Shown here: positions 1 through 64,000 of the stretch, piece by piece
Position numbering within the stretch: position 1 is the first letter of the stretch
Layout: each line of letters begins with the position of its first letter
Assembly: GCF_017876495.1 (NCBI RefSeq)
Contig: NZ_JAGIOB010000001.1
Span: forward strand, 1,426,001 to 1,490,000
DNA length: 64,000 bases
From: Microlunatus capsulatus
Lineage (GTDB): Bacteria; Actinomycetota; Actinomycetes; Propionibacteriales; Propionibacteriaceae
Reading direction: 5' to 3'
Program-made: the position numbers and the translations under genes
The notes under the pieces: generated by a model
The model's input: the letters and a program-made list of their open reading frames with translations, nothing else
Told to the model about the DNA's origin: nothing
Database searches by the model: none

Positions 1-1
1 C

Positions 2-712
2 ACGCTGACCGCCTGGCGCGCGCCGTCCGGCCCCGGCGTCCGCGTCGACGAGGGCTACCTGGCCGGGATGACCGTGCCCGGCGCCTTCGACTCCCTGGTG
101 GCCAAGGTCGTCGTCACCGGCCGCGACCGGGCCGAGGCGCTGGCCCGCTCCCGCCGCGCCCTGGCCGAGCTGGTCGTCGAGGGCATGCCGACCGTCGTGC
201 CCTTCCACCGCGCCGTCCTCGACGACCCGGCCTTCACCGCCGCCGACGGCGTCTTCGGGGTGCACACCCGCTGGATCGAGACCGAGTTCACCGGCGCGAT
301 CGAGCCCTGGGCGGGCACCGCCGGCAGCGCCGAGCCGGCCGAGCGCACCCGGGTCGTCGTCGAGGTCGGCGGCAAGCGGCTGGAGGTCGTCGTGCCCGCC
401 GGCCTCGGGGCGGGCACCGGCGCTGCCCCGGCCGCGGGGGGCCGCAAGCCCACCCGGCGCAGCGGGGGTGCGGCCGCGGCGAAGGCGCCGTCGGGCAACG
501 CCCTCACCTCCCCGATGCAGGGCACCATCGTCAAGGTCGCCGTCGCCGAGGGCGACGCCGTGGCCAGCGGCGACCTCGTCGTCGTCCTCGAGGCGATGAA
601 GATGGAGCAGCCGCTGACCGCGCACCGCAGCGGGGTCGTCGCCCGGCTCACCGCCGAGGTCGGGGCCACGGTCACCAGCGGCTCCACCCTCTGCGACATC
701 GTCGACGCCTGA
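2..712 (+). CDS. Acyl-CoA (acetyl/propionyl) carboxylase alpha subunit, C-terminal part with biotin carrier domain
   Basis: This is the C-terminal part of a biotin-dependent acyl-CoA carboxylase alpha chain; the reading frame is open to the left edge, so the biotin carboxylase ATP-grasp region lies outside the window. The first ~100 residues look like the biotin carboxylase C-terminal domain. An Ala/Gly-rich linker follows, then a biotinyl/lipoyl domain with the EAMKMEQP motif; the biotinylated lysine codon is at 599-601. Such subunits carboxylate biotin and pass CO2 to a separate carboxyltransferase beta chain, which is not in this window. The family call is firm, but the substrate (acetyl- or propionyl-CoA) cannot be read from this fragment. 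The ATG at 68 is internal and should not be taken as the start. Confidence 0.9.
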   Translation, partial: TLTAWRAPSGPGVRVDEGYLAGMTVPGAFDSLVAKVVVTGRDRAEALARSRRALAELVVEGMPTVVPFHRAVLDDPAFTAADGVFGVHTRWIETEFTGAIEPWAGTAGSAEPAERTRVVVEVGGKRLEVVVPAGLGAGTGAAPAAGGRKPTRRSGGAAAAKAPSGNALTSPMQGTIVKVAVAEGDAVASGDLVVVLEAMKMEQPLTAHRSGVVARLTAEVGATVTSGSTLCDIVDA

Positions 713-795
713 GCGGGTCGGCCGCCGGTGCCCGCGGACGCGTGAAAAAGGGGTAAGAACCCCGACGCCGATGAGGGCTCCGCGGAGCCGCGGGG

Positions 796-801
796 CACAC
801 T
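796..801 (+). promoter_or_regulatory. Candidate leaderless -10 box of the anchored coiled-coil gene
   Basis: CACACT lies exactly 6 nt before the GTG start at 808, and no Shine-Dalgarno sequence is present. It fits the layout seen before many genes of this window, although the first base departs from TANNNT. No clear -35 is visible. Confidence 0.35.
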
Positions 802-807
802 GGGACC

Positions 808-1632
808 GTGGGTGAATTCCTGGTGCTGATCGTCATCGTCCTCCTGGTGGTGGGCGGCGCGTCGCTGTACCGCCGGCGCGCCATCGCCCAGCGCGAGGCC
901 GTCCGGCGGGCCGAGCTGGAGACGCAGCTGTCGACCTCCAAGCGGGCCGCCGACGAGGACGTCACCAAGTTCGGCGAGGAGCTCCAGCGGCTCGACGTCG
1001 ACGTCGCCGGGCACCCCCTGGACGAGGCGATGCAGCAGGACTACCAGCGCGCCCTGGACGCCTACGAGGACGCGAAGAGCTCTCTCGACGCGGTGCAGAA
1101 GCCCGACGAGATCAAGCACGTGACCGAGATCCTGGAGGACGGCCGCTACGCCGTCGCCTGCGTCAAGGCCCGGGTCGCCGACCGGCCGCTGCCGGCCAAG
1201 CGCCCGCCCTGCTTCTTCAACCCCGCCCACGGACCGTCGTCCCAGGACGTCCAGTGGGCCCCGCCCGGGGGCGCCCAGCGCGCCATCCCGGCCTGCCCCG
1301 CCGACGCCGAGCGCGTGCTCGCCGGCGCCGACCCCTACATCCGCACCGTCCAGGTCGGCGCCCAGCGGGTGCCCTACTGGGAGGGCGGTCAGGCCTACGC
1401 CCCCTGGGCGCAGGGCTACTACAGCCGCTGGAGCGGCAGCGACATGCTCTCCGGCATGCTGATCGGCAGCTTCCTGTTCGGCGGCATGGGCAACGTCTTC
1501 GGCGGTGTCGGCGAGGGCCTCGGCGGGCTGGGCGAGGGCCTCGAAGGCCTCGGCGACGGGATCGGCGAGGGCTTCGAGGGCATCGGCGACGGCATCGGCG
1601 AGATGTTCGGCGGGCTCTTCGGCGGCGACTGA
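808..1632 (+). CDS. Membrane-anchored coiled-coil protein with CFFNPAHGPS motif and Gly-rich tail
   Basis: A 274-residue protein of unknown function. Residues 3-20 form one hydrophobic segment followed by basic residues, so it is probably anchored with its body in the cytoplasm. Residues 30-110 are charged and heptad-like (likely coiled coil). A Cys-containing motif, CFFNPAHGPS, follows near residue 135; I recall this motif from other actinobacterial proteins without an assigned function. A Tyr/Trp-rich stretch leads into a repetitive tail of GLGEGLEGLGDGIGEG-like units from about residue 230, which resembles an amphipathic or low-complexity domain. GTG was chosen because of the -10 box 6 nt upstream. 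It stands alone between the carboxylase and a convergent sirtuin gene. Confidence 0.75.
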   Translation: MGEFLVLIVIVLLVVGGASLYRRRAIAQREAVRRAELETQLSTSKRAADEDVTKFGEELQRLDVDVAGHPLDEAMQQDYQRALDAYEDAKSSLDAVQKPDEIKHVTEILEDGRYAVACVKARVADRPLPAKRPPCFFNPAHGPSSQDVQWAPPGGAQRAIPACPADAERVLAGADPYIRTVQVGAQRVPYWEGGQAYAPWAQGYYSRWSGSDMLSGMLIGSFLFGGMGNVFGGVGEGLGGLGEGLEGLGDGIGEGFEGIGDGIGEMFGGLFGGD

Positions 1633-1701
1633 GCCGCCGCCCCTGTGGATCCAGCGCTCGACCGTCCGCACCGCCCCTGAGGGGTGTCTCGAGGACGTCG
1701 A

Positions 1702-1736
1702 GCGCTGACTTCCCGGGGAGAACCCCCGGTCAGCGC
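1702..1736. terminator. Bidirectional hairpin between convergent genes
   Basis: An 8-bp perfect stem (GCGCTGAC / GTCAGCGC) is extended inside by a CGGGG/CCCCG pairing with a small bulge. It lies between the convergent genes ending at 1632 and 1730 and overlaps the sirtuin stop. There is no T-tract, as is usual in this type of genome. Confidence 0.5.
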
Positions 1737-2569
1737 CAGCAGAGCCGGTCGACCAGTCCCGTCAGCGTCTCCGAGCAGCCCCGCTCCAGCTTGAGCGTGG
1801 CCAGGGGGTCGCCCCGGGTGGCGCCGCGGTTGACGATCACCGTCGGGCGCTCGGCCTTGGTCTGGTGGCGGACGAACCGCAGCCCCGACATCACCGTCAG
1901 CGACGAGCCCAGGACGACCAGCACCTCGGCGCGGTCGACGAGGGCGTAGGCCTGCTCGACGCGCGGCTTGGGCACCGACTCCCCGAAGAAGACGACGTCG
2001 GGCTTCAGCCGGCCGCCGCAGCCCTCGCAGCCGGCGAGCACGAAGCCGGTCCAGTCCTCGACGACGGCGTCGCCGTCCGGTCTGAGCTCCGCGTGCTCCA
2101 GGACGGGCGGCTCGTCGAGGTCCGGGTTGAGCGCGGCCAGCCGCTGCTGCAGGTCCAGCCGCGCGCTGACGTCGCCGCAGTCCAGGCAGACCACGTCGGC
2201 GATCCGGCCGTGCAGGTCGATCACCGTGCGGCTGCCCGCGGCAGCGTGCAGGCCGTCGACGTTCTGGGTCAGGACCCCCTGCAGGCCGGCGTCCTCGAGC
2301 TCGGCGAGCGCGACGTGGCCGGCATTGGGCGAGGCCTCCCCGATCCGGCGGAAGCCGAGGTAGCTGCGCGCCCAGTACCGGCGCCGCGCCTCCTCCGAAC
2401 CCACGAACTCCTGGAACTGCATGGGGGTGGCCCGCACCGACGTCGGCCCGCGGTAGTCCGGGATCCCGGAGTCGGTGCTCATCCCCGCCCCGGTCAGCGC
2501 GACCCAGCGACGGCCGCGCAGCAGGTCGGCGACCGCCGCGGCGGCGTCGACGTCGGGCAGCACGCTCAC
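1730..2569 (-). CDS. Sir2-family NAD-dependent protein deacylase
   Basis: A sirtuin of 279 residues, expected to remove acyl groups from protein lysines with NAD+ as co-substrate in the cytoplasm. Visible motifs are the NAD-binding TGAGMSTDSGIPDYRG near residue 26, TQNVDGLH near 102, the catalytic histidine in DLHG, and two zinc-binding Cys pairs (CLDC and CEGC) followed by LKPDVVFFGE. Length and motif order suit the bacterial CobB-like group with a slightly long zinc module. The GTG start is supported by a TACCTT box 7 nt upstream on the minus strand, with no ribosome binding site, so the mRNA is probably leaderless. It is transcribed away from lpdA with a 109-bp gap. Substrates are unknown. 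Confidence 0.88.
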   Translation of the reverse strand: MSVLPDVDAAAAVADLLRGRRWVALTGAGMSTDSGIPDYRGPTSVRATPMQFQEFVGSEEARRRYWARSYLGFRRIGEASPNAGHVALAELEDAGLQGVLTQNVDGLHAAAGSRTVIDLHGRIADVVCLDCGDVSARLDLQQRLAALNPDLDEPPVLEHAELRPDGDAVVEDWTGFVLAGCEGCGGRLKPDVVFFGESVPKPRVEQAYALVDRAEVLVVLGSSLTVMSGLRFVRHQTKAERPTVIVNRGATRGDPLATLKLERGCSETLTGLVDRLCWR

Positions 2570-2576
2570 GGCCCCG

Positions 2577-2582
2577 AAGGTA
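2577..2582 (-). promoter_or_regulatory. Leaderless -10 box (TACCTT) of the sirtuin gene
   Basis: On the minus strand TACCTT is followed by 7 nt and then the GTG start at 2569. It matches TANNNT and the spacing expected for transcription starting at the initiation codon. Confidence 0.45.
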
Positions 2583-2610
2583 CCCGGCGGGGCAACCGGC
2601 TCCCCGTGGC

Positions 2611-2644
2611 CCGAGCCTGTCGGGGACCCTTCGACAGGCTCAGG
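2611..2644. repeat. Dispersed palindromic repeat (GAGCCTGTCG family)
   Basis: Arms GAGCCTGTCG (2613-2622) and CGACAGGCTC (2632-2641) form a perfect 10-bp dyad. It is related to the CTGAGCCTGTCGAAGG palindromes at 16675 and 16894; this sequence type is a common intergenic repeat in high-GC actinomycetes. Here it sits between two minus-strand genes and could terminate lpdA transcripts. Confidence 0.7.
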
Positions 2645-2678
2645 GAGCGGGGCCGGGGCGCGAGGGGGAGGGATCAGC

Positions 2679-4085
2679 TCAGCTGATGATCGAGCGGGTG
2701 CCGTGCAGCCGGCGTGCGGCCTCGGCCAGCGAGCCGGTCATCGAGGGGTAGACGGTGAAGGACTGGGAGACCTGGTCCACCGTCAGCCGCTCGGCGACGG
2801 CGATGGCCACCGGGTAGATCAGCTCGCTGGCCCGCGGGGCCACGACCACGCCGCCGATGACGATGCCGGTGACGCTGCGGCAGAACAGCTTGACGAAGCC
2901 GTCGCGGCTGCCCTGCATCTTGGCCCGCGGGTTGCCCCGGAGCGGCAGGGTCACCGTCCGGGCCTGCACCTCGCCGGCGTCGACCTGGGTCTGGCTGACC
3001 CCGACCGTCGCGATCTCGGGGGCGGTGAAGACGTTGGCCGAGACGGTCTTGAGGTCCAGCGGGGAGACGGCGTCGCCGAGCGCGTGCCACATGGCGATCC
3101 GGCCCTGCATGGCGGCGACCGAGGCGAGGGCGAAGACGCCCGTGCAGTCGCCGGCGGCGTAGACGCTGCGGGCCGAGGTGCGCGAGACCCGGTCGACGGT
3201 GATGAAGCCGGCGTCGCTGACCTCGACGCCGGACTCGGCCAGGCCCATGTCGGAGGTGTTGGGGATCGAGCCGACGGCCACCAGGCAGTGCGAGCCGACG
3301 ACCTCCCGGCCGTCGCTGAGGGTGACGGTGACCGAGTCGCCGTCCCGGGTCACGGTCTCGGCGCGGGAGCGCTGCAGGACCGTCAGGCCGCGGCGGGCGA
3401 AGACGTCCTCCAGCACCTGGGCGGCGTCGGCGTCCTCGCCGGGCAGCACCCGGTCGCGGGAGGAGATGAGCACGACCTCGGAGCCCAGGGCGTCGTAGGC
3501 GCTGGCGAACTCGGCGCCGGTGACGCCGGACCCGACGACGATCAGCCGCTCCGGCAGCTCGGTGAGGTTGTAGAGCTGGGTCCAGTTGAGGATCCGCTCG
3601 CCGTCGGGCTGCGCGGAGGCCAGCTGACGCGGCCGGGCGCCGGTGGCCAGCAGGACCACGTCGGCGTCGAAGCTGCGCTCGCCCTCGGCGGTCTGGGCGA
3701 CGACCCGGTCGGGCCCGTCGAGCCGGCCGCGGCCGATGACCAGCTCGACGTTCTCACGCTGGATCCGCTCGCAGATGTCGTCGGACTGCTTGCGCGCCAG
3801 GTCGAGCACCCGAGCGTTCACCGCGGCCAGGTCGACGCTGACGACGGCGTCGGCGTGCCCGCTCTCGGCGTCGCCGAAGCGCAGGCCCAGCTCGGCGGAG
3901 GCGCGGACCTCCGTCATCACCTCGGCCGTCGCGATCAAGGTCTTGGAGGGCACGCAGTCGGTCAGCACGGCCGAACCGCCGAGGCCGTCGGTGTCGATCA
4001 ACGTCACCTCGCCGCCCAGCTGGCTGCCGACGAGGGCGGCCTCGTACCCACCGGGTCCACCACCGACGATCACCACGCGAGTCAC
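2679..4085 (-). CDS. lpdA: NAD(P)H-quinone reductase of the LpdA type (flavoprotein disulfide reductase fold)
   Basis: A 468-residue FAD/NAD(P)-binding flavoprotein. It starts with VVIVGGGPGGYEAAL (FAD dinucleotide fold), has a second Rossmann motif at VVGSGVTGAEFASA, and ends with a dimerisation domain. Where lipoamide dehydrogenases have a CxxxxC redox pair, this protein reads GGSAVLTDCVPSK, with only the second cysteine; the C-terminal His-Glu catalytic pair is also absent (TVYPSMTGS). The same losses are known in Mycobacterium tuberculosis LpdA (Rv3303c), which reduces quinones rather than lipoamide, so that activity is inferred here. The GTG start at 4085 is chosen because the protein family begins at that Val and an AACACT box lies 6 nt upstream. 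It is divergent from the next gene with only 39 bp between. Confidence 0.88.
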   Translation of the reverse strand: MTRVVIVGGGPGGYEAALVGSQLGGEVTLIDTDGLGGSAVLTDCVPSKTLIATAEVMTEVRASAELGLRFGDAESGHADAVVSVDLAAVNARVLDLARKQSDDICERIQRENVELVIGRGRLDGPDRVVAQTAEGERSFDADVVLLATGARPRQLASAQPDGERILNWTQLYNLTELPERLIVVGSGVTGAEFASAYDALGSEVVLISSRDRVLPGEDADAAQVLEDVFARRGLTVLQRSRAETVTRDGDSVTVTLSDGREVVGSHCLVAVGSIPNTSDMGLAESGVEVSDAGFITVDRVSRTSARSVYAAGDCTGVFALASVAAMQGRIAMWHALGDAVSPLDLKTVSANVFTAPEIATVGVSQTQVDAGEVQARTVTLPLRGNPRAKMQGSRDGFVKLFCRSVTGIVIGGVVVAPRASELIYPVAIAVAERLTVDQVSQSFTVYPSMTGSLAEAARRLHGTRSIIS

Positions 4086-4111
4086 CGGTCCAGTGTTCCA
4101 TGCACGGCCGA

Positions 4112-4117
4112 TAGCCT
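4112..4117 (+). promoter_or_regulatory. Leaderless -10 box (TAGCCT) of the cyclotransferase-fold gene
   Basis: TAGCCT followed by 7 nt and GTG at 4125. The divergent lpdA start has AACACT at 4092-4097 (minus strand) in the same 39-bp gap, so both promoters are packed back to back. Confidence 0.55.
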
Positions 4118-4124
4118 CCTGCTC

Positions 4125-4565
4125 GTGCTGTACGCCGCCTACGGAAGCAACCTGGACCCCGCCCAGATGGCTGAGCGCTGCCCGCACTCCCCCTTGCGGG
4201 GCACGGGCTGGCTGCAGGGCTGGCGGCTGACGTTCGGCGGGGAGGGCTGGGACGGACCGCTGCCGACCGTCGTCGAGCAGCCCGACGAGCACGTCTTCGT
4301 CGGCCTCTACGACGTCACCGCGCCCGACGAGCAGTCCCTCGACATCTGGGAGAGCGCCAACTCGGGGCTGTACGAGAAGGTGCGGGTCCGCGTCGAGACG
4401 CTGGAGGGCGAGCTGGCCGCCTGGGTCTACGTCCTGCACGACTTCGAGGGCGGCGTGCCCAGCGCGCGCACCCTCGGCATCCTCGCCGACGCGGCCGAGG
4501 CCGCCGGCGCCCCGAAGGACTACCTGACCGAGCTGCGCGGCCGGCCCTGCACCAGCGGCTGGTGA
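4125..4565 (+). CDS. Gamma-glutamylcyclotransferase-fold (AIG2/BtrG-like) protein
   Basis: A 146-residue protein with the YGSNLDP loop at residues 6-12 that binds the gamma-glutamyl moiety in this fold, and an acidic segment (DEQSLDIWE) where the catalytic Glu of the family is expected. Family members release pyroglutamate from gamma-glutamyl amines or peptides, but many are uncharacterised, so the substrate is open. The start is GTG at 4125 because the fold begins there (LYAAYGSNL) and a TAGCCT box sits 7 nt upstream; the longer frame upstream is antisense to lpdA and is not coding. It ends 71 bp before the nucleoside phosphorylase. Confidence 0.8.
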   Translation: MLYAAYGSNLDPAQMAERCPHSPLRGTGWLQGWRLTFGGEGWDGPLPTVVEQPDEHVFVGLYDVTAPDEQSLDIWESANSGLYEKVRVRVETLEGELAAWVYVLHDFEGGVPSARTLGILADAAEAAGAPKDYLTELRGRPCTSGW

Positions 4566-4624
4566 CCCCGGCCGGGCCCCGGGACGCCGACCACCGCCGC
4601 GGCCGGTCCCCCGCGGCGCCCCCG

Positions 4625-4630
4625 TAGGCT
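4625..4630 (+). promoter_or_regulatory. Leaderless -10 box (TAGGCT) of the purine phosphorylase operon
   Basis: TAGGCT, 6 nt, then ATG at 4637. This is the cleanest example of the leaderless layout in the window. Confidence 0.6.
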
Positions 4631-4636
4631 GCCGCC

Positions 4637-5437
4637 ATGTCGACTGACCCGTACGCCCTGGCCGAGGAGGCCGCCGCGGCGCTCCGCGACCGCTTCGCGC
4701 TGGAGAGCATCGACCTGGCCTTCGTGCTGGGCTCGGGCTGGTCCGCGGCCGCCGACGACCTCGGCGAGGTCCTCGGCCGCTGCCCGCTGGCCGAGCTGCC
4801 GGGCTTCGCGGCCCCCACCGTCGTCGGGCACGGCGGCGAGCTGCGGGTCGTCCGCACCGGCAGCGGCAAGGTGGCGGCCCTGTTCACCGGCCGGACGCAC
4901 TACTACGAGGGGAAGGGCGTCGCCCAGGTCGTGCACGGCGTCCGCACCGCCGCCGCCGCGGGCGCCCGCACCCTGGTGCTGACCAACGGCTGCGGCGGGC
5001 TGAACCCCGCCTGGTCCCCCGGCACGGCCGTGCTGATCCGCGACCACGTCAACCTCACCGCCGCCACCCCGCTGGTCGGGGCACGCTTCGTCGACATGAC
5101 CGACGCCTACGCCCCGCGGCTGCGCGACCTGGCCCGGACAGTCGACGCCGAGCTGGCCGAGGGCGTCTACGTCCAGTTCCCCGGCCCGAGCTACGAGACC
5201 CCCGCCGAGGTGCGGATGGCCGGCGTGCTGGGCGGCGACCTCGTCGGCATGTCGACCGCGCTGGAGACCATCGCCGCCCGCGAGGCGGGTCTCGAGGTGC
5301 TCGGCATCTCGCTGGTCACCAACCTGGCCGCCGGCATCTCCCCTACCCCGCTGCACCACGCCGAGGTCCTGGAGGCCGGCCGCGCCGCCGTCCCGCAGCT
5401 GAGCCGCCTGCTGGCCGGGCTCGGCGCGGCGCTCTGA
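4637..5437 (+). CDS. Purine nucleoside phosphorylase (PNP/MTAP family)
   Basis: A 266-residue enzyme that splits purine (deoxy)nucleosides with phosphate to give a base and (deoxy)ribose 1-phosphate. Motifs of the trimeric PNP class appear in order: phosphate-binding GSGWS (residue ~34), GRTHYYEGKG (~85), TNGCGGLN (~116), the GPSYETPAEVRM purine/ribose loop (~178) and MSTALET with VTNLAAGIS near the end. It is the first gene of a tight run with the phosphosugar mutase 13 nt downstream, a pairing that links ribose 1-phosphate to ribose 5-phosphate. The ATG is leaderless (TAGGCT 6 nt upstream). Confidence 0.93.
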   Translation: MSTDPYALAEEAAAALRDRFALESIDLAFVLGSGWSAAADDLGEVLGRCPLAELPGFAAPTVVGHGGELRVVRTGSGKVAALFTGRTHYYEGKGVAQVVHGVRTAAAAGARTLVLTNGCGGLNPAWSPGTAVLIRDHVNLTAATPLVGARFVDMTDAYAPRLRDLARTVDAELAEGVYVQFPGPSYETPAEVRMAGVLGGDLVGMSTALETIAAREAGLEVLGISLVTNLAAGISPTPLHHAEVLEAGRAAVPQLSRLLAGLGAAL

Positions 5438-5450
5438 GGCGGGGGCAGCC

Positions 5451-7106
5451 GTGAGCGACTCCGCCATCGACGACCTGGCCCGCACCGTCGCCGCCTGGAC
5501 CGCGCAGGACCCCGACCCGGCCACCCGCGCCGAGGCCGAGGAGCGCCTGGACCGCGCCCGGTCCGGGGACGCCGACGCCCGCGCCGCGCTGGCCGACGCC
5601 TTCGGCAGCCGGCTCGCCTTCGGCACCGCCGGCCTGCGCGGCGCCCTGGGCGCCGGGCCCAACCGGATGAACCGCGTCGTCGTCGGCCAGGCTGCCGCCG
5701 GGCTGGCCGGCTACCTGCTCGCCCACGACGCCGGCGGGCAGCGGGTGCTGGTCGGCTACGACGCGCGGCACGGGTCGGCCGTCTTCGCCCGCGACACCGC
5801 GGAGATCCTCGCCGCGGCCGGCTTCGAGACGCTGCTGACCGCCGCCCCGACGCCCACCCCCGTCGTCGCCTTCGGCATCCGGCACCTCGGCTGCGCCGCG
5901 GCCGTCGTCGTCACCGCCTCGCACAACCCGCCGCAGGACAACGGCTACAAGGTCTACCTGGGCGACGGCTCCCAGATCGTCCCTCCGGCCGACGCCGAGA
6001 TCGCGGCGGAGATCGCGCGGGTCGCCGCCGGGGACCTGGCCGACGTCCCGCGCAGCCCGGCCTACCGGGTCGTCGGCGATGAGCTGCTCGACGCCTACCG
6101 CGACCGGGTGGCGTCGCTGGTCCACGCCGACGCACCGCGGGACCTGCGCTGGGTCTACACCCCGATGCACGGCGTCGGCGGCGCGCTGGTCGAGCAGGTG
6201 GTCGCGGCCGCGGGGTTCCCCGCCGCGCGGGTGGTCGCCGCCCAGGCCGAGCCCGACCCCGACTTCCCCACCGTGCCCTTCCCCAACCCGGAGGAGCCGG
6301 GCGCCATCGACCTCGCCCTCGCCGAGGCGGAGGCGGCCGGGGCCGACCTCGTCGTCGCCAACGACCCGGACGCCGACCGCTGCGCCGCGGCCGTGGTCGT
6401 CGACGGCGGCTGGCGGATGCTGTCCGGCGACGAGCTGGGCGCGCTGCTCGGCGACGACGCCCTGCGCCGCGGCGTCCGCGGCACCTACGCCTGCTCGGTC
6501 GTCTCCAGCACCCTGCTGTCCCGGCTGGCCGCCGCGTCGGCCCAGCCCTTCGTCGCCACCCTCACCGGCTTCAAGTGGATCGGCCGGGTCCCCGGCCTGG
6601 CCTTCGGCTACGAGGAGGCCATCGGCTACTGCGTCGACCCGCAGGCCGTGCCGGACAAGGACGGCATCTCGGCCCTCGTCCGGGTGCTGGCGCTGGCCGC
6701 CGAGCTGCGGGCGCACGGCCGCACGCTGGCCGACCGGCTGGACGAGATCGCCCGGGTGCACGGCGTCCACCACACCAGCCAGCTGTCGGTCCGGGTCGCC
6801 GACCTCGCCCTGATCGGCGAGGCGATGGCCCGGCTGCGCGCCGCCCCACCCTCGACCCTGGCCGGCGAGCCGGTCGTGGTGGAGGACCTGGCCCCCGGCT
6901 CGGCCGCGCTGCCCCCGACCGACGCCGTGCTGCTGCGCGGCGCCAGCACCCAGGTCGTCGTCCGGCCCTCCGGCACCGAGCCCAAGCTCAAGTGCTACCT
7001 GGAGGTCCGCGAGGACCCGACGGCCGACCTCGTCGCCGCCCGCGCCCGCGCCCGGGACCGGATGGCGCAGGTCCGCACCGAGATGAGCACCGCCCTCGGC
7101 CTCTGA
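5451..7106 (+). CDS. Alpha-D-phosphohexomutase family phosphosugar mutase
   Basis: A 551-residue mutase that moves phosphate between C1 and the terminal carbon of a sugar. The catalytic phosphoserine loop TASHNPPQDNGYKVY lies near residue 155, the metal-binding NDPDADR near 304, the sugar-binding FGYEEAIGY near 385 and the phosphate-binding RPSGTEPKLK near 505, giving all four domains of the family. The length matches the PgcA/YhxB-like group that includes phosphoglucomutases and phosphopentomutase-acting enzymes. Sitting 13 nt after purine nucleoside phosphorylase, it may act on ribose 1-phosphate (inference). GTG start with GGGGGCAG upstream as a weak ribosome site. Confidence 0.88.
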   Translation: MSDSAIDDLARTVAAWTAQDPDPATRAEAEERLDRARSGDADARAALADAFGSRLAFGTAGLRGALGAGPNRMNRVVVGQAAAGLAGYLLAHDAGGQRVLVGYDARHGSAVFARDTAEILAAAGFETLLTAAPTPTPVVAFGIRHLGCAAAVVVTASHNPPQDNGYKVYLGDGSQIVPPADAEIAAEIARVAAGDLADVPRSPAYRVVGDELLDAYRDRVASLVHADAPRDLRWVYTPMHGVGGALVEQVVAAAGFPAARVVAAQAEPDPDFPTVPFPNPEEPGAIDLALAEAEAAGADLVVANDPDADRCAAAVVVDGGWRMLSGDELGALLGDDALRRGVRGTYACSVVSSTLLSRLAAASAQPFVATLTGFKWIGRVPGLAFGYEEAIGYCVDPQAVPDKDGISALVRVLALAAELRAHGRTLADRLDEIARVHGVHHTSQLSVRVADLALIGEAMARLRAAPPSTLAGEPVVVEDLAPGSAALPPTDAVLLRGASTQVVVRPSGTEPKLKCYLEVREDPTADLVAARARARDRMAQVRTEMSTALGL

Positions 7107-7143
7107 GCGGCCGGGGGCCCGACGCCCGAGCAGAGGAGCCCCG

Positions 7144-7464
7144 ATGTACCTCATCGTCGTGAAGTTCGAGACCACGCCGGACTGGACCGAGCGCTGGCCG
7201 GACCTGGTGGCGGGCTTCACCGCCGCCACCCGGCAGGAGCCCGGCAACCTCTGGTTCGAGTGGTCGCGCAGCCTCGAGGAGCCGCACGTCTTCGTCCTCG
7301 TCGAGGCCTTCACCGACGACGGCGCCGGCCCGCACGTCAGCAGCCCGCACTTCGCCCGCGCCATGGAGGAGATGCGGCCGGCCCTGGCCAGCACGCCACG
7401 GATCGTCAGCCGTCAGGTCGAGGGCAGCGGCTGGGACACGATGGGCGAGCTGCAGGTCGACTGA
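7144..7464 (+). CDS. Antibiotic biosynthesis monooxygenase (ABM/YgiN)-like protein
   Basis: A 106-residue single-domain protein of the ferredoxin-like ABM fold: beta-rich start MYLIVVKFETTPDW, a central FEWSRSLEEPHVFVLVEAF strand pair and conserved histidines in VSSPHF. Relatives are cofactor-free quinol monooxygenases, heme-degrading enzymes or small stress proteins; nothing here selects among them. It has a clear ribosome site (GAGGAG) 7 nt before ATG and lies 37 bp after the mutase and 31 bp before the MFS gene, so it is cotranscribed with both. Confidence 0.72.
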   Translation: MYLIVVKFETTPDWTERWPDLVAGFTAATRQEPGNLWFEWSRSLEEPHVFVLVEAFTDDGAGPHVSSPHFARAMEEMRPALASTPRIVSRQVEGSGWDTMGELQVD

Positions 7465-7495
7465 CAGCCACGTCCCGCACCCCGGAGGAACCCCC

Positions 7496-8848
7496 GTGAC
7501 CACCCGCAGCAGCAGCCCGACGCGGGCCCAGCGGCTCGACGTCCTGCCGTTCACCCGCGAGCACCGGCGCCTGCTGGTGGGCTCGGGCACCGGCTGGGCG
7601 CTCGACGCGCTGGACGTCGGGCTGGTCTCGTTCATCATCGCCCAGCTCACCGTGCAGTGGCGGCTGACGCCCGGAGAGGCGTCCTGGATCGCCTCGATCG
7701 GCTTCGTGGGGATGGCGATCGGGGCGGCGGTGGGCGGGCTCCTCGCCGACCGCTTCGGCCGGCGGCAGGTGTTCGCGCTCACCCTGCTGGCCTACGGGCT
7801 GATGACCGGCGTCTCCGCGCTGTCCTGGTCGCTGGCGGCCCTGCTGGTCTTCCGCTTCCTCGTCGGCCTCGGGCTCGGCGCCGAGCTGCCCGTGGCCTCC
7901 ACGCTGGTCAGCGAGTTCGCGCCCGCGCGGATCCGGGGCCGGGTCGTCGTCGTGCTGGAGTCGTTCTGGGCCGTCGGCTGGACCCTGGCGGCGCTCATCG
8001 GCTTCCTCGTCGTCCCCCGCGGCGACGACGGCTGGCGCTGGGCGCTGGCCCTCGGCGCCGTGCCCGCCCTGTACGCCGTCGTCGTCCGGCTGGGGCTGCC
8101 GGAGTCCGTCCGCTTCCTGGAGTCGGCGGGCCGCCACGACGAGGCCGAGCGCGTGGTGCGCCGCTTCGAGGACTCCGCCGACGGCCGCCGCGCCGCGGGA
8201 GCCCCGCCCGAGCCCGACGAGCCGGCCGAGGCCGCCGGCGCGGCGACCGGCGGCCGGGTGGCCGCCCTGTGGGCACGACCGCTCCGCCGGCGCACGGCCG
8301 CGCTCTGGGCCGTCTGGTTCTGCGTCAACTTCTCCTACTACGGCGCCTTCATCTGGCTCCCCAGCCTGCTCTACGCCTCGGGGTTCTCGCTGGTCCGCTC
8401 GTTCGGCTACACGCTGCTCATCACCCTCGCCCAGCTGCCGGGCTACGCCGTGGCGGCGGTGCTGGTGGAGCGCTGGGGGCGGCGCCGCACCCTCGTCGCC
8501 GCCCTGGTGGGCTCGGCCGCCGCGGCCGCGCTGTTCGCCGGCGCGGGCAGCACGGCCACGGTGCTGACGGCGGGGATGCTGCTCTCGTTCTTCAACCTCG
8601 GCGCCTGGGGCGCCCTGTACGCGGTGACGCCGGAGCTCTACCCCACCTCGCTGCGCGGCACCGGGGCGGGCTGGGCCGCGGGCGTCGGCCGGATCGCCTC
8701 GGTGGTCGCCCCCCTGTGCGTGCCCCTGCTGAGCGGGGCCGGCGGCACCGGCCTGGTCTTCGGCGTCTTCGCCGGGGTGTTCGTCCTGGCCGCCGCGGCG
8801 GCGACCGCCCTGCCCGAGCTCCGCGGGCGGGCGCTGGCCGAGGGCTGA
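7496..8848 (+). CDS. MFS transporter, sugar/aromatic-acid or NiaP-like
   Basis: A 450-residue 12-helix carrier. The loop between helices 2 and 3 has LADRFGRR, helix 4 has RFLVGLGLGAELPV, and the end of the first half has PESVRFLESAGR, all typical of the sugar-porter/AAHS branch. The opening GWALDALDVGLVSF closely resembles NiaP niacin carriers and aromatic-acid carriers, so a carboxylate or nicotinate substrate is possible but not shown. A GGAGGAA ribosome site precedes the GTG start. As the fourth gene after the nucleoside phosphorylase it may take up or expel a product related to that pathway (inference from position only). Confidence 0.8.
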   Translation: MTTRSSSPTRAQRLDVLPFTREHRRLLVGSGTGWALDALDVGLVSFIIAQLTVQWRLTPGEASWIASIGFVGMAIGAAVGGLLADRFGRRQVFALTLLAYGLMTGVSALSWSLAALLVFRFLVGLGLGAELPVASTLVSEFAPARIRGRVVVVLESFWAVGWTLAALIGFLVVPRGDDGWRWALALGAVPALYAVVVRLGLPESVRFLESAGRHDEAERVVRRFEDSADGRRAAGAPPEPDEPAEAAGAATGGRVAALWARPLRRRTAALWAVWFCVNFSYYGAFIWLPSLLYASGFSLVRSFGYTLLITLAQLPGYAVAAVLVERWGRRRTLVAALVGSAAAAALFAGAGSTATVLTAGMLLSFFNLGAWGALYAVTPELYPTSLRGTGAGWAAGVGRIASVVAPLCVPLLSGAGGTGLVFGVFAGVFVLAAAAATALPELRGRALAEG

Positions 8849-8871
8849 GCGCCTTCCTCGTGTAGCAGGTG

Positions 8872-8902
8872 GTGGACACACCAGCCGGTTCTGGTGTACC
8901 AC
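8872..8902. promoter_or_regulatory. Candidate GntR operator
   Basis: A dyad, ACACCAG (8878-8884) and CTGGTGT (8891-8897) around CCGGTT, extended by GTGG and CCAC. It sits 30 bp before the membrane-protein start at 8932, the first gene of the two-gene unit encoding the GntR repressor, so autoregulation is likely. Confidence 0.5.
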
Positions 8903-8931
8903 TGGGTCACCACACGAGCCCAGGAGCGACC

Positions 8932-9900
8932 ATGACCGGACCCACCCTTCTGCTGCTGCTCCTGCTCGCCCTCCTCGGCGGGGCGCTGGTCAGCGCGGCG
9001 ACCGCGGGGCGGCGCGAGCAGCCCCTGGCCCCGCTGGACGCGGCGTCCGCGGACGCCGTCCGGACGACGACGGGCCGGGCCCGCTCCCGCGCCCTGCTGG
9101 GGCTGGTCGCCGCGGCGGCGACGGCGGTCGGACTGCTGGCCCTGCAGGGCGCCCGACCGGGGTGGCTCGGGCTCCCCCTGGCGGTGGCGCCCGGGCTCGC
9201 CGCGTCGGCCGGCCTGCTGGTCTTCAGCGCCGTCCCGGCCGCCCGCCGCCCGCCCGCCCCGGCCACCAGCGGCTCCCTCGACCGGCGCCACCCCTGGTCC
9301 TTCGCCGGTCGTCGGCCGTTCGCCGTCCCGGCCCTGGCCGGCGCCGTGCTCGTCGTCGCCCTCGGAGCCGGCGCGGCGCTCGCCTCGCCCGACGCGCAGG
9401 GTCGCCGGCGCACCTTCACGGCCGTCTCGGCCGACGGCGTGGTCACCGGCACCGCGAGCCCCTTCCCGGGCGGCTACTACGGCCTCCCCGTGCTCGTCGT
9501 CGCCCTGCTCCTGCTGGCCGCGGCCTGGCTGGCCCTGCACCGGGTGGCCACCACCTCGGCCCTGCCCGGTCCGGGCCTGCAGGCTGCCGACCGCCGGTGG
9601 CGCACCGCCAGCACCCGCGTCGTCAGCCGGATGGCCACCGCGGCCCTGCTGGGCTACGCCGGCGGCGTGCTCGCGGTGGGAGGCTCGGCCGTCCACCGCA
9701 CCGCCGCCGGGATGGCGCTCAACGGCGTCGACGGCTTCGGCGCCGCGGCCACCGGCGCCGCCGTCGTCGCCGTCCTGGGCGCGCTGCTGCTCCTGCTGGG
9801 CGGGGTCGCCGTCGGCGGGGCGGTGGCCGCGGCGCTGGGCACGACCGCCGCCCCCGCACCCGTGGCCGTCGCCGCGGAGCAGGTGGGGAGCGGCCGTTGA
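8932..9900 (+). CDS. Polytopic membrane protein paired with GntR regulator
   Basis: A 322-residue integral membrane protein of unknown family. Hydrophobic segments are visible near residues 3-22, 48-65, 72-90, 122-142, 172-192, 228-245 and 255-290, separated by short basic loops; there is no recognisable catalytic motif. It is followed, with a 4-nt overlap, by a GntR/YtrA-type repressor. In such pairs the membrane protein is often regulated together with an ABC exporter or a DUF1648-like protein, but no ABC ATPase is present here. The ATG has a GGAG ribosome site and lies just after an inverted repeat that probably binds the regulator. Confidence 0.65.
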   Translation: MTGPTLLLLLLLALLGGALVSAATAGRREQPLAPLDAASADAVRTTTGRARSRALLGLVAAAATAVGLLALQGARPGWLGLPLAVAPGLAASAGLLVFSAVPAARRPPAPATSGSLDRRHPWSFAGRRPFAVPALAGAVLVVALGAGAALASPDAQGRRRTFTAVSADGVVTGTASPFPGGYYGLPVLVVALLLLAAAWLALHRVATTSALPGPGLQAADRRWRTASTRVVSRMATAALLGYAGGVLAVGGSAVHRTAAGMALNGVDGFGAAATGAAVVAVLGALLLLLGGVAVGGAVAAALGTTAAPAPVAVAAEQVGSGR

Positions 9901-10256
9901 TCACCGTCGACCACGCCAGCGCCGTCCCCCCGTTCGAGCAGATCCGGACCCAGCTGGCCGACCAGGTGCGCAGCGGGACCCTGGCCGCCGGTCACCGGCT
10001 GCCCTCGATCCGCCAGCTCGCCGGCGACCTGCAGGTGGCGACGGGCACCGTCGCCCGGGCCTACGCCGAGCTGGAGGCGGCCGGCCTGCTCACCACCAGC
10101 CGCGCCAGCGGGACCCGGGTCCGCGACGGGCAGGCCGTCGACCTGGAGCTGCGCCGGGCCGCCGAGCGCTTCGTCCGGCTGGCTCGCCAGCGGTCGGTGC
10201 CCCTCGCCGACGCCCTCGGCACGGTGCGCGCGGTCTGGTCGGGCGTCGACGGCTGA
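9897..10256 (+). CDS. GntR-family regulator, YtrA subfamily
   Basis: A 119-residue repressor. The winged helix-turn-helix occupies residues ~8-75 (FEQIRTQLADQVRSG, then LPSIRQLAGDLQVATGTVARAY), followed by a short C-terminal helical tail instead of a full effector domain; this length is typical of the YtrA group. TTG is used as start and overlaps the stop of the membrane protein (TTGA), with GGGGAG as ribosome site. The inverted repeat at 8872-8902 is its likely operator. It lies directly upstream of lat, but its small size and its coupling to the membrane protein make that protein the more likely target. Confidence 0.82.
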   Translation: MITVDHASAVPPFEQIRTQLADQVRSGTLAAGHRLPSIRQLAGDLQVATGTVARAYAELEAAGLLTTSRASGTRVRDGQAVDLELRRAAERFVRLARQRSVPLADALGTVRAVWSGVDG

Positions 10257-10265
10257 TGTCCGACC

Positions 10266-10332
10266 AGATGTGCGGCCCTTCTGCTGATCGGCGCTAGTAT
10301 CTCCGCCATCGGTGGCACGAGGCCGCAGATCT
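10266..10332. promoter_or_regulatory. lat promoter region with long dyad centred on the -10 box
   Basis: Arms AGATGTGCGGCC (10266-10277) and GGCCGCAGATCT (10321-10332) are inverted repeats with one mismatch. Their midpoint is the TAGTAT hexamer at 10295-10300, a good -10. The ribosome site GGAGGG (10341-10346) follows and the ATG is at 10350. Confidence 0.45.
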
Positions 10333-10349
10333 TGTCGTCAGGAGGGTCC

Positions 10350-11714
10350 ATGGCAGAGCGCACGCACGTCTCCCCCGCCGAGGTGCACGAGGTGCTGGGG
10401 CGGCACGTCCTCACCGACGGGATGAAGCTCGTCGTCGACCTGCGGCGCAGCCGCGGCTCGCGGCTGGTGGACGCCCGCACGGGCGAGCGCTACCTCGACC
10501 TCTACACGTTCTTCGCCTCGGCCCCCCTGGGCATCAACCCGCCCGGGCTGGCCGACGACCCGACCTTCCTGGCCGAGCTGGCCGAGGTCGCCGCCAACAA
10601 GCCGGCCAACCCGGACATGTACACCACGGCCTACGCCGAGTTCGTCGCCACCTTCGTCCGCGTGCTGGGCGACCCGGCCCTGCCGCACCTGTTCTTCGTC
10701 GAGGGCGGGGCGCTGGCGGTGGAGAACGCGCTCAAGGCCGCCTTCGACTGGAAGAGCCGGCACAACGAGGCCGCCGGCCGCGACCGCCGGCTGGGCACCA
10801 AGGTGCTGCACCTGACCCACGCCTTCCACGGCCGCTCGGGCTACACGCTCTCGCTCACCAACACCGAGCCCGGCAAGACCGACCGCTTCCCGCAGTTCGA
10901 CTGGCCGCGCATCGACGTGCCCGCCGTCCGCTTCCCGCTCGCCGACCACCTGGCCGAGGTCGAGGCCGCCGAGCAGCACGCGCTGGAGCAGGCCCGGCAG
11001 GCGTTCGCCGCGCACCCGCACGACATCGCCGCCTTCATCGCCGAGCCGATCCAGGGCGAGGGCGGGGACAACCACGTCCGGGCCGAGTTCTTCGCCGCCC
11101 TGCGCGACATCGTGCACGCCCACGACGCGCTGTTCGTCTTCGACGAGGTCCAGACCGGCGTCGGGACCACCGGGAGCGCCTGGGCCTACCAGCAGCTGGG
11201 CGTCCAGCCGGACCTCGTCGCGTTCTCGAAGAAGACCCAGGTGGGCGGGGTGATGGGCGGCGGCCGGGTCGACGAGGTGCCCGACAACGTCTTCACCGTC
11301 TCGGGCCGGATCAACTCCACGTGGGGCGGCGGGCTCACCGACATGGTCCGCTCGCGCCGGCTGCTCGAGATCATCGAGGCCGAGGGGCTGATCGAGCAGG
11401 CAGGACCTAAGGGCGAGCGGCTGCAGGCCGGGCTGCGCGCGCACGCCGAGGCGCACGGCCTGGTGGACAACGTCCGCGGCCGCGGGCTCTTCGTCGCCTG
11501 CGACCTCCCCGACACCGCGACCCGGGCTGCCCTCGTCGCCGACCTGCACGACGTCGAGCACGTCATCGTGCTGCCCTGCGGCCCGCGGTCGGTCCGCTTC
11601 CGTCCCGCCCTGTCCATCACCGAGGATGAGGTCGACGAGGCAGTCGCCGCCTTCGGCCGCTCGCTCGCCCGCACCGCCGCCCCCGCACGCCAGCTCCAGG
11701 AGTCCGCCCGATGA
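10350..11714 (+). CDS. lat: L-lysine 6-transaminase (lysine epsilon-aminotransferase)
   Basis: A class III PLP aminotransferase of 454 residues. It transfers the epsilon-amino group of lysine to 2-oxoglutarate, giving 2-aminoadipate 6-semialdehyde, which cyclises to piperideine-6-carboxylate. The cofactor-binding Lys is in FSKKTQ (residues 294-295), a Lat hallmark also seen in M. tuberculosis Rv3290c; FDEVQTGVG supplies the Asp that contacts the PLP ring nitrogen. ATG at 10350 is chosen over an upstream TTG because GGAGGG precedes it closely. It overlaps the semialdehyde dehydrogenase by 4 nt (ATGA), so the two products are made together. Confidence 0.93.
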   Translation: MAERTHVSPAEVHEVLGRHVLTDGMKLVVDLRRSRGSRLVDARTGERYLDLYTFFASAPLGINPPGLADDPTFLAELAEVAANKPANPDMYTTAYAEFVATFVRVLGDPALPHLFFVEGGALAVENALKAAFDWKSRHNEAAGRDRRLGTKVLHLTHAFHGRSGYTLSLTNTEPGKTDRFPQFDWPRIDVPAVRFPLADHLAEVEAAEQHALEQARQAFAAHPHDIAAFIAEPIQGEGGDNHVRAEFFAALRDIVHAHDALFVFDEVQTGVGTTGSAWAYQQLGVQPDLVAFSKKTQVGGVMGGGRVDEVPDNVFTVSGRINSTWGGGLTDMVRSRRLLEIIEAEGLIEQAGPKGERLQAGLRAHAEAHGLVDNVRGRGLFVACDLPDTATRAALVADLHDVEHVIVLPCGPRSVRFRPALSITEDEVDEAVAAFGRSLARTAAPARQLQESAR

Positions 11715-13273
11715 GCACCCCCGCCAGCCCCGCCCCCGTCAGCAGCGTCGTCGCGGGCTCCCCCGTGCCCGGCGGCCGGACGGTGAGCAGCACGAATCCC
11801 GCGCACCTGGACCGGGTGGTCGGCGAGGTCGTGCTGGCCGGCGCCGACACCTTCGTGGCCGGGGCCGAGGCCGCCCGGAAGGCGCAGGAGGGCTGGGCCG
11901 CCGTGCCCGCCCCCGTCCGCGGCCGGGCCATCGCCCACATCGGCCGCCTGGTCGAGGACAACGCCGAGGCGCTGGCCCGGCTGGTCACCGACGAGATCGG
12001 CAAGCCCTACGCCGAGGCCCTCGGCGAGGTCCGCGAGATCGTCGACACCTGCGACTTCTTCCTGGGCGAGGGCCGCCGGCTCTACGGCCAGACGGTGCCC
12101 AGCGAGATGCCCGACAAGCAGCTGTTCACCTTCCGCAAGCCCGTGGGCGCCGTCGCGATCATCACCGCCGGCAACTTCCCCGTCGCGGTCCCGTCCTGGT
12201 ACATCGTGCCGGCGCTGCTGGCCGGCAACACCGTCGTCTGGAAGCCCGCGGAGTACTCCGCCGTGGTCAGCGCGGCCTTCCACGAGCTGTTCGTCCGCGG
12301 CGGCGGCCTGCCGGACGGTGTCTTCAACGTCGTGCACGCCGACGGCGCGGCGACGTCGGAGGGGCTGGCCCGCGCACTGGAGGCCGGGCTGGTCGACAAG
12401 GTCGGCTTCACCGGCTCCTCCCCCGTCGGCCGCGAGATCGGCGCCCTGACCGGGCGGCACCTGCAGAACGCGTGCCTGGAGCTGGGCGGCAAGAACCCGC
12501 TGGTGGTGACGCCCAGCGCCGACCTGGACCTGGCCGTCGAGGGCGCCCTGTTCTCGGGCTTCGGCACCGCCGGCCAGCGCTGCACTTCGCTGGGCACCGT
12601 CATCGTGCACGCGTCGGTGCACGAGGAGTTCCTGCGCCGGCTGGACGCCGCCGTGGCCGGCGCGGCCGTCGGCGACCCGCGCGAGGACGTGCTCATGGGG
12701 CCGCTGCTCGACGCCAAGTTCGCCGAGCGCTACGAGGAGTACCTGACCTGGGTGCAGCCGCACCACCGCGTCCGCGGGGCGCAGGGCCGGATCACGGCTG
12801 ACAACCCCCGGGCCGGCTTCGTCGGCGACCCGGCGGCAGGCCTGTTCTACCACCCCGTGGTCGTCGACGGGGTGCGCCCGGGTGATCGTCTCTTCGACGA
12901 GGAGACGTTCGGGCCGGTCATCGGCGTCACGACCTACGAGACGCTGGCCGAGGCCGTCGACCTGGCCAACGCCCCGGGCTACGGGCTGTCGTCGGCGATC
13001 TACACCGCCGACGCCACGGAGGCCTTCACCTTCCGCGACCGGATCGGCGCGGGGATGGTGAGCATCAACAACTCGACCTCCGGCGCGGAGGCCCACCTGC
13101 CCTTCGGCGGCAACGGCAAGTCGGGCAACGGCTCGCGGCAGTCCGGCATCTGGGTGCTCGACCAGTTCACCCGCTGGCAGTCGGTCAACTGGGACTACTC
13201 CGGGCGGCTGCAGAAGGCCCAGATGGACGTCGTCGAGCTGGTCCCCGACACCACCTTCCGGCTGCCCGGCTAG
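11711..13273 (+). CDS. 2-aminoadipate semialdehyde (piperideine-6-carboxylate) dehydrogenase
   Basis: An aldehyde dehydrogenase of 520 residues that should oxidise the Lat product to 2-aminoadipate with NAD(P)+. The general base Glu is in LELGGKN (residue 257) and the catalytic Cys in GQRCTS (residue 291); AVAIITAGNFPVAVPSWYIVPALLAGN is split over the cofactor-binding part near residue 150. The assignment to this substrate comes from the ATGA coupling to lat; the family also contains other semialdehyde dehydrogenases. The next gene begins 4 nt after its TAG stop, so the run continues into the E1 gene. Confidence 0.88.
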   Translation: MSTPASPAPVSSVVAGSPVPGGRTVSSTNPAHLDRVVGEVVLAGADTFVAGAEAARKAQEGWAAVPAPVRGRAIAHIGRLVEDNAEALARLVTDEIGKPYAEALGEVREIVDTCDFFLGEGRRLYGQTVPSEMPDKQLFTFRKPVGAVAIITAGNFPVAVPSWYIVPALLAGNTVVWKPAEYSAVVSAAFHELFVRGGGLPDGVFNVVHADGAATSEGLARALEAGLVDKVGFTGSSPVGREIGALTGRHLQNACLELGGKNPLVVTPSADLDLAVEGALFSGFGTAGQRCTSLGTVIVHASVHEEFLRRLDAAVAGAAVGDPREDVLMGPLLDAKFAERYEEYLTWVQPHHRVRGAQGRITADNPRAGFVGDPAAGLFYHPVVVDGVRPGDRLFDEETFGPVIGVTTYETLAEAVDLANAPGYGLSSAIYTADATEAFTFRDRIGAGMVSINNSTSGAEAHLPFGGNGKSGNGSRQSGIWVLDQFTRWQSVNWDYSGRLQKAQMDVVELVPDTTFRLPG

Positions 13274-13277
13274 TCCC

Positions 13278-15482
13278 GTGCACCCGCTCGACGCCGCCAC
13301 CCGCACCGCCCTGTCCGAGTTGTCAGAAGTGAGGACGGTGAGGACCGATCTCAGTTCTGACACCTCGGCACTCGAATGGTGGGAGGGGATCTTCGACGCG
13401 CAGGCGACCAGCCGGCACCTCGACCTCGTGGCCCGCGAGCTGCAGGCCCGCGGCGAGGGCTTCTACACGATCAGCTCGGCGGGGCACGAGGCGAACGCCC
13501 TGGTCGCGGCAGCGCTGCGGCCGACCGACCCGGCGCTGCTGCACTACCGCTCGGGCGGCTTCTACGCGGCGCGCGCGGCGCAGGTGCCGGGCAGCACGCC
13601 CGTCCGCGACGTCCTGCAGGGGCTGATGGGGCTGGCCGACGAGCCCATCGCGGGTGGCCGGCACAAGGTGTTCGGCCACCCCGACCTGGCCGTCATCCCG
13701 CAGACCTCGACCATCGCCTCGCACCTGCCGCGGGCCGTCGGGCTCGCGCTGGCCCTCCACCGGGCGCACCGGCTGGGCGTCGCGTGCCCCTGGCCGCGCG
13801 ACGCCGTCGTCGTCGCGTCCTTCGGCGACGCCTCGGCCAACCACTCGACGCTGACCGGCGCCGTCGGCACCGCCCTCAACGCCGCCCACCGCGGCCTCGA
13901 CGTCCCCCTGCTGCTGGTCTGCGAGGACAACGGCTACGGCATCTCGGTGCCCACCCCGGCCGGCTGGGTGGAGCACGCCTACGGGTCCCGGCCAGGCCTG
14001 GACTACGTCGCCGTCGACGGCGACGACCCGGGCGCCGCCTGGCCTCAGATCCGCGACGCCGCCGCACGGGTCCGGCGCGGGCGTCGTCCGCTCTTCCTGC
14101 ACCTGCGCACGGTCCGCTTCCTCGGCCACGCCGGCAGCGACGCGGAGGTCAGCTACCGCACCCCCCGCGCGATCGAGGCCGACTACGCCCGCGACCCGCT
14201 GCTGGGCACCGCGCGGGTGCTCGCCGGGCGGGGCGTCGCCCCGGCCGCCCTGCTGGAGCGCTACACCGCCGCCCGGGCCGTCGTCGACGCCGAGGCGGAC
14301 CGGCTGCGCGGTGGCCGGCGGCTCGGGTCCGCACCGGAGGTGATGGCGCCGCTCGCCCCGCGCCGGCCCGAGCGGGTGGCGCGGGCGGCGGAGGCGTACC
14401 GGCCTCCCCCCGGGCCCGGGGACGGGCGGACGCTGGCCGAGAGCGTGAACGCCGCCCTGGCCGGGATCCTCGAGGCCGACCGCCGGGTGCTGGTCTTCGG
14501 CGAGGACGTGGGCGTCAAGGGCGGGGTCTACGGCGTCACGGGCGGGCTGGCCCGGCGCTTCGGCGCCGCGCGGGTCTTCGACAGCGTCCTCGACGAGCAG
14601 TCGATCCTGGGGATGGCGCTGGGGGCGGGGCTCGCGGGGCTGGTGCCGGTGCCCGAGATCCAGTACCTGGCCTACCTGCACAACGCCGAGGACCAGCTGC
14701 GCGGCGAGGCCGCCACCCTGCGGTTCTTCTCCTCCGGCCGGTTCCCCAACCCGCTGGTGGTCCGGGTGGCCGGGCTCGCCTACCAGCGCGGGTTCGGCGG
14801 GCACTTCCACAACGACAACGCGCTGGGCGTGCTCCGCGACATCCCCGGCCTGGTGCTGGCCTGCCCCAGCCGCGGCGACGACGCCGCCGCCATGCTGCGC
14901 ACCTGCGTCGCCGCGGCGGCCGCCGACGGGACGGTGGCGGTGTTCCTGGAGCCGATCGCGCTCTACCACCGCCGCGACCTGCACGAGCCGGGCGACGGCG
15001 GCTGGCTGAGCGCCGACGACGCGGGCCACGTGCCGGTCGGCCGCGCCCGGCTGCACCCGCCCGAGGACGGCGGCGCTCCCGACCTGACGCTGGTCACCTT
15101 CGGCAACGGGGTCCTGATGAGCCTGCGGGTGGCCCGCCGGCTGAGCGGCCGGGGCCTCCGGGTCGCGGTGCTGGACCTGCGCTGGCTCGCCCCGCTCCCC
15201 CTGGACGACCTGCTGGCCGCCGCCCGGGCGTCGGGCCGGGTGCTGGTCGTCGACGAGACCCGGCACGCCGGCGGCGTTGGCGAGGGCGTCGTCACGGCCC
15301 TGGTCGAGCACGGCCACGACGGCGCGCTGGCCCGGGTGGCCAGTGCGGACTCCTTCGTGCCGCTCGGACCCGCGGCCGCGCACGTACTGCTCGACGAGGA
15401 CGAGATCGAGCTCGCCGCGCTCACCCTGGCCGCGAGGCCCGGACCCCCTGATGACACCACCACCACCGGAGGACGGACATGA
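13278..15482 (+). CDS. Fused alpha/beta 2-oxoacid dehydrogenase E1, candidate 2-oxoadipate dehydrogenase
   Basis: A 734-residue thiamine diphosphate enzyme with E1-alpha and E1-beta of the branched-chain/pyruvate type joined in one chain. The alpha half (residues ~35-360) has FGDASANHST and CEDNGYGIS for cofactor and metal; the beta half (~375-725) has FGEDVGVKGGVYGVT, FDSVLDEQSILG and PEIQYLAY. E1 decarboxylates a 2-oxoacid and loads the acyl group on lipoyl-E2. Neither E2 nor E3 is in the window. Between semialdehyde dehydrogenase and glutaryl-CoA dehydrogenase genes, 2-oxoadipate is the logical substrate (inference). GTG start; residues 15-29 are encoded by a palindromic repeat (13320-13362) before the conserved domain begins, which looks like an in-frame insertion. 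Its stop overlaps the next ATG. Confidence 0.82.
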   Translation: MHPLDAATRTALSELSEVRTVRTDLSSDTSALEWWEGIFDAQATSRHLDLVARELQARGEGFYTISSAGHEANALVAAALRPTDPALLHYRSGGFYAARAAQVPGSTPVRDVLQGLMGLADEPIAGGRHKVFGHPDLAVIPQTSTIASHLPRAVGLALALHRAHRLGVACPWPRDAVVVASFGDASANHSTLTGAVGTALNAAHRGLDVPLLLVCEDNGYGISVPTPAGWVEHAYGSRPGLDYVAVDGDDPGAAWPQIRDAAARVRRGRRPLFLHLRTVRFLGHAGSDAEVSYRTPRAIEADYARDPLLGTARVLAGRGVAPAALLERYTAARAVVDAEADRLRGGRRLGSAPEVMAPLAPRRPERVARAAEAYRPPPGPGDGRTLAESVNAALAGILEADRRVLVFGEDVGVKGGVYGVTGGLARRFGAARVFDSVLDEQSILGMALGAGLAGLVPVPEIQYLAYLHNAEDQLRGEAATLRFFSSGRFPNPLVVRVAGLAYQRGFGGHFHNDNALGVLRDIPGLVLACPSRGDDAAAMLRTCVAAAAADGTVAVFLEPIALYHRRDLHEPGDGGWLSADDAGHVPVGRARLHPPEDGGAPDLTLVTFGNGVLMSLRVARRLSGRGLRVAVLDLRWLAPLPLDDLLAAARASGRVLVVDETRHAGGVGEGVVTALVEHGHDGALARVASADSFVPLGPAAAHVLLDEDEIELAALTLAARPGPPDDTTTTGGRT
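13320..13362. repeat. TGTCAGAA palindromic element inside the E1 coding region
   Basis: Arms TGTCAGAAGTGAG (13321-13333) and CTCAGTTCTGACA (13350-13362) pair with one mismatch. The same outer arms occur at 35235-35276 and 63229-63272, with different spacers. Here the element is read through in frame near the N-terminus of the E1 protein. Confidence 0.75.
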
Positions 15483-16660
15483 CCCGCACCACCCCCCTGG
15501 AGCTGCTGGGTGTGGACCACCTGCTCAGCGAGGACGAGCGCGACGTGCAGGCCGCGGTCCGCGACTTCGTCACCACCCGGGTGAAGCCGCACGTCGCGGG
15601 CTGGTTCGAGCGCGGCGAGATCGACCGCGGTCTGCTGTCCGACGCCGGCTCGCTCGGCCTGCTGGGCATGCACCTGGAGGGCTACGGCTGCGCGGGGACC
15701 AACGCCGTCTCCTACGGCCTGGCCTGCCTGGAGCTGGAGGCCGGCGACTCCGGCGTGCGCAGCATGGTCTCGGTGCAGGGCTCGCTGGCCATGTTCGCGA
15801 TCCACGCCTTCGGCAGCGAGGAGCAGAAGCAGGTCTGGCTGCCGGGGATGGCGCGCGGCGAGCTCGTCGGCTGCTTCGGGCTCACCGAGCCCGACTTCGG
15901 CTCCAACCCGGCCGGCATGCGCACCCGGGCCAAGCGCGACGGCGACGGCTGGCTGCTCAACGGCACGAAGATGTGGATCACCAACGGCTCGATCGCCGAC
16001 GTCGCCGTGGTCTGGGCCGCGACCGACGAGGCCGAGGGCGCCAAGGGCATCCGCGGGTTCGTCGTCCCCACCGGCACGCCCGGGTTCTCGGCACCGGCCA
16101 TCGGCCACAAGCTCTCGCTGCGCGCGTCGGTGACCTCGGAGCTGGTGCTGGAGGACGTGCACCTGCCGGCCGACGCCGTCCTGCCCGGGGTCACGGGCCT
16201 GCGCGGGCCGCTCTCCTGCCTCAACGAGGCACGGTTCGGCATCGTCTTCGGCGCCCTGGGCGCGGCCCGCGACTGCCTGGAGAGCGCCCTGGACTACGCC
16301 GCCACCCGGGAGATCTTCGACAAGCCGCTGGCCTCGTTCCAGCTCACCCAGGCGAAGCTGGCCGACATGGCGCTGGAGCTGCAGAAGGGCTTCCTGCTGG
16401 CCCTGCACCTGGGCCGGCTGAAGGACGACCACCGTCTGGAGCCGCGCCAGATCAGCCTCGGCAAGCTGAACAACGTCCGCGAGGCCCTGCAGATCGCCCG
16501 CGAGTGCCGCACCATCCTCGGCGCCAACGGCATCACGCTGGACTACCCGGTGATGCGGCACGCCAACAACCTCGAGTCGGTGCTGACCTACGAGGGCACC
16601 TCCGAGGTGCACCAGCTGGTCATCGGCCAGGCCCTCACCGGCGAGAACGCCTTCAGCTGA
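15479..16660 (+). CDS. gcdH: Glutaryl-CoA dehydrogenase-like acyl-CoA dehydrogenase
   Basis: A 393-residue FAD acyl-CoA dehydrogenase. Features matching the glutaryl-CoA dehydrogenase branch are DSGVRSMVSVQGSL, AFGSEEQKQVWLP, GCFGLTEPDFGSN and KMWITNGSIADVAVVWA; the catalytic base is the Glu in YEGTSE (residue 372). That branch oxidises and decarboxylates glutaryl-CoA to crotonyl-CoA. The ATGA overlap with the E1 gene and the upstream lysine genes support this substrate. It is the last gene of the run and is followed by a block of palindromic repeats. Alternative: another acyl-CoA dehydrogenase of short dicarboxyl-CoA; sequence alone does not fully exclude this. Confidence 0.85.
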   Translation: MTRTTPLELLGVDHLLSEDERDVQAAVRDFVTTRVKPHVAGWFERGEIDRGLLSDAGSLGLLGMHLEGYGCAGTNAVSYGLACLELEAGDSGVRSMVSVQGSLAMFAIHAFGSEEQKQVWLPGMARGELVGCFGLTEPDFGSNPAGMRTRAKRDGDGWLLNGTKMWITNGSIADVAVVWAATDEAEGAKGIRGFVVPTGTPGFSAPAIGHKLSLRASVTSELVLEDVHLPADAVLPGVTGLRGPLSCLNEARFGIVFGALGAARDCLESALDYAATREIFDKPLASFQLTQAKLADMALELQKGFLLALHLGRLKDDHRLEPRQISLGKLNNVREALQIARECRTILGANGITLDYPVMRHANNLESVLTYEGTSEVHQLVIGQALTGENAFS

Positions 16661-16674
16661 CCGGCGACCGCGCC

Positions 16675-16707
16675 CTGAGCCTGTCGAAAGGCCTTCGACG
16701 AGCTCAG
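16675..16707. repeat. CTGAGCCTGTCGAA palindrome, copy 1
   Basis: CTGAGC and GCTCAG are the outer arms, GTCGAA and TTCGAC the inner arms. It is the first part of compound unit 1, 15 nt after the gcdH stop. Confidence 0.7.
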
Positions 16708-16723
16708 GCAGTGGTGGGCAGCG

Positions 16724-16781
16724 CAACTGCGGGAGGACGACAGCCCCGGACCTCGCTCCGCCCGTCGTCTTCCCGCAGTTG
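16724..16781. repeat. Long hairpin with 18-nt arms
   Basis: Left arm 16724-16741 and right arm 16764-16781 (CAACTGCGGGAGGACGAC against GTCGTCTTCCCGCAGTTG) pair with one G:T mismatch around a 22-nt loop. The left end coincides with the GCAGCGCAACTG segment shared by both compound units; the second unit lacks the rest. Confidence 0.75.
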
Positions 16782-16805
16782 GTGCCCACACGCGCTGCGA
16801 GGCGC

Positions 16806-16860
16806 GAGTGCTGAACAACCGCACATCAGGGTCGCCGTCGGCGACGGTTTCTCAGCACTC
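16806..16860. repeat. GAGTGCTGA dyad, copy 1
   Basis: Arms at 16806-16820 and 16846-16860, 15 nt each with two mismatches; the loop includes CGTCGGCGACGG, also found in copy 2. Confidence 0.7.
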
Positions 16861-16893
16861 ACCGCCGCTGGCCGTCAGACCCGACTTCGCGCC

Positions 16894-16926
16894 CTGAGCC
16901 TGTCGAAGGGCCTTCGACGAGCTCAG
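16894..16926. repeat. CTGAGCCTGTCGAA palindrome, copy 2
   Basis: Near-identical to copy 1 at 16675-16707 and followed by the same CAG-GTGGGCAGCGCAACTG context. Confidence 0.7.
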
Positions 16927-16961
16927 GCAGCGGTGGGCAGCGCAACTGGCGCCGCGGGCGC

Positions 16962-17016
16962 GAGTGCTGAAGAACCACACATCTGGGCCCCCGTCGGCGA
17001 CGGTTCTTCAGCACTC
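16962..17016. repeat. GAGTGCTGA dyad, copy 2 (perfect)
   Basis: GAGTGCTGAAGAACC (16962-16976) and GGTTCTTCAGCACTC (17002-17016) are perfect 15-bp arms with a 25-nt loop. Confidence 0.75.
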
Positions 17017-17073
17017 ATCGGGGCTGTCTGACCAGCCCGACCCCGCATGCGAGACCCCTCGAACGGAGCGGAC

Positions 17074-18543
17074 CTACTTGACGAAGGTCAGGCCCTTGAG
17101 GGTCTCGGTGTAGGCCGACCAGGTCTTCTTCGTCGCCGGCGCGTAGACGCTGGTCTTCAGGGTCCGGGCCTTGGTGTCGATGGTGACGACGCGGGTGGGG
17201 TTGGTGTCCCGGTCGTGCATCGTGGTCAGGAAGGAGTAGACCTTGTTGCCCTTCGCGCCGGTGTCGACGCGGGCCTTGCGGGCCTTGCCGGTGTGGCCGG
17301 AGAAGACGAACTTCACGTTGGGGTAAGGCCGGACGAGGTTCTTCCAGACGTACTCGGGGCTGGTGTCGCCGTAGCCGGCGTTGGTGGTGCCGATGCCGCC
17401 CGACTTGGTCAGGTAGTAGTGCGTCGAGATGATCACGTTGTAGTCCGGGTGGCTGGCGACGACCTTCTTCGCCCAGGCCACCACCGAGGCCCGCGGGCAG
17501 AACTCGAGGGTGAGCACCATCCACCTGAGCCCGCCGGCGGTGTACATCGTGAAGACGTTGTCCACCTTGCCCCGCTCGAACACGCCGCCCACGCCGCGGA
17601 AGTCGGCGGCGTCGAAGTAGGAGTTGAGGGTCTCGGTGTCGCGCAGCAGCGCGTTGCTCCGGGTGGCGTCGCGGGCGCTGCCGCCGACGCCGGTGGCCAT
17701 CGTGTCGTGGTTCCCGACGGCGAAGGTGTAGGGCAGCCCCGCCTTCTCCAGCGGAGCCAGGCCGCGCTTGGCGTGCGCCCACTGCTCGTGGCCCGGGGTG
17801 TCCCAGTTGACGAGGTCGCCGGTCTGCAGCAGGAAGCTCATCTTCTTCTGCTGCAGGACCCAGCTGGACCGGTTGGTCAACCGGGTGTCGCCCGCGCTGA
17901 TCACCTCCATCTGGGTGTCCGGGACGGCGGCGAAGGAGAACGTGGTGCCGGTCGTCGTCGCGATCGGCCTGCTCACCAGCCCGGCGGACCCGGTGGCGGG
18001 CACGGCGACGGGACGGGCCCAGAAGGCGACGCCCTCGCTGCGCCAGCCGGCCGCGGCCAGGGCCGTCGTCGAGGCCGGGCTGGTCACCATCTGGTGCCGG
18101 CCGCCGCGCGTCCACCGCTCGACGGGGGTGAGGCAGGCGGACGCCGTCGCGGACACGTGGAAGCGCACGCCCTGGTCGACGTAGCCCTGCTCCTCGGCCG
18201 CGCGCACGTCGGCGGCGTCGGCGCTGTAGAGGAAGTCGTCGGACCGGGCGGAGTAGAGCCGGTGCAGGCCGACGAGCCCCGGGCGGGCGGTCGCGGCGGC
18301 GCGGAAGGCGGCGCCCCGGTCGTCGGTGAAGCCGTAGGCGCTGCCGGCCCGGGCGGCCTCGTTCGTCGAGGTGGTCAGCAGGCCGGTTCCGCTGGCGGGC
18401 TTGACCCGGTGCAGCACCGGGGTGCTGAGGTCGGAGCAGCTGATCGCTGCGGCTGCGGGCCGCGCGCCGGGCGCGGCGACGAGGGCGGCCACCGCACCGA
18501 GCGCGACGAGCAGCGGGAGGAGGGGTCGGGGGGGTCGGGACAT
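17074..18543 (-). CDS. Secreted calcineurin-like phosphoesterase with DUF5648-like repeat
   Basis: A 489-residue exported metallophosphoesterase. The N-terminus is a Sec signal (hydrophobic residues ~6-27, likely cut after an AAA-A stretch near residue 34). Residues ~45-190 contain a YSARSDDFLYSADAADV-type segment resembling the DUF5648 lectin-like repeat. The catalytic domain follows with QTGDLVNWD, VGNHDTM, ISTHYYL and FSGHTG, covering the metal ligands of the calcineurin fold, although the usual first DxH motif is represented only by PDTQ. Probable role: hydrolysis of an external phosphoester or nucleotide. ATG at 18543 has GGAG 7 nt upstream; the frame continues further upstream but without a signal. 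Convergent with gcdH across the repeat block. Confidence 0.83.
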   Translation of the reverse strand: MSRPPRPLLPLLVALGAVAALVAAPGARPAAAAISCSDLSTPVLHRVKPASGTGLLTTSTNEAARAGSAYGFTDDRGAAFRAAATARPGLVGLHRLYSARSDDFLYSADAADVRAAEEQGYVDQGVRFHVSATASACLTPVERWTRGGRHQMVTSPASTTALAAAGWRSEGVAFWARPVAVPATGSAGLVSRPIATTTGTTFSFAAVPDTQMEVISAGDTRLTNRSSWVLQQKKMSFLLQTGDLVNWDTPGHEQWAHAKRGLAPLEKAGLPYTFAVGNHDTMATGVGGSARDATRSNALLRDTETLNSYFDAADFRGVGGVFERGKVDNVFTMYTAGGLRWMVLTLEFCPRASVVAWAKKVVASHPDYNVIISTHYYLTKSGGIGTTNAGYGDTSPEYVWKNLVRPYPNVKFVFSGHTGKARKARVDTGAKGNKVYSFLTTMHDRDTNPTRVVTIDTKARTLKTSVYAPATKKTWSAYTETLKGLTFVK

Positions 18544-18706
18544 GCACGCGCTCCTAGAACTCACCCCGAGCCGCGCCCAGCCTAGCCGCGCCCCCGCCCG
18601 GCGCGCCGGGCGTTACCTGAAGTTGACGCCCGCGCGGGGAACCGGTCCCCCGCACGTCGTCGACGTCCGCCCCGTCCGGGCCGCGCAACGCGCGGGACGG
18701 CGCCCG

Positions 18707-18712
18707 TAGGAT
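18707..18712 (+). promoter_or_regulatory. Leaderless -10 box (TAGGAT) of the uridine kinase-like gene
   Basis: TAGGAT, 6 nt, ATG at 18719; no ribosome binding site is present. Confidence 0.6.
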
Positions 18713-18718
18713 CGGCGC

Positions 18719-19369
18719 ATGGCCGCCGACCACCCGACCTCCCCGGCCGGCGCCGCGGCCCCTCCGCCGGACCACCACCCCGTCGGCACCGTCATCCTGC
18801 TGGCCGGGGCGTCGGGCAGCGGGAAGTCCCGGCTGGCCCTGGCCACCGGCTGCCCCCGGCTCAACCTCGACGACTTCTACCACGACGGCGACCACCCCGG
18901 CCTGCCGCGCACGCTCGGCATCGTCGACTGGGACGACCCGCGCTCCTGGGACCGGGAGGCGGCCGTGGCCGCCGTCGTCCGCCTGTGCCGGACCGGGGTG
19001 GCCGACGTGCCCGTCTACGACATCGGCGCCAGCCGCCGCCGCGGCCACCGGGTCGTCGACCTCGCCGGCTCGCCCGTCCTGGTCGCCGAGGGCGTCTTCG
19101 CCCCCGAGGTCGTCGGCCCGCTGCGGGCCAGCGGCGTCCCGATGGACGCCGTCTACCTCGACCGCTCCCGCACGGCGACGATGCTGCGGCGCTTCCTGCG
19201 CGACGTCGCCGAGCGCCGCAAGCCCCTGGTCGTGCTCGTCCGCCGCGGGCTGGCCCTGTGGCGGGCCGAGCCCGGCATCCGGGCCCACGCGCTCGCCCAG
19301 GGCTGCCGGCCCGTCTCGATGGCGGCCGCGACCCGGGCCGTCGAGGCCGCCCGCCGCCCCCGGTCCTGA
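18719..19369 (+). CDS. Uridine kinase-like P-loop NTPase
   Basis: A 216-residue cytoplasmic kinase. The Walker A loop is AGASGSGKSR (near residue 30), followed by LNLDDFYHDGD, which corresponds to the Asp of uridine/phosphoribulokinase-like enzymes, and WDDPRSWD. A lid-like Arg cluster (LDRSRTATMLRRFLRD) lies near residue 145. The likely reaction is ATP-dependent phosphorylation of a small hydroxyl substrate, possibly a nucleoside, but many proteins of this group have unknown substrates. The ATG is leaderless (TAGGAT 6 nt upstream). A strong hairpin at 19394-19414 ends the unit before the kinases. Confidence 0.75.
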   Translation: MAADHPTSPAGAAAPPPDHHPVGTVILLAGASGSGKSRLALATGCPRLNLDDFYHDGDHPGLPRTLGIVDWDDPRSWDREAAVAAVVRLCRTGVADVPVYDIGASRRRGHRVVDLAGSPVLVAEGVFAPEVVGPLRASGVPMDAVYLDRSRTATMLRRFLRDVAERRKPLVVLVRRGLALWRAEPGIRAHALAQGCRPVSMAAATRAVEAARRPRS

Positions 19370-19393
19370 GCCGCCCAGCCCGCTTTTCCGCGC

Positions 19394-19414
19394 CTTTTCC
19401 CACGCCGGGAAAAG
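19394..19414 (+). terminator. Intrinsic-type hairpin after the uridine kinase-like gene
   Basis: CTTTTCCC and GGGAAAAG form a perfect 8-bp stem with an ACGCC loop, 24 bp after the stop codon. There is no U-run after it. Confidence 0.55.
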
Positions 19415-19519
19415 TGCCCCGGGGCTCAGGTCCGGGCATGTTTCTGGTCTCGTTCGAATAACGTTCCTCCCTCTCCCCGCGGGGCGCCCGGAACCGTTTC
19501 CCGCCGACCCGGGGCTCGG

Positions 19520-19549
19520 TTGTCCCGCTTCTGCGCGGGACCGTAGGGT
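19520..19549 (+). promoter_or_regulatory. Candidate sigma-A-type promoter of the first GAF kinase
   Basis: TTGTCC (19520-19525), 18-nt spacer, TAGGGT (19544-19549). Transcription would start near 19556, leaving a leader of about 80 nt before GTG at 19635. The 19370-19634 gap holds only this and the terminator hairpin. Confidence 0.5.
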
Positions 19550-19634
19550 GAGGTCACGCGCCACGGGCGCGGGCGTTGATGCGGGGGGTCAGCAGCAGAA
19601 CTCGGCCGGGGAGAACGGAAGCTGAGGAGTGCAC

Positions 19635-21287
19635 GTGCTGGACGGGACCGAGGCGACCCGGGACTCTCCTGAGGTCCGCCTGCAGAAGCTGGTGGAGGCC
19701 AACCACGCGATCGTCGCGGAGCTCTCCCTGGACGGGCTGCTGCGGCGCGTGGTCGAGTCGGCGCGCGAGATCGTCGGGGCCGAGTTCGCCGCCCTGGGCG
19801 TCGTCGGCCGCGACGGCCTGCTCGAGCAGTTCATCCACTGCGGGATGGACGTCGACGTGGTGGAGACCATCGGCGAGCTGCCGAAGGGCCGGGGGCTGCT
19901 GGGAGCGCTGCTCGAGCGCCCCGAGCCCATCCGGCTGCGGGCGCTCGCCGACGACCCCCGCTCCTCGGGCGTGCCGGACGGGCACCCGCCCATCGACTCG
20001 TTCCTCGGGGTCCCGATCCGCTCGGCCAGCTCGGTCTACGGCAACCTCTACCTCACCAACCGGATCGGCCAGCCCGAGTTCAGCGCCGAGGACCAGAACC
20101 TGGTGACGGCGCTGGCCGCCACCGCCAGCATCGCCGTCGAGAACGCCCGGCTGCACGCGCAGTCCCAGCGCCGCCAGGACTGGCTGCGGGCCAGCGCCGA
20201 GGTCAGCCACCGCCTGCTGGCCTCCGTCGACGAGGGCCCGGTGCTCGCCGAGGTCGCCACCTCGGTGCGGCGGCTCACCGGCGCCGACGCCGTCGCCATC
20301 CTGCTGCCCGCCGCCGACGACCCCGACCAGCTGGTCATGGAGGTCGTCGACGGCGGCGGCGCCGAGGGCCTCGACCGGCTGCGCGGCCTGCGCGTGCCGG
20401 TCCGCGGCAGCCAGGTCCAGCGCGTCATGCAGGAGGAGCGCAGCCGGGTCCTCGAGGGCTTCGAGGAGCGCGTCGCCGCCATCGGCGAGCTGGGCGCGTT
20501 CCCGGCCATCCGGCACGTCGTCGCCCTCCCCCTGCAGGGCACGGGGCGCCCGCGGGGGGCCATCGTCGCCGTCCGGATGGTCGACGAGCCCTTCAGCCCG
20601 GACGACCTCGAGCTGGCGGACGGCTTCGTCAGCCAGGCCGGCCTGGCCCTGGAGCTCGCCGACGCCCGCACCGACCACCACAAGCTGGCCATGCTGGAGG
20701 ACCGGGCCCGGATCGCCCGCGACCTCCACGACCACGTGGTGCAGAAGCTCTTCGCCGCCGGCCTGACCCTGCAGGGCACGGCCACCATGGTGGGCGACGC
20801 CGACCTCCGCCGGCGGCTGGCCGGGGCGGTCGACAACCTCGACGACACCATCCGGACCATCCGGACGTCGATCTTCGAGCTGCAGGAGCCGAACCTGCCG
20901 GGCGCCTCGGTGCGGAGCCGGGTGATGCGGGTCCTCGGGGAGATGACGCCGGTGCTCGGCTTCGCCCCGCTGCTCTCCTTCGACGGGCCGCTGGACACGG
21001 TGGTGGACGAGAGCCTGGGGCACGAGGTGGAGGCGGTGCTGCGCGAGTCGCTGACCAACGCGGCCAAGCACGCCCGGGCCGGCGCGGTGGCCGTCCGGCT
21101 GGTCACCGCCGCCCGCACGCTGACCCTGACCGTCGCCGACGACGGGGTGGGCCTGCGGCCCTCGGCCCGGCGCAGCGGCCTGTCGAACCTGCGGTTCCGG
21201 GCCGAGCAGCGCGGCGGCCGGCTGGAGCTGGAGCGGGCGCCGGAGGGCGGGCTGCTGGTGCGGTGGAGCATCCCGCTGCCCGGTTGA
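19635..21287 (+). CDS. DevS/DosT-like sensor histidine kinase with putative heme GAF domain
   Basis: A 550-residue cytosolic sensor kinase with no membrane segment. Order: GAF-A (~20-165), GAF-B (~180-350), HisKA_3 dimerisation/phosphoacceptor domain (ARDLHDHVVQKLF, His365) and HATPase (TNAAKHA, VADDGVGL, to the end). GAF-A closely resembles M. tuberculosis DevS: it keeps HPP at His117 and a Tyr 22 residues later (Tyr139, NLYLT), the positions of DevS heme ligand His149 and distal Tyr171. Oxygen, CO, NO or redox sensing is therefore inferred. GTG at 19635 is preferred to GTG at 19629 because the GAGGAG ribosome site at 19624-19629 would overlap the latter. A second, related kinase gene follows; no response regulator gene lies in the window. 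Confidence 0.88.
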   Translation: MLDGTEATRDSPEVRLQKLVEANHAIVAELSLDGLLRRVVESAREIVGAEFAALGVVGRDGLLEQFIHCGMDVDVVETIGELPKGRGLLGALLERPEPIRLRALADDPRSSGVPDGHPPIDSFLGVPIRSASSVYGNLYLTNRIGQPEFSAEDQNLVTALAATASIAVENARLHAQSQRRQDWLRASAEVSHRLLASVDEGPVLAEVATSVRRLTGADAVAILLPAADDPDQLVMEVVDGGGAEGLDRLRGLRVPVRGSQVQRVMQEERSRVLEGFEERVAAIGELGAFPAIRHVVALPLQGTGRPRGAIVAVRMVDEPFSPDDLELADGFVSQAGLALELADARTDHHKLAMLEDRARIARDLHDHVVQKLFAAGLTLQGTATMVGDADLRRRLAGAVDNLDDTIRTIRTSIFELQEPNLPGASVRSRVMRVLGEMTPVLGFAPLLSFDGPLDTVVDESLGHEVEAVLRESLTNAAKHARAGAVAVRLVTAARTLTLTVADDGVGLRPSARRSGLSNLRFRAEQRGGRLELERAPEGGLLVRWSIPLPG

Positions 21288-21301
21288 GAAGCCGTCGGGC
21301 A

Positions 21302-21431
21302 CGCATTTCCGGGTGCGGCGGAGAAGGGCTGACAATGGCCGGGGAATGGTCCGCCCTCGGCTATCCTCATCCCCGACGGCGCGCATTTCCGGGGGGTCCC
21401 GCGGCCGTCGGAGAACCGCATTCCGGTGCGG
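21302..21431. repeat. CGCATTTCCGG direct repeats between the two kinase genes
   Basis: Related copies start at 21302 (CGCATTTCCGGGTGCG), 21382 (CGCATTTCCGG) and 21416 (CCGCATTCCGGTGCGG); the first and third are also short dyads (CGCA/TGCG). A TATCCT hexamer at 21362-21367 could be a -10 for the second kinase. The last copy ends 12 nt before its ribosome site. Confidence 0.5.
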
Positions 21432-21453
21432 CAGGACGACCCGGGAGATGTGC

Positions 21454-23085
21454 ATGACCAGCAGCCAGCCGGCGACCAGCAGCCAGACCCAGGAGAGGCT
21501 CCGCAGCCTCGTCGTGGCCAACCGCGCCATCGTCGCGGAGCTGTCCCTGGACAGCCTGCTGCGCCTGATCGTCGAGTCGGCCCGCAAGGTCGTCGAGGCC
21601 GAGTACGCGGTGCTGGAGGTCGTCGGTCCGCACGGCACCCTGGAGCAGTTCATCCAGAGCGGCACCGACCTGCGGCCCGGTGCGCCCGGTGACGGCGAGG
21701 GGACGCCGGCCGGCCTCTCCGGCGTCGTGCCCGAGAGCCCGCTGCCGCTGCGCCGGTGGTTCCCGGGCCCCGTCGCGACCACCGCCACCGAGGCCGGCGT
21801 CCGTTCCCTGCTCGGCGTCGCCGTCGGCTCGGCCGGCAGCACGCACGGCAACCTGTTCCTGGCCAACCGGCTCGGCGGCAGCGGGTTCACCGCCGAGGAC
21901 GAGAGCCTGGTGACCGCGCTCGCCGCCACGGCCGGCATCGCCATCGAGAACGCCCGGCTCTACGCCGAGTCGCACCGGCGCCAGGAGTGGCTGAGGGCCT
22001 CGGCCGAGATCAGCCAGCGGCTGCTCGCCGGCGACGTCGACCCCGACGACGTGCTCGGCGACATCGCCGCCACCGTGCAGCGGCTGGCCCCGGCCGAGAC
22101 GGTGAGCATCGTCGTCCCCGACCCCGACGAGCCCGAGATGCTCATGGTCGCCGTCAGCTGCGGCCAGGCCGCCGAGCAGTTCCACCAGATGCGCTACCGC
22201 GTCGACGGCAGCATCGCCTGGCAGGCGATGCAGGAGGGCCGCGGGGTGCTGGCCCGGGGCTCGGACGACGAGCTCCGCGGCATCTACACGCGGGTGCGGC
22301 CGCTGATCGCCGTCTCCGACGTGATGGCGCTGCCCCTGCAGGGGGCCGAGCAGGTGCAGGGCGCCATCGTGGTGGTGCGGAGCACGCCCGAGCCCTTCAC
22401 CGACGCCGACGTCGAGATGGCCGCCGGCTTCGCGGGGCAGGCCGCGCTGGCCCTGGAGCTGGCCGCCTCCCGCCGGGAGCACCAGCAGCTGGCCGTGCTG
22501 GAGGACCGGGCCCGGATCGCCCGCGACCTGCACGACCACGTGGTGCAGAAGCTGTTCGCCGTCGGCCTGACCCTGCAGGGCGCCATGCGGGCGGTCCAGG
22601 ACCCGGTGGTGAGCAGCCGGCTCGGCACCACCGTCGGTCACCTCGACGAGACGATCCGCAGCATCCGGACCTCCATCTTCGAGCTGCAGACCCCGCGGGC
22701 GGCGACCGCCTCCGTGCGCTCCCGGCTGGCAGCGGTGCTCGCCGAGCTGGCCCCGGTCCTCGGGTTCACGCCCACCCTGCGGGTCGAGGGGCCGCTCGAC
22801 ACGGTGCTCCGCGAGGAGGTGGCCGCCGTGGTGGAGGGGGTGCTGCGCGAGGCGGTCACCAACGTCGCCCTGCACGCCGAGGCGTCCGCTGCCGCGGTGC
22901 GGCTGGTCACCGACGGCCGGCTGCTCACCGTCACCGTGGCCGACGACGGCGTCGGGATGCCCGCCCGCGTGGCGCTCAGCGGGCTGGCCGTCCAGCGCGA
23001 GCGCGCGGAGGAGCTGGGCGGCACGCTGGAGCTCGGCTCCTCCCCCGACGGCGGGCTGCTGCTCACCTGGACCATCCCGGTCTGA
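21454..23085 (+). CDS. DevS-like sensor histidine kinase lacking the heme ligand
   Basis: A 543-residue paralogue of the preceding kinase with the same layout: GAF-A (~15-160), GAF-B (~175-345), HisKA_3 (ARDLHDHVVQKLF, His360) and HATPase (VADDGVGM). In GAF-A the heme-ligand position is Glu113 instead of His, and the distal Tyr is Phe135, so this copy should not bind heme in the DevS manner. It may sense something else or form a dimer partner. ATG at 21454 is preferred because GGGAG lies 6 nt upstream and the protein matches its neighbour from there; the frame runs ~47 codons further upstream without homology. The pair probably arose by tandem duplication. Confidence 0.88.
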   Translation: MTSSQPATSSQTQERLRSLVVANRAIVAELSLDSLLRLIVESARKVVEAEYAVLEVVGPHGTLEQFIQSGTDLRPGAPGDGEGTPAGLSGVVPESPLPLRRWFPGPVATTATEAGVRSLLGVAVGSAGSTHGNLFLANRLGGSGFTAEDESLVTALAATAGIAIENARLYAESHRRQEWLRASAEISQRLLAGDVDPDDVLGDIAATVQRLAPAETVSIVVPDPDEPEMLMVAVSCGQAAEQFHQMRYRVDGSIAWQAMQEGRGVLARGSDDELRGIYTRVRPLIAVSDVMALPLQGAEQVQGAIVVVRSTPEPFTDADVEMAAGFAGQAALALELAASRREHQQLAVLEDRARIARDLHDHVVQKLFAVGLTLQGAMRAVQDPVVSSRLGTTVGHLDETIRSIRTSIFELQTPRAATASVRSRLAAVLAELAPVLGFTPTLRVEGPLDTVLREEVAAVVEGVLREAVTNVALHAEASAAAVRLVTDGRLLTVTVADDGVGMPARVALSGLAVQRERAEELGGTLELGSSPDGGLLLTWTIPV

Positions 23086-23136
23086 GCGCGCCCGACGGGC
23101 GGGGAATGCCGCGCCCGACGGCGCCGTTGCCCGGAC

Positions 23137-23859
23137 ATGAGCAACTCCGACCTGACCGGCGCCGAGCCGACCCCCGTCCCTCCCACCCCGACCGCCGACG
23201 ACGGCACCGCGTCCCGCACGCTGGGCCTGGTCGGCGCGGGCCACATCGGCAGCGCCCTCGCCCGCGCGGCGACGGCGCACGGCTGGTCGGTCGTGGTGAG
23301 CAACTCCCGCGGCCCCGAGACGCTCGTCGACCTGGTGGCCGAGCTCGGTGACGGCGCCCGGGCCGCGACGGCGGCGGAGGCGGCGGCCGCCGGCGACCTC
23401 GTCGTCGTCACCGTGCCCCTGCACGCGATCGGCGACCTGCCGCTGGCCGGGCTCGCCGGCCGGACGGTCGTCGACACCAACAACTACTACCCGCAGCGCG
23501 ACGGCCACGTCGAGGCGCTCGACCAGCAGCGGACGACGTCGTCGCAGCTGCTCGCCGACCTCGTCCCGGACGCGCACGTCGTCAAGGCCTTCAACCACAT
23601 CGAGGCGCTGAAGATCCTCGGGGACGCGGCCCCGGCCGGGACGCCCGGACGGCGTGCCCTCGTGGTGGCGGGCGACGACGCGGCGGCGCGGGCGGAGGTG
23701 GCGGCCTTCGTCGACGAGATCGGCTTCGACGCCCTCGAGGTGGACGCGCTGGCGGAGACCTGGCGGATCGAGCCGGGCACCCCCGGCTACGGCCCGCGCC
23801 TCACCCGCGACGAGCTGGCCGCGGCGCTGGCCGAGGCCGTCCGCCCCGACCCTGCCTGA
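23137..23859 (+). CDS. NADP oxidoreductase, coenzyme F420-dependent-like
   Basis: A 240-residue Rossmann protein. The dinucleotide motif LVGAGHIGSALARA lies near residue 31, followed by SNSRGPE, a loop that suits NADP(H), and DTNNYYPQRDG and VKAFNHI, typical of the F420:NADP oxidoreductase-like family that also includes ferric reductase-like proteins. Possible roles are hydride exchange between F420 and NADP or reduction of an unknown substrate; the family is broad. It begins 51 bp after the second kinase and may be cotranscribed. Just after the TGA a 16-bp unit is repeated in tandem, and the convergent neighbour ends 65 bp away. Confidence 0.75.
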   Translation: MSNSDLTGAEPTPVPPTPTADDGTASRTLGLVGAGHIGSALARAATAHGWSVVVSNSRGPETLVDLVAELGDGARAATAAEAAAAGDLVVVTVPLHAIGDLPLAGLAGRTVVDTNNYYPQRDGHVEALDQQRTTSSQLLADLVPDAHVVKAFNHIEALKILGDAAPAGTPGRRALVVAGDDAAARAEVAAFVDEIGFDALEVDALAETWRIEPGTPGYGPRLTRDELAAALAEAVRPDPA

Positions 23860-23902
23860 GCCCGACCCCCGCCTGAGCCCGACCCCGCCCGAGCCCGGAC
23901 CA
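23854..23902. repeat. Tandem GCCTGAGCCCGACCCC repeat
   Basis: About three copies of a 16-17-bp unit starting at 23854, 23871 and 23887 (the last degenerate). The stop codon of the upstream oxidoreductase lies in the first copy. A GC-rich inverted segment follows before the convergent gene. Confidence 0.6.
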
Positions 23903-23924
23903 CCCGGGCCCGGGCGCCGGGCGG

Positions 23925-24566
23925 TCAGCCCTGGGTCGTCAGCCACTCCTCGAAGGACGCGACGGCCTCGGGCGGGCCGGACAGCTGGACCCGGGCCGCG
24001 GCGCGGCGGCCGCTGACCCACAGCGCCAGCTCGACCGGCTCGCCGGTCACGGTGACGGCGGGGGTGCCGCTGCGGACGGCGGCGGTCGCGCCGCCGGGCC
24101 GGGCCAGCACCACCCCGACCGGGGAGCGGCGGAAGGTCAGCCGCGCCATGAGCGGCAGCTGGCGGAAGACCGTGTCGGCCTGGGCGGCGGGGACCTCCCG
24201 CGGAGCGGCGGTGCCGGCGCCACGCCGGACGTCCTCGTGGTGGATGACGTACTCGAGCCCGTTGACCTGCTCGGTGGCCCAGCTGAAGGGCGACCACCGC
24301 GGGGGGCCGGCGACGAACCGGTCGATCAGCCCGGACCAGCCCTCCGGGGTGGACGCGGACCCGGCCAGCCGGCCGAGGTGCTTCTCGTGCCCCGGCCCGG
24401 CCTTGGCGACGGCGTCGCCGAGGGTGCCCCGCGGGTCCTGCTCGCGCTGCACGAGGTGGGCGAGCAGCCGCTTGGCGTCCCACCCCTCGCACAGCGTGGG
24501 GGCGTCGGGGTCGGTCCGGCGGAAGGTGTCCACCAGGGCCTTCTTCTCGGTGCGGGCCCAGCCCAT
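23925..24566 (-). CDS. TIGR03085-type metal-binding (mycothiol-linked, DinB-like) protein
   Basis: A 213-residue protein of the DinB/maleylpyruvate isomerase-like fold. LCEGWDAKRLLAHLVQRE near residue 25 supplies the first conserved His, and LEYVIHHEDVRRG near residue 105 the second His group, matching the TIGR03085 proteins of actinomycetes. Relatives use mycothiol or a metal site in detoxification, but this subfamily has no assigned reaction. ATG at 24566 is preceded by GGAGGAG. It stands alone on the minus strand. Confidence 0.8.
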   Translation of the reverse strand: MGWARTEKKALVDTFRRTDPDAPTLCEGWDAKRLLAHLVQREQDPRGTLGDAVAKAGPGHEKHLGRLAGSASTPEGWSGLIDRFVAGPPRWSPFSWATEQVNGLEYVIHHEDVRRGAGTAAPREVPAAQADTVFRQLPLMARLTFRRSPVGVVLARPGGATAAVRSGTPAVTVTGEPVELALWVSGRRAAARVQLSGPPEAVASFEEWLTTQG

Positions 24567-24660
24567 GGCGCGTCTCCTCCAGCGGTCGGTGGTGCTGCCC
24601 CGACCGTACCCGGCGGACCGACGGCCCGGGCCGCCGCAGCGCCCGGGTCGGGCCTCCCCC

Positions 24661-26007
24661 TCAGGCGTCGGCGGCGGTCAGCACGTCCGCCTCGTCGCGG
24701 GCACCGGGCACCGGCTCGGCGTCCAGCACCCGCAGGTGCCGCCGGCCGAGGACCAGCACGAGCACCGCGACGAGCACCGCGACCGCCCCCAGCGCGTACG
24801 GCGCCGCGGCGTCGAGCCGGGCCGCGACCACGCCGGCCACCGCCGGCGCCACCGCGCCGCCGACGAAGCGGATGCCCGAGTAGGTGGAGGACGCGACGCT
24901 GCGGGGCAGCTCGGTGGCCTCCATCACCGACTCGGTGAGCACCGTGTTGAGCACCCCGAGGAACAGCCCGGCGACGACCGTCGCCACCACGAGCACGACG
25001 AAGGCGTGGACCTGCCAGGCCATCACCCCGAGGTCGGCCGCCAGCAGCACCAGCACCGCGCGGAGCACGCGCTGCCGGCCGAAGCGGCGGGTGAGGACGG
25101 GGGCGGCGAAGACCGAGGTGAGGGCCAGGCAGAGGCCCCAGCCGCAGAAGACCAGGCCCAGCTCGTGGGCGCCGAAGCCCGTCGAGCCCGCGGCGCGCGC
25201 CGCCTGCTCCAGCGGGAACGGGGTGTAGGCCAGCAGGCTGAAGAAGCCGTAGTTGTAGAACAGGGCGGCCAGGCCCAGCGTCAGCAGCGCCGGGTGCCGG
25301 AGCGCGGCGACGGTGGCCGACAGCGGCACCCGCGGCGTGGCCGTCCGGGTGCGCGGCAGCAGCAGGGCGATGGCCAGCAGGCCGACGGCCATCAGCACGG
25401 CGGTGCCGAAGAACGGGCCGCGCCAGGAGATGCCGCCGAGCAGCCCGCCCAGCAGGGGCCCGGTGGCGATGCCCAGGCCCAGGGCCGCCTCGTAGAGGAT
25501 GATCGCGTGGTCCACGCCGCCCGCGGCGGCCCCGACGATGGTGGCGAGCGCGGTCGAGATGAACAGCGCGTTGCCGAGACCCCAGCCCGCGCGGAAGCCG
25601 ATCACCATGTCGACGCTGCTGGAGGCCCCGGCCAGGGCCGCGAACACGACGATGAGCACGAGCCCGACGAGCAGGGTGCGCTTGGCGCCGAGCCGGCTGG
25701 AGACCCAGCTGGTGACGAACATGGCGAGCCCGGTGACCAGCAGGTAGCTGGTGAACAGCAGCATCGTCTGGGCGGGCGTGGCCCCGAGCTGCGCGCTGAT
25801 CGCCGGCAGGATCGGGTCCACCAGGCCGATGCCCATGAAGGCGATGACGCAGGCGAAGCCGACGGCCCACACCGCGCGCGGCTGGCGCAGGATGCTGCCG
25901 CGCTCCCCCGGTCCGGCCCCGCCGCCGCCGGGCGCCCCGGCGGTGCTGGTGGTGCCGGCGCTGTTGCCGGTCGACGACGTGGCAGGCGGCGTGCTGCTGC
26001 GGGGCAT
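24661..26007 (-). CDS. MFS drug-efflux-type transporter (DHA1-like)
   Basis: A 448-residue transporter with a ~40-residue Ser/Thr/Gly-rich cytoplasmic N-terminus, then twelve hydrophobic helices. SRLGAKRTLLVG is the loop after helix 2, and the fifth helix region has GLGIATGPLLGGLLG, resembling the motif C (gxxxGPxxGG) of antiporter-type exporters. Export of a drug or toxic metabolite with proton exchange is the usual role. ATG at 26007 has GGGAGG 8 nt upstream. An AT-rich inverted repeat (26023-26045) just upstream is a probable repressor site, though no MarR or TetR gene is adjacent. Confidence 0.82.
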   Translation of the reverse strand: MPRSSTPPATSSTGNSAGTTSTAGAPGGGGAGPGERGSILRQPRAVWAVGFACVIAFMGIGLVDPILPAISAQLGATPAQTMLLFTSYLLVTGLAMFVTSWVSSRLGAKRTLLVGLVLIVVFAALAGASSSVDMVIGFRAGWGLGNALFISTALATIVGAAAGGVDHAIILYEAALGLGIATGPLLGGLLGGISWRGPFFGTAVLMAVGLLAIALLLPRTRTATPRVPLSATVAALRHPALLTLGLAALFYNYGFFSLLAYTPFPLEQAARAAGSTGFGAHELGLVFCGWGLCLALTSVFAAPVLTRRFGRQRVLRAVLVLLAADLGVMAWQVHAFVVLVVATVVAGLFLGVLNTVLTESVMEATELPRSVASSTYSGIRFVGGAVAPAVAGVVAARLDAAAPYALGAVAVLVAVLVLVLGRRHLRVLDAEPVPGARDEADVLTAADA

Positions 26008-26022
26008 GGGTGGGCCTCCCTG

Positions 26023-26045
26023 TTTACTTAGTAAGACTATGTAAA
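26023..26045. promoter_or_regulatory. AT-rich operator-like inverted repeat upstream of the MFS gene
   Basis: TTTACTTAGT (26023-26032) and ACTATGTAAA (26036-26045) pair with one mismatch across a 3-nt spacer. It is very AT-rich compared with the surroundings, sits 16 bp before the start codon, and has the size and form of a MarR/TetR-type operator. Confidence 0.6.
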
Positions 26046-26467
26046 TGCTAGCACCGCACCCGGGCGGGCCGACCGCGGCGTAGCGTGGGCCGCCGGCTGC
26101 CCGCCCCCCGGGGCGGCCCGACGGACGACCCGGCTCCGCCCCTCGGCCACGTGCGGGGGCCGAGGGTGGGGCGACCGGGCGAGCGGGGGCCGGGGCGGTG
26201 CCGGGCGGGGCCGGCGCCGCTGGCCGGCGCACCGCCCGCCGGCACCGGGCGCGGGGGCTCGACCGCATAGATAGCAAGGCTTAACATCACCGTAACGCCG
26301 TCGACGTGAGGCGTGCGTCGGGCTGGATAGCGTCGACGTCGGCAGCCCTCCTGAGCGCCGACGACGCCGTCTCCCCCGCCCCGGCGGCGTCACCCCCACC
26401 CCCAGGCCGCGCCCGGCCACGCCGAGGCGCGCGCCCCGCTGCACGTCGACCACTCGAGGGAGCACGC
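26046..26467. other. Intergenic region before the amino-acid permease
   Basis: About 420 bp between divergent transporter genes. Most is GC-rich without a credible gene. A lower-GC island at 26265-26300 (CATAGATAGCAAGG, CTTAACATCACCGTAACG) and a TAGCGT hexamer at 26328-26333 may contain the permease promoter, but no paired -35/-10 is convincing. Confidence 0.5.
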
Positions 26468-28006
26468 ATGACCCAGACCGAGAACCCCCCGCACGCGCTC
26501 GACGCCGAACAGGTCGGCTACAAGCAGACGCTCGGCCGGCGGCAGGTCCAGATGATCGCCATCGGCGGAGCCATCGGCACCGGCCTCTTCCTCGGCTCGG
26601 CCTCCCGGCTGCACAGCACCGGGCCCGCCCTCCTCTTCAGCTACGCCTTCGTGGGCGTCATCGCCTACTTCCTCATGCGCGCCCTCGGCGAGCTGGTCCT
26701 GCACCGGCCCACCTCCGGCGCCTTCGTCTCCTACATGCGCGAGTTCTTCGGCGAGCGCGCCGCCTTCATCACCGGCTGGCTCTACTGGCTCAACTGGGCG
26801 CTCACCGGGATCGCCGAGCTGTCCGCCGTCGGGCTCTACATGCAGTACTGGTTCCCCGACCTGCCCACCTGGCTGTCGGTGCTCGTCGCGCTCGCCGTCG
26901 TGCTCGCCGTCAACCTGCTCTCGGCCCGTGCGTTCGGGGAGTTCGAGTTCTGGGCCTCGGTGGCGAAGGTCGGCGCCATCGTCGTCTTCCTCGTCGTCGG
27001 CCTCGTCGTGGTGATCGGCGGCTTCGACATCGGCGGCCACAAGGCGGGCTTCTCGAACCTGTGGAGCAACCCGGGCGGATTCTGGCCCTCGGCCGGCGAC
27101 TTCAACTGGTACGGGCCGATCCTCGTGATGTCCGGGGTGGTCTTCGCCTACGCCGCCATCGAGATGGTCGGCGTCGCCGCCGGGGAGATGGAGGACTCGC
27201 GGCGCGAGGTGCCCAAGGCCGTCAACGCGGTGATCTTCCGGATCGGCGTCTTCTACTGCGGCTCGATCCTGCTGCTGGTCTCCATGCTGCCCACCGACGA
27301 CTACCAGGCCGGCACCAGCCCGTTCGTCACCGTCTTCGAGCGGCTGGGCCTGGGCTGGATGGGCACCGCCATCCAGGTCGTGCTCATCATCGCCGCGCTC
27401 TCCAGCCTCAACTCCGGCCTCTACTCCACCGGCCGCGTGCTGCGCAGCCTGGGCATGTCCAAGCAGGCCCCCGGCTTCACCCTCAAGATGAGCCGCTCGG
27501 GCGTCCCGTGGGCCGGCATCGTCATGACCTCGGTGGTCTACGTCCTCGGCGCGCTGCTCAACTACTTCGCGGCCGAGGCCTTCGAGATCGCCCTGGAGGC
27601 CGCGTCGATCGGCGTCGTCTTCACCTGGGCGACGATCTTCCTGTGCCAGCTGCGGCTGCGGAAGCTGGTCAACCTCGGGGTCATCGAGAAGAGCCCGTTC
27701 CAGATGCCCGGCCACCCCTACACGAGCATCATCGGCCTCGTCTTCCTCGCCCTGGTGATCGTCGGCCTGGCGGTGTCGGGCTGGCAGTCCTCCGACGAGT
27801 TCTGGCACAAGACGACCTTCCTCGTCGTCGTGCTGGGCATCCCGGTCCTGGTGGTGGCCCTGACCATCGGCTGGCAGGTCGTGAAGCCCAAGGTCGTCGC
27901 GAACACCGGCGACCGGCTCAAGGCCGTCTGGTCCGAGGACGGGCCCACCTACGGCCGCGACGTGACCCCGGACAGCCTGGAGCCCGACGACAGCTCGGTC
28001 GTCTGA
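26468..28006 (+). CDS. APC-superfamily amino-acid permease
   Basis: A 512-residue amino-acid/proton symporter of the AAT family. After a short polar N-terminus, helix 1 has IGGAIGTGLFLGSA, the substrate-backbone-binding motif, and helices 2-3 carry RALGELVLHRPTSGAFVSY. About twelve hydrophobic segments are visible. Close relatives include GABA, asparagine and D-serine/D-alanine/glycine permeases; the substrate cannot be fixed from sequence. ATG at 26468 follows CGAGGGAGC. A 13-bp GC hairpin terminates it at 28025-28053. Monocistronic by context. Confidence 0.88.
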   Translation: MTQTENPPHALDAEQVGYKQTLGRRQVQMIAIGGAIGTGLFLGSASRLHSTGPALLFSYAFVGVIAYFLMRALGELVLHRPTSGAFVSYMREFFGERAAFITGWLYWLNWALTGIAELSAVGLYMQYWFPDLPTWLSVLVALAVVLAVNLLSARAFGEFEFWASVAKVGAIVVFLVVGLVVVIGGFDIGGHKAGFSNLWSNPGGFWPSAGDFNWYGPILVMSGVVFAYAAIEMVGVAAGEMEDSRREVPKAVNAVIFRIGVFYCGSILLLVSMLPTDDYQAGTSPFVTVFERLGLGWMGTAIQVVLIIAALSSLNSGLYSTGRVLRSLGMSKQAPGFTLKMSRSGVPWAGIVMTSVVYVLGALLNYFAAEAFEIALEAASIGVVFTWATIFLCQLRLRKLVNLGVIEKSPFQMPGHPYTSIIGLVFLALVIVGLAVSGWQSSDEFWHKTTFLVVVLGIPVLVVALTIGWQVVKPKVVANTGDRLKAVWSEDGPTYGRDVTPDSLEPDDSSVV

Positions 28007-28024
28007 GCCGCGTCGCCGCCCGCG

Positions 28025-28053
28025 CCCGGCCCTCCCGCGACGGGAGGGCCGGG
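28025..28053 (+). terminator. Strong GC hairpin after the permease gene
   Basis: CCCGGCCCTCCCG and CGGGAGGGCCGGG form a perfect 13-bp stem with a CGA loop, 18 bp after the stop. Confidence 0.7.
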
Positions 28054-28088
28054 CCGGGCGCACCCCGCCGCGGGCTGGGGCTGGGAGG

Positions 28089-29957
28089 ATGGCCGACGTG
28101 GTGAGCGAGGACCTGACGGCGCTGCTCGCGGGCTACCCGCCCTTCGACGCCCTCGGCCCCGAGCCGCTGCGCGCGGTGGCGGCCGCCGCGGAGGTGACCC
28201 GGTTCCACCGCGGCGAGCTGGTGCAGGACGCGTTCACCGCGCCGTCGGCCTCGGTCTTCCTCGTCATCGCCGGCGCCGTGGACCTGTGGAACCGCGCCGA
28301 CGCGCTCGACGGGCCGCCCGACGAGCACCTGGGCCCGGGCGGGGTCTTCGGCTTCTCCTCCATGCTCACCGAGCGCGCGGTCGGGCCGCGGGCGGTGGCG
28401 GCCGGCGAGGCCACGGTCGCCCGGATCCCCGCCTCCGTCGTCGCCCCGGCGTTCGCGTCCCGGCCCGGCGCCCGGTTCCTGGCCGAGCAGGTCTCCGCCG
28501 CGGGCCGCCCGGCCGCCCCCGCCCCGGCCTACAGCACCGTCGACGAGCTGATCGTGCGGCCCCCGGTGGTCGTCGGCCCCACGACCACGGTCGCCGAGAC
28601 CGCCCGGCTGATGACCGAGGCCGGTGCCGGCTACGCCGCCGTCCACGACCCCCGCGGCGGCGGCTACGGCCTCGTCACCGACGCACTGCTCCGGGAACGG
28701 GTGCTGCTGGCGGGGCGCTCCGACCAGACCCCCGCCGCGGCGGTGATGGACCCCGCCGGCCCGACGGCCGTGCTCGGCGACTCCGCGGCCGAGGCGCTGA
28801 TCCTCCTGCTGGACCGGGAGGCGGAGTTCCTGCTGGTCACCGACCGGGCGGGCGTGCTGCGCGGGGTGGTCTCCCCCCGCGACTTCGCCGTCTCCCCCAC
28901 CACCGCGGGCGTCTCCGTGCACGAGCAGCTGCGCCGGGCCGCCAGCACCGAGCAGCTGGAGCTGCGGGCCCGGACCGTGCCCGGCGTGCTCGGGGACCTG
29001 CTGCGCCGCGGGCTGGCCTCGGACAAGGTCGTCGCCGTGCACTCCGCGCTGGTCGACGCCGTCGTCCGGCGGGCGCTCACCCTGGTCGTCGAGCAGCACC
29101 CGGGCCTCTCGGCCGACGCCTTCACCTGGCTGAGCCTGGGCAGCCACGGCCGCCGGGAGGCGGTGCTGAGCTCCGACGTCGACTCCGCCGTCGCCTTCGA
29201 CGACGCGACCGACCCCGAGCTGCTGGAGCGCTACCGGGCCGTCTTCGCCGAGGTGGGCCGGGTGCTGGCCCGGGCCGGGATCAACGGCGACGAGCACGGC
29301 GCCAGCGCCGAGCGGTCCCCCTTCGCCCGCACCAACACGGCTTGGCGGCAGGCGGCGCGGGAGTGGCTGGCCCGGCCGGCGGAGAACCAGGGCGCGGTGA
29401 TGACCTCGCTGCTGGTCGACGCCCGGCCCATCCACGGCGACCCCGGCCTGCCCGCCGCGGCCGCGGTGTTCAGCGACCTGCGCCGGCACCCCGGGACGAT
29501 GCGGCTGCTGCTCCAGGAGTCGCTGGCGCGGCGGGCCAAGCAGCCGCCGGCCCGCGGGCTGCTCGGCCGGCGCGGCGGCAGCTTCGACGTCAAGGACCAC
29601 GCGGTGCTGCCCATCGTCAACCTGGCCCGCTGGGCCGCGCTGAGCGTCGGGTCGGCGGCCCTGCCCACCACCGAGCGGCTGCGCGCGGCCGCCGGCTCGG
29701 CGATGCTGCCCCAGGCCCAGGGCGAGACGCTCGTCGAGGTGTTCGAGGTGCTGCAGCGGCTCCGGCTGCGCTACCAGGTCCGCCAGCACCAGCGCGGCGC
29801 CCGGCCCACCGACGTCCTGCGGATGGAGCAGGTCTCCCCGCTGGACCGCAGCGTCATCGCCCAGGCCGTCCGCGAGGTCGCGTCGGTGCAGCGCCGGATG
29901 GACAACGTCGCCCAGTACGTGCCCGTCGAGGCCTGGGCCTCGCCGCCGCCGTCGTGA
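28089..29957 (+). CDS. Cyclic-nucleotide-binding/CBS/DUF294 putative nucleotidyltransferase
   Basis: A 622-residue regulatory protein. Domains: cNMP-binding-like (~10-135, with GPGGVFGFSSML), two CBS motifs (~155-280), a nucleotidyltransferase-fold domain of the DUF294 type (~300-450, with LSLGSHGRREAVLSSDVDSA containing the G-S...D-x-D pattern) and a C-terminal helical DUF294_C part. It probably binds a nucleotide and modifies a protein or nucleotide, by analogy with GlnD-like enzymes; the target is unknown. The ATG at 28089 lacks a ribosome site; GTG at 28098, 7 nt after a GAGGAT box, is an alternative leaderless start. It overlaps the phosphoesterase gene (GTGA). Confidence 0.83.
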   Translation: MADVVSEDLTALLAGYPPFDALGPEPLRAVAAAAEVTRFHRGELVQDAFTAPSASVFLVIAGAVDLWNRADALDGPPDEHLGPGGVFGFSSMLTERAVGPRAVAAGEATVARIPASVVAPAFASRPGARFLAEQVSAAGRPAAPAPAYSTVDELIVRPPVVVGPTTTVAETARLMTEAGAGYAAVHDPRGGGYGLVTDALLRERVLLAGRSDQTPAAAVMDPAGPTAVLGDSAAEALILLLDREAEFLLVTDRAGVLRGVVSPRDFAVSPTTAGVSVHEQLRRAASTEQLELRARTVPGVLGDLLRRGLASDKVVAVHSALVDAVVRRALTLVVEQHPGLSADAFTWLSLGSHGRREAVLSSDVDSAVAFDDATDPELLERYRAVFAEVGRVLARAGINGDEHGASAERSPFARTNTAWRQAAREWLARPAENQGAVMTSLLVDARPIHGDPGLPAAAAVFSDLRRHPGTMRLLLQESLARRAKQPPARGLLGRRGGSFDVKDHAVLPIVNLARWAALSVGSAALPTTERLRAAAGSAMLPQAQGETLVEVFEVLQRLRLRYQVRQHQRGARPTDVLRMEQVSPLDRSVIAQAVREVASVQRRMDNVAQYVPVEAWASPPPS

Positions 29958-30790
29958 GCGGGGAGCCCGGGGCGGACGGGCGGGTGGCGGTCGTCGGCGA
30001 CGTCGGCGGGCACCGGGAGGCGCTGGCGGCCGAGCTGGTGCGGCTGGGCGCCGACCCGGCCACCGGCCGGCTGCCCGACGACCTCACGGTCGTGCAGGTC
30101 GGCGACCTCGTGCACCGGGGCCCCGACTCGGCCGGGGTGGTCGCGCTGGCCGACCACTACCTGAGGACGCAGCCGCGGCAGTGGGTGCAGCTGGTGGGCA
30201 ACCACGAGGCCCAGTACCTGGGCGAGCCCCTCTTCGACTGGCCGGAGCGGCTGGACCCCGACGTCCGGGAGGTGCTGCGCCGCTGGTGGGCCGACGGCGC
30301 CATGCGGGTCGCCGCCGCCGTCGGCACCGACGAGGACGAGCTGCTGGTCACCCACGCCGGGCTGACGGCCGGGTTCTGGGCCGAGCTCGGCGCCCCCGCC
30401 GACGCCACCGCGGCCGCGGCGGGACTGGACGCGCTGGCCGGCCGGGAGGACGCCACCCTGTTCCGGCCCGGCCACATGCTGACGGGGCGCCGGCCGCACC
30501 GCGCCGCCGGGCCGGTCTGGGCCGCGGCGGCCACCGAGCTGGTCCCGGGCTGGGTCGAGCACGTGCTGCCCTTCAGCCAGGTGCACGGCCACAGCTCGGT
30601 CTACGACTGGTCGCAGGAGGAGTTCCGGGTGCCGCCGGAGCTGGCCGTCCGCACCCACCTGGACGTCACGGCCCGGCACGAGACGACGAGGCTGGTCGGC
30701 GGCCGCCTGGTCGGGGTGGACCCGGGCCACGGGCGCCGGGCGGCGTCGTCGTGGCGGGCGCTCGTGCTCACGGGGCGGGTCACGCCGTAG
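29954..30790 (+). CDS. PPP-like metallophosphoesterase
   Basis: A 278-residue cytosolic phosphoesterase with the complete metal set: GDVGGH (residue ~17), GDLVHRGPDS (~50), GNHE (~84), THAGL (~130) and HGHS near the end. This order resembles bacterial serine/threonine phosphatases and ApaH-like enzymes. Its GTG overlaps the stop of the CBS/nucleotidyltransferase gene by 4 nt, so it is probably translated by reinitiation; the pair suggests a nucleotidyl transfer and its reversal (inference). No signal peptide. The upstream part of the long open frame lies within the preceding gene and is not coding. Confidence 0.82.
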   Translation: MSGEPGADGRVAVVGDVGGHREALAAELVRLGADPATGRLPDDLTVVQVGDLVHRGPDSAGVVALADHYLRTQPRQWVQLVGNHEAQYLGEPLFDWPERLDPDVREVLRRWWADGAMRVAAAVGTDEDELLVTHAGLTAGFWAELGAPADATAAAAGLDALAGREDATLFRPGHMLTGRRPHRAAGPVWAAAATELVPGWVEHVLPFSQVHGHSSVYDWSQEEFRVPPELAVRTHLDVTARHETTRLVGGRLVGVDPGHGRRAASSWRALVLTGRVTP

Positions 30791-30823
30791 GTTGGCGCTC
30801 CCGACCCTGGACGGAGACCACCG

Positions 30824-32098
30824 GTGACCTCTGACGACCACGGCGACCTCGCCGCCCCCGTGCTGCACCCCCGTCCGCGGCGGGGCTGGCTGAACGACCC
30901 GAACGGGCTCGCGCACGTCGACGGCACCTGGCACGTCTTCTTCCAGCACAACCCGGGCGCCCCGGTGCACGGCGAGATCGCCTGGGGCCACGTCAGCTCC
31001 CCCGACCTGCTGCGCTGGACCGAGGAGCCGGTCGCGCTGGTCCCCCGGCCCGGCCACCCGGACGCCGCCGGCTGCTGGACCGGCTGCCTGGTGGACGACG
31101 ACGGCGTGCCCACCGCGGTCTACAGCGCGGTGACGGCTCACGCCTCCGACGCCCAGGTGCTGCTGGCGACCAGCGACCGCACGCTGCGGCAGTGGAAGCA
31201 GGGGACGACGGCGGTGGTGCCCGCGCCCGACGACCCGGCCGTCACCGACGTCCGCGACCCCTTCGTGCTCACCGTCGACGGCCGCCGCTACGGCGTCCAG
31301 GGGGCGGGCGGCTCCGGCCGCGACGGCCGGCCCCGGCTGCTGCTGTGGGGCTGCGACGACCTGCGCCGCTGGGAGCCGCTCGGGCCGCTGCTGACCGACG
31401 ACGACCCGGTGGCCGCGGCCGTCGCCGACGCCCAGATCTGGGAGTGCCCCAACCTCGTCCGGCTGGACGGCCGCTGGCTGCTGGTGCTGTCGCTGTGGCG
31501 GGCCGTGGGGGACGGGGAGGGCGAGCTGTCGGGTGTGCGCTACCTCGTCGGCGACCTCGAGCCCGCCGGCGCCGGCCTGCGCTTCGTGCCCACCACGGGC
31601 GGCGTGCTGGACGAGGGGCCCGCCTTCTACGCCCCGCAGCTGCTGCCCGACGGCGACCGGGTGCTGCTGTGGGGGTGGTCCTGGGAGCTGGGCCGCAGCG
31701 TCGAGCAGGTCGCCGACGCCGGCTGGGCCGGGCTGCTCACCTGCCCGCGCGAGCTGGGCCTGGTGGACGGGGTGCTGACCAGCCGGCCGGCCCGGGAGCT
31801 GGACGCGCTGCGCGGGGCCGTGCTGGACGCGGCCGGGCCGTTCGCCGAGCAGGCCTTCGAGGTGCTGGCCGACGGGCCCGTCGGCCTCACCCTGGCCGAC
31901 GGGGACCACGAGCAGCTCGTGCTCGACCCGGCCTTCGCCGCCGGCGGGGCGGTCCGGGTGCTGGTCGACGGCAGCCTGGTCGAGGCCTTCGCGGCGGACG
32001 GCCGCAGCCTGACGACGCGCGCCTACCCCACCCCGACGAGCCGGTGGCGGGTGGACGGGATGGCGCGGGTGCACCGGCTGGAGCTGCCGGCCGGCTGA
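30824..32098 (+). CDS. Glycoside hydrolase family 32 (invertase/levanase-like)
   Basis: A 424-residue GH32 enzyme that hydrolyses beta-fructosides such as sucrose or fructans. The three acidic catalytic motifs are present: WLNDPNG (nucleophile Asp, residue ~24), VRDPFV (transition-state Asp, ~145) and WECPNL (acid/base Glu, ~207). A beta-sandwich domain follows from about residue 320 with VDGSLVEAF. There is no signal peptide, so it acts in the cytoplasm on imported sugar. GTG with GGAG 8 nt upstream; TAGGTT at 30788-30793 is a possible -10. No sugar transporter is adjacent. Confidence 0.92.
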   Translation: MTSDDHGDLAAPVLHPRPRRGWLNDPNGLAHVDGTWHVFFQHNPGAPVHGEIAWGHVSSPDLLRWTEEPVALVPRPGHPDAAGCWTGCLVDDDGVPTAVYSAVTAHASDAQVLLATSDRTLRQWKQGTTAVVPAPDDPAVTDVRDPFVLTVDGRRYGVQGAGGSGRDGRPRLLLWGCDDLRRWEPLGPLLTDDDPVAAAVADAQIWECPNLVRLDGRWLLVLSLWRAVGDGEGELSGVRYLVGDLEPAGAGLRFVPTTGGVLDEGPAFYAPQLLPDGDRVLLWGWSWELGRSVEQVADAGWAGLLTCPRELGLVDGVLTSRPARELDALRGAVLDAAGPFAEQAFEVLADGPVGLTLADGDHEQLVLDPAFAAGGAVRVLVDGSLVEAFAADGRSLTTRAYPTPTSRWRVDGMARVHRLELPAG

Positions 32099-32120
32099 AC
32101 CGGCGGAACCGGCGGGGCCC

Positions 32121-33908
32121 TCAGGACTCGATCGGGGCCCAGTCGGGTCCGGTGGCGCCCAGCTTCTCGTCCAGCTTGGCGAACAGCGGCGTCGGCTTGA
32201 CCAGCGGTCGGCCCGGCTCCAGCGGCCGGCTGGCCCAGCGCGCCTGCTCCGAGGCGTAGTCGCCCATGATCACCGGGTAGTCCGGGCCGCCCTCCTCGGA
32301 GACCTCGCGGACCTCGGGCTCGGCCGCCCAGACGCCGCTGCCGCCGAGGGCCTCGTGCACCTTCTGCGCGGCGTGCGGCAGGAAGGGCGTCATCAGGGTG
32401 TTGACGTCGCTGACCACCTGCAGGGCGGTGTGCAGCACGGTGTCGCGGCGCTCCGGGTCGTCCTTGAGCTTCCAGGGCTCGGCGTCGGAGAGGTACTTGT
32501 TGGCCGCGCCGGCCACCCGCATCGCCTCACCCATCGCCGCCTTGAGCTTGTTGCGGCCCAGCAGCTCCCCGACGACGTCGAAGGAGCCGCGGGCGGTGGT
32601 CAGCAGCGCGTGGTCGAGGTCGGTCAGGGTGCCCGGCGTCGGGACCGCGCCGTTGTTCTTGTGGGCCATCGAGACCGAGCGGTTGACGAGGTTGCCCCAC
32701 TCGTTGGCCAGCTCGAAGTTGGTGCGGCGGACGAACTCGTCCCAGGTGAAGTCGGAGTCCGTCGTCTCGGGCCCGGCGACGGCGATGAAGTACCGCAGCG
32801 CGTCAGGGCCGAAGTCGCGGAGGAAGTCCCCGACGTAGATCACCTTGTTGCGGCTGGTGGAGAACTTGGCACCGCTCATCGTCAGGTACTCGCTGGAGAC
32901 CACCTCGTCGGGCAGCCGGAGCTCACCCAGCGGGCCGGTGCTGCCGCCGTGGTCGCCCTCGCCGTTGTGGCCGAGCAGGATGCCCGGCCAGATGACGGAG
33001 TGGAAGACGATGTTGTCCTTGCCCATGAAGTAGTAGCTGAGCGCCTCCGGGTCGATCCACCAGCGCTGCCAGGCGTCGGGGTCGCCGGTGCGGCGCGCCC
33101 ACTCGACCGAGGCCGACAGGTAGCCGATGACGGCGTCGAACCAGACGTAGAGCCGCTTCATCGGCTGGTCGCGCCAGCCGTCCAGCGGCACCGGGACGCC
33201 CCAGTCGAGGTCGCGGGTGATGGCGCGGGGCCGCAGGTCGGCCAGCAGGTTCTGGCTGAACTTGAGGACGTTGGGCCGCCAGTCCGTGCGGTCCCCCAGC
33301 CACTTCCCCAGCGAGCCGGCCAGCGCGGGCAGGTCGAGGAAGAAGTGCTCGGTCTCGACGAACTTCGGCGTCTCGCCGTTGATCCGCGACCGCGGGTCGA
33401 TGAGGTCGGCCGGGTCCAGCTGGTTGCCGCAGTTGTCGCACTGGTCGCCGCGGGCGCTGTCGTAGCCGCAGATCGGGCAGGTGCCCTCGATGTAGCGGTC
33501 CGGCAGGGTCCGGCCCGTCGACGGGCTGACCGCGCCCATCGTCGTCTTGGGGACGACGTAGCCGTTCTTCCACAGCCCGAGGAACAGCTCCTGCACGACG
33601 GCGTAGTGGTTGAGCGTGGTGGTGCGGGTGAAGAGGTCGTAGGAGAGCCCGAGGCCCTGCAGGTCGTCGACGATGACCCGGTTGTACTTGTCGGCGAGCT
33701 GGCGGGTCGTCATCCCCTCGCGCTCGGCCTGCACCGAGATCGGCGTGCCGTGCTCGTCGGTGCCGGAGACCATCAGGACGTCGTTGCCGATCATCCGCTG
33801 GTAGCGGGAGAAGACGTCGGACGGGACCCCGAATCCGGAGACGTGACCGATGTGGCGCGGGCCGTTGGCATACGGCCACGCGACGGCGGTCAGCACGCGT
33901 GAGCTCAT
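32121..33908 (-). CDS. metG: Methionyl-tRNA synthetase
   Basis: A 595-residue class I aminoacyl-tRNA synthetase charging tRNA-Met. The HIGH motif is in [11 protein letters not shown] (residue ~13); the zinc knuckle has [17 protein letters not shown] near residue 145; the KMSKS loop is present as FSTSRNK near residue 350. The C-terminal EMAP-like domain of some MetRS is absent. ATG at 33908 is leaderless: TAGGCT ends 6 nt upstream on the minus strand. The divergent M20 peptidase gene shares the 38-bp promoter gap. Convergent with GH32. Confidence 0.97.
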
Positions 33909-33914
33909 GGGGGA

Positions 33915-33920
33915 AGCCTA
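33915..33920 (-). promoter_or_regulatory. Leaderless -10 box (TAGGCT) of metG
   Basis: Minus-strand TAGGCT, 6 nt, ATG at 33908. It is part of a 38-bp divergent promoter shared with the peptidase gene. Confidence 0.6.
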
Positions 33921-33934
33921 GGCGTCAGCGCCAC

Positions 33935-33940
33935 TACATT
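33935..33940 (+). promoter_or_regulatory. Leaderless -10 box (TACATT) of the M20 peptidase gene
   Basis: TACATT, 6 nt, GTG at 33947. It fixes the start well inside the longest open frame. Confidence 0.6.
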
Positions 33941-33946
33941 GAGCCG

Positions 33947-35215
33947 GTGCTCACCCCCGCCGAGTCCGCCGCGCTCGCCGCCCTCGACGACGGCGCAGCG
34001 GTGGCGACCCTGCAGGAGCTGGTCGCGGTGCCCAGCGTCGGCGGGAGCGCGGCCGAGGCCGAGATCCAGGCCCTGCTGGCCCGCCGGCTGGCCGACCTCG
34101 GCCACGACGTCGACCACTGGCCGCTGGACCTCCACACCCTGCGCGCGCACCCCGGCCACCCGGGCGAGGAGGTCGAGCGGGCCGAGGCGTGGGGCCTGGT
34201 CGGCACCACCGGCGGCCGCGACGGCGAGGACCCGGTGCCCGCGCTGGTGCTGCAGGCCCACGTCGACGTCGTGCCGCCCGGGGACCTCGACGCCTGGGGC
34301 TCGGACCCGTTCACCCCCGTCCTCGACGGCGACGACCTCGTCGCCCGCGGGAGCAACGACATGAAGGGCGGGCTCGCCGCGGTGCTGGCGGCGGCCGCCG
34401 CCGTCCGGGCCAGCGGCGTCGAGCTGGTGCGGCCGTTCGCCGTGCACTGCGTCGTCGGCGAGGAGGACGGCGGGCTGGGCGCGTTCGCCACCCTGCAGCG
34501 CGGCCACCGCGGCGCCGCCTGCGTCATCCCCGAGCCCACGGGCCTGGACCTGGTCACGGCCAACGCCGGCGCGCTCACCTTCCGGATCGAGGTGCCGGGC
34601 GTCGCCACCCACGGCAGCACGGCCTACGTCGGGGTCTCCGCGGTCGACGGCTACCTCGGGCTGCACCGGGCGCTGGCCGCCCTGCAGGACCGGCGCAACG
34701 AGGACCCGGAGCCGCTGCTGCGGCACCTGCCCGTCGCCTACCCGCTCTCGGTCGGCCGGCTGTGGGCCGGGGACTGGCCCAGCAGCGTGCCCGACCGGCT
34801 GGTGGCCGAGGGCCGCTACGGGCTGCGCGTCGAGGAGGACCCGGCGACGGCGCGGGCCGAGCTGGAGGCGGCGGTCGCGGAGGCGGCCGGCGCCGACCCG
34901 TTCCTGCGCGACCACCCGCCCGTGGTGACCTGGCCCGGTGGCCAGTTCGCGGGCGGGCACCTGCCTTCGGGCCACGTGCTGCGCGACGTCGTCGGGATGG
35001 CGCACTCCGCGGTGGCCGGCGGTCCGCCGCCGACCGAGCGCGGCGCCCCCTACGGCAGCGACCTCCGGCTCTACGCCGGCGCCAGCATCCCGACCCTGCA
35101 CTACGGCCCGGGCGACATCCGCACCGCCCACGGCCCCGGCGAGCGGGTCCCGCTGGCCGAGGTCCTCACCTGCGCCCGCGTCCTGACGCTCGTGATCCTG
35201 CGGCACTGCACCTGA
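33947..35215 (+). CDS. M20-family metallopeptidase (ArgE/DapE-like deacylase)
   Basis: A 422-residue zinc amidohydrolase. Metal-site motifs: LQAHVDVVPPGD (His, Asp), RGSNDMKGG (bridging Asp), VVGEEDGG (catalytic Glu plus ligand Glu) and a late PTERGAPYGSDLRLY / LHYGPG region. Close types are acetylornithine deacetylase, succinyl-diaminopimelate desuccinylase and carboxypeptidase G2; the substrate is not determined. GTG at 33947 was chosen because TACATT ends 6 nt before it; the preceding in-frame residues (basic, overlapping the metG promoter) are not expected in the family. Ends at a hairpin shared with the convergent deaminase gene. Confidence 0.85.
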   Translation: MLTPAESAALAALDDGAAVATLQELVAVPSVGGSAAEAEIQALLARRLADLGHDVDHWPLDLHTLRAHPGHPGEEVERAEAWGLVGTTGGRDGEDPVPALVLQAHVDVVPPGDLDAWGSDPFTPVLDGDDLVARGSNDMKGGLAAVLAAAAAVRASGVELVRPFAVHCVVGEEDGGLGAFATLQRGHRGAACVIPEPTGLDLVTANAGALTFRIEVPGVATHGSTAYVGVSAVDGYLGLHRALAALQDRRNEDPEPLLRHLPVAYPLSVGRLWAGDWPSSVPDRLVAEGRYGLRVEEDPATARAELEAAVAEAAGADPFLRDHPPVVTWPGGQFAGGHLPSGHVLRDVVGMAHSAVAGGPPPTERGAPYGSDLRLYAGASIPTLHYGPGDIRTAHGPGERVPLAEVLTCARVLTLVILRHCT

Positions 35216-35234
35216 CGCCGGCCGGGGGCCGAGT

Positions 35235-35276
35235 TGTCAGAACTGACGTCGGTCCTGACCGACAGCAGTTCTGACA
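35235..35276. terminator. TGTCAGAACTG palindrome acting as likely bidirectional terminator
   Basis: Outer arms TGTCAGAACTG (35235-35245) and CAGTTCTGACA (35266-35276) are perfect; inner arms GTCGGTC and GACCGAC extend the hairpin. It lies between the convergent genes ending at 35215 and 35290. Same family as the copies at 13320 and 63229. Confidence 0.6.
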
Positions 35277-35289
35277 CGTCGGTGGGAGC

Positions 35290-36369
35290 TCAGCCCCGCG
35301 CGGCCTCGAAGCCGGGGAGGATGACGTCGTCGATCAGCTCCTCGCGGAGCGGGTAGGGCAGGAAGGCGCTGGCGGCGGCGTTGAGGGTGACCCGCTCCAG
35401 GCCGTCGAGGTCGAAGCCGAGGTGGTCGACGAGGACGCCCATCTCGTGGCTGAGGGTGGTGCCGCTCATCAGCTGGTTGTCGCTGTTCACCGTCACCAGG
35501 AAGCCGAGCCCGTCGAGCAGGGCGAAGGGGTGCTCGTCCAGCGAGGCCACGGCGCCGGTCTGGGCGTTCGAGGAGGGGCAGAGCTCCAGCGGGATCTGCT
35601 GGTCGCGGACGTAGGCCGCGAGCCGGCCGAGGGTGACCGAGCCGTCGTCGTTGGTCGTGATGTCCTCGACGACGCGCACGCCGTGGCCGATCCGGTTGGC
35701 GCTGCACACCTGGAGCGCGCCCCAGATCGAGTCGACGCCGGCCGCCTCGCCCGCGTGGATCGTGTAGGGGAAGCTCGCCTGCTTGAGCAGCTGGAAGGCG
35801 GGCAGGAACCGCTCGGCGGGGAACCCGTCCTCGGCGCCGGCGATGTCGAAGCCGGCGACGCCCTGGTCGCGGTAGGCCAGGGCCAGCTCGGCGATCCGGG
35901 TGGAGGGCTCGACGTGCCGCATCGAGGTGACGAGCTGCTGCACCTGGAGCCGCTGTCCCCGGTCGGCGCAGACGAGCATCCCCTCGGCCAGCCCGTCGCG
36001 GACCGCCTCGACGGCGTCGGCCTCGGTGAGCCCGGACCGCGTGTGCTGCTCGGGCGCCCAGCGCGCCTCGCCGTAGACGACGCCGTCGGCGGCCAGGTCC
36101 TCGACGAACTCGCGGGCGACGCGGCGCAGGTGCTCCGGGGTCTGCATGACGGCGATGGTGTGGTCGAAGGTCTCGAGGTAGCGGACCAGCGAGCCGGAGT
36201 TGGCCGACTCGGCGAACCAGCGACCCAGCGCCTCCGGGCTGTCGGCGGGCAGCGGGTGGCCGATCTCGGCCGCGATCTCGAAGACCGTCGCGGGCCGCAG
36301 GCCGCCGTCGAGGTGGTCGTGCAGGGAGACCTTCGGCAGCGAGCGCAGCAGGTCGGGGGCGAGCGTCAT
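35290..36369 (-). CDS. add: Adenosine deaminase
   Basis: A 359-residue zinc enzyme converting (deoxy)adenosine to (deoxy)inosine. HDHLDGG near residue 18 gives the first metal histidines, IHAGEAAG (~205) the third His and the catalytic Glu, GHGVRV (~230) a catalytic His, and ELCPSSNAQTG (~280) the family signature. It is the last gene of a minus-strand nucleoside operon, 30 nt after the cytidine deaminase gene; GAGGACCCCC precedes the ATG as a ribosome site. Inosine formed here would be a substrate for the purine phosphorylase at 4637. Confidence 0.95.
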   Translation of the reverse strand: MTLAPDLLRSLPKVSLHDHLDGGLRPATVFEIAAEIGHPLPADSPEALGRWFAESANSGSLVRYLETFDHTIAVMQTPEHLRRVAREFVEDLAADGVVYGEARWAPEQHTRSGLTEADAVEAVRDGLAEGMLVCADRGQRLQVQQLVTSMRHVEPSTRIAELALAYRDQGVAGFDIAGAEDGFPAERFLPAFQLLKQASFPYTIHAGEAAGVDSIWGALQVCSANRIGHGVRVVEDITTNDDGSVTLGRLAAYVRDQQIPLELCPSSNAQTGAVASLDEHPFALLDGLGFLVTVNSDNQLMSGTTLSHEMGVLVDHLGFDLDGLERVTLNAAASAFLPYPLREELIDDVILPGFEAARG

Positions 36370-36399
36370 GGGGGTCCTCGGGTTCGGTGGCGTTGCGGG

Positions 36400-36852
36400 T
36401 CAGGCGGGGGTGTCGGGGTGCCGGTCGACGGCGTCGAGCTGGTCGATCCCGAAGGCCTGCGGGAGCACCGCGGTCATCGGCAGGACGCCCTGCGGGGTGT
36501 CGACGAGGCACTCGGGCCCGCCGTTCTCCCACAGCAGCTGGCGGCAGCGGCCGCACGGCATCAGGGCCAGGCCGCGCTTGTCGACGCAGGCGAAGGCGAC
36601 CAGCCGGCCGCCGCCGCTGGCGTGCAGGGCCGAGACGAGCCCGCACTCCGCGCACAGCGTGACGCCGAAGGCGGCGTTCTCGACGTTGCAGCCGACGACC
36701 ACCCGGCCGTCGTCGACCAGCGCGGCCGCGCCGACCTGGTAGTCGGAGTACGGCGCGTAGGCCAGCGCCGTCATCTCCCGCGCGCGGGCGCGGAGGAGCT
36801 CCCAGTCGATGCCGGACGGCGCGGCTGCGCCCTCCCGGTCCAGGGCGCTCAC
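36400..36852 (-). CDS. cdd: Cytidine deaminase
   Basis: A 150-residue homotetrameric-type cytidine deaminase. CNVENAAFG near residue 56, CAECGL (catalytic Glu beside a zinc-ligand Cys) and PCGRCRQ (two more zinc Cys) are all present. It converts (deoxy)cytidine to (deoxy)uridine. GTG at 36852 overlaps the stop of the upstream permease (GTGA), so it is translationally coupled to the nucleoside transporter. Confidence 0.95.
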   Translation of the reverse strand: MSALDREGAAAPSGIDWELLRARAREMTALAYAPYSDYQVGAAALVDDGRVVVGCNVENAAFGVTLCAECGLVSALHASGGGRLVAFACVDKRGLALMPCGRCRQLLWENGGPECLVDTPQGVLPMTAVLPQAFGIDQLDAVDRHPDTPA

Positions 36853-38177
36853 TTCTCGTACGCCACGCCGTCGGCGGCGGGTGGTCGCACCCGCCCGACG
36901 AGGCCGGCCACGGCGATGATCGTGGCCACGTAGGGCAGCACCAGCAGGAACTGGCTGGGCATCGGCGTGCTGAGCGTCTGCAGCTGGGAGGCCATCTGGG
37001 TGACGAAGCCGAAGAACAGGCACATCAGCGTGGCCAGCACCGGCCGCCAGCGGCCCATGATCACCGCCGCGAGGGCGATGAAGCCGTTGCCGACCGTGAA
37101 CTCCTTGGAGAACGAGCCGGTGGAGGCGAGGGTGAAGAACGAGCCGCCCAGCCCGGCGAACAGGCCGCCGACCAGCACGGCCGACCAGCGCATGGTCTTG
37201 ACGCTGATGCCGACGGTGTCGACCGCCTCCGGGTGCTCGCCGGTGGCGCGGACCCGCAGGCCCCAGGTGGTGCGGTAGAGCAGCAGCCACACCGCCAGCA
37301 CCGAGACCGCCGCCAGGTAGGCGAGCACGGTCTGGGCGAACAGCACGCTGCCGAAGAAGGGGATCTGCGACAGCACCGGGATGGGCAGGGTCTCCAGCAC
37401 GGGCGCGGAGTTGTAGCGGTCGGCCGCGGGCTGGACGAGCTGGTCGAACAGGAAGCCGGTGATGCCGACGGCCAGCAGGTTGAGCACGACGCCGAGGACG
37501 ACCTGGTTGACCAGGTAGTTGATGGAGAAGACAGCCAGCAGGGCGGCCATCGCCAGCCCGGCCAGGACGGCGGCCAGCATGGCCGCGGGCACGGAGCCGG
37601 TCAGGCTGCCGACGACGGCGGCGGCGAAGGCCGCGGACAGGAACTGGCCCTCGATCGAGACGTTGACGACGCCGGCGCGCTCGCAGAGCACGCCGCACAG
37701 GGCGCCGAAGACCAGCGGGGTGGCCAGGGCGAGGGTCCCGGCGAGCTGGTTGCTGACGGGGAAGGGCAGGTCCCGACCGGCCGCGGCCCAGGTGAGGAAG
37801 CCGAGCACGACGGCCAGCCCGGCCACCGTCCCGGCCAGGGCCGGGGCGCGGCCGCGGAGCCGCCCGGAGAGGAACGCCGCCGCCGCGGCCAGGCAGACCA
37901 CGGCGCAGACGGCGACGGTGGGCAGCCCCGGCAGCCCGACGGTGGGCAGCTGGACCTCGTCGAAGGCGTTGGACAGGGCGAAGCGGGCCGTGCCGCTGGT
38001 GGAGCCCAGGCTGACCAGCAGCAGCACGCCCACGAGGGCGATCAGCGCGCCGGTGGAGATCCGCTGCCGGCGGCGCTCAGCGGACTCGACGCGGCCGGCG
38101 GAGCCGTCGCCGGCACCGGGGCCGTCGGCGCGGGGGCCGGGGGCGGGCGCAGGGGCGGGGTCGAGGACGGAGCTCAC
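36849..38177 (-). CDS. Nucleoside ABC transporter permease 2 (NupQ/YufQ-like)
   Basis: A 442-residue integral membrane subunit of the BPD_transp_2 type with about ten hydrophobic segments. An N-terminal Pro/Ala-rich cytoplasmic stretch of ~45 residues is unusual in length. LFGALCGVLCERAGVVNVSIEG and the EHPEAVDTVGISV loop are typical of permeases for purine/pyrimidine nucleosides paired with BMP lipoproteins. The GTG at 38177 overlaps the preceding permease stop (GTGA) and its own stop overlaps cdd, which links transport to deamination. Confidence 0.88.
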   Translation of the reverse strand: MSSVLDPAPAPAPGPRADGPGAGDGSAGRVESAERRRQRISTGALIALVGVLLLVSLGSTSGTARFALSNAFDEVQLPTVGLPGLPTVAVCAVVCLAAAAAFLSGRLRGRAPALAGTVAGLAVVLGFLTWAAAGRDLPFPVSNQLAGTLALATPLVFGALCGVLCERAGVVNVSIEGQFLSAAFAAAVVGSLTGSVPAAMLAAVLAGLAMAALLAVFSINYLVNQVVLGVVLNLLAVGITGFLFDQLVQPAADRYNSAPVLETLPIPVLSQIPFFGSVLFAQTVLAYLAAVSVLAVWLLLYRTTWGLRVRATGEHPEAVDTVGISVKTMRWSAVLVGGLFAGLGGSFFTLASTGSFSKEFTVGNGFIALAAVIMGRWRPVLATLMCLFFGFVTQMASQLQTLSTPMPSQFLLVLPYVATIIAVAGLVGRVRPPAADGVAYEK

Positions 38178-39394
38178 GCGAGCCCTCCTTCCGCTGCGGG
38201 CCCGACGGGCCGCAGGCGACGCCGTCGCAGCCAGGGCAGCAGCTTCGCGATCAGGGCGGGCGCCGCGACGAACAGCACGATGAGCGCCTGCAGCGCGGTG
38301 GTCAGGGTCAGCGGGGTCTCCGCGACACTCTGCATCGAGAGCCCGCCCGCGTGCAGCGCGCCGAACAGCAGGCCGGCGAGCACGATGCCCAGCGGCCGCG
38401 AGCGGCCCAGCAGGGCGACGGTGATGGCGTCGAAGCCGACCGAGCCGACGAGGCCGGCCGACAGCGGCACCGGCACCCCGTTGGCGCTGGGGGCCAGGGC
38501 GGCCTGCACCCCGGCGAGGCCGGCGAGAGCCCCGGCGAGGGCCATGGTGATGATCGTCGTCCGGGCCACGCTCATGCCGGCCGTGGCCGCCGCGTGCGGG
38601 TTGGCCCCGACGGCGCGGATGGCGAAGCCGGTGGTGGAGCGGTCGAGCAGCCACCACACCCCGACGGCCGCCAGCAGCGCCAGCACGAAGCCGAGGTGCA
38701 GCTGGCCGCCCTCGAGCCGGGGGAAGGTGGCGTTCCAGTCCACGACCGGGGAGATCGGGTCGGTGCGGCCGGGCCGCAGGAAGGCCGTCGTCGTCAGCAG
38801 GTAGGACAGCAGGCCGACGGCGATGTAGTTCATCATGATCGTCACGATCACCTCGTGGGCGCCGGCACGGGCCTTGAGGAAGCCGACGACGCCGCCCCAC
38901 ACCCCGCCGCCGACGAGGCCGCCGAGCAGGGCCACCAGCAGGTGGACGCCCGGGGGCAGGTGCCAGGCGAAGCCGATGTAGGCGGCCACGATCGCCCCGA
39001 GGATCGCCTGGCCCTGCGCGCCGATGTTGAACAGGCCGGCCCGGAAGGCCAGGCCGACGCCCAGCCCGGCACAGATCAGCGGGGCGGCCTGGGCGGCGGA
39101 CTGGGTGAGCGGGCCGTAACCGCCGACCGCGCCCTGCAGCAGCGCCGCGTAGGCGCCGCTCACCTTGTCCCAGCTGGCGCCCAGCGCGTCGCCGGGCCGG
39201 GCGAAGAAGTAGGCGAAGGTGCTGCGCACCTCGGTGTCGGACACGATCATCAGCACCGCGCCGACGAGGAAGGCCAGGACGAACGCGGCCGCGGTGGTGA
39301 CGACGTCGGTCCACGGGAAGCGGCGGGCCGGCCGGCGGCTGGCGGTGGGCGTGGCCGGTCCCCCGGGCGCCGGTGCGGTCTCGGTCGTGGTCAC
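38174..39394 (-). CDS. Nucleoside ABC transporter permease 1 (NupP/YufP-like)
   Basis: A 406-residue BPD_transp_2 permease. A 30-residue cytoplasmic start is followed by ~9-10 membrane segments; FRAGLFNIGAQGQAILG and the AVGANPHAAATAGMSV loop match the first permease of BMP-type nucleoside importers. GTG at 39394 overlaps the ATPase stop (GTGA). The longer frame upstream is antisense-free shadow within the ATPase gene and is not used. Confidence 0.88.
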   Translation of the reverse strand: MTTTETAPAPGGPATPTASRRPARRFPWTDVVTTAAAFVLAFLVGAVLMIVSDTEVRSTFAYFFARPGDALGASWDKVSGAYAALLQGAVGGYGPLTQSAAQAAPLICAGLGVGLAFRAGLFNIGAQGQAILGAIVAAYIGFAWHLPPGVHLLVALLGGLVGGGVWGGVVGFLKARAGAHEVIVTIMMNYIAVGLLSYLLTTTAFLRPGRTDPISPVVDWNATFPRLEGGQLHLGFVLALLAAVGVWWLLDRSTTGFAIRAVGANPHAAATAGMSVARTTIITMALAGALAGLAGVQAALAPSANGVPVPLSAGLVGSVGFDAITVALLGRSRPLGIVLAGLLFGALHAGGLSMQSVAETPLTLTTALQALIVLFVAAPALIAKLLPWLRRRRLRPVGPAAEGGLA

Positions 39395-40980
39395 GACTCC
39401 TCCTCCAGCGCGGCCTCGAGGGCCGCGTCCTCCTCGGACCGGGTGGTCGAGGTGGCGCTGGCCAGGGCCTCCTCGGCGGGCACCCCGGCCATCATCAGAC
39501 CCAGGACCTCGCGCGACGTGCTGGGCGGCACCGTGCCGACGATGCGGCCGCGGTACATGACGACGACGCGGTCGGCGAGCGCGACCACCTCGTCGAGCTC
39601 GGTCGAGACGATGAGCACCGCGGTGCCCTTGTCGCGCTCGGCGACCAGGCGGTGGTGCAGGAACTCGATGGCGCCGACGTCGACGCCGCGGGTGGGCTGG
39701 TTGGCCACCAGCAGCGACAGGGGGCGGGAGAGCTCGCGCGCCAGCACCACCTTCTGCTGGTTGCCGCCCGACAGCGAGGCCACCGGGGTGTCGACGGACT
39801 GCGTGCGGATGTCGAACTCGGCGACCCGCTCGTCGGCGTTGCGGCGGATGCTCCCCAGGTCGAGGGCGATGCCGCGCGCGTAGGGCGCGTCCGCGAAGTG
39901 GTTGAGCACGAGGTTCTCCGCGACGGTGAAGCTGCCGACGAAGCCGTCGTGCTGGCGGTCCTCGGGCACGAAGCCGACGCCGGCCTCGATGGTGTCGCGC
40001 GGCGAGCCGGTGGGCAGCGGGCGGCCGTCCAGCTGGACCGTGCCGCTGGTCAGCGGGGCCAGCCCGAGCAGCGCCTCGGCCAGCTCGGTCTGCCCGTTGC
40101 CCTGCACGCCGGCGACGCAGACGATCTCGCCACCGGCCACCTCGAGGTCGAGGTCGCGGACGGCCAGGGTGCCGCCGGGGCTGGCGACCGAGACGCCCTG
40201 CAGGACCAGCCGGGGCTCCGGGCTCGTCCGCGCGGGGGCCTTGTCCACGACCAGGCTGACCGCGCGGCCGACCATGAGCTCGGCGAGGTGGCCCTCGGAC
40301 TCGCTCGGCAGGGCGGTGCCGACGACGCGGCCGCGCCGGATCACCGTGATCCGGTCGGCGATGGCGCGCACCTCGCGCAGCTTGTGCGTGATGAAGACGA
40401 TGGCCTTGCCCTCGTCGCGCAGCGAGCGCATGACGGCGATGAGCTCGTCGATCTCCTGCGGGGTGAGGACGGCGGTGGGCTCGTCGAAGATCAGGTAGCG
40501 GGCGTCCTCGGCCAGGGCCTTGAGGATCTCGACCCGCTGCTGGACGCCCACGGGCAGGTCCTCGACGACGGCGTCCGGGTCGACGTCGAAGCGGTAGCGC
40601 TCGGAGAGGGCGCGGACGGTCTGCCGCGCGCGGCGCATGTTGAGCAGCCCGCCGGCGTTCTGGCCGAGGACCAGGTTCTCGGCCACGGTGAAGACCGGGA
40701 CGAGCATGAAGTGCTGGTGGACCATCCCGATCCCGGCGGCGATCGCGTCCTTGGGGCTGCGGGAGACCTGCGGCCGGCCGTCGACGGTGATCTCGCCCTC
40801 GTCGGGCTGCAGCAGCCCGTAGAGGACGTTCATCAGCGTGGACTTGCCGGCGCCGTTCTCCCCCAGCAGGCAGTGGATCTCCCCCGGCAGCACGTCCAGG
40901 TCGATCGCGTCGTTGGCGGCCAGCGAGCCGAACCGCTTGGTGATCCCGCGCAGGCGCAGGCCCGGGGCTTGGTCGGTCAC
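39391..40980 (-). CDS. Nucleoside ABC transporter ATPase (two ABC domains)
   Basis: A 529-residue tandem ATPase. Domain 1 (~5-245) has Walker A GENGAGKST and a degenerate signature LPVGVQQRVE with Walker B YLIFDEPT; domain 2 (~265-510) has a Walker A lacking Lys (GVQGNGQT) and a signature LSGGNQQKV, the asymmetry usual in RbsA/NupO-like ATPases. It powers uptake through permeases 1 and 2. GTG at 40980 is preferred over the upstream GTG at 40998 because GGAAGG lies between them at a suitable distance. A hairpin at 41022-41070 separates it from the lipoprotein gene. Confidence 0.9.
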   Translation of the reverse strand: MTDQAPGLRLRGITKRFGSLAANDAIDLDVLPGEIHCLLGENGAGKSTLMNVLYGLLQPDEGEITVDGRPQVSRSPKDAIAAGIGMVHQHFMLVPVFTVAENLVLGQNAGGLLNMRRARQTVRALSERYRFDVDPDAVVEDLPVGVQQRVEILKALAEDARYLIFDEPTAVLTPQEIDELIAVMRSLRDEGKAIVFITHKLREVRAIADRITVIRRGRVVGTALPSESEGHLAELMVGRAVSLVVDKAPARTSPEPRLVLQGVSVASPGGTLAVRDLDLEVAGGEIVCVAGVQGNGQTELAEALLGLAPLTSGTVQLDGRPLPTGSPRDTIEAGVGFVPEDRQHDGFVGSFTVAENLVLNHFADAPYARGIALDLGSIRRNADERVAEFDIRTQSVDTPVASLSGGNQQKVVLARELSRPLSLLVANQPTRGVDVGAIEFLHHRLVAERDKGTAVLIVSTELDEVVALADRVVVMYRGRIVGTVPPSTSREVLGLMMAGVPAEEALASATSTTRSEEDAALEAALEEES

Positions 40981-41021
40981 GTCGCGATCCTTCCACACGG
41001 GGCCACCGGCCCCGGACGAGA

Positions 41022-41070
41022 CGATCGGGTGGCCCGGCCGGCGCCGGGGCGCCGGTGGACCACCCGATCG
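41022..41070 (-). terminator. Intercistronic hairpin between lipoprotein and ATPase genes
   Basis: CGATCGGGTGG (41022-41032) and CCACCCGATCG (41060-41070) are perfect 11-bp arms with more GC pairing inside. It lies in the 97-bp gap of the nucleoside operon and probably reduces read-through, so that more binding protein than transporter is made. Confidence 0.6.
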
Positions 41071-41077
41071 ACGGGGC

Positions 41078-42193
41078 TCAGGAGCTGGGCTGGGACTTCG
41101 ACTCGATGGTGATCGAGCCCGACTCGATGTCGGTCTTGATCGTCTCGAGCTCGGTCTTCAGCTCGGCCGGGACCTTGGAGTCGAACTGGTTGAACGGCGA
41201 GAGGCCGGTCCCGCCGTTCTCGAGGGTGCCGACGTAGGGCTCGGAGCTGAAGCTGCCGTCCTGGGAGGCCTTGATCGCGTCGGTGACCGACACGTCGAGG
41301 CCCTTGTAGACGCTGCTGATGATCTGCGGGCAGTACTGCTCGGCGCTGACGCAGCCGTCGGTGTCGACCCAGATCGCGTTGACCTTGCCGCTGCTGGCCT
41401 TGGCGGCCTGCAGCGCACCCAGGCCGGCGGGGCCGGCGACGGGGAGGATGACGTCGGCGCCCTGGCTGATCAGGTTGCCGGCGGTGTTCGCGCCGCCCTT
41501 CTGGTCCTCGAAGTCGCCGGTGAACTGGCCGTCCTGCTTCGAGACGTCCCAGCCGAGCACGGCGACGTCGGCCGACTTCTTCTCGTTGTAGTAGTCGACG
41601 CCCTGGGCGAAGCCGTCCATGAAGATCGTCACCGTGGGGATCTTGAGGCCGCCGAACGTGCCGACCTTCTTGGTCTGCGACATGCCCGCGGCGAGGTAGC
41701 CGGCCATGAAGCTGGACTCGGCGGTGTTGAAGACCAGCGGCTTGAGGTTCTCGACGCCGGCGAACTTCGGGTCGTTCGAGTCGACGATGGCGAAGTCGAC
41801 GTCGGGGTTCGCCTTGGCCGCGGCCAGCGTCGTGTCGGCCAGCTTGAAGCCGACGGTGACGATGATCTTGCAGTTCGCGTCGATCATGGACTGCACGTTG
41901 GTCGCGTAGTCGGCGTCGGCGTTCGACTCGATCTGCCCGGTCTGGATGCCCAGCGAGGTGGCGGCGTCGGTCAGGCCCTTGTAGGAGGTCTGGTTGAACG
42001 ACTTGTCGTCAAAGCCGCCCGAGTCGGAGACCATGCAGGCCTTGAAGTCGGCGGCAGCGCCGCTGGCGCTCGCGCCGGCGCTGGCGCTCGTGCTGGCGCC
42101 GGGCTCGGCGGTGCCCGGGGCCTCGGCGCAGGCGCCGAGGGTGAGCAGGACGGCAGCGCCGAGCGCTGAACCGGCGAACAAGGACTTCTTCAC
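41078..42193 (-). CDS. BMP-family nucleoside-binding lipoprotein
   Basis: A 371-residue substrate-binding lipoprotein. The signal peptide has KKS, a hydrophobic core and lipobox LGAC with lipidated Cys22, then a Ser/Ala-rich linker to residue ~48. The mature part (CMVSDSGGFDDKSFNQTSYKG..., FKLADTTL, AIVDSND, IWVDTDG) matches the BMP/PnrA family that binds purine nucleosides in the type I periplasmic-binding fold. It is the first gene of the transport operon. GTG at 42193 has GGAGG 6 nt upstream; a TATCGT hexamer at 42281-42286 (minus strand) is a possible -10. Confidence 0.92.
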   Translation of the reverse strand: MKKSLFAGSALGAAVLLTLGACAEAPGTAEPGASTSASAGASASGAAADFKACMVSDSGGFDDKSFNQTSYKGLTDAATSLGIQTGQIESNADADYATNVQSMIDANCKIIVTVGFKLADTTLAAAKANPDVDFAIVDSNDPKFAGVENLKPLVFNTAESSFMAGYLAAGMSQTKKVGTFGGLKIPTVTIFMDGFAQGVDYYNEKKSADVAVLGWDVSKQDGQFTGDFEDQKGGANTAGNLISQGADVILPVAGPAGLGALQAAKASSGKVNAIWVDTDGCVSAEQYCPQIISSVYKGLDVSVTDAIKASQDGSFSSEPYVGTLENGGTGLSPFNQFDSKVPAELKTELETIKTDIESGSITIESKSQPSS

Positions 42194-42443
42194 CGAGGAC
42201 CTCCAGGGTGCGACAGATGTGCGGTGGGAGGCGCGAGCAGCGGGGCATCCTCGTGCCGCTGCCTCACACGCCGTGCACGAACGATACCGGCTCCGGCACC
42301 GCCGACCCGCACGCTCGGCGAGCCCCCGGGCTGAGAGGAACGGGCGCCGGCTCTCAGCGTGTCGTCAGACGTGGACCTTGCGAGGGTGGTGGGATCGCGA
42401 CCACTCGGAGGCCAGCGCGGCCCCGACGAACTCCGGAGGTCCG

Positions 42444-42974
42444 ATGAAGAAGCTCCTTGCCGGCTTGGTCGTCCTGGGAACGGCCCTTGGCCCTGTCGCC
42501 CTGCTGACCGCTCCCCCCGCCGCCGCCGCCACCCGCTGTCAGGGTGGTACCGGCTCCAGCCGATGCGTCACGGTGTCGAACGTGAAGAAGCACCTCAAGG
42601 TCGTGGAGTCGGTCTCGCTCGAGAACAAGTCGTCGAAGAAGGTGACGATGCACTGCTCTTTCACGAAGTCGATCTCGCGCACGACCACCGGCTCCATCTC
42701 CCTGACGGCAGGCGTGAAGGCACAGGTCTTCGGTGTCGCGGAAGCCTCGACCTCGATCGACATCACGAGCTCGGTCAGCCAGAGCGCGAGCCAGGCCACC
42801 ACCGCGGGCGGCAGCGTCGTGCTCAGGTCGCACGAGTCGGTGCTCTGCCAGCGCACCTACGGGTACGTCAAAGCCGACGTCAAGGAGGTCACCAGCACCT
42901 CGACCAAGAGCAGCACACGCCGCTACACCGTCACCATCCCGGTCAACATGGGAGTGCGGGTCGTCGACCTCTGA
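42444..42974 (+). CDS. Small secreted Ser/Thr-rich protein, unknown function
   Basis: A 176-residue protein with a clear Sec signal peptide (KK, hydrophobic residues 4-22, Ala-rich end; cleavage likely near residue 28). The mature part has three cysteines before residue 90 and one after 130, so disulfides are possible, and is rich in Ser, Thr, Val and Lys with a beta-strand-like alternating pattern (TTTGSISLTAGVKA). There is no Trp. Codon use includes more AAG and A/T-ending codons than neighbours, and local GC is lower, which hints at acquisition. ATG is preceded by GGAGG. I recognise no family. Confidence 0.72.
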   Translation: MKKLLAGLVVLGTALGPVALLTAPPAAAATRCQGGTGSSRCVTVSNVKKHLKVVESVSLENKSSKKVTMHCSFTKSISRTTTGSISLTAGVKAQVFGVAEASTSIDITSSVSQSASQATTAGGSVVLRSHESVLCQRTYGYVKADVKEVTSTSTKSSTRRYTVTIPVNMGVRVVDL

Positions 42975-42981
42975 GGCTGCT

Positions 42982-43013
42982 GCGGAGCGCCCTCAGATGC
43001 CGGGGCGCTCCGC
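42982..43013. terminator. Bidirectional hairpin between secreted protein and amidohydrolase genes
   Basis: GCGGAGCGCC (42982-42991) and GGCGCTCCGC (43004-43013) form a perfect 10-bp stem. It overlaps the 3' end of the amidohydrolase gene and follows the secreted-protein stop by 7 nt. Confidence 0.6.
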
Positions 43014-44216
43014 GGAGGAGGCGACGTCGGCCAGCACCCGCAGGCCGACAGGGATGCAGCGCTCGTCGGCGACGAAGTTGGGCTGGTGGATGTCGGGGGT
43101 CGAGGACGCCCCGGGCGGCCGGACGCCGAGCCGCGCGAGGGCGCCGGGCACCTGCTGCAGCATCCAGGAGAAGTCCTCCCCGCCCAGCGACTGCTCGGTC
43201 GTCGTCACCCCGTGCGGGCCGAGCATCTCCTCGGCGGCGCGGGTGAGCCGGCGGACGCCGCGGACGTGGTTGACCGCGGGCGGCACGCCGTCGTTGACGG
43301 TGACCTGGACCTCGACGCCGAAGGGCCGCACCACCTCGGCGCACAGCTGCGGCACGAGCTCCTTGGCCTGCTGCCAGCCGGCGACGTCGAGCGCGCGCAG
43401 GGTGCCCTCGATCTCCCCGGAGCTGGGGATGGCGTTGGCGACCGAGCCGGCCTGGATCCGGCCCCACATCAGCGAGACGCCGCTGCGCGGGTCCACCCGG
43501 CGCGAGAGCAGCAGCTGCACCTGCGTGGCCAGCGCCCCGAGCGCCCCGACGACGTCCTGGGTCAGGTGCGGGCGCGAGGTGTGCCCGCCGGTGCCGGTCA
43601 GCGTCACCCGGACCTGGTCGACGGCGGAGGTGATGGGCCCGGTCTTGAGGGCGATCCGGCCGGTGTCGGTGCGCGGGTCGCAGTGCAGGGCGTACACCTC
43701 GCGGACGTCGGTGAGCACCCCGCCCTCGATCGCGTCGACGGCGCCGCCGGGGTTGGTCTCCTCGGCGGGCTGGAAGATCAGCCGGACCCCGCGGGTCAGC
43801 AGGTCCTCGTCGCGCAGCCGGGCCAGCACCAGCCCGACGCCGAGCAGGATCGTCGTGTGCACGTCGTGGCCGCACGCGTGGGCCACCCCCGGCACGGTCG
43901 AGGCGAAGGGCAGGTCGGTGCGCTCCCCGATCGGCAGCGCGTCGAGGTCGGCGCGCAGCCCCACCAGGCCGTCGGCGTAGTCGAAGCCGGCCGGCAGCAC
44001 GTCGCACCAGGCGCCCGTCCCGACGGGCAGCACCTTGGCGACCAGGCCGGCGCGCTCCAGCCGCTCGACCACGAGGGCGGTCGTGCGGTGCTCGGCGTTG
44101 CCGACCTCGGGGTGCGCGTGCAGGTCGCGGCGGACCGCGACCAGCTCGTCGGTCAGGTCGTCGACGGCACGGTCGATGAGGGCGCGGCGGAGGGCGTCGC
44201 TCGCGGTGGAAGACAT
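42993..44216 (-). CDS. M20D-family amidohydrolase (N-acyl-amino-acid/IAA-amino-acid hydrolase-like)
   Basis: A 407-residue metallohydrolase. RRDLHAHPEVGNAE near residue 30, ACGHDVHTT near 105, FQPAEETNPGGA near 140 and ALHCDP near 170 are the metal and catalytic motifs of the M20D group, which releases amino acids from N-acyl or indole-acyl conjugates. The substrate is unknown. ATG at 44216 is preferred over ATG at 44225 because a GAGGAT box ends 7 nt upstream of it on the minus strand; both are in frame. It follows the mutase gene by 54 nt on the same strand. Confidence 0.85.
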   Translation of the reverse strand: MSSTASDALRRALIDRAVDDLTDELVAVRRDLHAHPEVGNAEHRTTALVVERLERAGLVAKVLPVGTGAWCDVLPAGFDYADGLVGLRADLDALPIGERTDLPFASTVPGVAHACGHDVHTTILLGVGLVLARLRDEDLLTRGVRLIFQPAEETNPGGAVDAIEGGVLTDVREVYALHCDPRTDTGRIALKTGPITSAVDQVRVTLTGTGGHTSRPHLTQDVVGALGALATQVQLLLSRRVDPRSGVSLMWGRIQAGSVANAIPSSGEIEGTLRALDVAGWQQAKELVPQLCAEVVRPFGVEVQVTVNDGVPPAVNHVRGVRRLTRAAEEMLGPHGVTTTEQSLGGEDFSWMLQQVPGALARLGVRPPGASSTPDIHQPNFVADERCIPVGLRVLADVASSAERPGI

Positions 44217-44270
44217 CCACGTCATCCTCGCACGCGCACCCTCGGCGGCGAGGGCCGTCCCGGCGCGGGA

Positions 44271-45851
<1,581 letters not shown>

Positions 45852-45950
45852 GGGTCCTCCTCGCGGGCGCCAGGGGCTGCGCCTCGTCCTGCATGCTTCC
45901 ACAGCGCTCCGCACCGCCCGCCGCTCCGCCGGGCGGGGATCGTGGCGGGT

Positions 45951-45972
45951 CGTGCCGCGACATCGCGGCACG
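45951..45972 (-). terminator. Hairpin after the phosphotransferase gene
   Basis: CGTGCCGCG and CGCGGCACG form a perfect 9-bp stem with a 4-nt loop, 19 bp downstream of the minus-strand phosphotransferase stop and upstream of the mutase gene. Confidence 0.6.
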
Positions 45973-45991
45973 AGGCCCCACGCTCGGGTCC

Positions 45992-47203
45992 TCAGGCGCT
46001 GGCGACCAGCCGCTCGGCGGTGGCCACCATCGCCGTGGTCGACGCCGCCCACCCCGGCTCCTGCCCGCGGTAGGGGCCCGTGGCCAGCGAGACGACCACC
46101 CCGGCCGCCCGCAGCCGCAGCGACGACGGGTCGACACGGGCGTCGAAGACCGGCAGCCAGAGCCGGACCAGCCGCTCCAGCCCGGCGGCCTGGGCGGCGT
46201 CCATCCGCTGCACGGTCGACAGGTGCGCCAGCAGGCAGGCCAGGTCGTCGACGCGGCGGCCCGGCCCGACGGTGTCGACGTCGATCAGCCCCGTCAGCCG
46301 GCCGCTGCGGACGAAGAGCTGCCCCTCGTGGAAGTCGCCGTGGGTCGCCTCCTCCCCGGGCGGCTCCCCCGCGGTGCCGGCGGCGATGGCCCCGACGAGC
46401 CGGTCGAGCCGTGGCCCCAGGGCCGGCAGCGCGGCGGCCACCACGTCGGAGTAGCCGGCCACGGCGTCGGACCAGGCCGGCCGGCGGGGCAGCCGGGCGG
46501 CCTGGGCCGGCAGCGCGTCCAGCACGGCCACCAGCTCCTCGGCCCGGCAGGGCAGCGCCTCGTCGAACAGGGCCTGGGCCAGCGGGCGCCCGGGCACCTC
46601 GCGCAGCACCAGCAGGCAGTCGCGGGTGGCCGCCGCCACGACCGGGGTCGGGAGGCCGGCCCGGCTCAGCAGCGTGTGCCGCTCCAGCGCCGGCCCGAAG
46701 AGGGCCTCCCGGAGCACCTTCACGTAGACCGTGGCCGGTCCTCCGGGCCGCCGGCTGCGCACCCGCAGCACCGCCCGCCGGCGCGGCCGGTAGCTGACGA
46801 CCTCGACGGCCAGGTCCTCGGGGCGCACCGCGCCGCCCCAGACGTCGTGCTCGGTCAGCAGCCGGGCCAGCTCCTGCGGCACGGCGGCGCGCGGCAGGCC
46901 GGGCAGGTCGGGGTCTGCCGGGTAGAGCCAGACGGCCACCTCCCGGTCGCCGTCCCCGAAGATCACCGCGCGCTCGTCGTTGCCCCGGCGTCCGCCCACC
47001 CGGGCGCTGGCACCCAGCAGCTCCTCGCGCACCCCGCCCGGCCAGGCCACGGTGGCGGCGTAGGTGGCGGTGGTGCTGCGGCCCGGGCTGGCGTCGACGT
47101 GGTCCAGCCGCCAGCCCGCCAGCCGGCCCCCGGCGTGCTCCACCGCGGCGCCCAGCAGGTCGCCCACCTCCGCGGAGGTGAGCAGGCCGGCGCCGTCGTC
47201 CAT
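45992..47203 (-). CDS. Aminoglycoside phosphotransferase-fold (APH) kinase
   Basis: A 403-residue protein kinase-like fold enzyme. The catalytic loop is [12 protein letters not shown] (Asp near residue 300) and the metal-binding segment [14 protein letters not shown] provides the ATP-contacting Lys near residue 165. An N-terminal ~130-residue part without recognisable motifs precedes it. Substrates of this family range from antibiotics to sugars and choline, and nothing here picks one. ATG at 47203 is leaderless (CAGGAT ends 6 nt upstream at 47210-47215, minus strand). Divergent from the antiporter gene. Confidence 0.8.
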
Positions 47204-47209
47204 CCGGCG

Positions 47210-47215
47210 ATCCTG
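47210..47215 (-). promoter_or_regulatory. Leaderless -10 box (CAGGAT) of the APH-fold kinase gene
   Basis: Minus-strand CAGGAT, 6 nt, ATG at 47203. The identical hexamer and spacing precede the CHAT gene at 52478. Confidence 0.45.
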
Positions 47216-47285
47216 CCAGAGGCCCCGCCCCGGGGAGGTCCCACCGGTCGGCGGCGGCCCGCCGGGCGCGCACGGGGATGGGACC

Positions 47286-49184
47286 ATGGCGCCCGTGGAC
47301 ACAGCCCTCGGCATCTGCGCGATCGTCGCCTCGGTCCTGGTCGTGACCGCCGTGGCCGACAGGATCCGGTTCCCGGCGCCCCTGCTGCTCATGCTCGTCG
47401 GGATCGGGGCGTCCTTCGTGCCGTTCATCGACGAGCCCGAGCTGACCCCGGAGCTGGTGCTCATCGGCTTCCTGCCGCCGCTGCTGTACGCGGCCGCCAT
47501 CCGCTCGTCGGTCATCGACTTCCGCACGAACTTCCGGCCCATCGGCTTCCTGTCGGTGCTGCTGGTCGTCATCACCGCCCTCGGCATCGGCCTGCTCACC
47601 TGGCTGCTGCTGCCCGTCCCGTTCGCGGTGGCTTTCGCCCTGGGCGCCGTCGTCGCGCCGCCCGACGCCGTGGCCGCCACCGCGATCGCGCGCCGGATCG
47701 GGCTGCCGCGCCGGGTGGTCACCCTGCTGGAGGGCGAGTCGCTGCTCAACGACGCGACGGCCATCACCTGCCTGCGCGTCGCCCTGGTGGCCATCGCCGG
47801 CGCCGTCAGCGCCGCGGAGATCGGCCTCGGCTTCGCCATCGCCGTCACCGGCGCCCTGGTGGGTGCAGCGGTGGCCGCGCTCGCGGTGGCCGTCCGCCGG
47901 CACGTGAACAACCCGGTCTTCGACACCGCGATCTCGCTGCTGGTGCCCTTCGTGGCCTACCTGCCCGCCGAGGAGCTCGGCTACCAGGACTACCACGGCT
48001 CCGGCGTCATCGCCGTGGTGACGGCGGGCCTGCTGCTCGGCCACAAGTCGCCGGTGATCCAGAGCGGGCAGTCGCGGTTGGCGGAGCGGGTCAACTGGGC
48101 CACGATCCAGTTCCTGCTGGAGAACACCGTCTTCCTGCTGATCGGCCTGCAGGCGCGGCGGATCATCGAGGCGCTGTCCACCTCGACGCTGTCCGGCGGC
48201 CTGATCGCGCTGTTCGTGGTGTCGGTCCTGGTCGGGGTGATCGTGCTGCGGCTGGTCTGGGTGACGATCTCCCGTTTCCTCATCTACCGCGTCGACCGCG
48301 AGACCGGCGAGGGCCGGCCGCCGTGGTCGCACACCGTCGTCGTCGGCTGGGCGGGGCTGCGCGGTGTCGTCACGCTGGCGGCGGCCTTCCTCATACCCGA
48401 GGACGTCGAGCACCGGGCGGTGCTGATCTTCGCCGCCATGGTCGTCACCGCCGGCACCCTGCTGATCCAGGGGCTGACGCTGCCCTGGCTGGTCCGGGCA
48501 CTGCGGATGCGCGGGCCCGACGCGCGCTCGGACGCCCTGCAGGCGGCCACGGTGCTGACCACGGCCGGGAACGCCGGCCTGGCGGCGCTGGAGGAGCAGG
48601 CCCGGCCCGACGACGAGCCGAGCGCCGTGCAGCTGGTCCGGGACCGGATCACCGCCCGTTCCGACGCCCTGTGGGAGAAGCTGGGCACCGGCCGCGACTC
48701 CACCGAGACCCCGGCCGAGCAGTACCGCCGGCTCCGGCTGGGCGCCATGCGGGCCGAGCGCGACGAGGTGCTGCGGATCCGCTCCAGCGGCACGGTCGAC
48801 CACGACGTCATCGAGCAGGTGCTGGCGAGCTTCGACATCGAGGAGTCGATGCTGACGATCGCCACCGAGCGCGCCGACCGGCTGAGCGAGAACCAGACGG
48901 TGGCCACTCCGGTCGATCCCAGCGGCTCCTGCGTGCACCTCGACGCCGCCCCCGCCGAGGTCGACGCCGAGCCGCTCTCGGAGGTCTGCCTCGACTGCGT
49001 CCGCGAGGGCACCCGGTCGGTCCACCTGCGGCGCTGCGCGGCCTGCGGCAACGTCGGCTGCTGCGACTCCTCGGTGGGCCGGCACGCCGAGCGGCACTTC
49101 CGCACCAGCCACCACCCGGTGATGCGCAGCCACGAGGACGGGGAGTCCTGGCGCTGGTGCTACGTGGACGAGCGGCTCGGCTGA
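47286..49184 (+). CDS. CPA1 Na+/H+ antiporter with C-terminal UBP-type zinc finger
   Basis: A 632-residue fusion. Residues 1-~410 form a CPA1/NhaP-type antiporter with about 12 helices; [16 protein letters not shown] and [12 protein letters not shown] are the family ion-binding segments. A cytoplasmic linker (~430-545) leads to a zinc finger at ~549-632: [20 protein letters not shown] and [15 protein letters not shown] are in the order of UBP-type fingers, which in eukaryotes grip the free Gly-Gly end of ubiquitin. Likely role: Na+ or K+ export with regulation through the finger (inference). ATG at 47286 is 6 nt after a GGGGAT hexamer. Confidence 0.87.
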
Positions 49185-49293
49185 GCGCAGCCCGTCCCGG
49201 GAGCGGTGTATCAGGGCTCCCCAGATCGCCTCCTGACCGGTACAACTGGGTGGGCGCGCCCGCGCGCCGCCCGACCCCACCGGAGAGCGAGCG

Positions 49294-51123
49294 ATGACCT
49301 CAGACCCCCGCGCCAGCGCCACCCCGGGCCAGCGAGCGCCCCTGACCGGCTTCGGCCCGGTGGACACCAGCGGGATGGACACCTCGCCGCAGCGGGGGGC
49401 GCCGCCCGCGGACCTGCTGCAGCGCCACGACGGCCGCACCCTCGACCCGAGCACCGCCGTCCGCGCCGGCGGGCAGCCGCTGCAGAGCACCGTCTACCGG
49501 GGCAGCCGGCTGCTGGTCCGCCCCACCGCCCACGAGGACGCCGTGCTGGCCCGGCTCACCGAGGTGGCCGGCACGCGCTTCGGCCTCGACGTCGTCGTCG
49601 ACCCGCTGGACGTGCGGCTGCGCGACCTGGCCCGGGCGGCCGGGATCGGCCCGGAGGAGCCGCAGCCGCTGGTGCTCCGGGTGGAGCTGCGGGCCCGCTA
49701 CGACGACGGCCCCGTCGGCCCGCCCGACGCCTGGCCGGTGCTGCAGGCCTTCCGGCACAGCTACCCGGCCGACTCGGTCGAGGGGGCGAGCGTCCAGCTC
49801 GACCACGTCGTCACGCCGCACGGGGAGGACGGGGTCACGGCCAACCCGTACTGGAAGGTGCCGAGCGCGTCGGGCAACCCGTACTGGAAGGTCCCCGGCA
49901 CCTCGGGCCAGCCCTACTGGAAGGTGCCCGGCGGCACCGACGCCGCGGGCGGGCTGGCCGAGTACGCCGCCCCCGGGCACGGCGGCCGGACCCCGGTGGC
50001 CTGGCTGGGTCCGGAGCCGGTGCTGAGCCCGCTGCCGGCCGGCCGCCGGCGCCCCGTCGTCGCCGTCCTCGACACCGGGATCGGCCGGCACTACTGGCTC
50101 CCCGAGGGCGAGGTCGTCGACCGCGCCCCCACGGTGGAGGGGCTGCGAATCGGGCTCACCGACGCCTCGACCGCCCCCGAGGACCCGTCGGTCCGCAGCA
50201 ACACCCTGGTCGGCGAGGTCGACCCCAGCGCGGGCCACGGCACCTTCATCGCCGGGCTGGTCCGGCAGAAGTGCCCGGACGCGCGGCTGCTGGCCGTCCG
50301 GGTGGTGCAGGGCGACGGCGTCGTCGCCGAGGCCGACCTGCTGGAGGCCCTCGGCATGCTCTGGCTGCGCCAGGCGCTGGCGCTGCGCCGGGGCCGTCCC
50401 GAGGAGCTGGTCGACGTCGTCTCGATGTCGCTCGGCTACTACCACGAGACCCCGGCCGACGCGGCCTTCGACCCCCTGCTGCTCGCCCCCGTCCGGGCGC
50501 TGGGCCGGCTCGGCGTGGCCGTCGTCGTCTCGGCCGGCAACGACGCCACCCTGCGGCCGATGTACCCGGCGGCCTTCTCCCCGCACCCCGGCGGGCTGGT
50601 GCCGGCCCCGCTGGCCGACGAGGTGCCCGTCGTCGCCGTGGGCGCCACCAACCCCGACCGCACCGTCGCGCTGTTCTCCAACGAGGGTCCGTGGGTGCAC
50701 GCGCACCGGCCGGGCGCGGCCCTGGTCAGCACGCTGCCGGCCTTCGACGGCTCCCGCTCCCCCACCCTGGAGCGCCGTCCGCTGGGGATGGCGCCGCGGG
50801 CCACCATCGACCCGGACGACTTCAGCGCCGGCTTCGGGGTCTGGAGCGGCACGTCGTTCTCGGCGCCGGTGCTGGTCGGGGAGATCGCGCAGCACCTGCA
50901 CGCCTCCGGCGCCCTGCGGGCCGACGACGTCGACCCGGCCGCCGCGGTGGCGCGGGCCTGGGCCGCGGTGACCGCCCGGGTGCCGTCGCTGGTCCGGCCG
51001 GGCACCACCGGGCCGGACACGACCGGGCACGACGGGCAGGACGGGCAGGACGGGCAGGACGGGGCCGGGACCACCGGCACCACGGACGGCGAGCACACGG
51101 ACGGGACGTGGGTGGGGCGATGA
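49294..51123 (+). CDS. Cytoplasmic subtilisin-like (S8) protease with YWKVP repeats
   Basis: A 609-residue serine protease without signal peptide or membrane segment. The N-terminal ~180 residues are of unknown fold; residues 184-216 contain three 11-residue repeats ([33 protein letters not shown]). The S8 domain has the full catalytic set: Asp260 (VLDTGIG), His315 (GHGTFIAG), oxyanion Asn416 (SAGND) and Ser521 (SGTSFSAP). The C-terminus has a DGQ tandem repeat (gacgggcag x3) and a Thr/Gly-rich tail. It is the first gene of an operon with a sigma factor (ATGA overlap) and an Ig-like protein. A TACAAC hexamer at 49241-49246 could be the -10; GGAG precedes ATG. Substrate unknown; autoprocessing at the repeats is possible. 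Confidence 0.88.
49843..49941 (+). repeat. Three in-frame 33-bp repeats encoding N/Q-PYWKVP units
   Basis: Units begin at 49843, 49876 and 49909 and encode PYWKVP followed by a Gly/Ser/Thr spacer. They lie between the N-terminal region and the catalytic domain of the subtilase. Confidence 0.9.
51031..51057 (+). repeat. GACGGGCAG tandem repeat in the subtilase C-terminus
   Basis: Three exact 9-bp copies, encoding DGQ units; a likely slippage-prone linker. Confidence 0.8.
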
Positions 51124-51767
51124 CGGGCGCGGTGGAGGACGGGGCGGACGGCCGGACGGGAGGGGCCGGCGGTGCGGAGCCGGAGCGGCTGGCGGTGCGG
51201 GCGGCGCGGTTGTTCCTGGCCTACCGCGACGGCGACGCGGCGCGGATGGGTGACCTGGTCACGCTGGTGACGCCGCTGCTGTGGCACACCGCGCGCGGCG
51301 CCCGGCTGGACGCGGCGACCGCGGAGGACGTGCTGCAGACGGTGTGGCTGGCCCTCGTGCGGCACGCCGACACCATCACCGACCCGGTGGCGGTGCTGCA
51401 GTGGCTGGTGGTCAGCACCAAGCGCGAGTCGTGGCGGGTGTCGCGGGCGCAGACCCGCACCCGCCCCGAGGACTTCGAGGCGAGCGACAGCGCCGCCGGG
51501 GCCGTGGTCGAGGCCGTCGGCACCCCGTCGGTCGAGGAGGAGGTGCTGGGTGCGGCCACCAACTCGACGCTGTGGCGCCACATCGCCGCGCTACCGGAGC
51601 GCTGCCGGGCGCTGCTGCGGGTGATCGCCTTCGCCGACCGCCCCGACTACGCCGAGCTGTCCCGCTCCCTGGGGATGCCCCAGGGCAGCATCGGACCCAC
51701 CCGCGGCCGCTGCCTGGCGAAGCTCCGCCTGGCCCTGGCCGCCGATCCCGCCTGGGAGACCCCGTGA
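51120..51767 (+). CDS. Sigma-70 family (ECF-like) RNA polymerase sigma factor
   Basis: A 215-residue sigma factor. Region 2 lies at ~30-100 (LVTPLLWHTARGARLDAATAEDVLQTVWLALVRH in pieces), and region 4 at ~150-205 (LPERCRALLRVIAFADRPDYAELSRSLGMPQGSIGPTRGRCLAKLR in pieces), a clear helix-turn-helix. The linker is short, as in ECF factors. It should redirect RNA polymerase to an unknown regulon, perhaps including this operon. ATG overlaps the subtilase stop (ATGA) and its own stop overlaps the next GTG (GTGA). No classical zinc anti-sigma is nearby. Confidence 0.88.
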   Translation: MTGAVEDGADGRTGGAGGAEPERLAVRAARLFLAYRDGDAARMGDLVTLVTPLLWHTARGARLDAATAEDVLQTVWLALVRHADTITDPVAVLQWLVVSTKRESWRVSRAQTRTRPEDFEASDSAAGAVVEAVGTPSVEEEVLGAATNSTLWRHIAALPERCRALLRVIAFADRPDYAELSRSLGMPQGSIGPTRGRCLAKLRLALAADPAWETP

Positions 51768-52282
51768 GCACGCCGGACCCGCGCGACGACGACGCCCGGC
51801 TCGACGCCCTGGCCGCCGAGCCGCTCGACGCGGACGACGCCGCGGTGCTGGGCGCGATCCGCGCCCTGCTGGAGGAGCACGACCCCGTCCCCGAGGGCCT
51901 GGTGGACCGGATCGAGTTCGAGCTCACCCTCGACGCGCTGCAGGCGGAGGTGGCGACCCTCACCCAGGTCGACCTGGTCGGCTCCGGGGCCCGCAGCTCC
52001 ACGGAGGCGGTCCGGACCATCACCTTCACCAGCGAGTCGGTGACCACGATGGTCACCCTGACCCCGCAGGAGGCGGGCAGCGTCCGCGTCGACGGCTGGG
52101 CCGCCCCCGGCGCCGGCGTCCGGGTCGAGGTCCTGCACGCCGGCGGCAGCCAGGCGACCACCGCCGACGAGGACGGCCGCTTCGTCTTCGAGCGCGTCCC
52201 CGTCGGCCTGGCCAAGTTCGTCCTGCACGTCCCCGCCGGCGACGGCGAGGCCACGGTCCTGAGCCCGGCGGTGGAGCTGTAA
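51764..52282 (+). CDS. Small protein with Ig-like (carboxypeptidase-regulatory-like) domain, candidate sigma partner
   Basis: A 172-residue protein. Residues ~1-70 are acidic and helical (DDAAVLGAIRALLEEHDPVPEG), and ~105-165 form a beta-sandwich of the carboxypeptidase-regulatory-like type (GAGVRVEVLHAGG, GRFVFERVPVG). There is no signal peptide, Cys pair or membrane segment. The GTGA overlap with the sigma gene is the position typical of an anti-sigma or sigma-modulating protein, so it may bind the sigma factor or present it to a protease. This is inference; no homologue is recognised. Confidence 0.7.
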   Translation: MSTPDPRDDDARLDALAAEPLDADDAAVLGAIRALLEEHDPVPEGLVDRIEFELTLDALQAEVATLTQVDLVGSGARSSTEAVRTITFTSESVTTMVTLTPQEAGSVRVDGWAAPGAGVRVEVLHAGGSQATTADEDGRFVFERVPVGLAKFVLHVPAGDGEATVLSPAVEL

Positions 52283-52465
52283 GAGGGTCGAGCGAACCCG
52301 AGCGGCAACCGGACGGGGCGCCGCCGGACGGAGGAGGAGCGGGTGGACACGTTCCTCGTCCACCCGGGACGACGACGCCGGCGGGCCAGAGCCCCGGACG
52401 CGTCCGAGCGGAGCGAGGACCGACAGCACCGTCGCCTGCCTCTGTACGTGACCCGCCGTGCGGGC

Positions 52466-52471
52466 CAGGAT
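52466..52471 (+). promoter_or_regulatory. Leaderless -10 box (CAGGAT) of the CHAT gene
   Basis: CAGGAT, 6 nt, GTG at 52478. Upstream, GGGTGGAC (52341-52348) and GTCCACCC (52358-52365) form an 8-bp hairpin, which suits a terminator or leader element after the Ig-like gene. Confidence 0.5.
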
Positions 52472-52477
52472 GGGCGG

Positions 52478-55054
52478 GTGCTGGTCCAGGCGACCGCGGC
52501 CCACCGCCGCGCCCAGGCGCAGTGCGACCGGGGACGCTTCGACCTGGCGCACCGCGGGCTGCTGCGGGCCCTGGACCTGCTGGACGCGGCTCCGCCGGAC
52601 GCGGAAGCCCGGGCCGTCCGCGTCCGGGTGCTGATGACGCTGGCCGTGGTCGAGGACGAGACGCGCGGGGACGGCGGCCCGCGGCTGGCCGACGCCCGCC
52701 GGCTGGCCGAGGACCTCGACGACGCTGCGCTCGGCTTCGCCGTCCACAACGCCGCCGCCACCCGGGCCCTGCGCCGCGGCGAGCACGACGCGGCCCTCGT
52801 GGAGTTCGGCGTCGCCGAGGGGCTGGAGGCCTCCGCGTCCCGGCGCGACGCGAGCATCCTGCACCTCAACCGCGGCAACCTGGCCCTGCAGAGGCTCGAC
52901 CTCGGCGCCGCCCGGCACGACCTGGAGCGCGCCGTCCGGCTCGCCGAGGGCTCGGCGGACGACAGCCTGGGCAGCGTCGCCTTCATGGCCGCGCACAACC
53001 TCGGCTACCTCGAGCACCTGCGCGGGAACCTGCCGCGGGCGCTGCAGCTGATGGACGACGCGGCCGCGCTGTCGGCGGGCACGTCGCTGGCCATCTCCGG
53101 GCTGGACCGGGCGCGGGTGCTCATCGAGGCCGGGCTCACCGACGCCGCCGACGCGGTGCTGGCGCAGGCCGAGCAGGAGTTCCGCCGCGGCCGGCTGACG
53201 CACGAGCGGGCCGAGACCGAGCTGGCCCGGGCCGAGTGCGCGCTGCTCGGCGAGCGGCTCGGCGACGCCCGCGCGCTGGCCGCCTCGGCCCGGACGCGCT
53301 TCGCCCGGCGCGGCAACGACCGCTGGCGCCGGGTCGCCGAGCTGACCCTGCTGACCGCCGACCAGGCGGCCGGCCGCCCGCCCGCCCGGCTGCTCGCCCC
53401 CGCCCGCCGGCTGGCGGCGGAGTTCGCGGCGCAGGACCTCGAGCTGTCCGCCCGGACGGCGGCGCTGGTCGGCTGCGCGGCGCTGACGGCGCTGGGCCGC
53501 CCCGACCAGGCCCGCGCCTGGTTCGCCGAGCTGGACCCCATCAGCCGCACCGACCCCATCGGGCTCAAGCTCCAGCAGCGGGTGGTGGCGGCCGAGATCT
53601 CCCTCGCCGGGCAGCAGGAGGCGGCCGCCCGCAGCCAGGTCCGGTCCGGCCTGACCGAGCTCGGCCGGCACCAGGCCCAGTTCGGCAGCCTCGACCTGCA
53701 GACCGCGGGCGCGGTGCACGGCCGGCGGCTCGTCGCCCTCGACCTGCGGCTCGCCCTGGCGGGGCGCCGGCCCGCCGGGCTGTTCAACGCCGTCGAGCGC
53801 GGGCGCGCGGTCTCCCGCCGGCTGACGGCGGTGACCCCGCCCGCCGACGCGTCCGAGCCGGCGCTGGCCGAGCTGCGGCAGGTCACCGAGGCCCTCCGGG
53901 CCCTCGGCGACGACCCGGCCGAGCGCAGCACCGTGCTGGCCCTGCGGCAGCGCAGCGCCGCCCTGTACAGCCAGCTCAACGCCCTCTCCTGGCGCGCCGT
54001 CGGGGCCGGTGAGGTGGTGCACGCCGCGCCGATGGCCACCGTCGCCGAGCAGGTGGCGGCGCAGGGGAAGGTGCTGGTCAGCTACGTCCAGGTCGAGGGC
54101 CGCTGGTCGGCCGTGGTGCTGGGCCGGGGCCGGCCGCGCGTCGTCGACCTGCCCGGCGACGCCCGCACCGTCGAGCTCTCACGCCGCGCGCAGGCCGACC
54201 TCGACGTGCTCGCGCTGGGCCGGGTGCCCGCAGAGGTGCGTCGGGCGGTGGAGCGGTCCCTGGCCCGCTCGCTCGCGGCCCTCGACGCGCAGCTGGTCCG
54301 GCCGCTACGGCTCGGGGACCAGGCGCTCGTCGTCGTGCCCACCGGGCCGACGTCGACGCTGCCGTGGACCTGCCTGCCCAGCCTGCGCGGCCGTCCCGTC
54401 GAGGTGTCCCCCACGGCGACGTCCTGGCTCGCGGGCACCCGCGGCGCTGCCGGCACGGAGCCGCTGCGGGTGGCCGCGCTGGCCGGGCCGGGGCTGGCCA
54501 GCGCCGTCGACGAGGTGTCGGAGGTGGCCACCACCTGGCGCCCGACGGCGGAGGCGACCGCCGCGACCGGCGGCGGCGCGACCCGCTCCCGGCTGACGAC
54601 GAGCCTGGCCACGGCCACCGTCGTGCACGTCGCCGCGCACGGGTCCCACCAGCGGCAGAGCCCGCTGTTCTCCTCGCTCCAGCTGGCCGACGGGGCCCTG
54701 TTCGCCTACGAGGTGGGCGCCGTGGCCCCGCACGTCGTGCTCTCGGCCTGCGAGCTGGGCCAGGCCACCACCCGGCCCGGCGACGAGGCGCTGGGCTGGA
54801 CGCGGGTGCTGCTGGCGCTGGGCTCGCGCTGCGTCGTCGCCGGGGTCAGCCAGGTGGCCGACGACCGCGCCCGCGAGGTGATGGTCGACTACCACCGCCG
54901 GCTGGCCGGGGGCGACGACGCGGCCACCGCGCTCGCCGGGGCCACCGAGCACGGGTCGGTCGTGCCGTTCGTCTGCTTCGGCTCGTCCTGGCGGGCGGTG
55001 CCCCCGCGGGTGCGCCCGGCCGAGCCCGTCGGGCTCGCCCTCGCGTCGCGCTGA
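52478..55054 (+). CDS. TPR-CHAT protein (caspase-like protease of the separase/CHAT clan)
   Basis: An 858-residue cytoplasmic protein. Residues ~1-450 are Ala/Leu/Arg-rich helical repeats of the TPR type; the C-terminal CHAT domain (~560-845) has the catalytic pair His721 (HVAAHGS) and Cys758 (LSACELG). CHAT proteins are caspase-related proteases that cut a specific partner after activation, sometimes triggering cell death. No target or adaptor is obvious except the neighbouring subtilase, sigma and Ig-like proteins. GTG at 52478 is chosen because CAGGAT ends 6 nt upstream; GTG at 52343 has a good ribosome site but begins with ~45 Arg-rich residues unlike the repeats and lies within a hairpin. 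It converges with trpS. Confidence 0.85.
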   Translation: MLVQATAAHRRAQAQCDRGRFDLAHRGLLRALDLLDAAPPDAEARAVRVRVLMTLAVVEDETRGDGGPRLADARRLAEDLDDAALGFAVHNAAATRALRRGEHDAALVEFGVAEGLEASASRRDASILHLNRGNLALQRLDLGAARHDLERAVRLAEGSADDSLGSVAFMAAHNLGYLEHLRGNLPRALQLMDDAAALSAGTSLAISGLDRARVLIEAGLTDAADAVLAQAEQEFRRGRLTHERAETELARAECALLGERLGDARALAASARTRFARRGNDRWRRVAELTLLTADQAAGRPPARLLAPARRLAAEFAAQDLELSARTAALVGCAALTALGRPDQARAWFAELDPISRTDPIGLKLQQRVVAAEISLAGQQEAAARSQVRSGLTELGRHQAQFGSLDLQTAGAVHGRRLVALDLRLALAGRRPAGLFNAVERGRAVSRRLTAVTPPADASEPALAELRQVTEALRALGDDPAERSTVLALRQRSAALYSQLNALSWRAVGAGEVVHAAPMATVAEQVAAQGKVLVSYVQVEGRWSAVVLGRGRPRVVDLPGDARTVELSRRAQADLDVLALGRVPAEVRRAVERSLARSLAALDAQLVRPLRLGDQALVVVPTGPTSTLPWTCLPSLRGRPVEVSPTATSWLAGTRGAAGTEPLRVAALAGPGLASAVDEVSEVATTWRPTAEATAATGGGATRSRLTTSLATATVVHVAAHGSHQRQSPLFSSLQLADGALFAYEVGAVAPHVVLSACELGQATTRPGDEALGWTRVLLALGSRCVVAGVSQVADDRAREVMVDYHRRLAGGDDAATALAGATEHGSVVPFVCFGSSWRAVPPRVRPAEPVGLALASR

Positions 55055-55083
55055 CCTCCGGCCGACCGACCCGCGTCAGCCGC

Positions 55084-56100
55084 TCAGCGGACCAGGCCGA
55101 CCTTGGCGTAGACGTCGGCGAGGGTGCGGCTCGCGACCGCGCGGGCCTGCTCGGCGCCGTCCCGGAGCAGGGCCTGCAGCTCGGTCCGCTCCCCCATCAG
55201 CTCGAGGGTGCGCTCGCGGTAGGGGGCGGCGAAGGCGGTGACGGCCTCGGCGACGGCCTTCTTGAGGTCGCCGTAGCCGCGGCCCGCGTAGCCCTCGACG
55301 AGCTCGGGGACCGGCGTCCCGGTCAGCGCCGACTGGATGGTCAGCAGGTTGGCGACGCCGGGCTTGGCCACCTCGTCGTAGGTCACCTCGCGGCCCGAGT
55401 CGGTGACGGCGGACTTGATCTTCTTGACGTTGACCCGCGGCTCGTCGAGCAGCTCGACGATGCCGCTGGGCGAGGACGAGCTCTTGCTCATCTTCGCCGT
55501 CGGGTCGGCGAGGTCCTGGATCTTGCCGACCGAGGGCAGGATGTGCGGCTCGGGGACGACGAAGGTCCGCCCGTAGCGCGAGTTGAACCGGCCGGCGAGG
55601 TCGCGCGTCAGCTCGAGGTGCTGACGCTGGTCCTCCCCCACCGGCACCCGGTCGGCCTGGTACAGCAGGATGTCGGCCGCCATCAGCACGGGGTAGGTGA
55701 ACAGCCCGACGTTGGTGGCCTCGGCGCCGAAGCGGGCCGACTTGTCCTTGAACTGCGTCATCCGCTGGGCCTGGCCGAAGCCGGTCATGGCCGACAGCAC
55801 CCACATCAGCTGGGTGTGCTCGGGCACCGCGGACTGCAGGAACACCGTCGAGCGGGAGGGGTCGATGCCGGCGGCCAGCATCTGGGCGGCGCTGCGCAGC
55901 GAGCGCTCGGCCAGCACCGCGGGCTCGACCTCGACGGTCAGCGCGTGCAGGTCGGCGACGCCGTAGAACGCGTCGTGGGAGTCCTGCAGCGGCACCCACT
56001 GCCGCAGCGCCCCGAGGAAGTTGCCGAGGTGGAGGGAGTCCGCGGTCGGCTGGGCGAGGGAGAGGACGCGGGGCCGGCCGCTGCGGTCGGAGGTGGACAT
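55084..56100 (-). CDS. trpS: Tryptophanyl-tRNA synthetase
   Basis: A 338-residue class I synthetase charging tRNA-Trp. The HIGH-like motif is [10 protein letters not shown] (residue ~19), and the KMSKS loop is present as KMSKSS near residue 200; [19 protein letters not shown] is the conserved dimer/active-site segment in between. ATG at 56100 (three codons inside the longest frame) fits a leaderless start, as TTGGAT ends 7 nt upstream; ATG at 56109 is the alternative. It converges with the CHAT gene. Confidence 0.96.
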
Positions 56101-56166
56101 GATGTCCATCCAATCACGCAGCCCGCACCCGGCGCCCGTCCGTTCTGCCCGTGGCCCGAGCTCTGT

Positions 56167-56208
56167 CGACCCCCGCGGCCTGAGCGCTGGCGACCCCGCG
56201 GCCTGAGC
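56167..56208. repeat. Tandem GACCCCGCGGCCTGAGC repeat
   Basis: Two near-identical units at 56167-56185 and 56191-56208 between the CorC-like and trpS genes, related in sequence to the other CTGAGC-type repeats. No promoter can be recognised in the gap. Confidence 0.6.
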
Positions 56209-56219
56209 CCGTCGACGGC

Positions 56220-57557
56220 CTACTCGACGCGCGGCAGCAGCTCGCCGCCGTCGACGCGGTGCACCACCAGCCGGGCGGCGCGGCGGCCGTCCAGCTCGCT
56301 GACCCGGAGCTCCAGCGGGGTGGGCTCGGCGTCGTCGGCCTCGACGGGCAGGACGTCGGACTGGATGCTGTCCCCCACCTCGGGCAGCTGGCCCAGCTGG
56401 GCCATGAAGTAGCCGGCGACGGTGTCGTAGGGGCCCTCCGGCAGCACGAACCCGGTGCGCTCGCCGAACTCGTCGAGGGTGATGAGGCCGTCCACCTCGA
56501 GGTCGCCGCGGAGGCCGACGCGCGGCTCCTCCACGACGTCGTACTCGTCGGTGATGTCGCCGATGAGCTCCTCGACGAGGTCCTCCATGGTGACGATGCC
56601 GGCGGTGCCGCCGTACTCGTCGAGCACGATGGCCAGGTGCGAGGACGAGCGGCGCATCTCGCTGAGCGCGCGCAGCACCCGCACGGTGTCCGGCATCGAG
56701 AGCACGGGGCGGGCGAGGTCGGAGACGGGGATGCTCCGGGTGCTGACGTCGGGGTCCAGCAGGTCGCGGACGTGCACGAAGCCGAGGATGTCGTCGGCCG
56801 ACTCCCCCGTCACCGGGTAGCGCGAGTGCGGCGCCTTGCTCAGCTCGCGGACCGCCTTGTGCACCGGCAGGTCGCCGGGCAGGAAGTCGACCTCGGTGCG
56901 CGGCAGCATCACCTCGCGCAGGCCGCGCTCGCCGGCGTCGAAGACGTCGTCCACGATCCGCCGCTCCTCGGCGCCGAGCGTGGTCGAGCCGCTGACCATC
57001 GAGCGGATCTCCTCGTCGGTGACCTCCTCGCGGCTGGCCTTCGGGTCACCGCCGAGGATCCGGACGACGACGTTGGTCGAGACGCCGAGGAACCAGATGA
57101 CCGGCCGGGCGAACCAGGCGATCCGGTCGACCAGGGGGGCCAGCAGCAGCGCGGCGCTCTCGGCCCGCTGCAGGGCCAGCCGCTTGGCCGCCAGCTCGCC
57201 CAGCACGATCGAGGCGTAGGAGATGGCGATGGTGATGAGCACCAGCGCGACGGTGTCCGCAGGCCCCTGCGCCAGGCCCAGGCGCTGCAGCACCGGGGAG
57301 AAGTCGTCGGCCAGCGTGGCGGCGCCGAAGGCGGCCGACAGGAAGCCGGACAGGGTGACGCCGATCTGCACGGCGCTGAGGAAGCGGTTGGGGTCGCCCG
57401 TCAGCCGGGCGACGGTCTGGCCGCGCTTGCCCTGGTGGGCGATCTGGCGGACCTGGCTGTCGCGCAGCGAGACCAGCGCCATCTCGGCTCCGGAGAAGAT
57501 GCCGCCGACGACGATGAACAGCAGGATCAGGGCGATGTTGACGAGGACGGGGTTCAT
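56220..57557 (-). CDS. HlyC/CorC (CNNM, DUF21) family membrane protein
   Basis: A 445-residue protein with the DUF21 transmembrane domain (~1-190, four hydrophobic segments, starting [21 protein letters not shown]), a CBS pair (~215-335, with [10 protein letters not shown] and [13 protein letters not shown]) and a C-terminal CorC_HlyC domain (~350-435). Relatives affect Mg2+/Co2+ export or homeostasis. ATG at 57557 overlaps the stop of a 62-codon upstream ORF (ATGA), so its translation is probably coupled to that leader. No M-box riboswitch is visible. Confidence 0.9.
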
Positions 57558-57742
57558 GCTGCGGTCCTGGGACGTGCGGGCCGCGAGGCGGCTGAGGGGG
57601 CTGGGACTCCGACGGAGTCCCCGGGTCTGTGCGCGTCGCCCTCGTCGGCGTCGGGCAGCAGCGGACCGTCCACCGCCGGGGCGGCGGGCTCGGTCGTCGC
57701 GGGCACGGCGGAGGCCGCCGCGGCCGGGTCGGTCCTGGTCAC
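57554..57742 (-). CDS. Small leader ORF (62 aa) translationally coupled to the CorC-like gene
   Basis: A 62-residue Ala/Pro/Asp-rich open frame without recognisable domain or membrane segment. It is supported by context: a TACCCT -10 box ends 6 nt before its GTG (minus strand), the same leaderless layout as verified-looking genes here, and its TGA overlaps the CorC-like ATG in an ATGA. An 8-bp hairpin (GGGACTCC 57603-57610 / GGAGTCCC 57614-57621) lies within it and could affect read-through. It may be a coupling or sensing leader rather than a functional protein. Confidence 0.5.
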   Translation of the reverse strand: MTRTDPAAAASAVPATTEPAAPAVDGPLLPDADEGDAHRPGDSVGVPAPSAASRPARPRTAA

Positions 57743-57748
57743 CGCACC

Positions 57749-57754
57749 AGGGTA
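57749..57754 (-). promoter_or_regulatory. Leaderless -10 box (TACCCT) of the leader ORF
   Basis: Minus-strand TACCCT, 6 nt, GTG at 57742. It would be the promoter of the CorC-like operon. Confidence 0.55.
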
Positions 57755-57856
57755 GTGAGCGGGGACGGCGCCCGCGAACCGGCCGACGCGGTGACCCGCC
57801 GCCCGGGGGCCGCAACCCGGTTGCCCCGGCCCGCGCGCGCTGGCTTGGATGGGCCC

Positions 57857-58990
57857 ATGCCCGACGCCCCCCTGCTGGCCCGCGCCCACCCCGACGAGGT
57901 GCCCGTCCTGGTCGACCCGGCCGTCGGGGTGACCCTGCGGCCCCTCGTCGCCGCCGACCTACCCCGGGTCGTCGAGCAGTGCCGCGACCCCGAGAGCATC
58001 CGCTGGACGACGGTGCCGACCCCGCCCGGCGGCTACGGCCTGGCCGACGCGCGCTCCTTCCTGGAGGACGTCGTCGTCGCGGGCTGGCGGAGCGGGGAGA
58101 ACCTCTGCTGGGCGGTCGAGGGCCGGGACCGGCCGGGGGTGTTCTGCGGCAGCATCGACCTGCGGCTGCAGGGCGACGGCGTCGGCGAGGTCGGCTTCGG
58201 CCTGCACCCCGACGCCCGCGGCCGGCACCTGATGAGCGGCGCGCTGCGGCTGGTCCGCGACTTCGCCTTCGACGTGGCCCGGCTGCAGGCCGTCCGCTGG
58301 CGCGCCGCCGTCGGCAACTGGGGGTCCCGACGGGTGGCCGCGGCCGCCGGCTGGCCCTGCGAGGGCGTCGTCCGCGCCTCGCTCGTGCACCGCGGCGAGC
58401 TGCTGGACGGCTGGGTCGGCACCCTGCTGGCGACCGACCCGCGGACCGCCCGGTTCTGGGCCGACCCGCCCGTGCTCTCCGGCCCCCGGATCCGCCTGCG
58501 ACCCTTCGCCGAGGCCGAGGCCGACCGGATCGCCGAGGCCTGCCGGGACGCCCGCACGCAGCACTGGCTGGTCTCGCTGCCGCGGACCTACACCCGCGAG
58601 CACGCCCTCGGCTACGTCGAGTCCACCCGCGAGGCCGCGGCCGAGGGCACCGGCCTGGTCTGGTGCGTGGCCGACGCGGGCGACGACCGCTGCCTCGGCG
58701 CGATCAGCCTGGAGGGCTTCGGCGGCTACAGCCAGCGCGCCGAGATCGGCTACTGGGCGCATCCCGACGCCCGCGGCCGCGGGGTGCTCACCGAGGCCAC
58801 CCGCCGGGTCACCGGGCACGCCGAGGAGACGGGTCTGGTCGACTCCCTGCTCGTCCGAGCCGCCGCGGGCAACACCGCGTCGCGCCGGGTGGCGACGGAG
58901 GCCGGCTACCGCGAGGTCGGCGTCCTGCCCCGCTGCGAGCCGCTCGGCGACGGGACGCGCGACGACCTGGTCCTCTACGCGCGGCCCTGA
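57857..58990 (+). CDS. Tandem GNAT acetyltransferase (RimJ/RimL-like)
   Basis: A 377-residue protein with two GNAT domains: residues ~20-200 and ~215-375. Each has an acetyl-CoA binding region: VGFGLHPDARGRHLMSGALR in the first and EIGYWAHPDARGRGVLTEATR (in pieces) in the second, followed by NWGSRRVAAAAG and NTASRRVATEAG. Such proteins acetylate protein N-termini or small amines; the tandem form suggests one domain has a structural role, but both keep the CoA loop. ATG at 57857 is 6 nt after TTGGAT, a leaderless position. It converges with the TetR gene with 12 bp between. Confidence 0.85.
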   Translation: MPDAPLLARAHPDEVPVLVDPAVGVTLRPLVAADLPRVVEQCRDPESIRWTTVPTPPGGYGLADARSFLEDVVVAGWRSGENLCWAVEGRDRPGVFCGSIDLRLQGDGVGEVGFGLHPDARGRHLMSGALRLVRDFAFDVARLQAVRWRAAVGNWGSRRVAAAAGWPCEGVVRASLVHRGELLDGWVGTLLATDPRTARFWADPPVLSGPRIRLRPFAEAEADRIAEACRDARTQHWLVSLPRTYTREHALGYVESTREAAAEGTGLVWCVADAGDDRCLGAISLEGFGGYSQRAEIGYWAHPDARGRGVLTEATRRVTGHAEETGLVDSLLVRAAAGNTASRRVATEAGYREVGVLPRCEPLGDGTRDDLVLYARP

Positions 58991-59002
58991 GGCCCCGGGT
59001 CG

Positions 59003-59638
59003 TCAGCCGGCCGGCGCACCGGGGAGCGGGTCGTCGGCGGTCGGGGGCAGCCGGGGCAGCACCACGTCGGGGCCCGCCAGCCCGGCCATCACCTCGGCGG
59101 CGTGGGCGACGGCCGAGCCCGGCGTCGGCGTCGCCCGGACCCGGTCCAGGGCCATCTGCACCACGAGCAGGCAGGTGTGCGCGCTCAGCTGCACCCACAG
59201 CGTCCCGGCCGGCACCCCCGCCCGGGCGGCGATGGCGTCCTCCAGCCGGGTGCGCTGCGCGTGCCAGAGGTCCCAGAGCCGCGCCCGGGCCACCGGGGTG
59301 ACGTCGAGCTGGCGGCGCAGCCGGAGCAGCTGGTCGGCGTGCGCGTCGGCCTGCTCCAGGGCGGCCCGGACCGCCGCGCCCAGGGCCTCGGCGAGCGGCT
59401 CGTCGGCGGGCCGCCGGCCCAGCTCGGCGCTGAGCGAGGCCAGGTCCATGCCCGGGTGGTCCAGCAGGGTGGCGTCCTTGGTCGGGAAGTAGCGGTACAA
59501 CGTCGAGGGGCTCACCTGCGCCGCCTCGGCGATCTGCTCCATCGGCGTCGCGTCGTAGCCCTGGCGCTCGAACAGGTCGAGGGCCGCGTCGGCGATCGCC
59601 GTCCGCGTCCGCTGCGCCTTCTGCTCCCTCAGCCCCAC
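59003..59638 (-). CDS. TetR-family transcriptional regulator
   Basis: A 211-residue regulator. The helix-turn-helix is at residues ~10-55 (IADAALDLFERQGYDATPMEQIAEAAQVSPSTLYRYFPTK in pieces); the rest is the ligand/dimer domain. It is divergent from the GH2/SMP-30 pair with an 80-bp gap and is the likely regulator of these sugar genes (inference). GTG at 59638 is leaderless: TAGCCT ends 6 nt upstream. Confidence 0.88.
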   Translation of the reverse strand: MGLREQKAQRTRTAIADAALDLFERQGYDATPMEQIAEAAQVSPSTLYRYFPTKDATLLDHPGMDLASLSAELGRRPADEPLAEALGAAVRAALEQADAHADQLLRLRRQLDVTPVARARLWDLWHAQRTRLEDAIAARAGVPAGTLWVQLSAHTCLLVVQMALDRVRATPTPGSAVAHAAEVMAGLAGPDVVLPRLPPTADDPLPGAPAG

Positions 59639-59644
59639 GCCCGC

Positions 59645-59650
59645 AGGCTA
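59645..59650 (-). promoter_or_regulatory. Leaderless -10 box (TAGCCT) of the TetR gene
   Basis: Minus-strand TAGCCT, 6 nt, GTG at 59638. In the same gap the plus strand has TATGGT (59673-59678) and a lower-GC stretch with CACTG/CAGTTG, which may include the GH2 promoter and TetR operator. Confidence 0.5.
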
Positions 59651-59718
59651 GCGGCCGAGCGTTCGCCGCGATTATGGTAGTCACTGTCAGTTGAGAGCCG
59701 CTGCCTCCAGGAGCACCG

Positions 59719-62361
59719 ATGCCCCGCACCGCCGACGTCCGCCCGCCCCGCTCCAGCACCCCGGTCGAGGGCTTCGCGCTCCTCGGCGCGGTACCCGGCC
59801 GAACGCCCGAGGAGGTGGTGGCCGACCCGCGGCCGTGGGTGCCCGCGCTGGTCCCGGGCGGGGTGCACGAGTCGCTCATCGCCGCCGGCCTGCTGGCGCA
59901 CCCCTACCGCGACCGGCACGAGGACGACGCCCGCTGGGTGGAGGAGCAGGACTGGTGGTTCCGCACCACGCTGGCCGGGCCGGGCGACCTGGCCGCCGAC
60001 GAGCGGCTGCGGCTCGTCTTCGCCGGCCTCGACACCGTCGTCGAGCTGTGGCTGGACGGGCGGCCGCTCGCCGCCCACCAGAACATGTTCACCCCGCTCG
60101 TCCTCGACGTGACCGACGCGCTGGCCGACGGCGCCGACCACGCCCTGCTGCTCCGCTTCGCGCCCCCGCTCGCCGGCCTGACGGTGCCGCCCGCCGTCGC
60201 CGACCTGGGTCAGCGGCTGGGCGCGGTGTTCGCCCAGCTGGGCGGGGAGGGGGACGCGGCCGAGGACCCGGGCGAGGGCGGCGGTCTGCCGGCGATGCTC
60301 CCGCTGGCCACCCGTCGCCGCAAGGCGACGTTCTCCTGGGGCTGGGACTTCGGGCCGCGGCTGCCGTCGGTCGGGATCTGGCAGCGGGTCACGCTGGTCC
60401 GCGAGCGGCGGGCCGTGGTCCGCGACCACCACGTCCGCACCCTCGCCCTCACCGGCGGCACGGCGGAGGTCGAGCTGCTCGTCGAGGTCGACGCCGTGGT
60501 CGCGGCACCGGGCCGGACCGCGCACGTCACCCTGACCGCGCCCTCGGGCCGCGTCCTCACGGCCGCGCTGCCGGTGGAGGACGGGGAGGCCCGCGGCCGG
60601 CTCGTCGTCGAGGACGCGGAGCTGTGGTGGACCCACGACCTGGGCACCCCGGCCCTGCACGACGTCCGCGTCGAGCTGCGCGAGGGCGACGACGTGCTCG
60701 ACGTCCGGACCGACCGCGTCGGGCTGCGGACGGTCGCCCTGGACCGCGCCGACGACCCCGAGGGCGGCCGGCTGTTCCGCTTCGTCCTCAACGGCGTCCC
60801 GCTGTTCGCCCGTGGAGCGTGCTGGATCCCGGCCGACATGATGGTCGGCTCGGTGACGGCCGAGCGGTACCGCGCCCTCGTCGGGCTGGCCCGCGACGCG
60901 AACATGACGATGCTGCGGATCTGGGGCGGCGGGGTCTACGAGCACGACGCCTTCTACGCGGCCACCGACGAGCTGGGCGTGCTCGTCTGGCACGACTTCA
61001 TGTTCGCCTGCACCGACTACCCCAGCGACGACCCGGAGCTGCAGCGCGAGGTGGCGGCCGAGGCCGAGCACCAGGTGCGGCGGCTGCGCAACCGGGCCAG
61101 CCTGGCCCTGTGGAGCGGCAACAACGAGGTCCACCTCATCCACGGCTTCGCCTACCAGGGCTACGGACCGGGCGGCTGGGGCGAGCACTTCTTCCACGAG
61201 ATCCTGCCCGCGGCGGTCGAGCGGTTCGACGGGAGCACGCCCTACTGGCCCGGCAGCCCGTGGGGCGAGGACTCCGCGGAGGGCTTCATGGCCGTCAACG
61301 GGGTCCTCGACGGGGACCGGCACGCCTGGGAGGTCTGGCACGGCTTCGACTTCGGCGCGGGCGGCGGCCCCTACGACTCCGTCGGCGAGGCCCGGCACTA
61401 CCGGCGCTACGCCAACGACCGGGGCAAGTTCGTCAGCGAGTTCGGGCTGCACGCCTCGCCGGCCCTCGCGACGCTGGAGCGCTGGGTCGACCAGGCGTCC
61501 CTGGCGGTGCACAGCGACGCCTTCGACGCGCACAACAAGGACCACCCCAAGGACAAGGGCGACGCGCTGCTGGAGATCGTCACCGGCCTGCCCACCTCGA
61601 TGGCCGAGTACGTCGACTTCACCATGGTGTCCCAGGCCGAGGGGCTGAAGTTCGGCGTCGAGCACTACCGGCGGCGCCAGCCGCACTGCAGCGGCACGCT
61701 GGTCTGGCAGCTGAACGACGTCTGGCCGGGGTTCAGCTGGTCGGTCGTCGACCACGACACCGTCCCCAAGGCCGGCTACTACGCGTTGCGCCGGGCCTTC
61801 GCCCCCGTGCTGGCCAGCTTCCGCGTCGACGCGGCGGCGGGCACGGCCGAGCTGTGGGTGACGTCCAGCGGCACCGCCCCGGTCCGGACGACGGCCGTCG
61901 TCACCCTGGCCGGCTTCGACGGGACCGAGCACCTGCGCGTCGAGGTCCCGGTCGACGTGGCGGCGGGCGCGTCGGAGGTGGTCTGGGGCTGGTCGGGCGG
62001 ACCGGAAGGGCTGAGCGCGGACCGCTACCTGTGGGTGGACGCGGCCGACGGCGCGTTCGGGCCCGGCCGGGCCTTCCTGGCCGAGATCAAGGACCTGCCG
62101 CTCGGCGGCGGCCGGCTGGAGCACGTCGTCGAGGTGGCCGGGCCGGGGACGCTCGCGGTGACGCTGACGTCGACGGGGTTCAGCTACCTGGTGCGGGTGA
62201 CGGCGCCGGACCACCCGGCCGCCCGGTTCAGCGACAACTACCTCGACCTGCGCGACGGGGAGTCGGTGACGGTGCTGGTCACCGGGCTGCCGGCCGACGC
62301 CGGGGTGGGGGCGGTGGCCGCCGGCCGCTACGTCGGGACGGGTCCTACGCTGACGCCATGA
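59719..62361 (+). CDS. Glycoside hydrolase family 2, beta-mannosidase-like
   Basis: An 880-residue GH2 enzyme. The N-terminal sugar-binding domain has VPGGVHESLIAAGL and WWFRT, the immunoglobulin-like domain follows, and the TIM barrel has the acid/base Glu in WSGNNEVH (~residue 471) and the nucleophile Glu in KFVSEFGLH (~575). These are the beta-mannosidase subgroup patterns; it would release mannose from short beta-mannosides. No signal peptide, so substrates are imported. ATG has CAGGAG upstream. Its stop overlaps the SMP-30 start (ATGA). Confidence 0.9.
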   Translation: MPRTADVRPPRSSTPVEGFALLGAVPGRTPEEVVADPRPWVPALVPGGVHESLIAAGLLAHPYRDRHEDDARWVEEQDWWFRTTLAGPGDLAADERLRLVFAGLDTVVELWLDGRPLAAHQNMFTPLVLDVTDALADGADHALLLRFAPPLAGLTVPPAVADLGQRLGAVFAQLGGEGDAAEDPGEGGGLPAMLPLATRRRKATFSWGWDFGPRLPSVGIWQRVTLVRERRAVVRDHHVRTLALTGGTAEVELLVEVDAVVAAPGRTAHVTLTAPSGRVLTAALPVEDGEARGRLVVEDAELWWTHDLGTPALHDVRVELREGDDVLDVRTDRVGLRTVALDRADDPEGGRLFRFVLNGVPLFARGACWIPADMMVGSVTAERYRALVGLARDANMTMLRIWGGGVYEHDAFYAATDELGVLVWHDFMFACTDYPSDDPELQREVAAEAEHQVRRLRNRASLALWSGNNEVHLIHGFAYQGYGPGGWGEHFFHEILPAAVERFDGSTPYWPGSPWGEDSAEGFMAVNGVLDGDRHAWEVWHGFDFGAGGGPYDSVGEARHYRRYANDRGKFVSEFGLHASPALATLERWVDQASLAVHSDAFDAHNKDHPKDKGDALLEIVTGLPTSMAEYVDFTMVSQAEGLKFGVEHYRRRQPHCSGTLVWQLNDVWPGFSWSVVDHDTVPKAGYYALRRAFAPVLASFRVDAAAGTAELWVTSSGTAPVRTTAVVTLAGFDGTEHLRVEVPVDVAAGASEVVWGWSGGPEGLSADRYLWVDAADGAFGPGRAFLAEIKDLPLGGGRLEHVVEVAGPGTLAVTLTSTGFSYLVRVTAPDHPAARFSDNYLDLRDGESVTVLVTGLPADAGVGAVAAGRYVGTGPTLTP
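62346..62351 (+). promoter_or_regulatory. Possible internal leaderless -10 (TACGCT) before the SMP-30 gene
   Basis: TACGCT, 6 nt, ATG at 62358, inside the end of the GH2 gene. It may allow separate expression, though ATGA coupling alone would suffice. Confidence 0.35.
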
Positions 62362-63203
62362 CGCGCGCCACCCGTTTCTCCGACGTCGTCGCCGGCCACG
62401 GGGAGGGCCCGGTCTGGTGGCCCGGCGAGGGCCTCCGGATCACCGACGCCTACCAGGGCGAGGTCGTCAGCCTCGCCGCGGACGGCACGGTGGCCCGCCG
62501 GACCCGGGTCGGCTCCTTCGTCGGGGCCTTCCGCCCGCGGACCGGCGGCGGCCTCGTCGCGGCGGCGCTGCGCTCCTTCGTCCTCGTCGACCACGACGGC
62601 ACCACCCACGACCTCGGCGAGCTGTGGTCCGACGAGGGGCGGCGGATGAACGACGGCGCCACGGCCCCCGACGGCGCCTTCCTCTGCGGCTCGATGCAGA
62701 CCGGTGACCCGAGCGGCGGGGCCGCGCTCTACCGGCTGGGCGTCGACGGCGACGTCTCGACGGTGCTGACCGGCGTCTCGGTCTCCAACGGCCTGGCCTG
62801 GTCGCCCGACGGGCGGCGCGTGTACTACAACGACACCCCCACCTCCCACGTCGACGTCTTCGACGTGGCCGAGGACGGCTCCTGGCACGACCGCCGTACC
62901 CTCGCCGACCTGGGCGAGGACTCCCCCGACGGGATGACGGTCGACCGCGACGGCCGCCTCTGGGTGGCCGTCTGGGGCGGCGGCCAGGTCCGCTGCCTCG
63001 ACCCCGTCTCGGGCGCGGTGCTCGACGTCGTCGAGGTCGACGGCCCCACCCAGACCAGCGCCTGCACCTTCGGCGGCGACGACCTCGACCAGCTCTTCAT
63101 CACCACCTCCGACGAGGGCGGCTCCGGCGGCCCCCACGCCGGCTCGGTCTACGTCGCCGACGTCGGCGCCCGCGGCCTCCTCCCGGTCCCCTACCCGGCC
63201 TGA
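62358..63203 (+). CDS. SMP-30/gluconolactonase/LRE-family beta-propeller
   Basis: A 281-residue six-bladed propeller enzyme. Metal ligands of the family can be read as Glu in GEGPVWW (residue ~17), Asn in RMNDGA (~97), Asn in VSNGLAWSPD (~142) and Asp in DSPDGMTVD (~195). Relatives hydrolyse sugar lactones. Coupled to the mannosidase gene by ATGA overlap, it may act on a lactone of an oxidised sugar from the same pathway (inference). Its last 13 bp overlap the convergent DUF559 gene. Confidence 0.88.
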   Translation: MTRATRFSDVVAGHGEGPVWWPGEGLRITDAYQGEVVSLAADGTVARRTRVGSFVGAFRPRTGGGLVAAALRSFVLVDHDGTTHDLGELWSDEGRRMNDGATAPDGAFLCGSMQTGDPSGGAALYRLGVDGDVSTVLTGVSVSNGLAWSPDGRRVYYNDTPTSHVDVFDVAEDGSWHDRRTLADLGEDSPDGMTVDRDGRLWVAVWGGGQVRCLDPVSGAVLDVVEVDGPTQTSACTFGGDDLDQLFITTSDEGGSGGPHAGSVYVADVGARGLLPVPYPA

Positions 63204-64000
63204 CCCCGACGCCCACCCTCCTGCCGACTTGTCAGAAGTGAGTTGACCCCTGGGTCAACAGGCTTCTGACAACTCCGCGGCACCCCGGCCCTGAGCAGGT
63301 CGCGGGCCACCACCTCCGGCTCGAACCTCACCTCTGACGCCGTGGCTCGCAGCACCCGGGCCCCGGTGACGACGAGCTCCCGGTCACGGCGCATGTCCGC
63401 CTGCCAGTGCCCCACGTCCCGGTGGTGAGCGCCGTCCACCTCGAGGACCACACGGCGGCCACTCACCTCCCACTCGGCGTCGAGGTAGCGGAGCGAACCG
63501 TCGGCGCCACGACGCCGCACCTGGCGGGCGGGGGGAACCAGCCCGAACCGTCGGCAGAGCCGGCCGAGGTCCAGCTCGCTGACCGCCTCCGCACCGCCGG
63601 CGATGTCGCGCAGGGCATCCCGGAGATGGGCCTTGTGCCGGATCCGCCCGATCCTCCGGAGCGCCTCGTCGACGTCGTCGACCGTGCAGACTCGCTGCTG
63701 CACGACGGCGGCGAGCAGCGCGCAGGCGAACCGCGGCCAGGGCTGCCACGCCGCGGCATCCAGCGTCGAGCGGGCAGCCGGGGTGCACGGCAGCCCCTGC
63801 CGCAGGACGTGCTCGTCCGGCTGCAACCGTCGCGACTCGTGCACCACCAGGCCGGGCCAGCGGTGCACCTTGGCACCACGCGGCACCACGAGATGCACCG
63901 CTGACGACTCCGCCGCGAAGGACCGGAAGCCCCACAGCTCCAGCGCCGTGTGGCTGGCCAACGCTGCGGGCTCGCCCGCGTCGAGCACGGCAGCCCACAT
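63191..64000 (-). CDS. AbiEi-like/DUF559 (Vsr-like endonuclease fold) protein, 5' end outside window
   Basis: The visible 269 residues include an N-terminal part like the AbiEi-type proteins (LASHTALELWGF, VHLVVPRG) and a C-terminal endonuclease-like DUF559 domain: LDAEWEVSGRRVVLEVDGAHH (in pieces), followed by DMRRDRELVVTGARVLRATASEV, with the D...ExD pattern of the Vsr/PD-(D/E)XK fold. This type is very common in actinomycetes and has no proven function. The true start may be beyond 64000. The last ~27 codons contain a TGTCAGAA palindrome (63229-63272), giving the tail DPGVNSLLTSRQ, and the gene overlaps SMP-30 by 13 bp. Confidence 0.83.
   Translation of the reverse strand: MWAAVLDAGEPAALASHTALELWGFRSFAAESSAVHLVVPRGAKVHRWPGLVVHESRRLQPDEHVLRQGLPCTPAARSTLDAAAWQPWPRFACALLAAVVQQRVCTVDDVDEALRRIGRIRHKAHLRDALRDIAGGAEAVSELDLGRLCRRFGLVPPARQVRRRGADGSLRYLDAEWEVSGRRVVLEVDGAHHRDVGHWQADMRRDRELVVTGARVLRATASEVRFEPEVVARDLLRAGVPRSCQKPVDPGVNSLLTSRQEGGRRGQAG
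63229..63272. repeat. TGTCAGAA palindrome at the 3' end of the DUF559 gene
   Basis: TTGTCAGAAG (63229-63238) and CTTCTGACAA (63263-63272) are perfect arms; inner TTGACCC and GGGTCAA add another 7 bp. It lies within the coding end of the DUF559 gene and 25 bp beyond the SMP-30 stop, where it may also end transcription. Confidence 0.75.

Follow-up and report, generated by a model that had tools for sequence, protein, structure and literature searches.

The closest described parallels to the locus analyzed here are systems in which a protease controls the activity of a sigma factor. In the CASP system of type III-E CRISPR (Craspase), the TPR-CHAT protease Csx29 has been shown to cut Csx30, an inhibitor of CASP-sigma, and the model in which this cut relieves the inhibition of the sigma factor is supported by the authors (PMC10028731). 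The same paper mentions the RseA/RpoE and RsiW/SigW pairs, in which a protease destroys the anti-sigma and the sigma factor is released. The locus that we compare with these systems lies in a stretch of 64,000 nucleotides from Microlunatus capsulatus (contig NZ_JAGIOB010000001.1, positions 1,426,001 to 1,490,000), hereafter called the window, and is composed of four genes: a subtilase of family S8, a sigma factor, a small protein with an Ig-like part, and a TPR-CHAT protease (Table 1).

Table 1. Features of the four-gene module, with positions counted from the first letter of the window.
Feature	Position	Strand	Basis
Promoter-like motif GTATCA-N16-CTCCT	49208..49234	+	exact match, 60 nt before S8 start
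S8 subtilase, 609 aa, cytoplasmic by appearance	49294..51123	+	Pfam Peptidase_S8 60.2 bits, cut-off 21.8
Propeptide-like N-terminal domain of S8, residues about 64-173	49483..49812	+	AlphaFold2, structural alignment
Tandem array NPYWKVP/QPYWKVP, three units, in the predicted disordered linker	49843..49929	+	also a 33-nt repeat by two repeat finders
S8 catalytic domain, residues about 236-567	49999..50994	+	subtilisin alignment
ECF-type sigma factor	51120..51767	+	TIGR02937 46.5 bits, cut-off 42.9
Small protein, Ig-like/CarboxypepD_reg-like part, candidate anti-sigma	51764..52282	+	CarboxypepD_reg 21.9 bits, below the 32.3 cut-off
TPR-CHAT protease, start uncertain	52478..55054	+	CHAT 75.2 bits, cut-off 24
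TPR-CHAT His721	54638-54640	+	
TPR-CHAT Cys758	54749-54751	+	

The original prediction, made from the letters of this DNA, placed the four genes and had the sigma gene overlap the S8 gene by ATGA and the small-protein gene overlap the sigma gene by GTGA, all of which is confirmed in the window sequence. It also described a subtilase with an intact Asp/His/Asn/Ser set and no export signal. The catalytic set together with a score above the Pfam cut-off places the protein in the Peptidase S8 family, and inspection by eye reveals no export signal at its N-terminus; all four proteins look soluble by the same means. The sigma factor belongs to the ECF type by its TIGR02937 score, and a Pfam search matched region 2 of the protein and no region 4 model. 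The small protein has an N-terminal part that is probably helical (by eye), followed by the Ig-like/CarboxypepD_reg-like part; sequence searches gave nothing firm on an Ig-like fold, and no anti-sigma family was found among the matches of 39 members of this protein group. The fourth protein is assigned to the CHAT peptidases by its His/Cys dyad and its Pfam score. The predicted numbering of this dyad, His721/Cys758, fits a GTG start at 52478, and the frame is open upstream to 52343. Residues 1-29 and 1-47 of the longer frame resemble sequence found at two further sites of this genome, which makes 52478 the more probable start; the part between 52343 and 52478 is perhaps a non-coding repeat. 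The neighbors of the module in the window are an antiporter and a trpS-like gene (by eye).

The gene set is conserved among soil actinobacteria. All four genes occur together at 36 of the 45 CHAT-anchored loci in a scan of named genomes and, when the sigma factor is taken as the anchor, at 31 of the 35 loci having at least 5.5 kb on both sides (37 of 49 with flanks of any length). The sigma anchor matched 51 of 296 genomes of the class at E 1e-25, at 52 places of which 49 were counted as new, the other three being loci already included, and five of the 45 CHAT-anchored loci are the same contigs as loci of our first set. The long-flank exceptions are L157, L168, L171, and L183. Five of the nine CHAT-anchored loci without the full set lie on short contigs; L070 and L079, which do not, are devoid of the sigma and Ig-like genes, and L101 and L109, likewise not on short contigs, are devoid of the S8 gene. 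The first set was searched with the window's own proteins, and CHAT was matched in 23 of 57 relatives. Its 28 stretches, two of them on contigs shorter than 6 kb, contain all four genes in 15 cases, all except a detectable Ig-like gene in six, S8 and CHAT only in five, sigma and CHAT in one, and CHAT only in one. Both the order S8-sigma-Ig-CHAT and the order sigma-Ig-S8-CHAT are found, as are divergent layouts. In the 4.4-Mb, single-contig genome of M. capsulatus, Pfam finds CHAT once and S8 five times, and the set recurs from two anchors; we conclude that the association is not due to chance.

The active sites are conserved along with the genes. All 99 of the S8 relatives retain the tetrad. 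Of 104 CHAT relatives, 100 retain the dyad and four are cut off, so that both sites are invariant wherever they are readable. The original prediction would have failed had the genes not been conserved together elsewhere or had the catalytic residues been lost in orthologues; it withstood both checks, and the proposal of a proteolytic signaling system is thereby well supported, while its further ideas, that the small protein restrains the sigma factor and that one protease activates the other, stay hypothetical; judged by gene neighborhoods and alignments, the four genes form a real, conserved system. As far as open-library searches show, this system has not been described in the open literature: no open paper on the four-gene set or on the motif discussed below was found, and a mention in an ECF re-classification paper is still possible. 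The module follows rplA at a distance of 0.3-2.9 kb in 12 loci, six of which have rpoB downstream, and rplJ and rplL were recognized by eye in one locus. This placement speaks for a settled locus in these genomes and not for a defense island. Nine loci (L071, L075, L078, L082, L083, L085, L086, L102, and L106) have nusG and rplA ahead of the module, and six of the nine have rpoB after it, the module standing there in either gene order and apparently at the same site.

The subtilase may be built like a zymogen. An AlphaFold2 model constructed from 40 sequences (pTM 0.80, mean pLDDT 75.9) contains an N-terminal domain at residues 61-170 with pLDDT of 82-97 in blocks of ten, a linker at residues 177-236 with pLDDT below 50, and a catalytic domain that is mostly well predicted. 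By sequence, Pfam assigns no propeptide family to the S8 protein. In the structural alignment, most subtilisin rows place subtilisin residues 1-2 opposite model residues 235-238, and the rows of PCSK9 and of unprocessed pro-subtilisin E (3whi_A) start at model residues 61-70; in rows with a prodomain, a further 66-86 residues are aligned beyond those of mature subtilisins, in an alignment that barely tests the part before residue 236. Because the start of mature subtilisin falls close to the end of the linker, the model makes the pro/mature junction the most likely place of the linker's tandem array. Unlike the pro-subtilisin/PCSK9 fold, the protein has an array-bearing disordered linker, some 60 residues long, at the junction, and no export signal is seen by eye.

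The array lies between an LDH-like motif and a YxxPGxGGRxPV motif, and its place is constant among S8 genes, 82-120 residues ahead of GHGTF. The unit is different in other lineages (PVTSGH eleven times, PYYAGV three to five times, PYTDPH six times, PFTRGA eight times, and more), and the number of units per array ranges from two to eleven, with only two in L034, L035, and L108. A lag score of at least 6 was obtained for 49 of 61 S8 genes in the first set and for nine of the 38 S8 genes listed in the second set, in which L172 and L175 were not scannable; five duplicate loci had been dropped beforehand. In a CHAT tree that left out four truncated and five duplicate sequences and the fragments L058, L059, L096, and L105, the arrays are concentrated in one clade of 61 leaves (support 0.77; 1.0 for the enclosing clade of 63 leaves), where 55 of 57 S8-bearing leaves have one; the two that do not are L081 and L149. 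By the lag score, arrays were found in none of the 36 S8-bearing leaves outside this clade (the unscanned L175 is one of the 36), and the top score there was 4. Counting four-residue words that occur at least three times ahead of the catalytic His gave a positive result in 49 of 60 S8 genes inside the clade (0.10 expected from shuffles) and in two of 39 outside it (0.08 expected). Outside the clade, ETSFG occurs three times in L049 and GHKPM four times in L175, about 13-16 residues apart. Lineage-specific repeats are hence not strictly confined to the array clade, and we have abandoned the notion that they are; most S8 genes outside it have the same neighbors and no repeats. Apart from the array, the M. 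capsulatus S8 gene has a second short tandem repeat, of DGQ type, at its C-terminus (51024-51063), which the aligned S8 proteins do not have and the nearest relative has in part.

The copy number of the units varies and the linker is predicted to be disordered, as would be expected of a neutral minisatellite, but we find this explanation scarcely credible. Equal residues one period apart were compared for their codons, with the expectation taken from each gene's own codon usage: in arrays with a score of at least 8, the codons are identical in 500 of 857 residue pairs (470 expected), and in arrays with a score of at least 6, in 117 of 223 (128 expected). Synonymous sites therefore differ about as randomly chosen codons would, while the peptide is nearly identical from unit to unit. 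Given that recent slippage would give near-complete codon identity, the peptides are old and held by selection, and on this codon test we rejected the neutral repeat. The constant place of the array argues in the same direction, as does the retention of PYYAG[VM] across genomes named Tessaracoccus, Arachnia, Arthrobacter, and Paeniglutamicibacter. Codon comparison thus indicates an array peptide that is nearly constant within a gene, different between lineages, and kept by selection. A substrate motif shared with other proteins was also considered. A back-translated pattern search for two units, PYWKVP and PYYAG[VMI], which ten genomes contain, matched PYWKVP only in the arrays of its own genome and of one relative (two of 21 genomes) and PYYAG[VMI] only in runs of three to five at the module (eight of eight genomes); for these two units the matches are confined to S8 arrays, and the candidate was rejected.

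The units share no residue that could serve as a common P1 (a basic residue is available in 13 of 58 arrays and an acidic one in eight of 58). Proteases of clan CD, such as the caspases, usually require a fixed P1 residue, and cutting of the units by the CHAT protease would consequently need a pocket that shifts. Subtilisins favor Pro at P2 and a large hydrophobic residue at P1, and their specificity is loose; Pro followed by Y, F, L, M, V, H, or W occurs in 45 of 58 arrays, and any of Y, F, W, L, M, or I in 56 of 58. Together with the predicted position at the pro/mature junction, this composition would suit autoprocessing or pseudosubstrate sites of the S8 protease itself that keep it latent, in which case the CHAT protease would act elsewhere, for example on the Ig-like protein. 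We think this unlikely, since it is not obvious why a protease of loose, subtilisin-type specificity should need the units of a gene to be identical, and since an array-like open reading frame stands alone in one genome whose search revealed no S8 protease of the module family. In that genome, of Tessaracoccus lapidicaptus (L109), the sigma, Ig-like, and CHAT genes are present, the last with an intact dyad, and the search for the S8 gene was negative where two related genomes used as controls gave 3.6e-182 and 1.5e-192. In the place of the S8 gene, after the motif, there is a 61-aa open reading frame with three PLPYYV units and one PLPYYG. The presence of this frame beside an intact CHAT suggests that the array may matter without its protease and that, as far as this single case goes, some protein besides its own S8 may be its partner. 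The codons of its four units are mostly identical; the array may thus be younger than usual, and it is possible that it spread there recently. At L101 (6373-6558), the position where the S8 gene would be is likewise occupied by a frame of 61 residues, here of low complexity; it may contain a weak PAAATP-type double and has no clear array, and the S8 gene was not found by a search run without a control of its own.

The stand-alone frame in an operon without S8 would also agree with a multivalent scaffold on which TPR-CHAT molecules dock and become activated by proximity, as in an apoptosome, with the S8 protease as a passenger or effector. TPR domains can bind short peptides, and an array offers two to eleven units. 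We regard this explanation as quite unlikely, given that some arrays have only two units. The similarity of units between loci correlates best with that of the TPR domains, and does so weakly (rho 0.16, partial 0.14, over 1485 non-independent pairs); the values for the S8 catalytic domain (0.11), the S8 pro domain (0.05), and the CHAT catalytic domain (0.04) are lower, and co-variation of the domains with array type is weak.

The module is often preceded by a bipartite promoter-like motif, which, like the array, was not part of the original prediction. In the window, the copy ahead of the S8 gene is the sole match with at most one mismatch; at least one match was also present in 19 of 100 shuffles, so the single site is not significant alone and its weight comes from other genomes. 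TATCA-N15-17-CTC was found upstream of 37 of 64 modules, where base shuffles predict 0.31, and is missing from the stretch examined in the other 27, some of these stretches being cut by contig ends. In the second set, 26 of 39 loci have GTATCA-N15-17-CTC no more than 400 bases from the module and 13 do not, with 38 matches in 245 kb at modules versus seven in 304 kb outside. The stricter GTATCA-N16-CTCYT gave 42 matches, module sites included, in 15 genomes with the module and four in 16 without (Mann-Whitney p = 1.3e-5, again with module sites included and uncorrected for kinship), and the backward control pattern gave one and 14, respectively. In 16 named module genomes there were 49 matches versus five for the control, and three of these genomes had none. 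Based on this co-occurrence we infer that the sigma factor of the module reads GTATCA-N16-CTCYT, and the motif offers a candidate regulon and reporter for the system. In L082, L085, L102, and L106, TGTCA or CGTCA replaces TATCA upstream and the CTC half is kept (by eye), which suggests a drifted sigma specificity.

We read the sequence around 32 of the 46 sites, together with 37 loci in named genomes, seven of which are longer stretches that partly repeat sites. A start codon follows the motif at a distance of about 30-60 nt at many sites, and some sites have no convincing gene. Near the motif, Microlunatus-type genomes encode an exported protein composed of PG_binding_1 and a YkuD L,D-transpeptidase domain (by Pfam, for the copy of M. 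capsulatus itself) and a PASTA protein, and L,D-transpeptidase look-alikes are found by eye in two more genomes. Three groups of exported-looking proteins without a Pfam match, formed by eye, occur near the motif in four, two, and two genomes. The motif-linked genes of Microlunatus look like envelope-type genes. In G018, which has an S8-CHAT locus without a sigma gene, a sigma look-alike is encoded elsewhere, after the motif. Four Arthrobacter-type loci (L088, L097, L107, and L108) have a further S8-type gene directly after CHAT with a GTATCA-N16-CTCYT of its own (Pfam was run on one). Elsewhere in module genomes (L251, L263, L272, L273, and L279), the motif precedes genes for a CHAT protein, an AAA-domain protein with a possible HNH-like part (by eye), an S8 protease, an M6 peptidase, and a hemerythrin-like protein (by eye).

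A damage- or phage-triggered response ending in programmed death, as the original prediction envisaged, appears very improbable. CASP, which has a TPR-CHAT protease, belongs to CRISPR immunity, the generic 'subtilase' model of PADLOC matches the S8 protein (E 1.8e-6), and the CHAT and AAA-domain proteins linked to the motif in other genera have a conflict-like look. However, the other three proteins have no PADLOC match, and the model of the anti-phage protease IetS reaches only E 0.067; by NCBIfam, the S8 protein scores 8.4 bits against a cut-off of 900 and is not an IetS/IteS member. The position downstream of rplA in 12 loci, the envelope-type genes near the motif in Microlunatus, and the scarcity of mobile records likewise leave the phage and death proposal unsupported. 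Searches for CHAT relatives turned up a single plasmid record (limit 1e-20) and a single phage record (limit 1e-5), and with a plasmid of 11.85 Mb and an unverified phage entry of 7.5 kb as the only cases, a phage or plasmid origin was rejected. The latter entry (MT838002.1, L281) is a scaffold from faeces labeled 'Bacteriophage sp.' that encodes the sigma factor, the Ig-like protein, CHAT, and a truncated S8, and is probably a misfiled bacterial contig.

On the strength of the conserved gene set, the unchanging catalytic residues, the array with its predicted structural setting, and the motif that recurs upstream, all of which are shown here, we posit a chromosomal actinobacterial sigma/anti-sigma switch with two cytoplasmic proteases, in which the CHAT protease acts on the S8 array; we hold this to be plausible, at somewhat less than an even chance. 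The sigma factor would drive its own operon and a small regulon from GTATCA-N16-CTCYT, and the Ig-like protein would hold it inactive. The TPR-CHAT protease may sense a signal via its TPR part and then recognize, and probably cut, the repeated peptide between the propeptide-like and catalytic domains of S8. The freed S8 would destroy the Ig-like protein and so release the sigma factor. By being repeated, the peptide may present a number of interchangeable sites for contact or cleavage, and its variation by lineage may keep each CHAT-S8 pair private. We are cautious about the details of this mechanism: the co-variation between domains and array type is weak, two members of the array clade have no array, some modules have no motif, the Ig-like protein matches no anti-sigma family, the units have no cleavage residue in common, the S8 protein matches the generic subtilase model of PADLOC, and most S8 genes of the sister groups are free of repeats. 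A tentative but possible extension is that the array is a private, multivalent peptide code read by its cognate TPR-CHAT protease to assemble or to fire, within a CRISPR-free, two-protease sigma cascade, the T. lapidicaptus peptide being a detached tag. The array is in our view the finding to follow, since it hints at a private recognition tag: a peptide nearly constant within a gene, with synonymous differences at chance level, that varies by lineage would make a recognition code testable by swaps.

The proposed switch is similar to RseA/RpoE and RsiW/SigW in that destruction of an anti-sigma by a protease would free the sigma factor; RseA is cut at a transmembrane segment, whereas the four proteins of the module look soluble by eye. 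Systems of EACC2 and caspase domains with an ECF sigma factor and a TPR protein have been described (PMC8195603), and the words 'subtilisin' and 'tandem repeat' are absent from that text. The likeness to CASP is closer: a TPR-CHAT protease, a sigma inhibitor (here a candidate), and an ECF-like sigma factor are encoded together. Yet the module adds a zymogen-like S8 protein with a tandem peptide array, and its CHAT protein scores 14.7 bits against the Csx29 model (NCBIfam NF041237), for which the cut-off is 300. No CRISPR-like repeats were found at 40-60 kb of the window, where direct repeats of at least 21 nt within 200 nt are limited to the S8 array and one two-copy pair, and Rfam has no match in the window at the gathering score. 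Given how far the Csx29 cut-off is missed and that this region has no CRISPR-like repeat, the locus, as judged from these comparisons, resembles CASP in outline and is not a member of it. We therefore view the module as a widespread, CRISPR-free counterpart in design to the CASP sigma cascade, through which the origin of such cascades becomes open to study.
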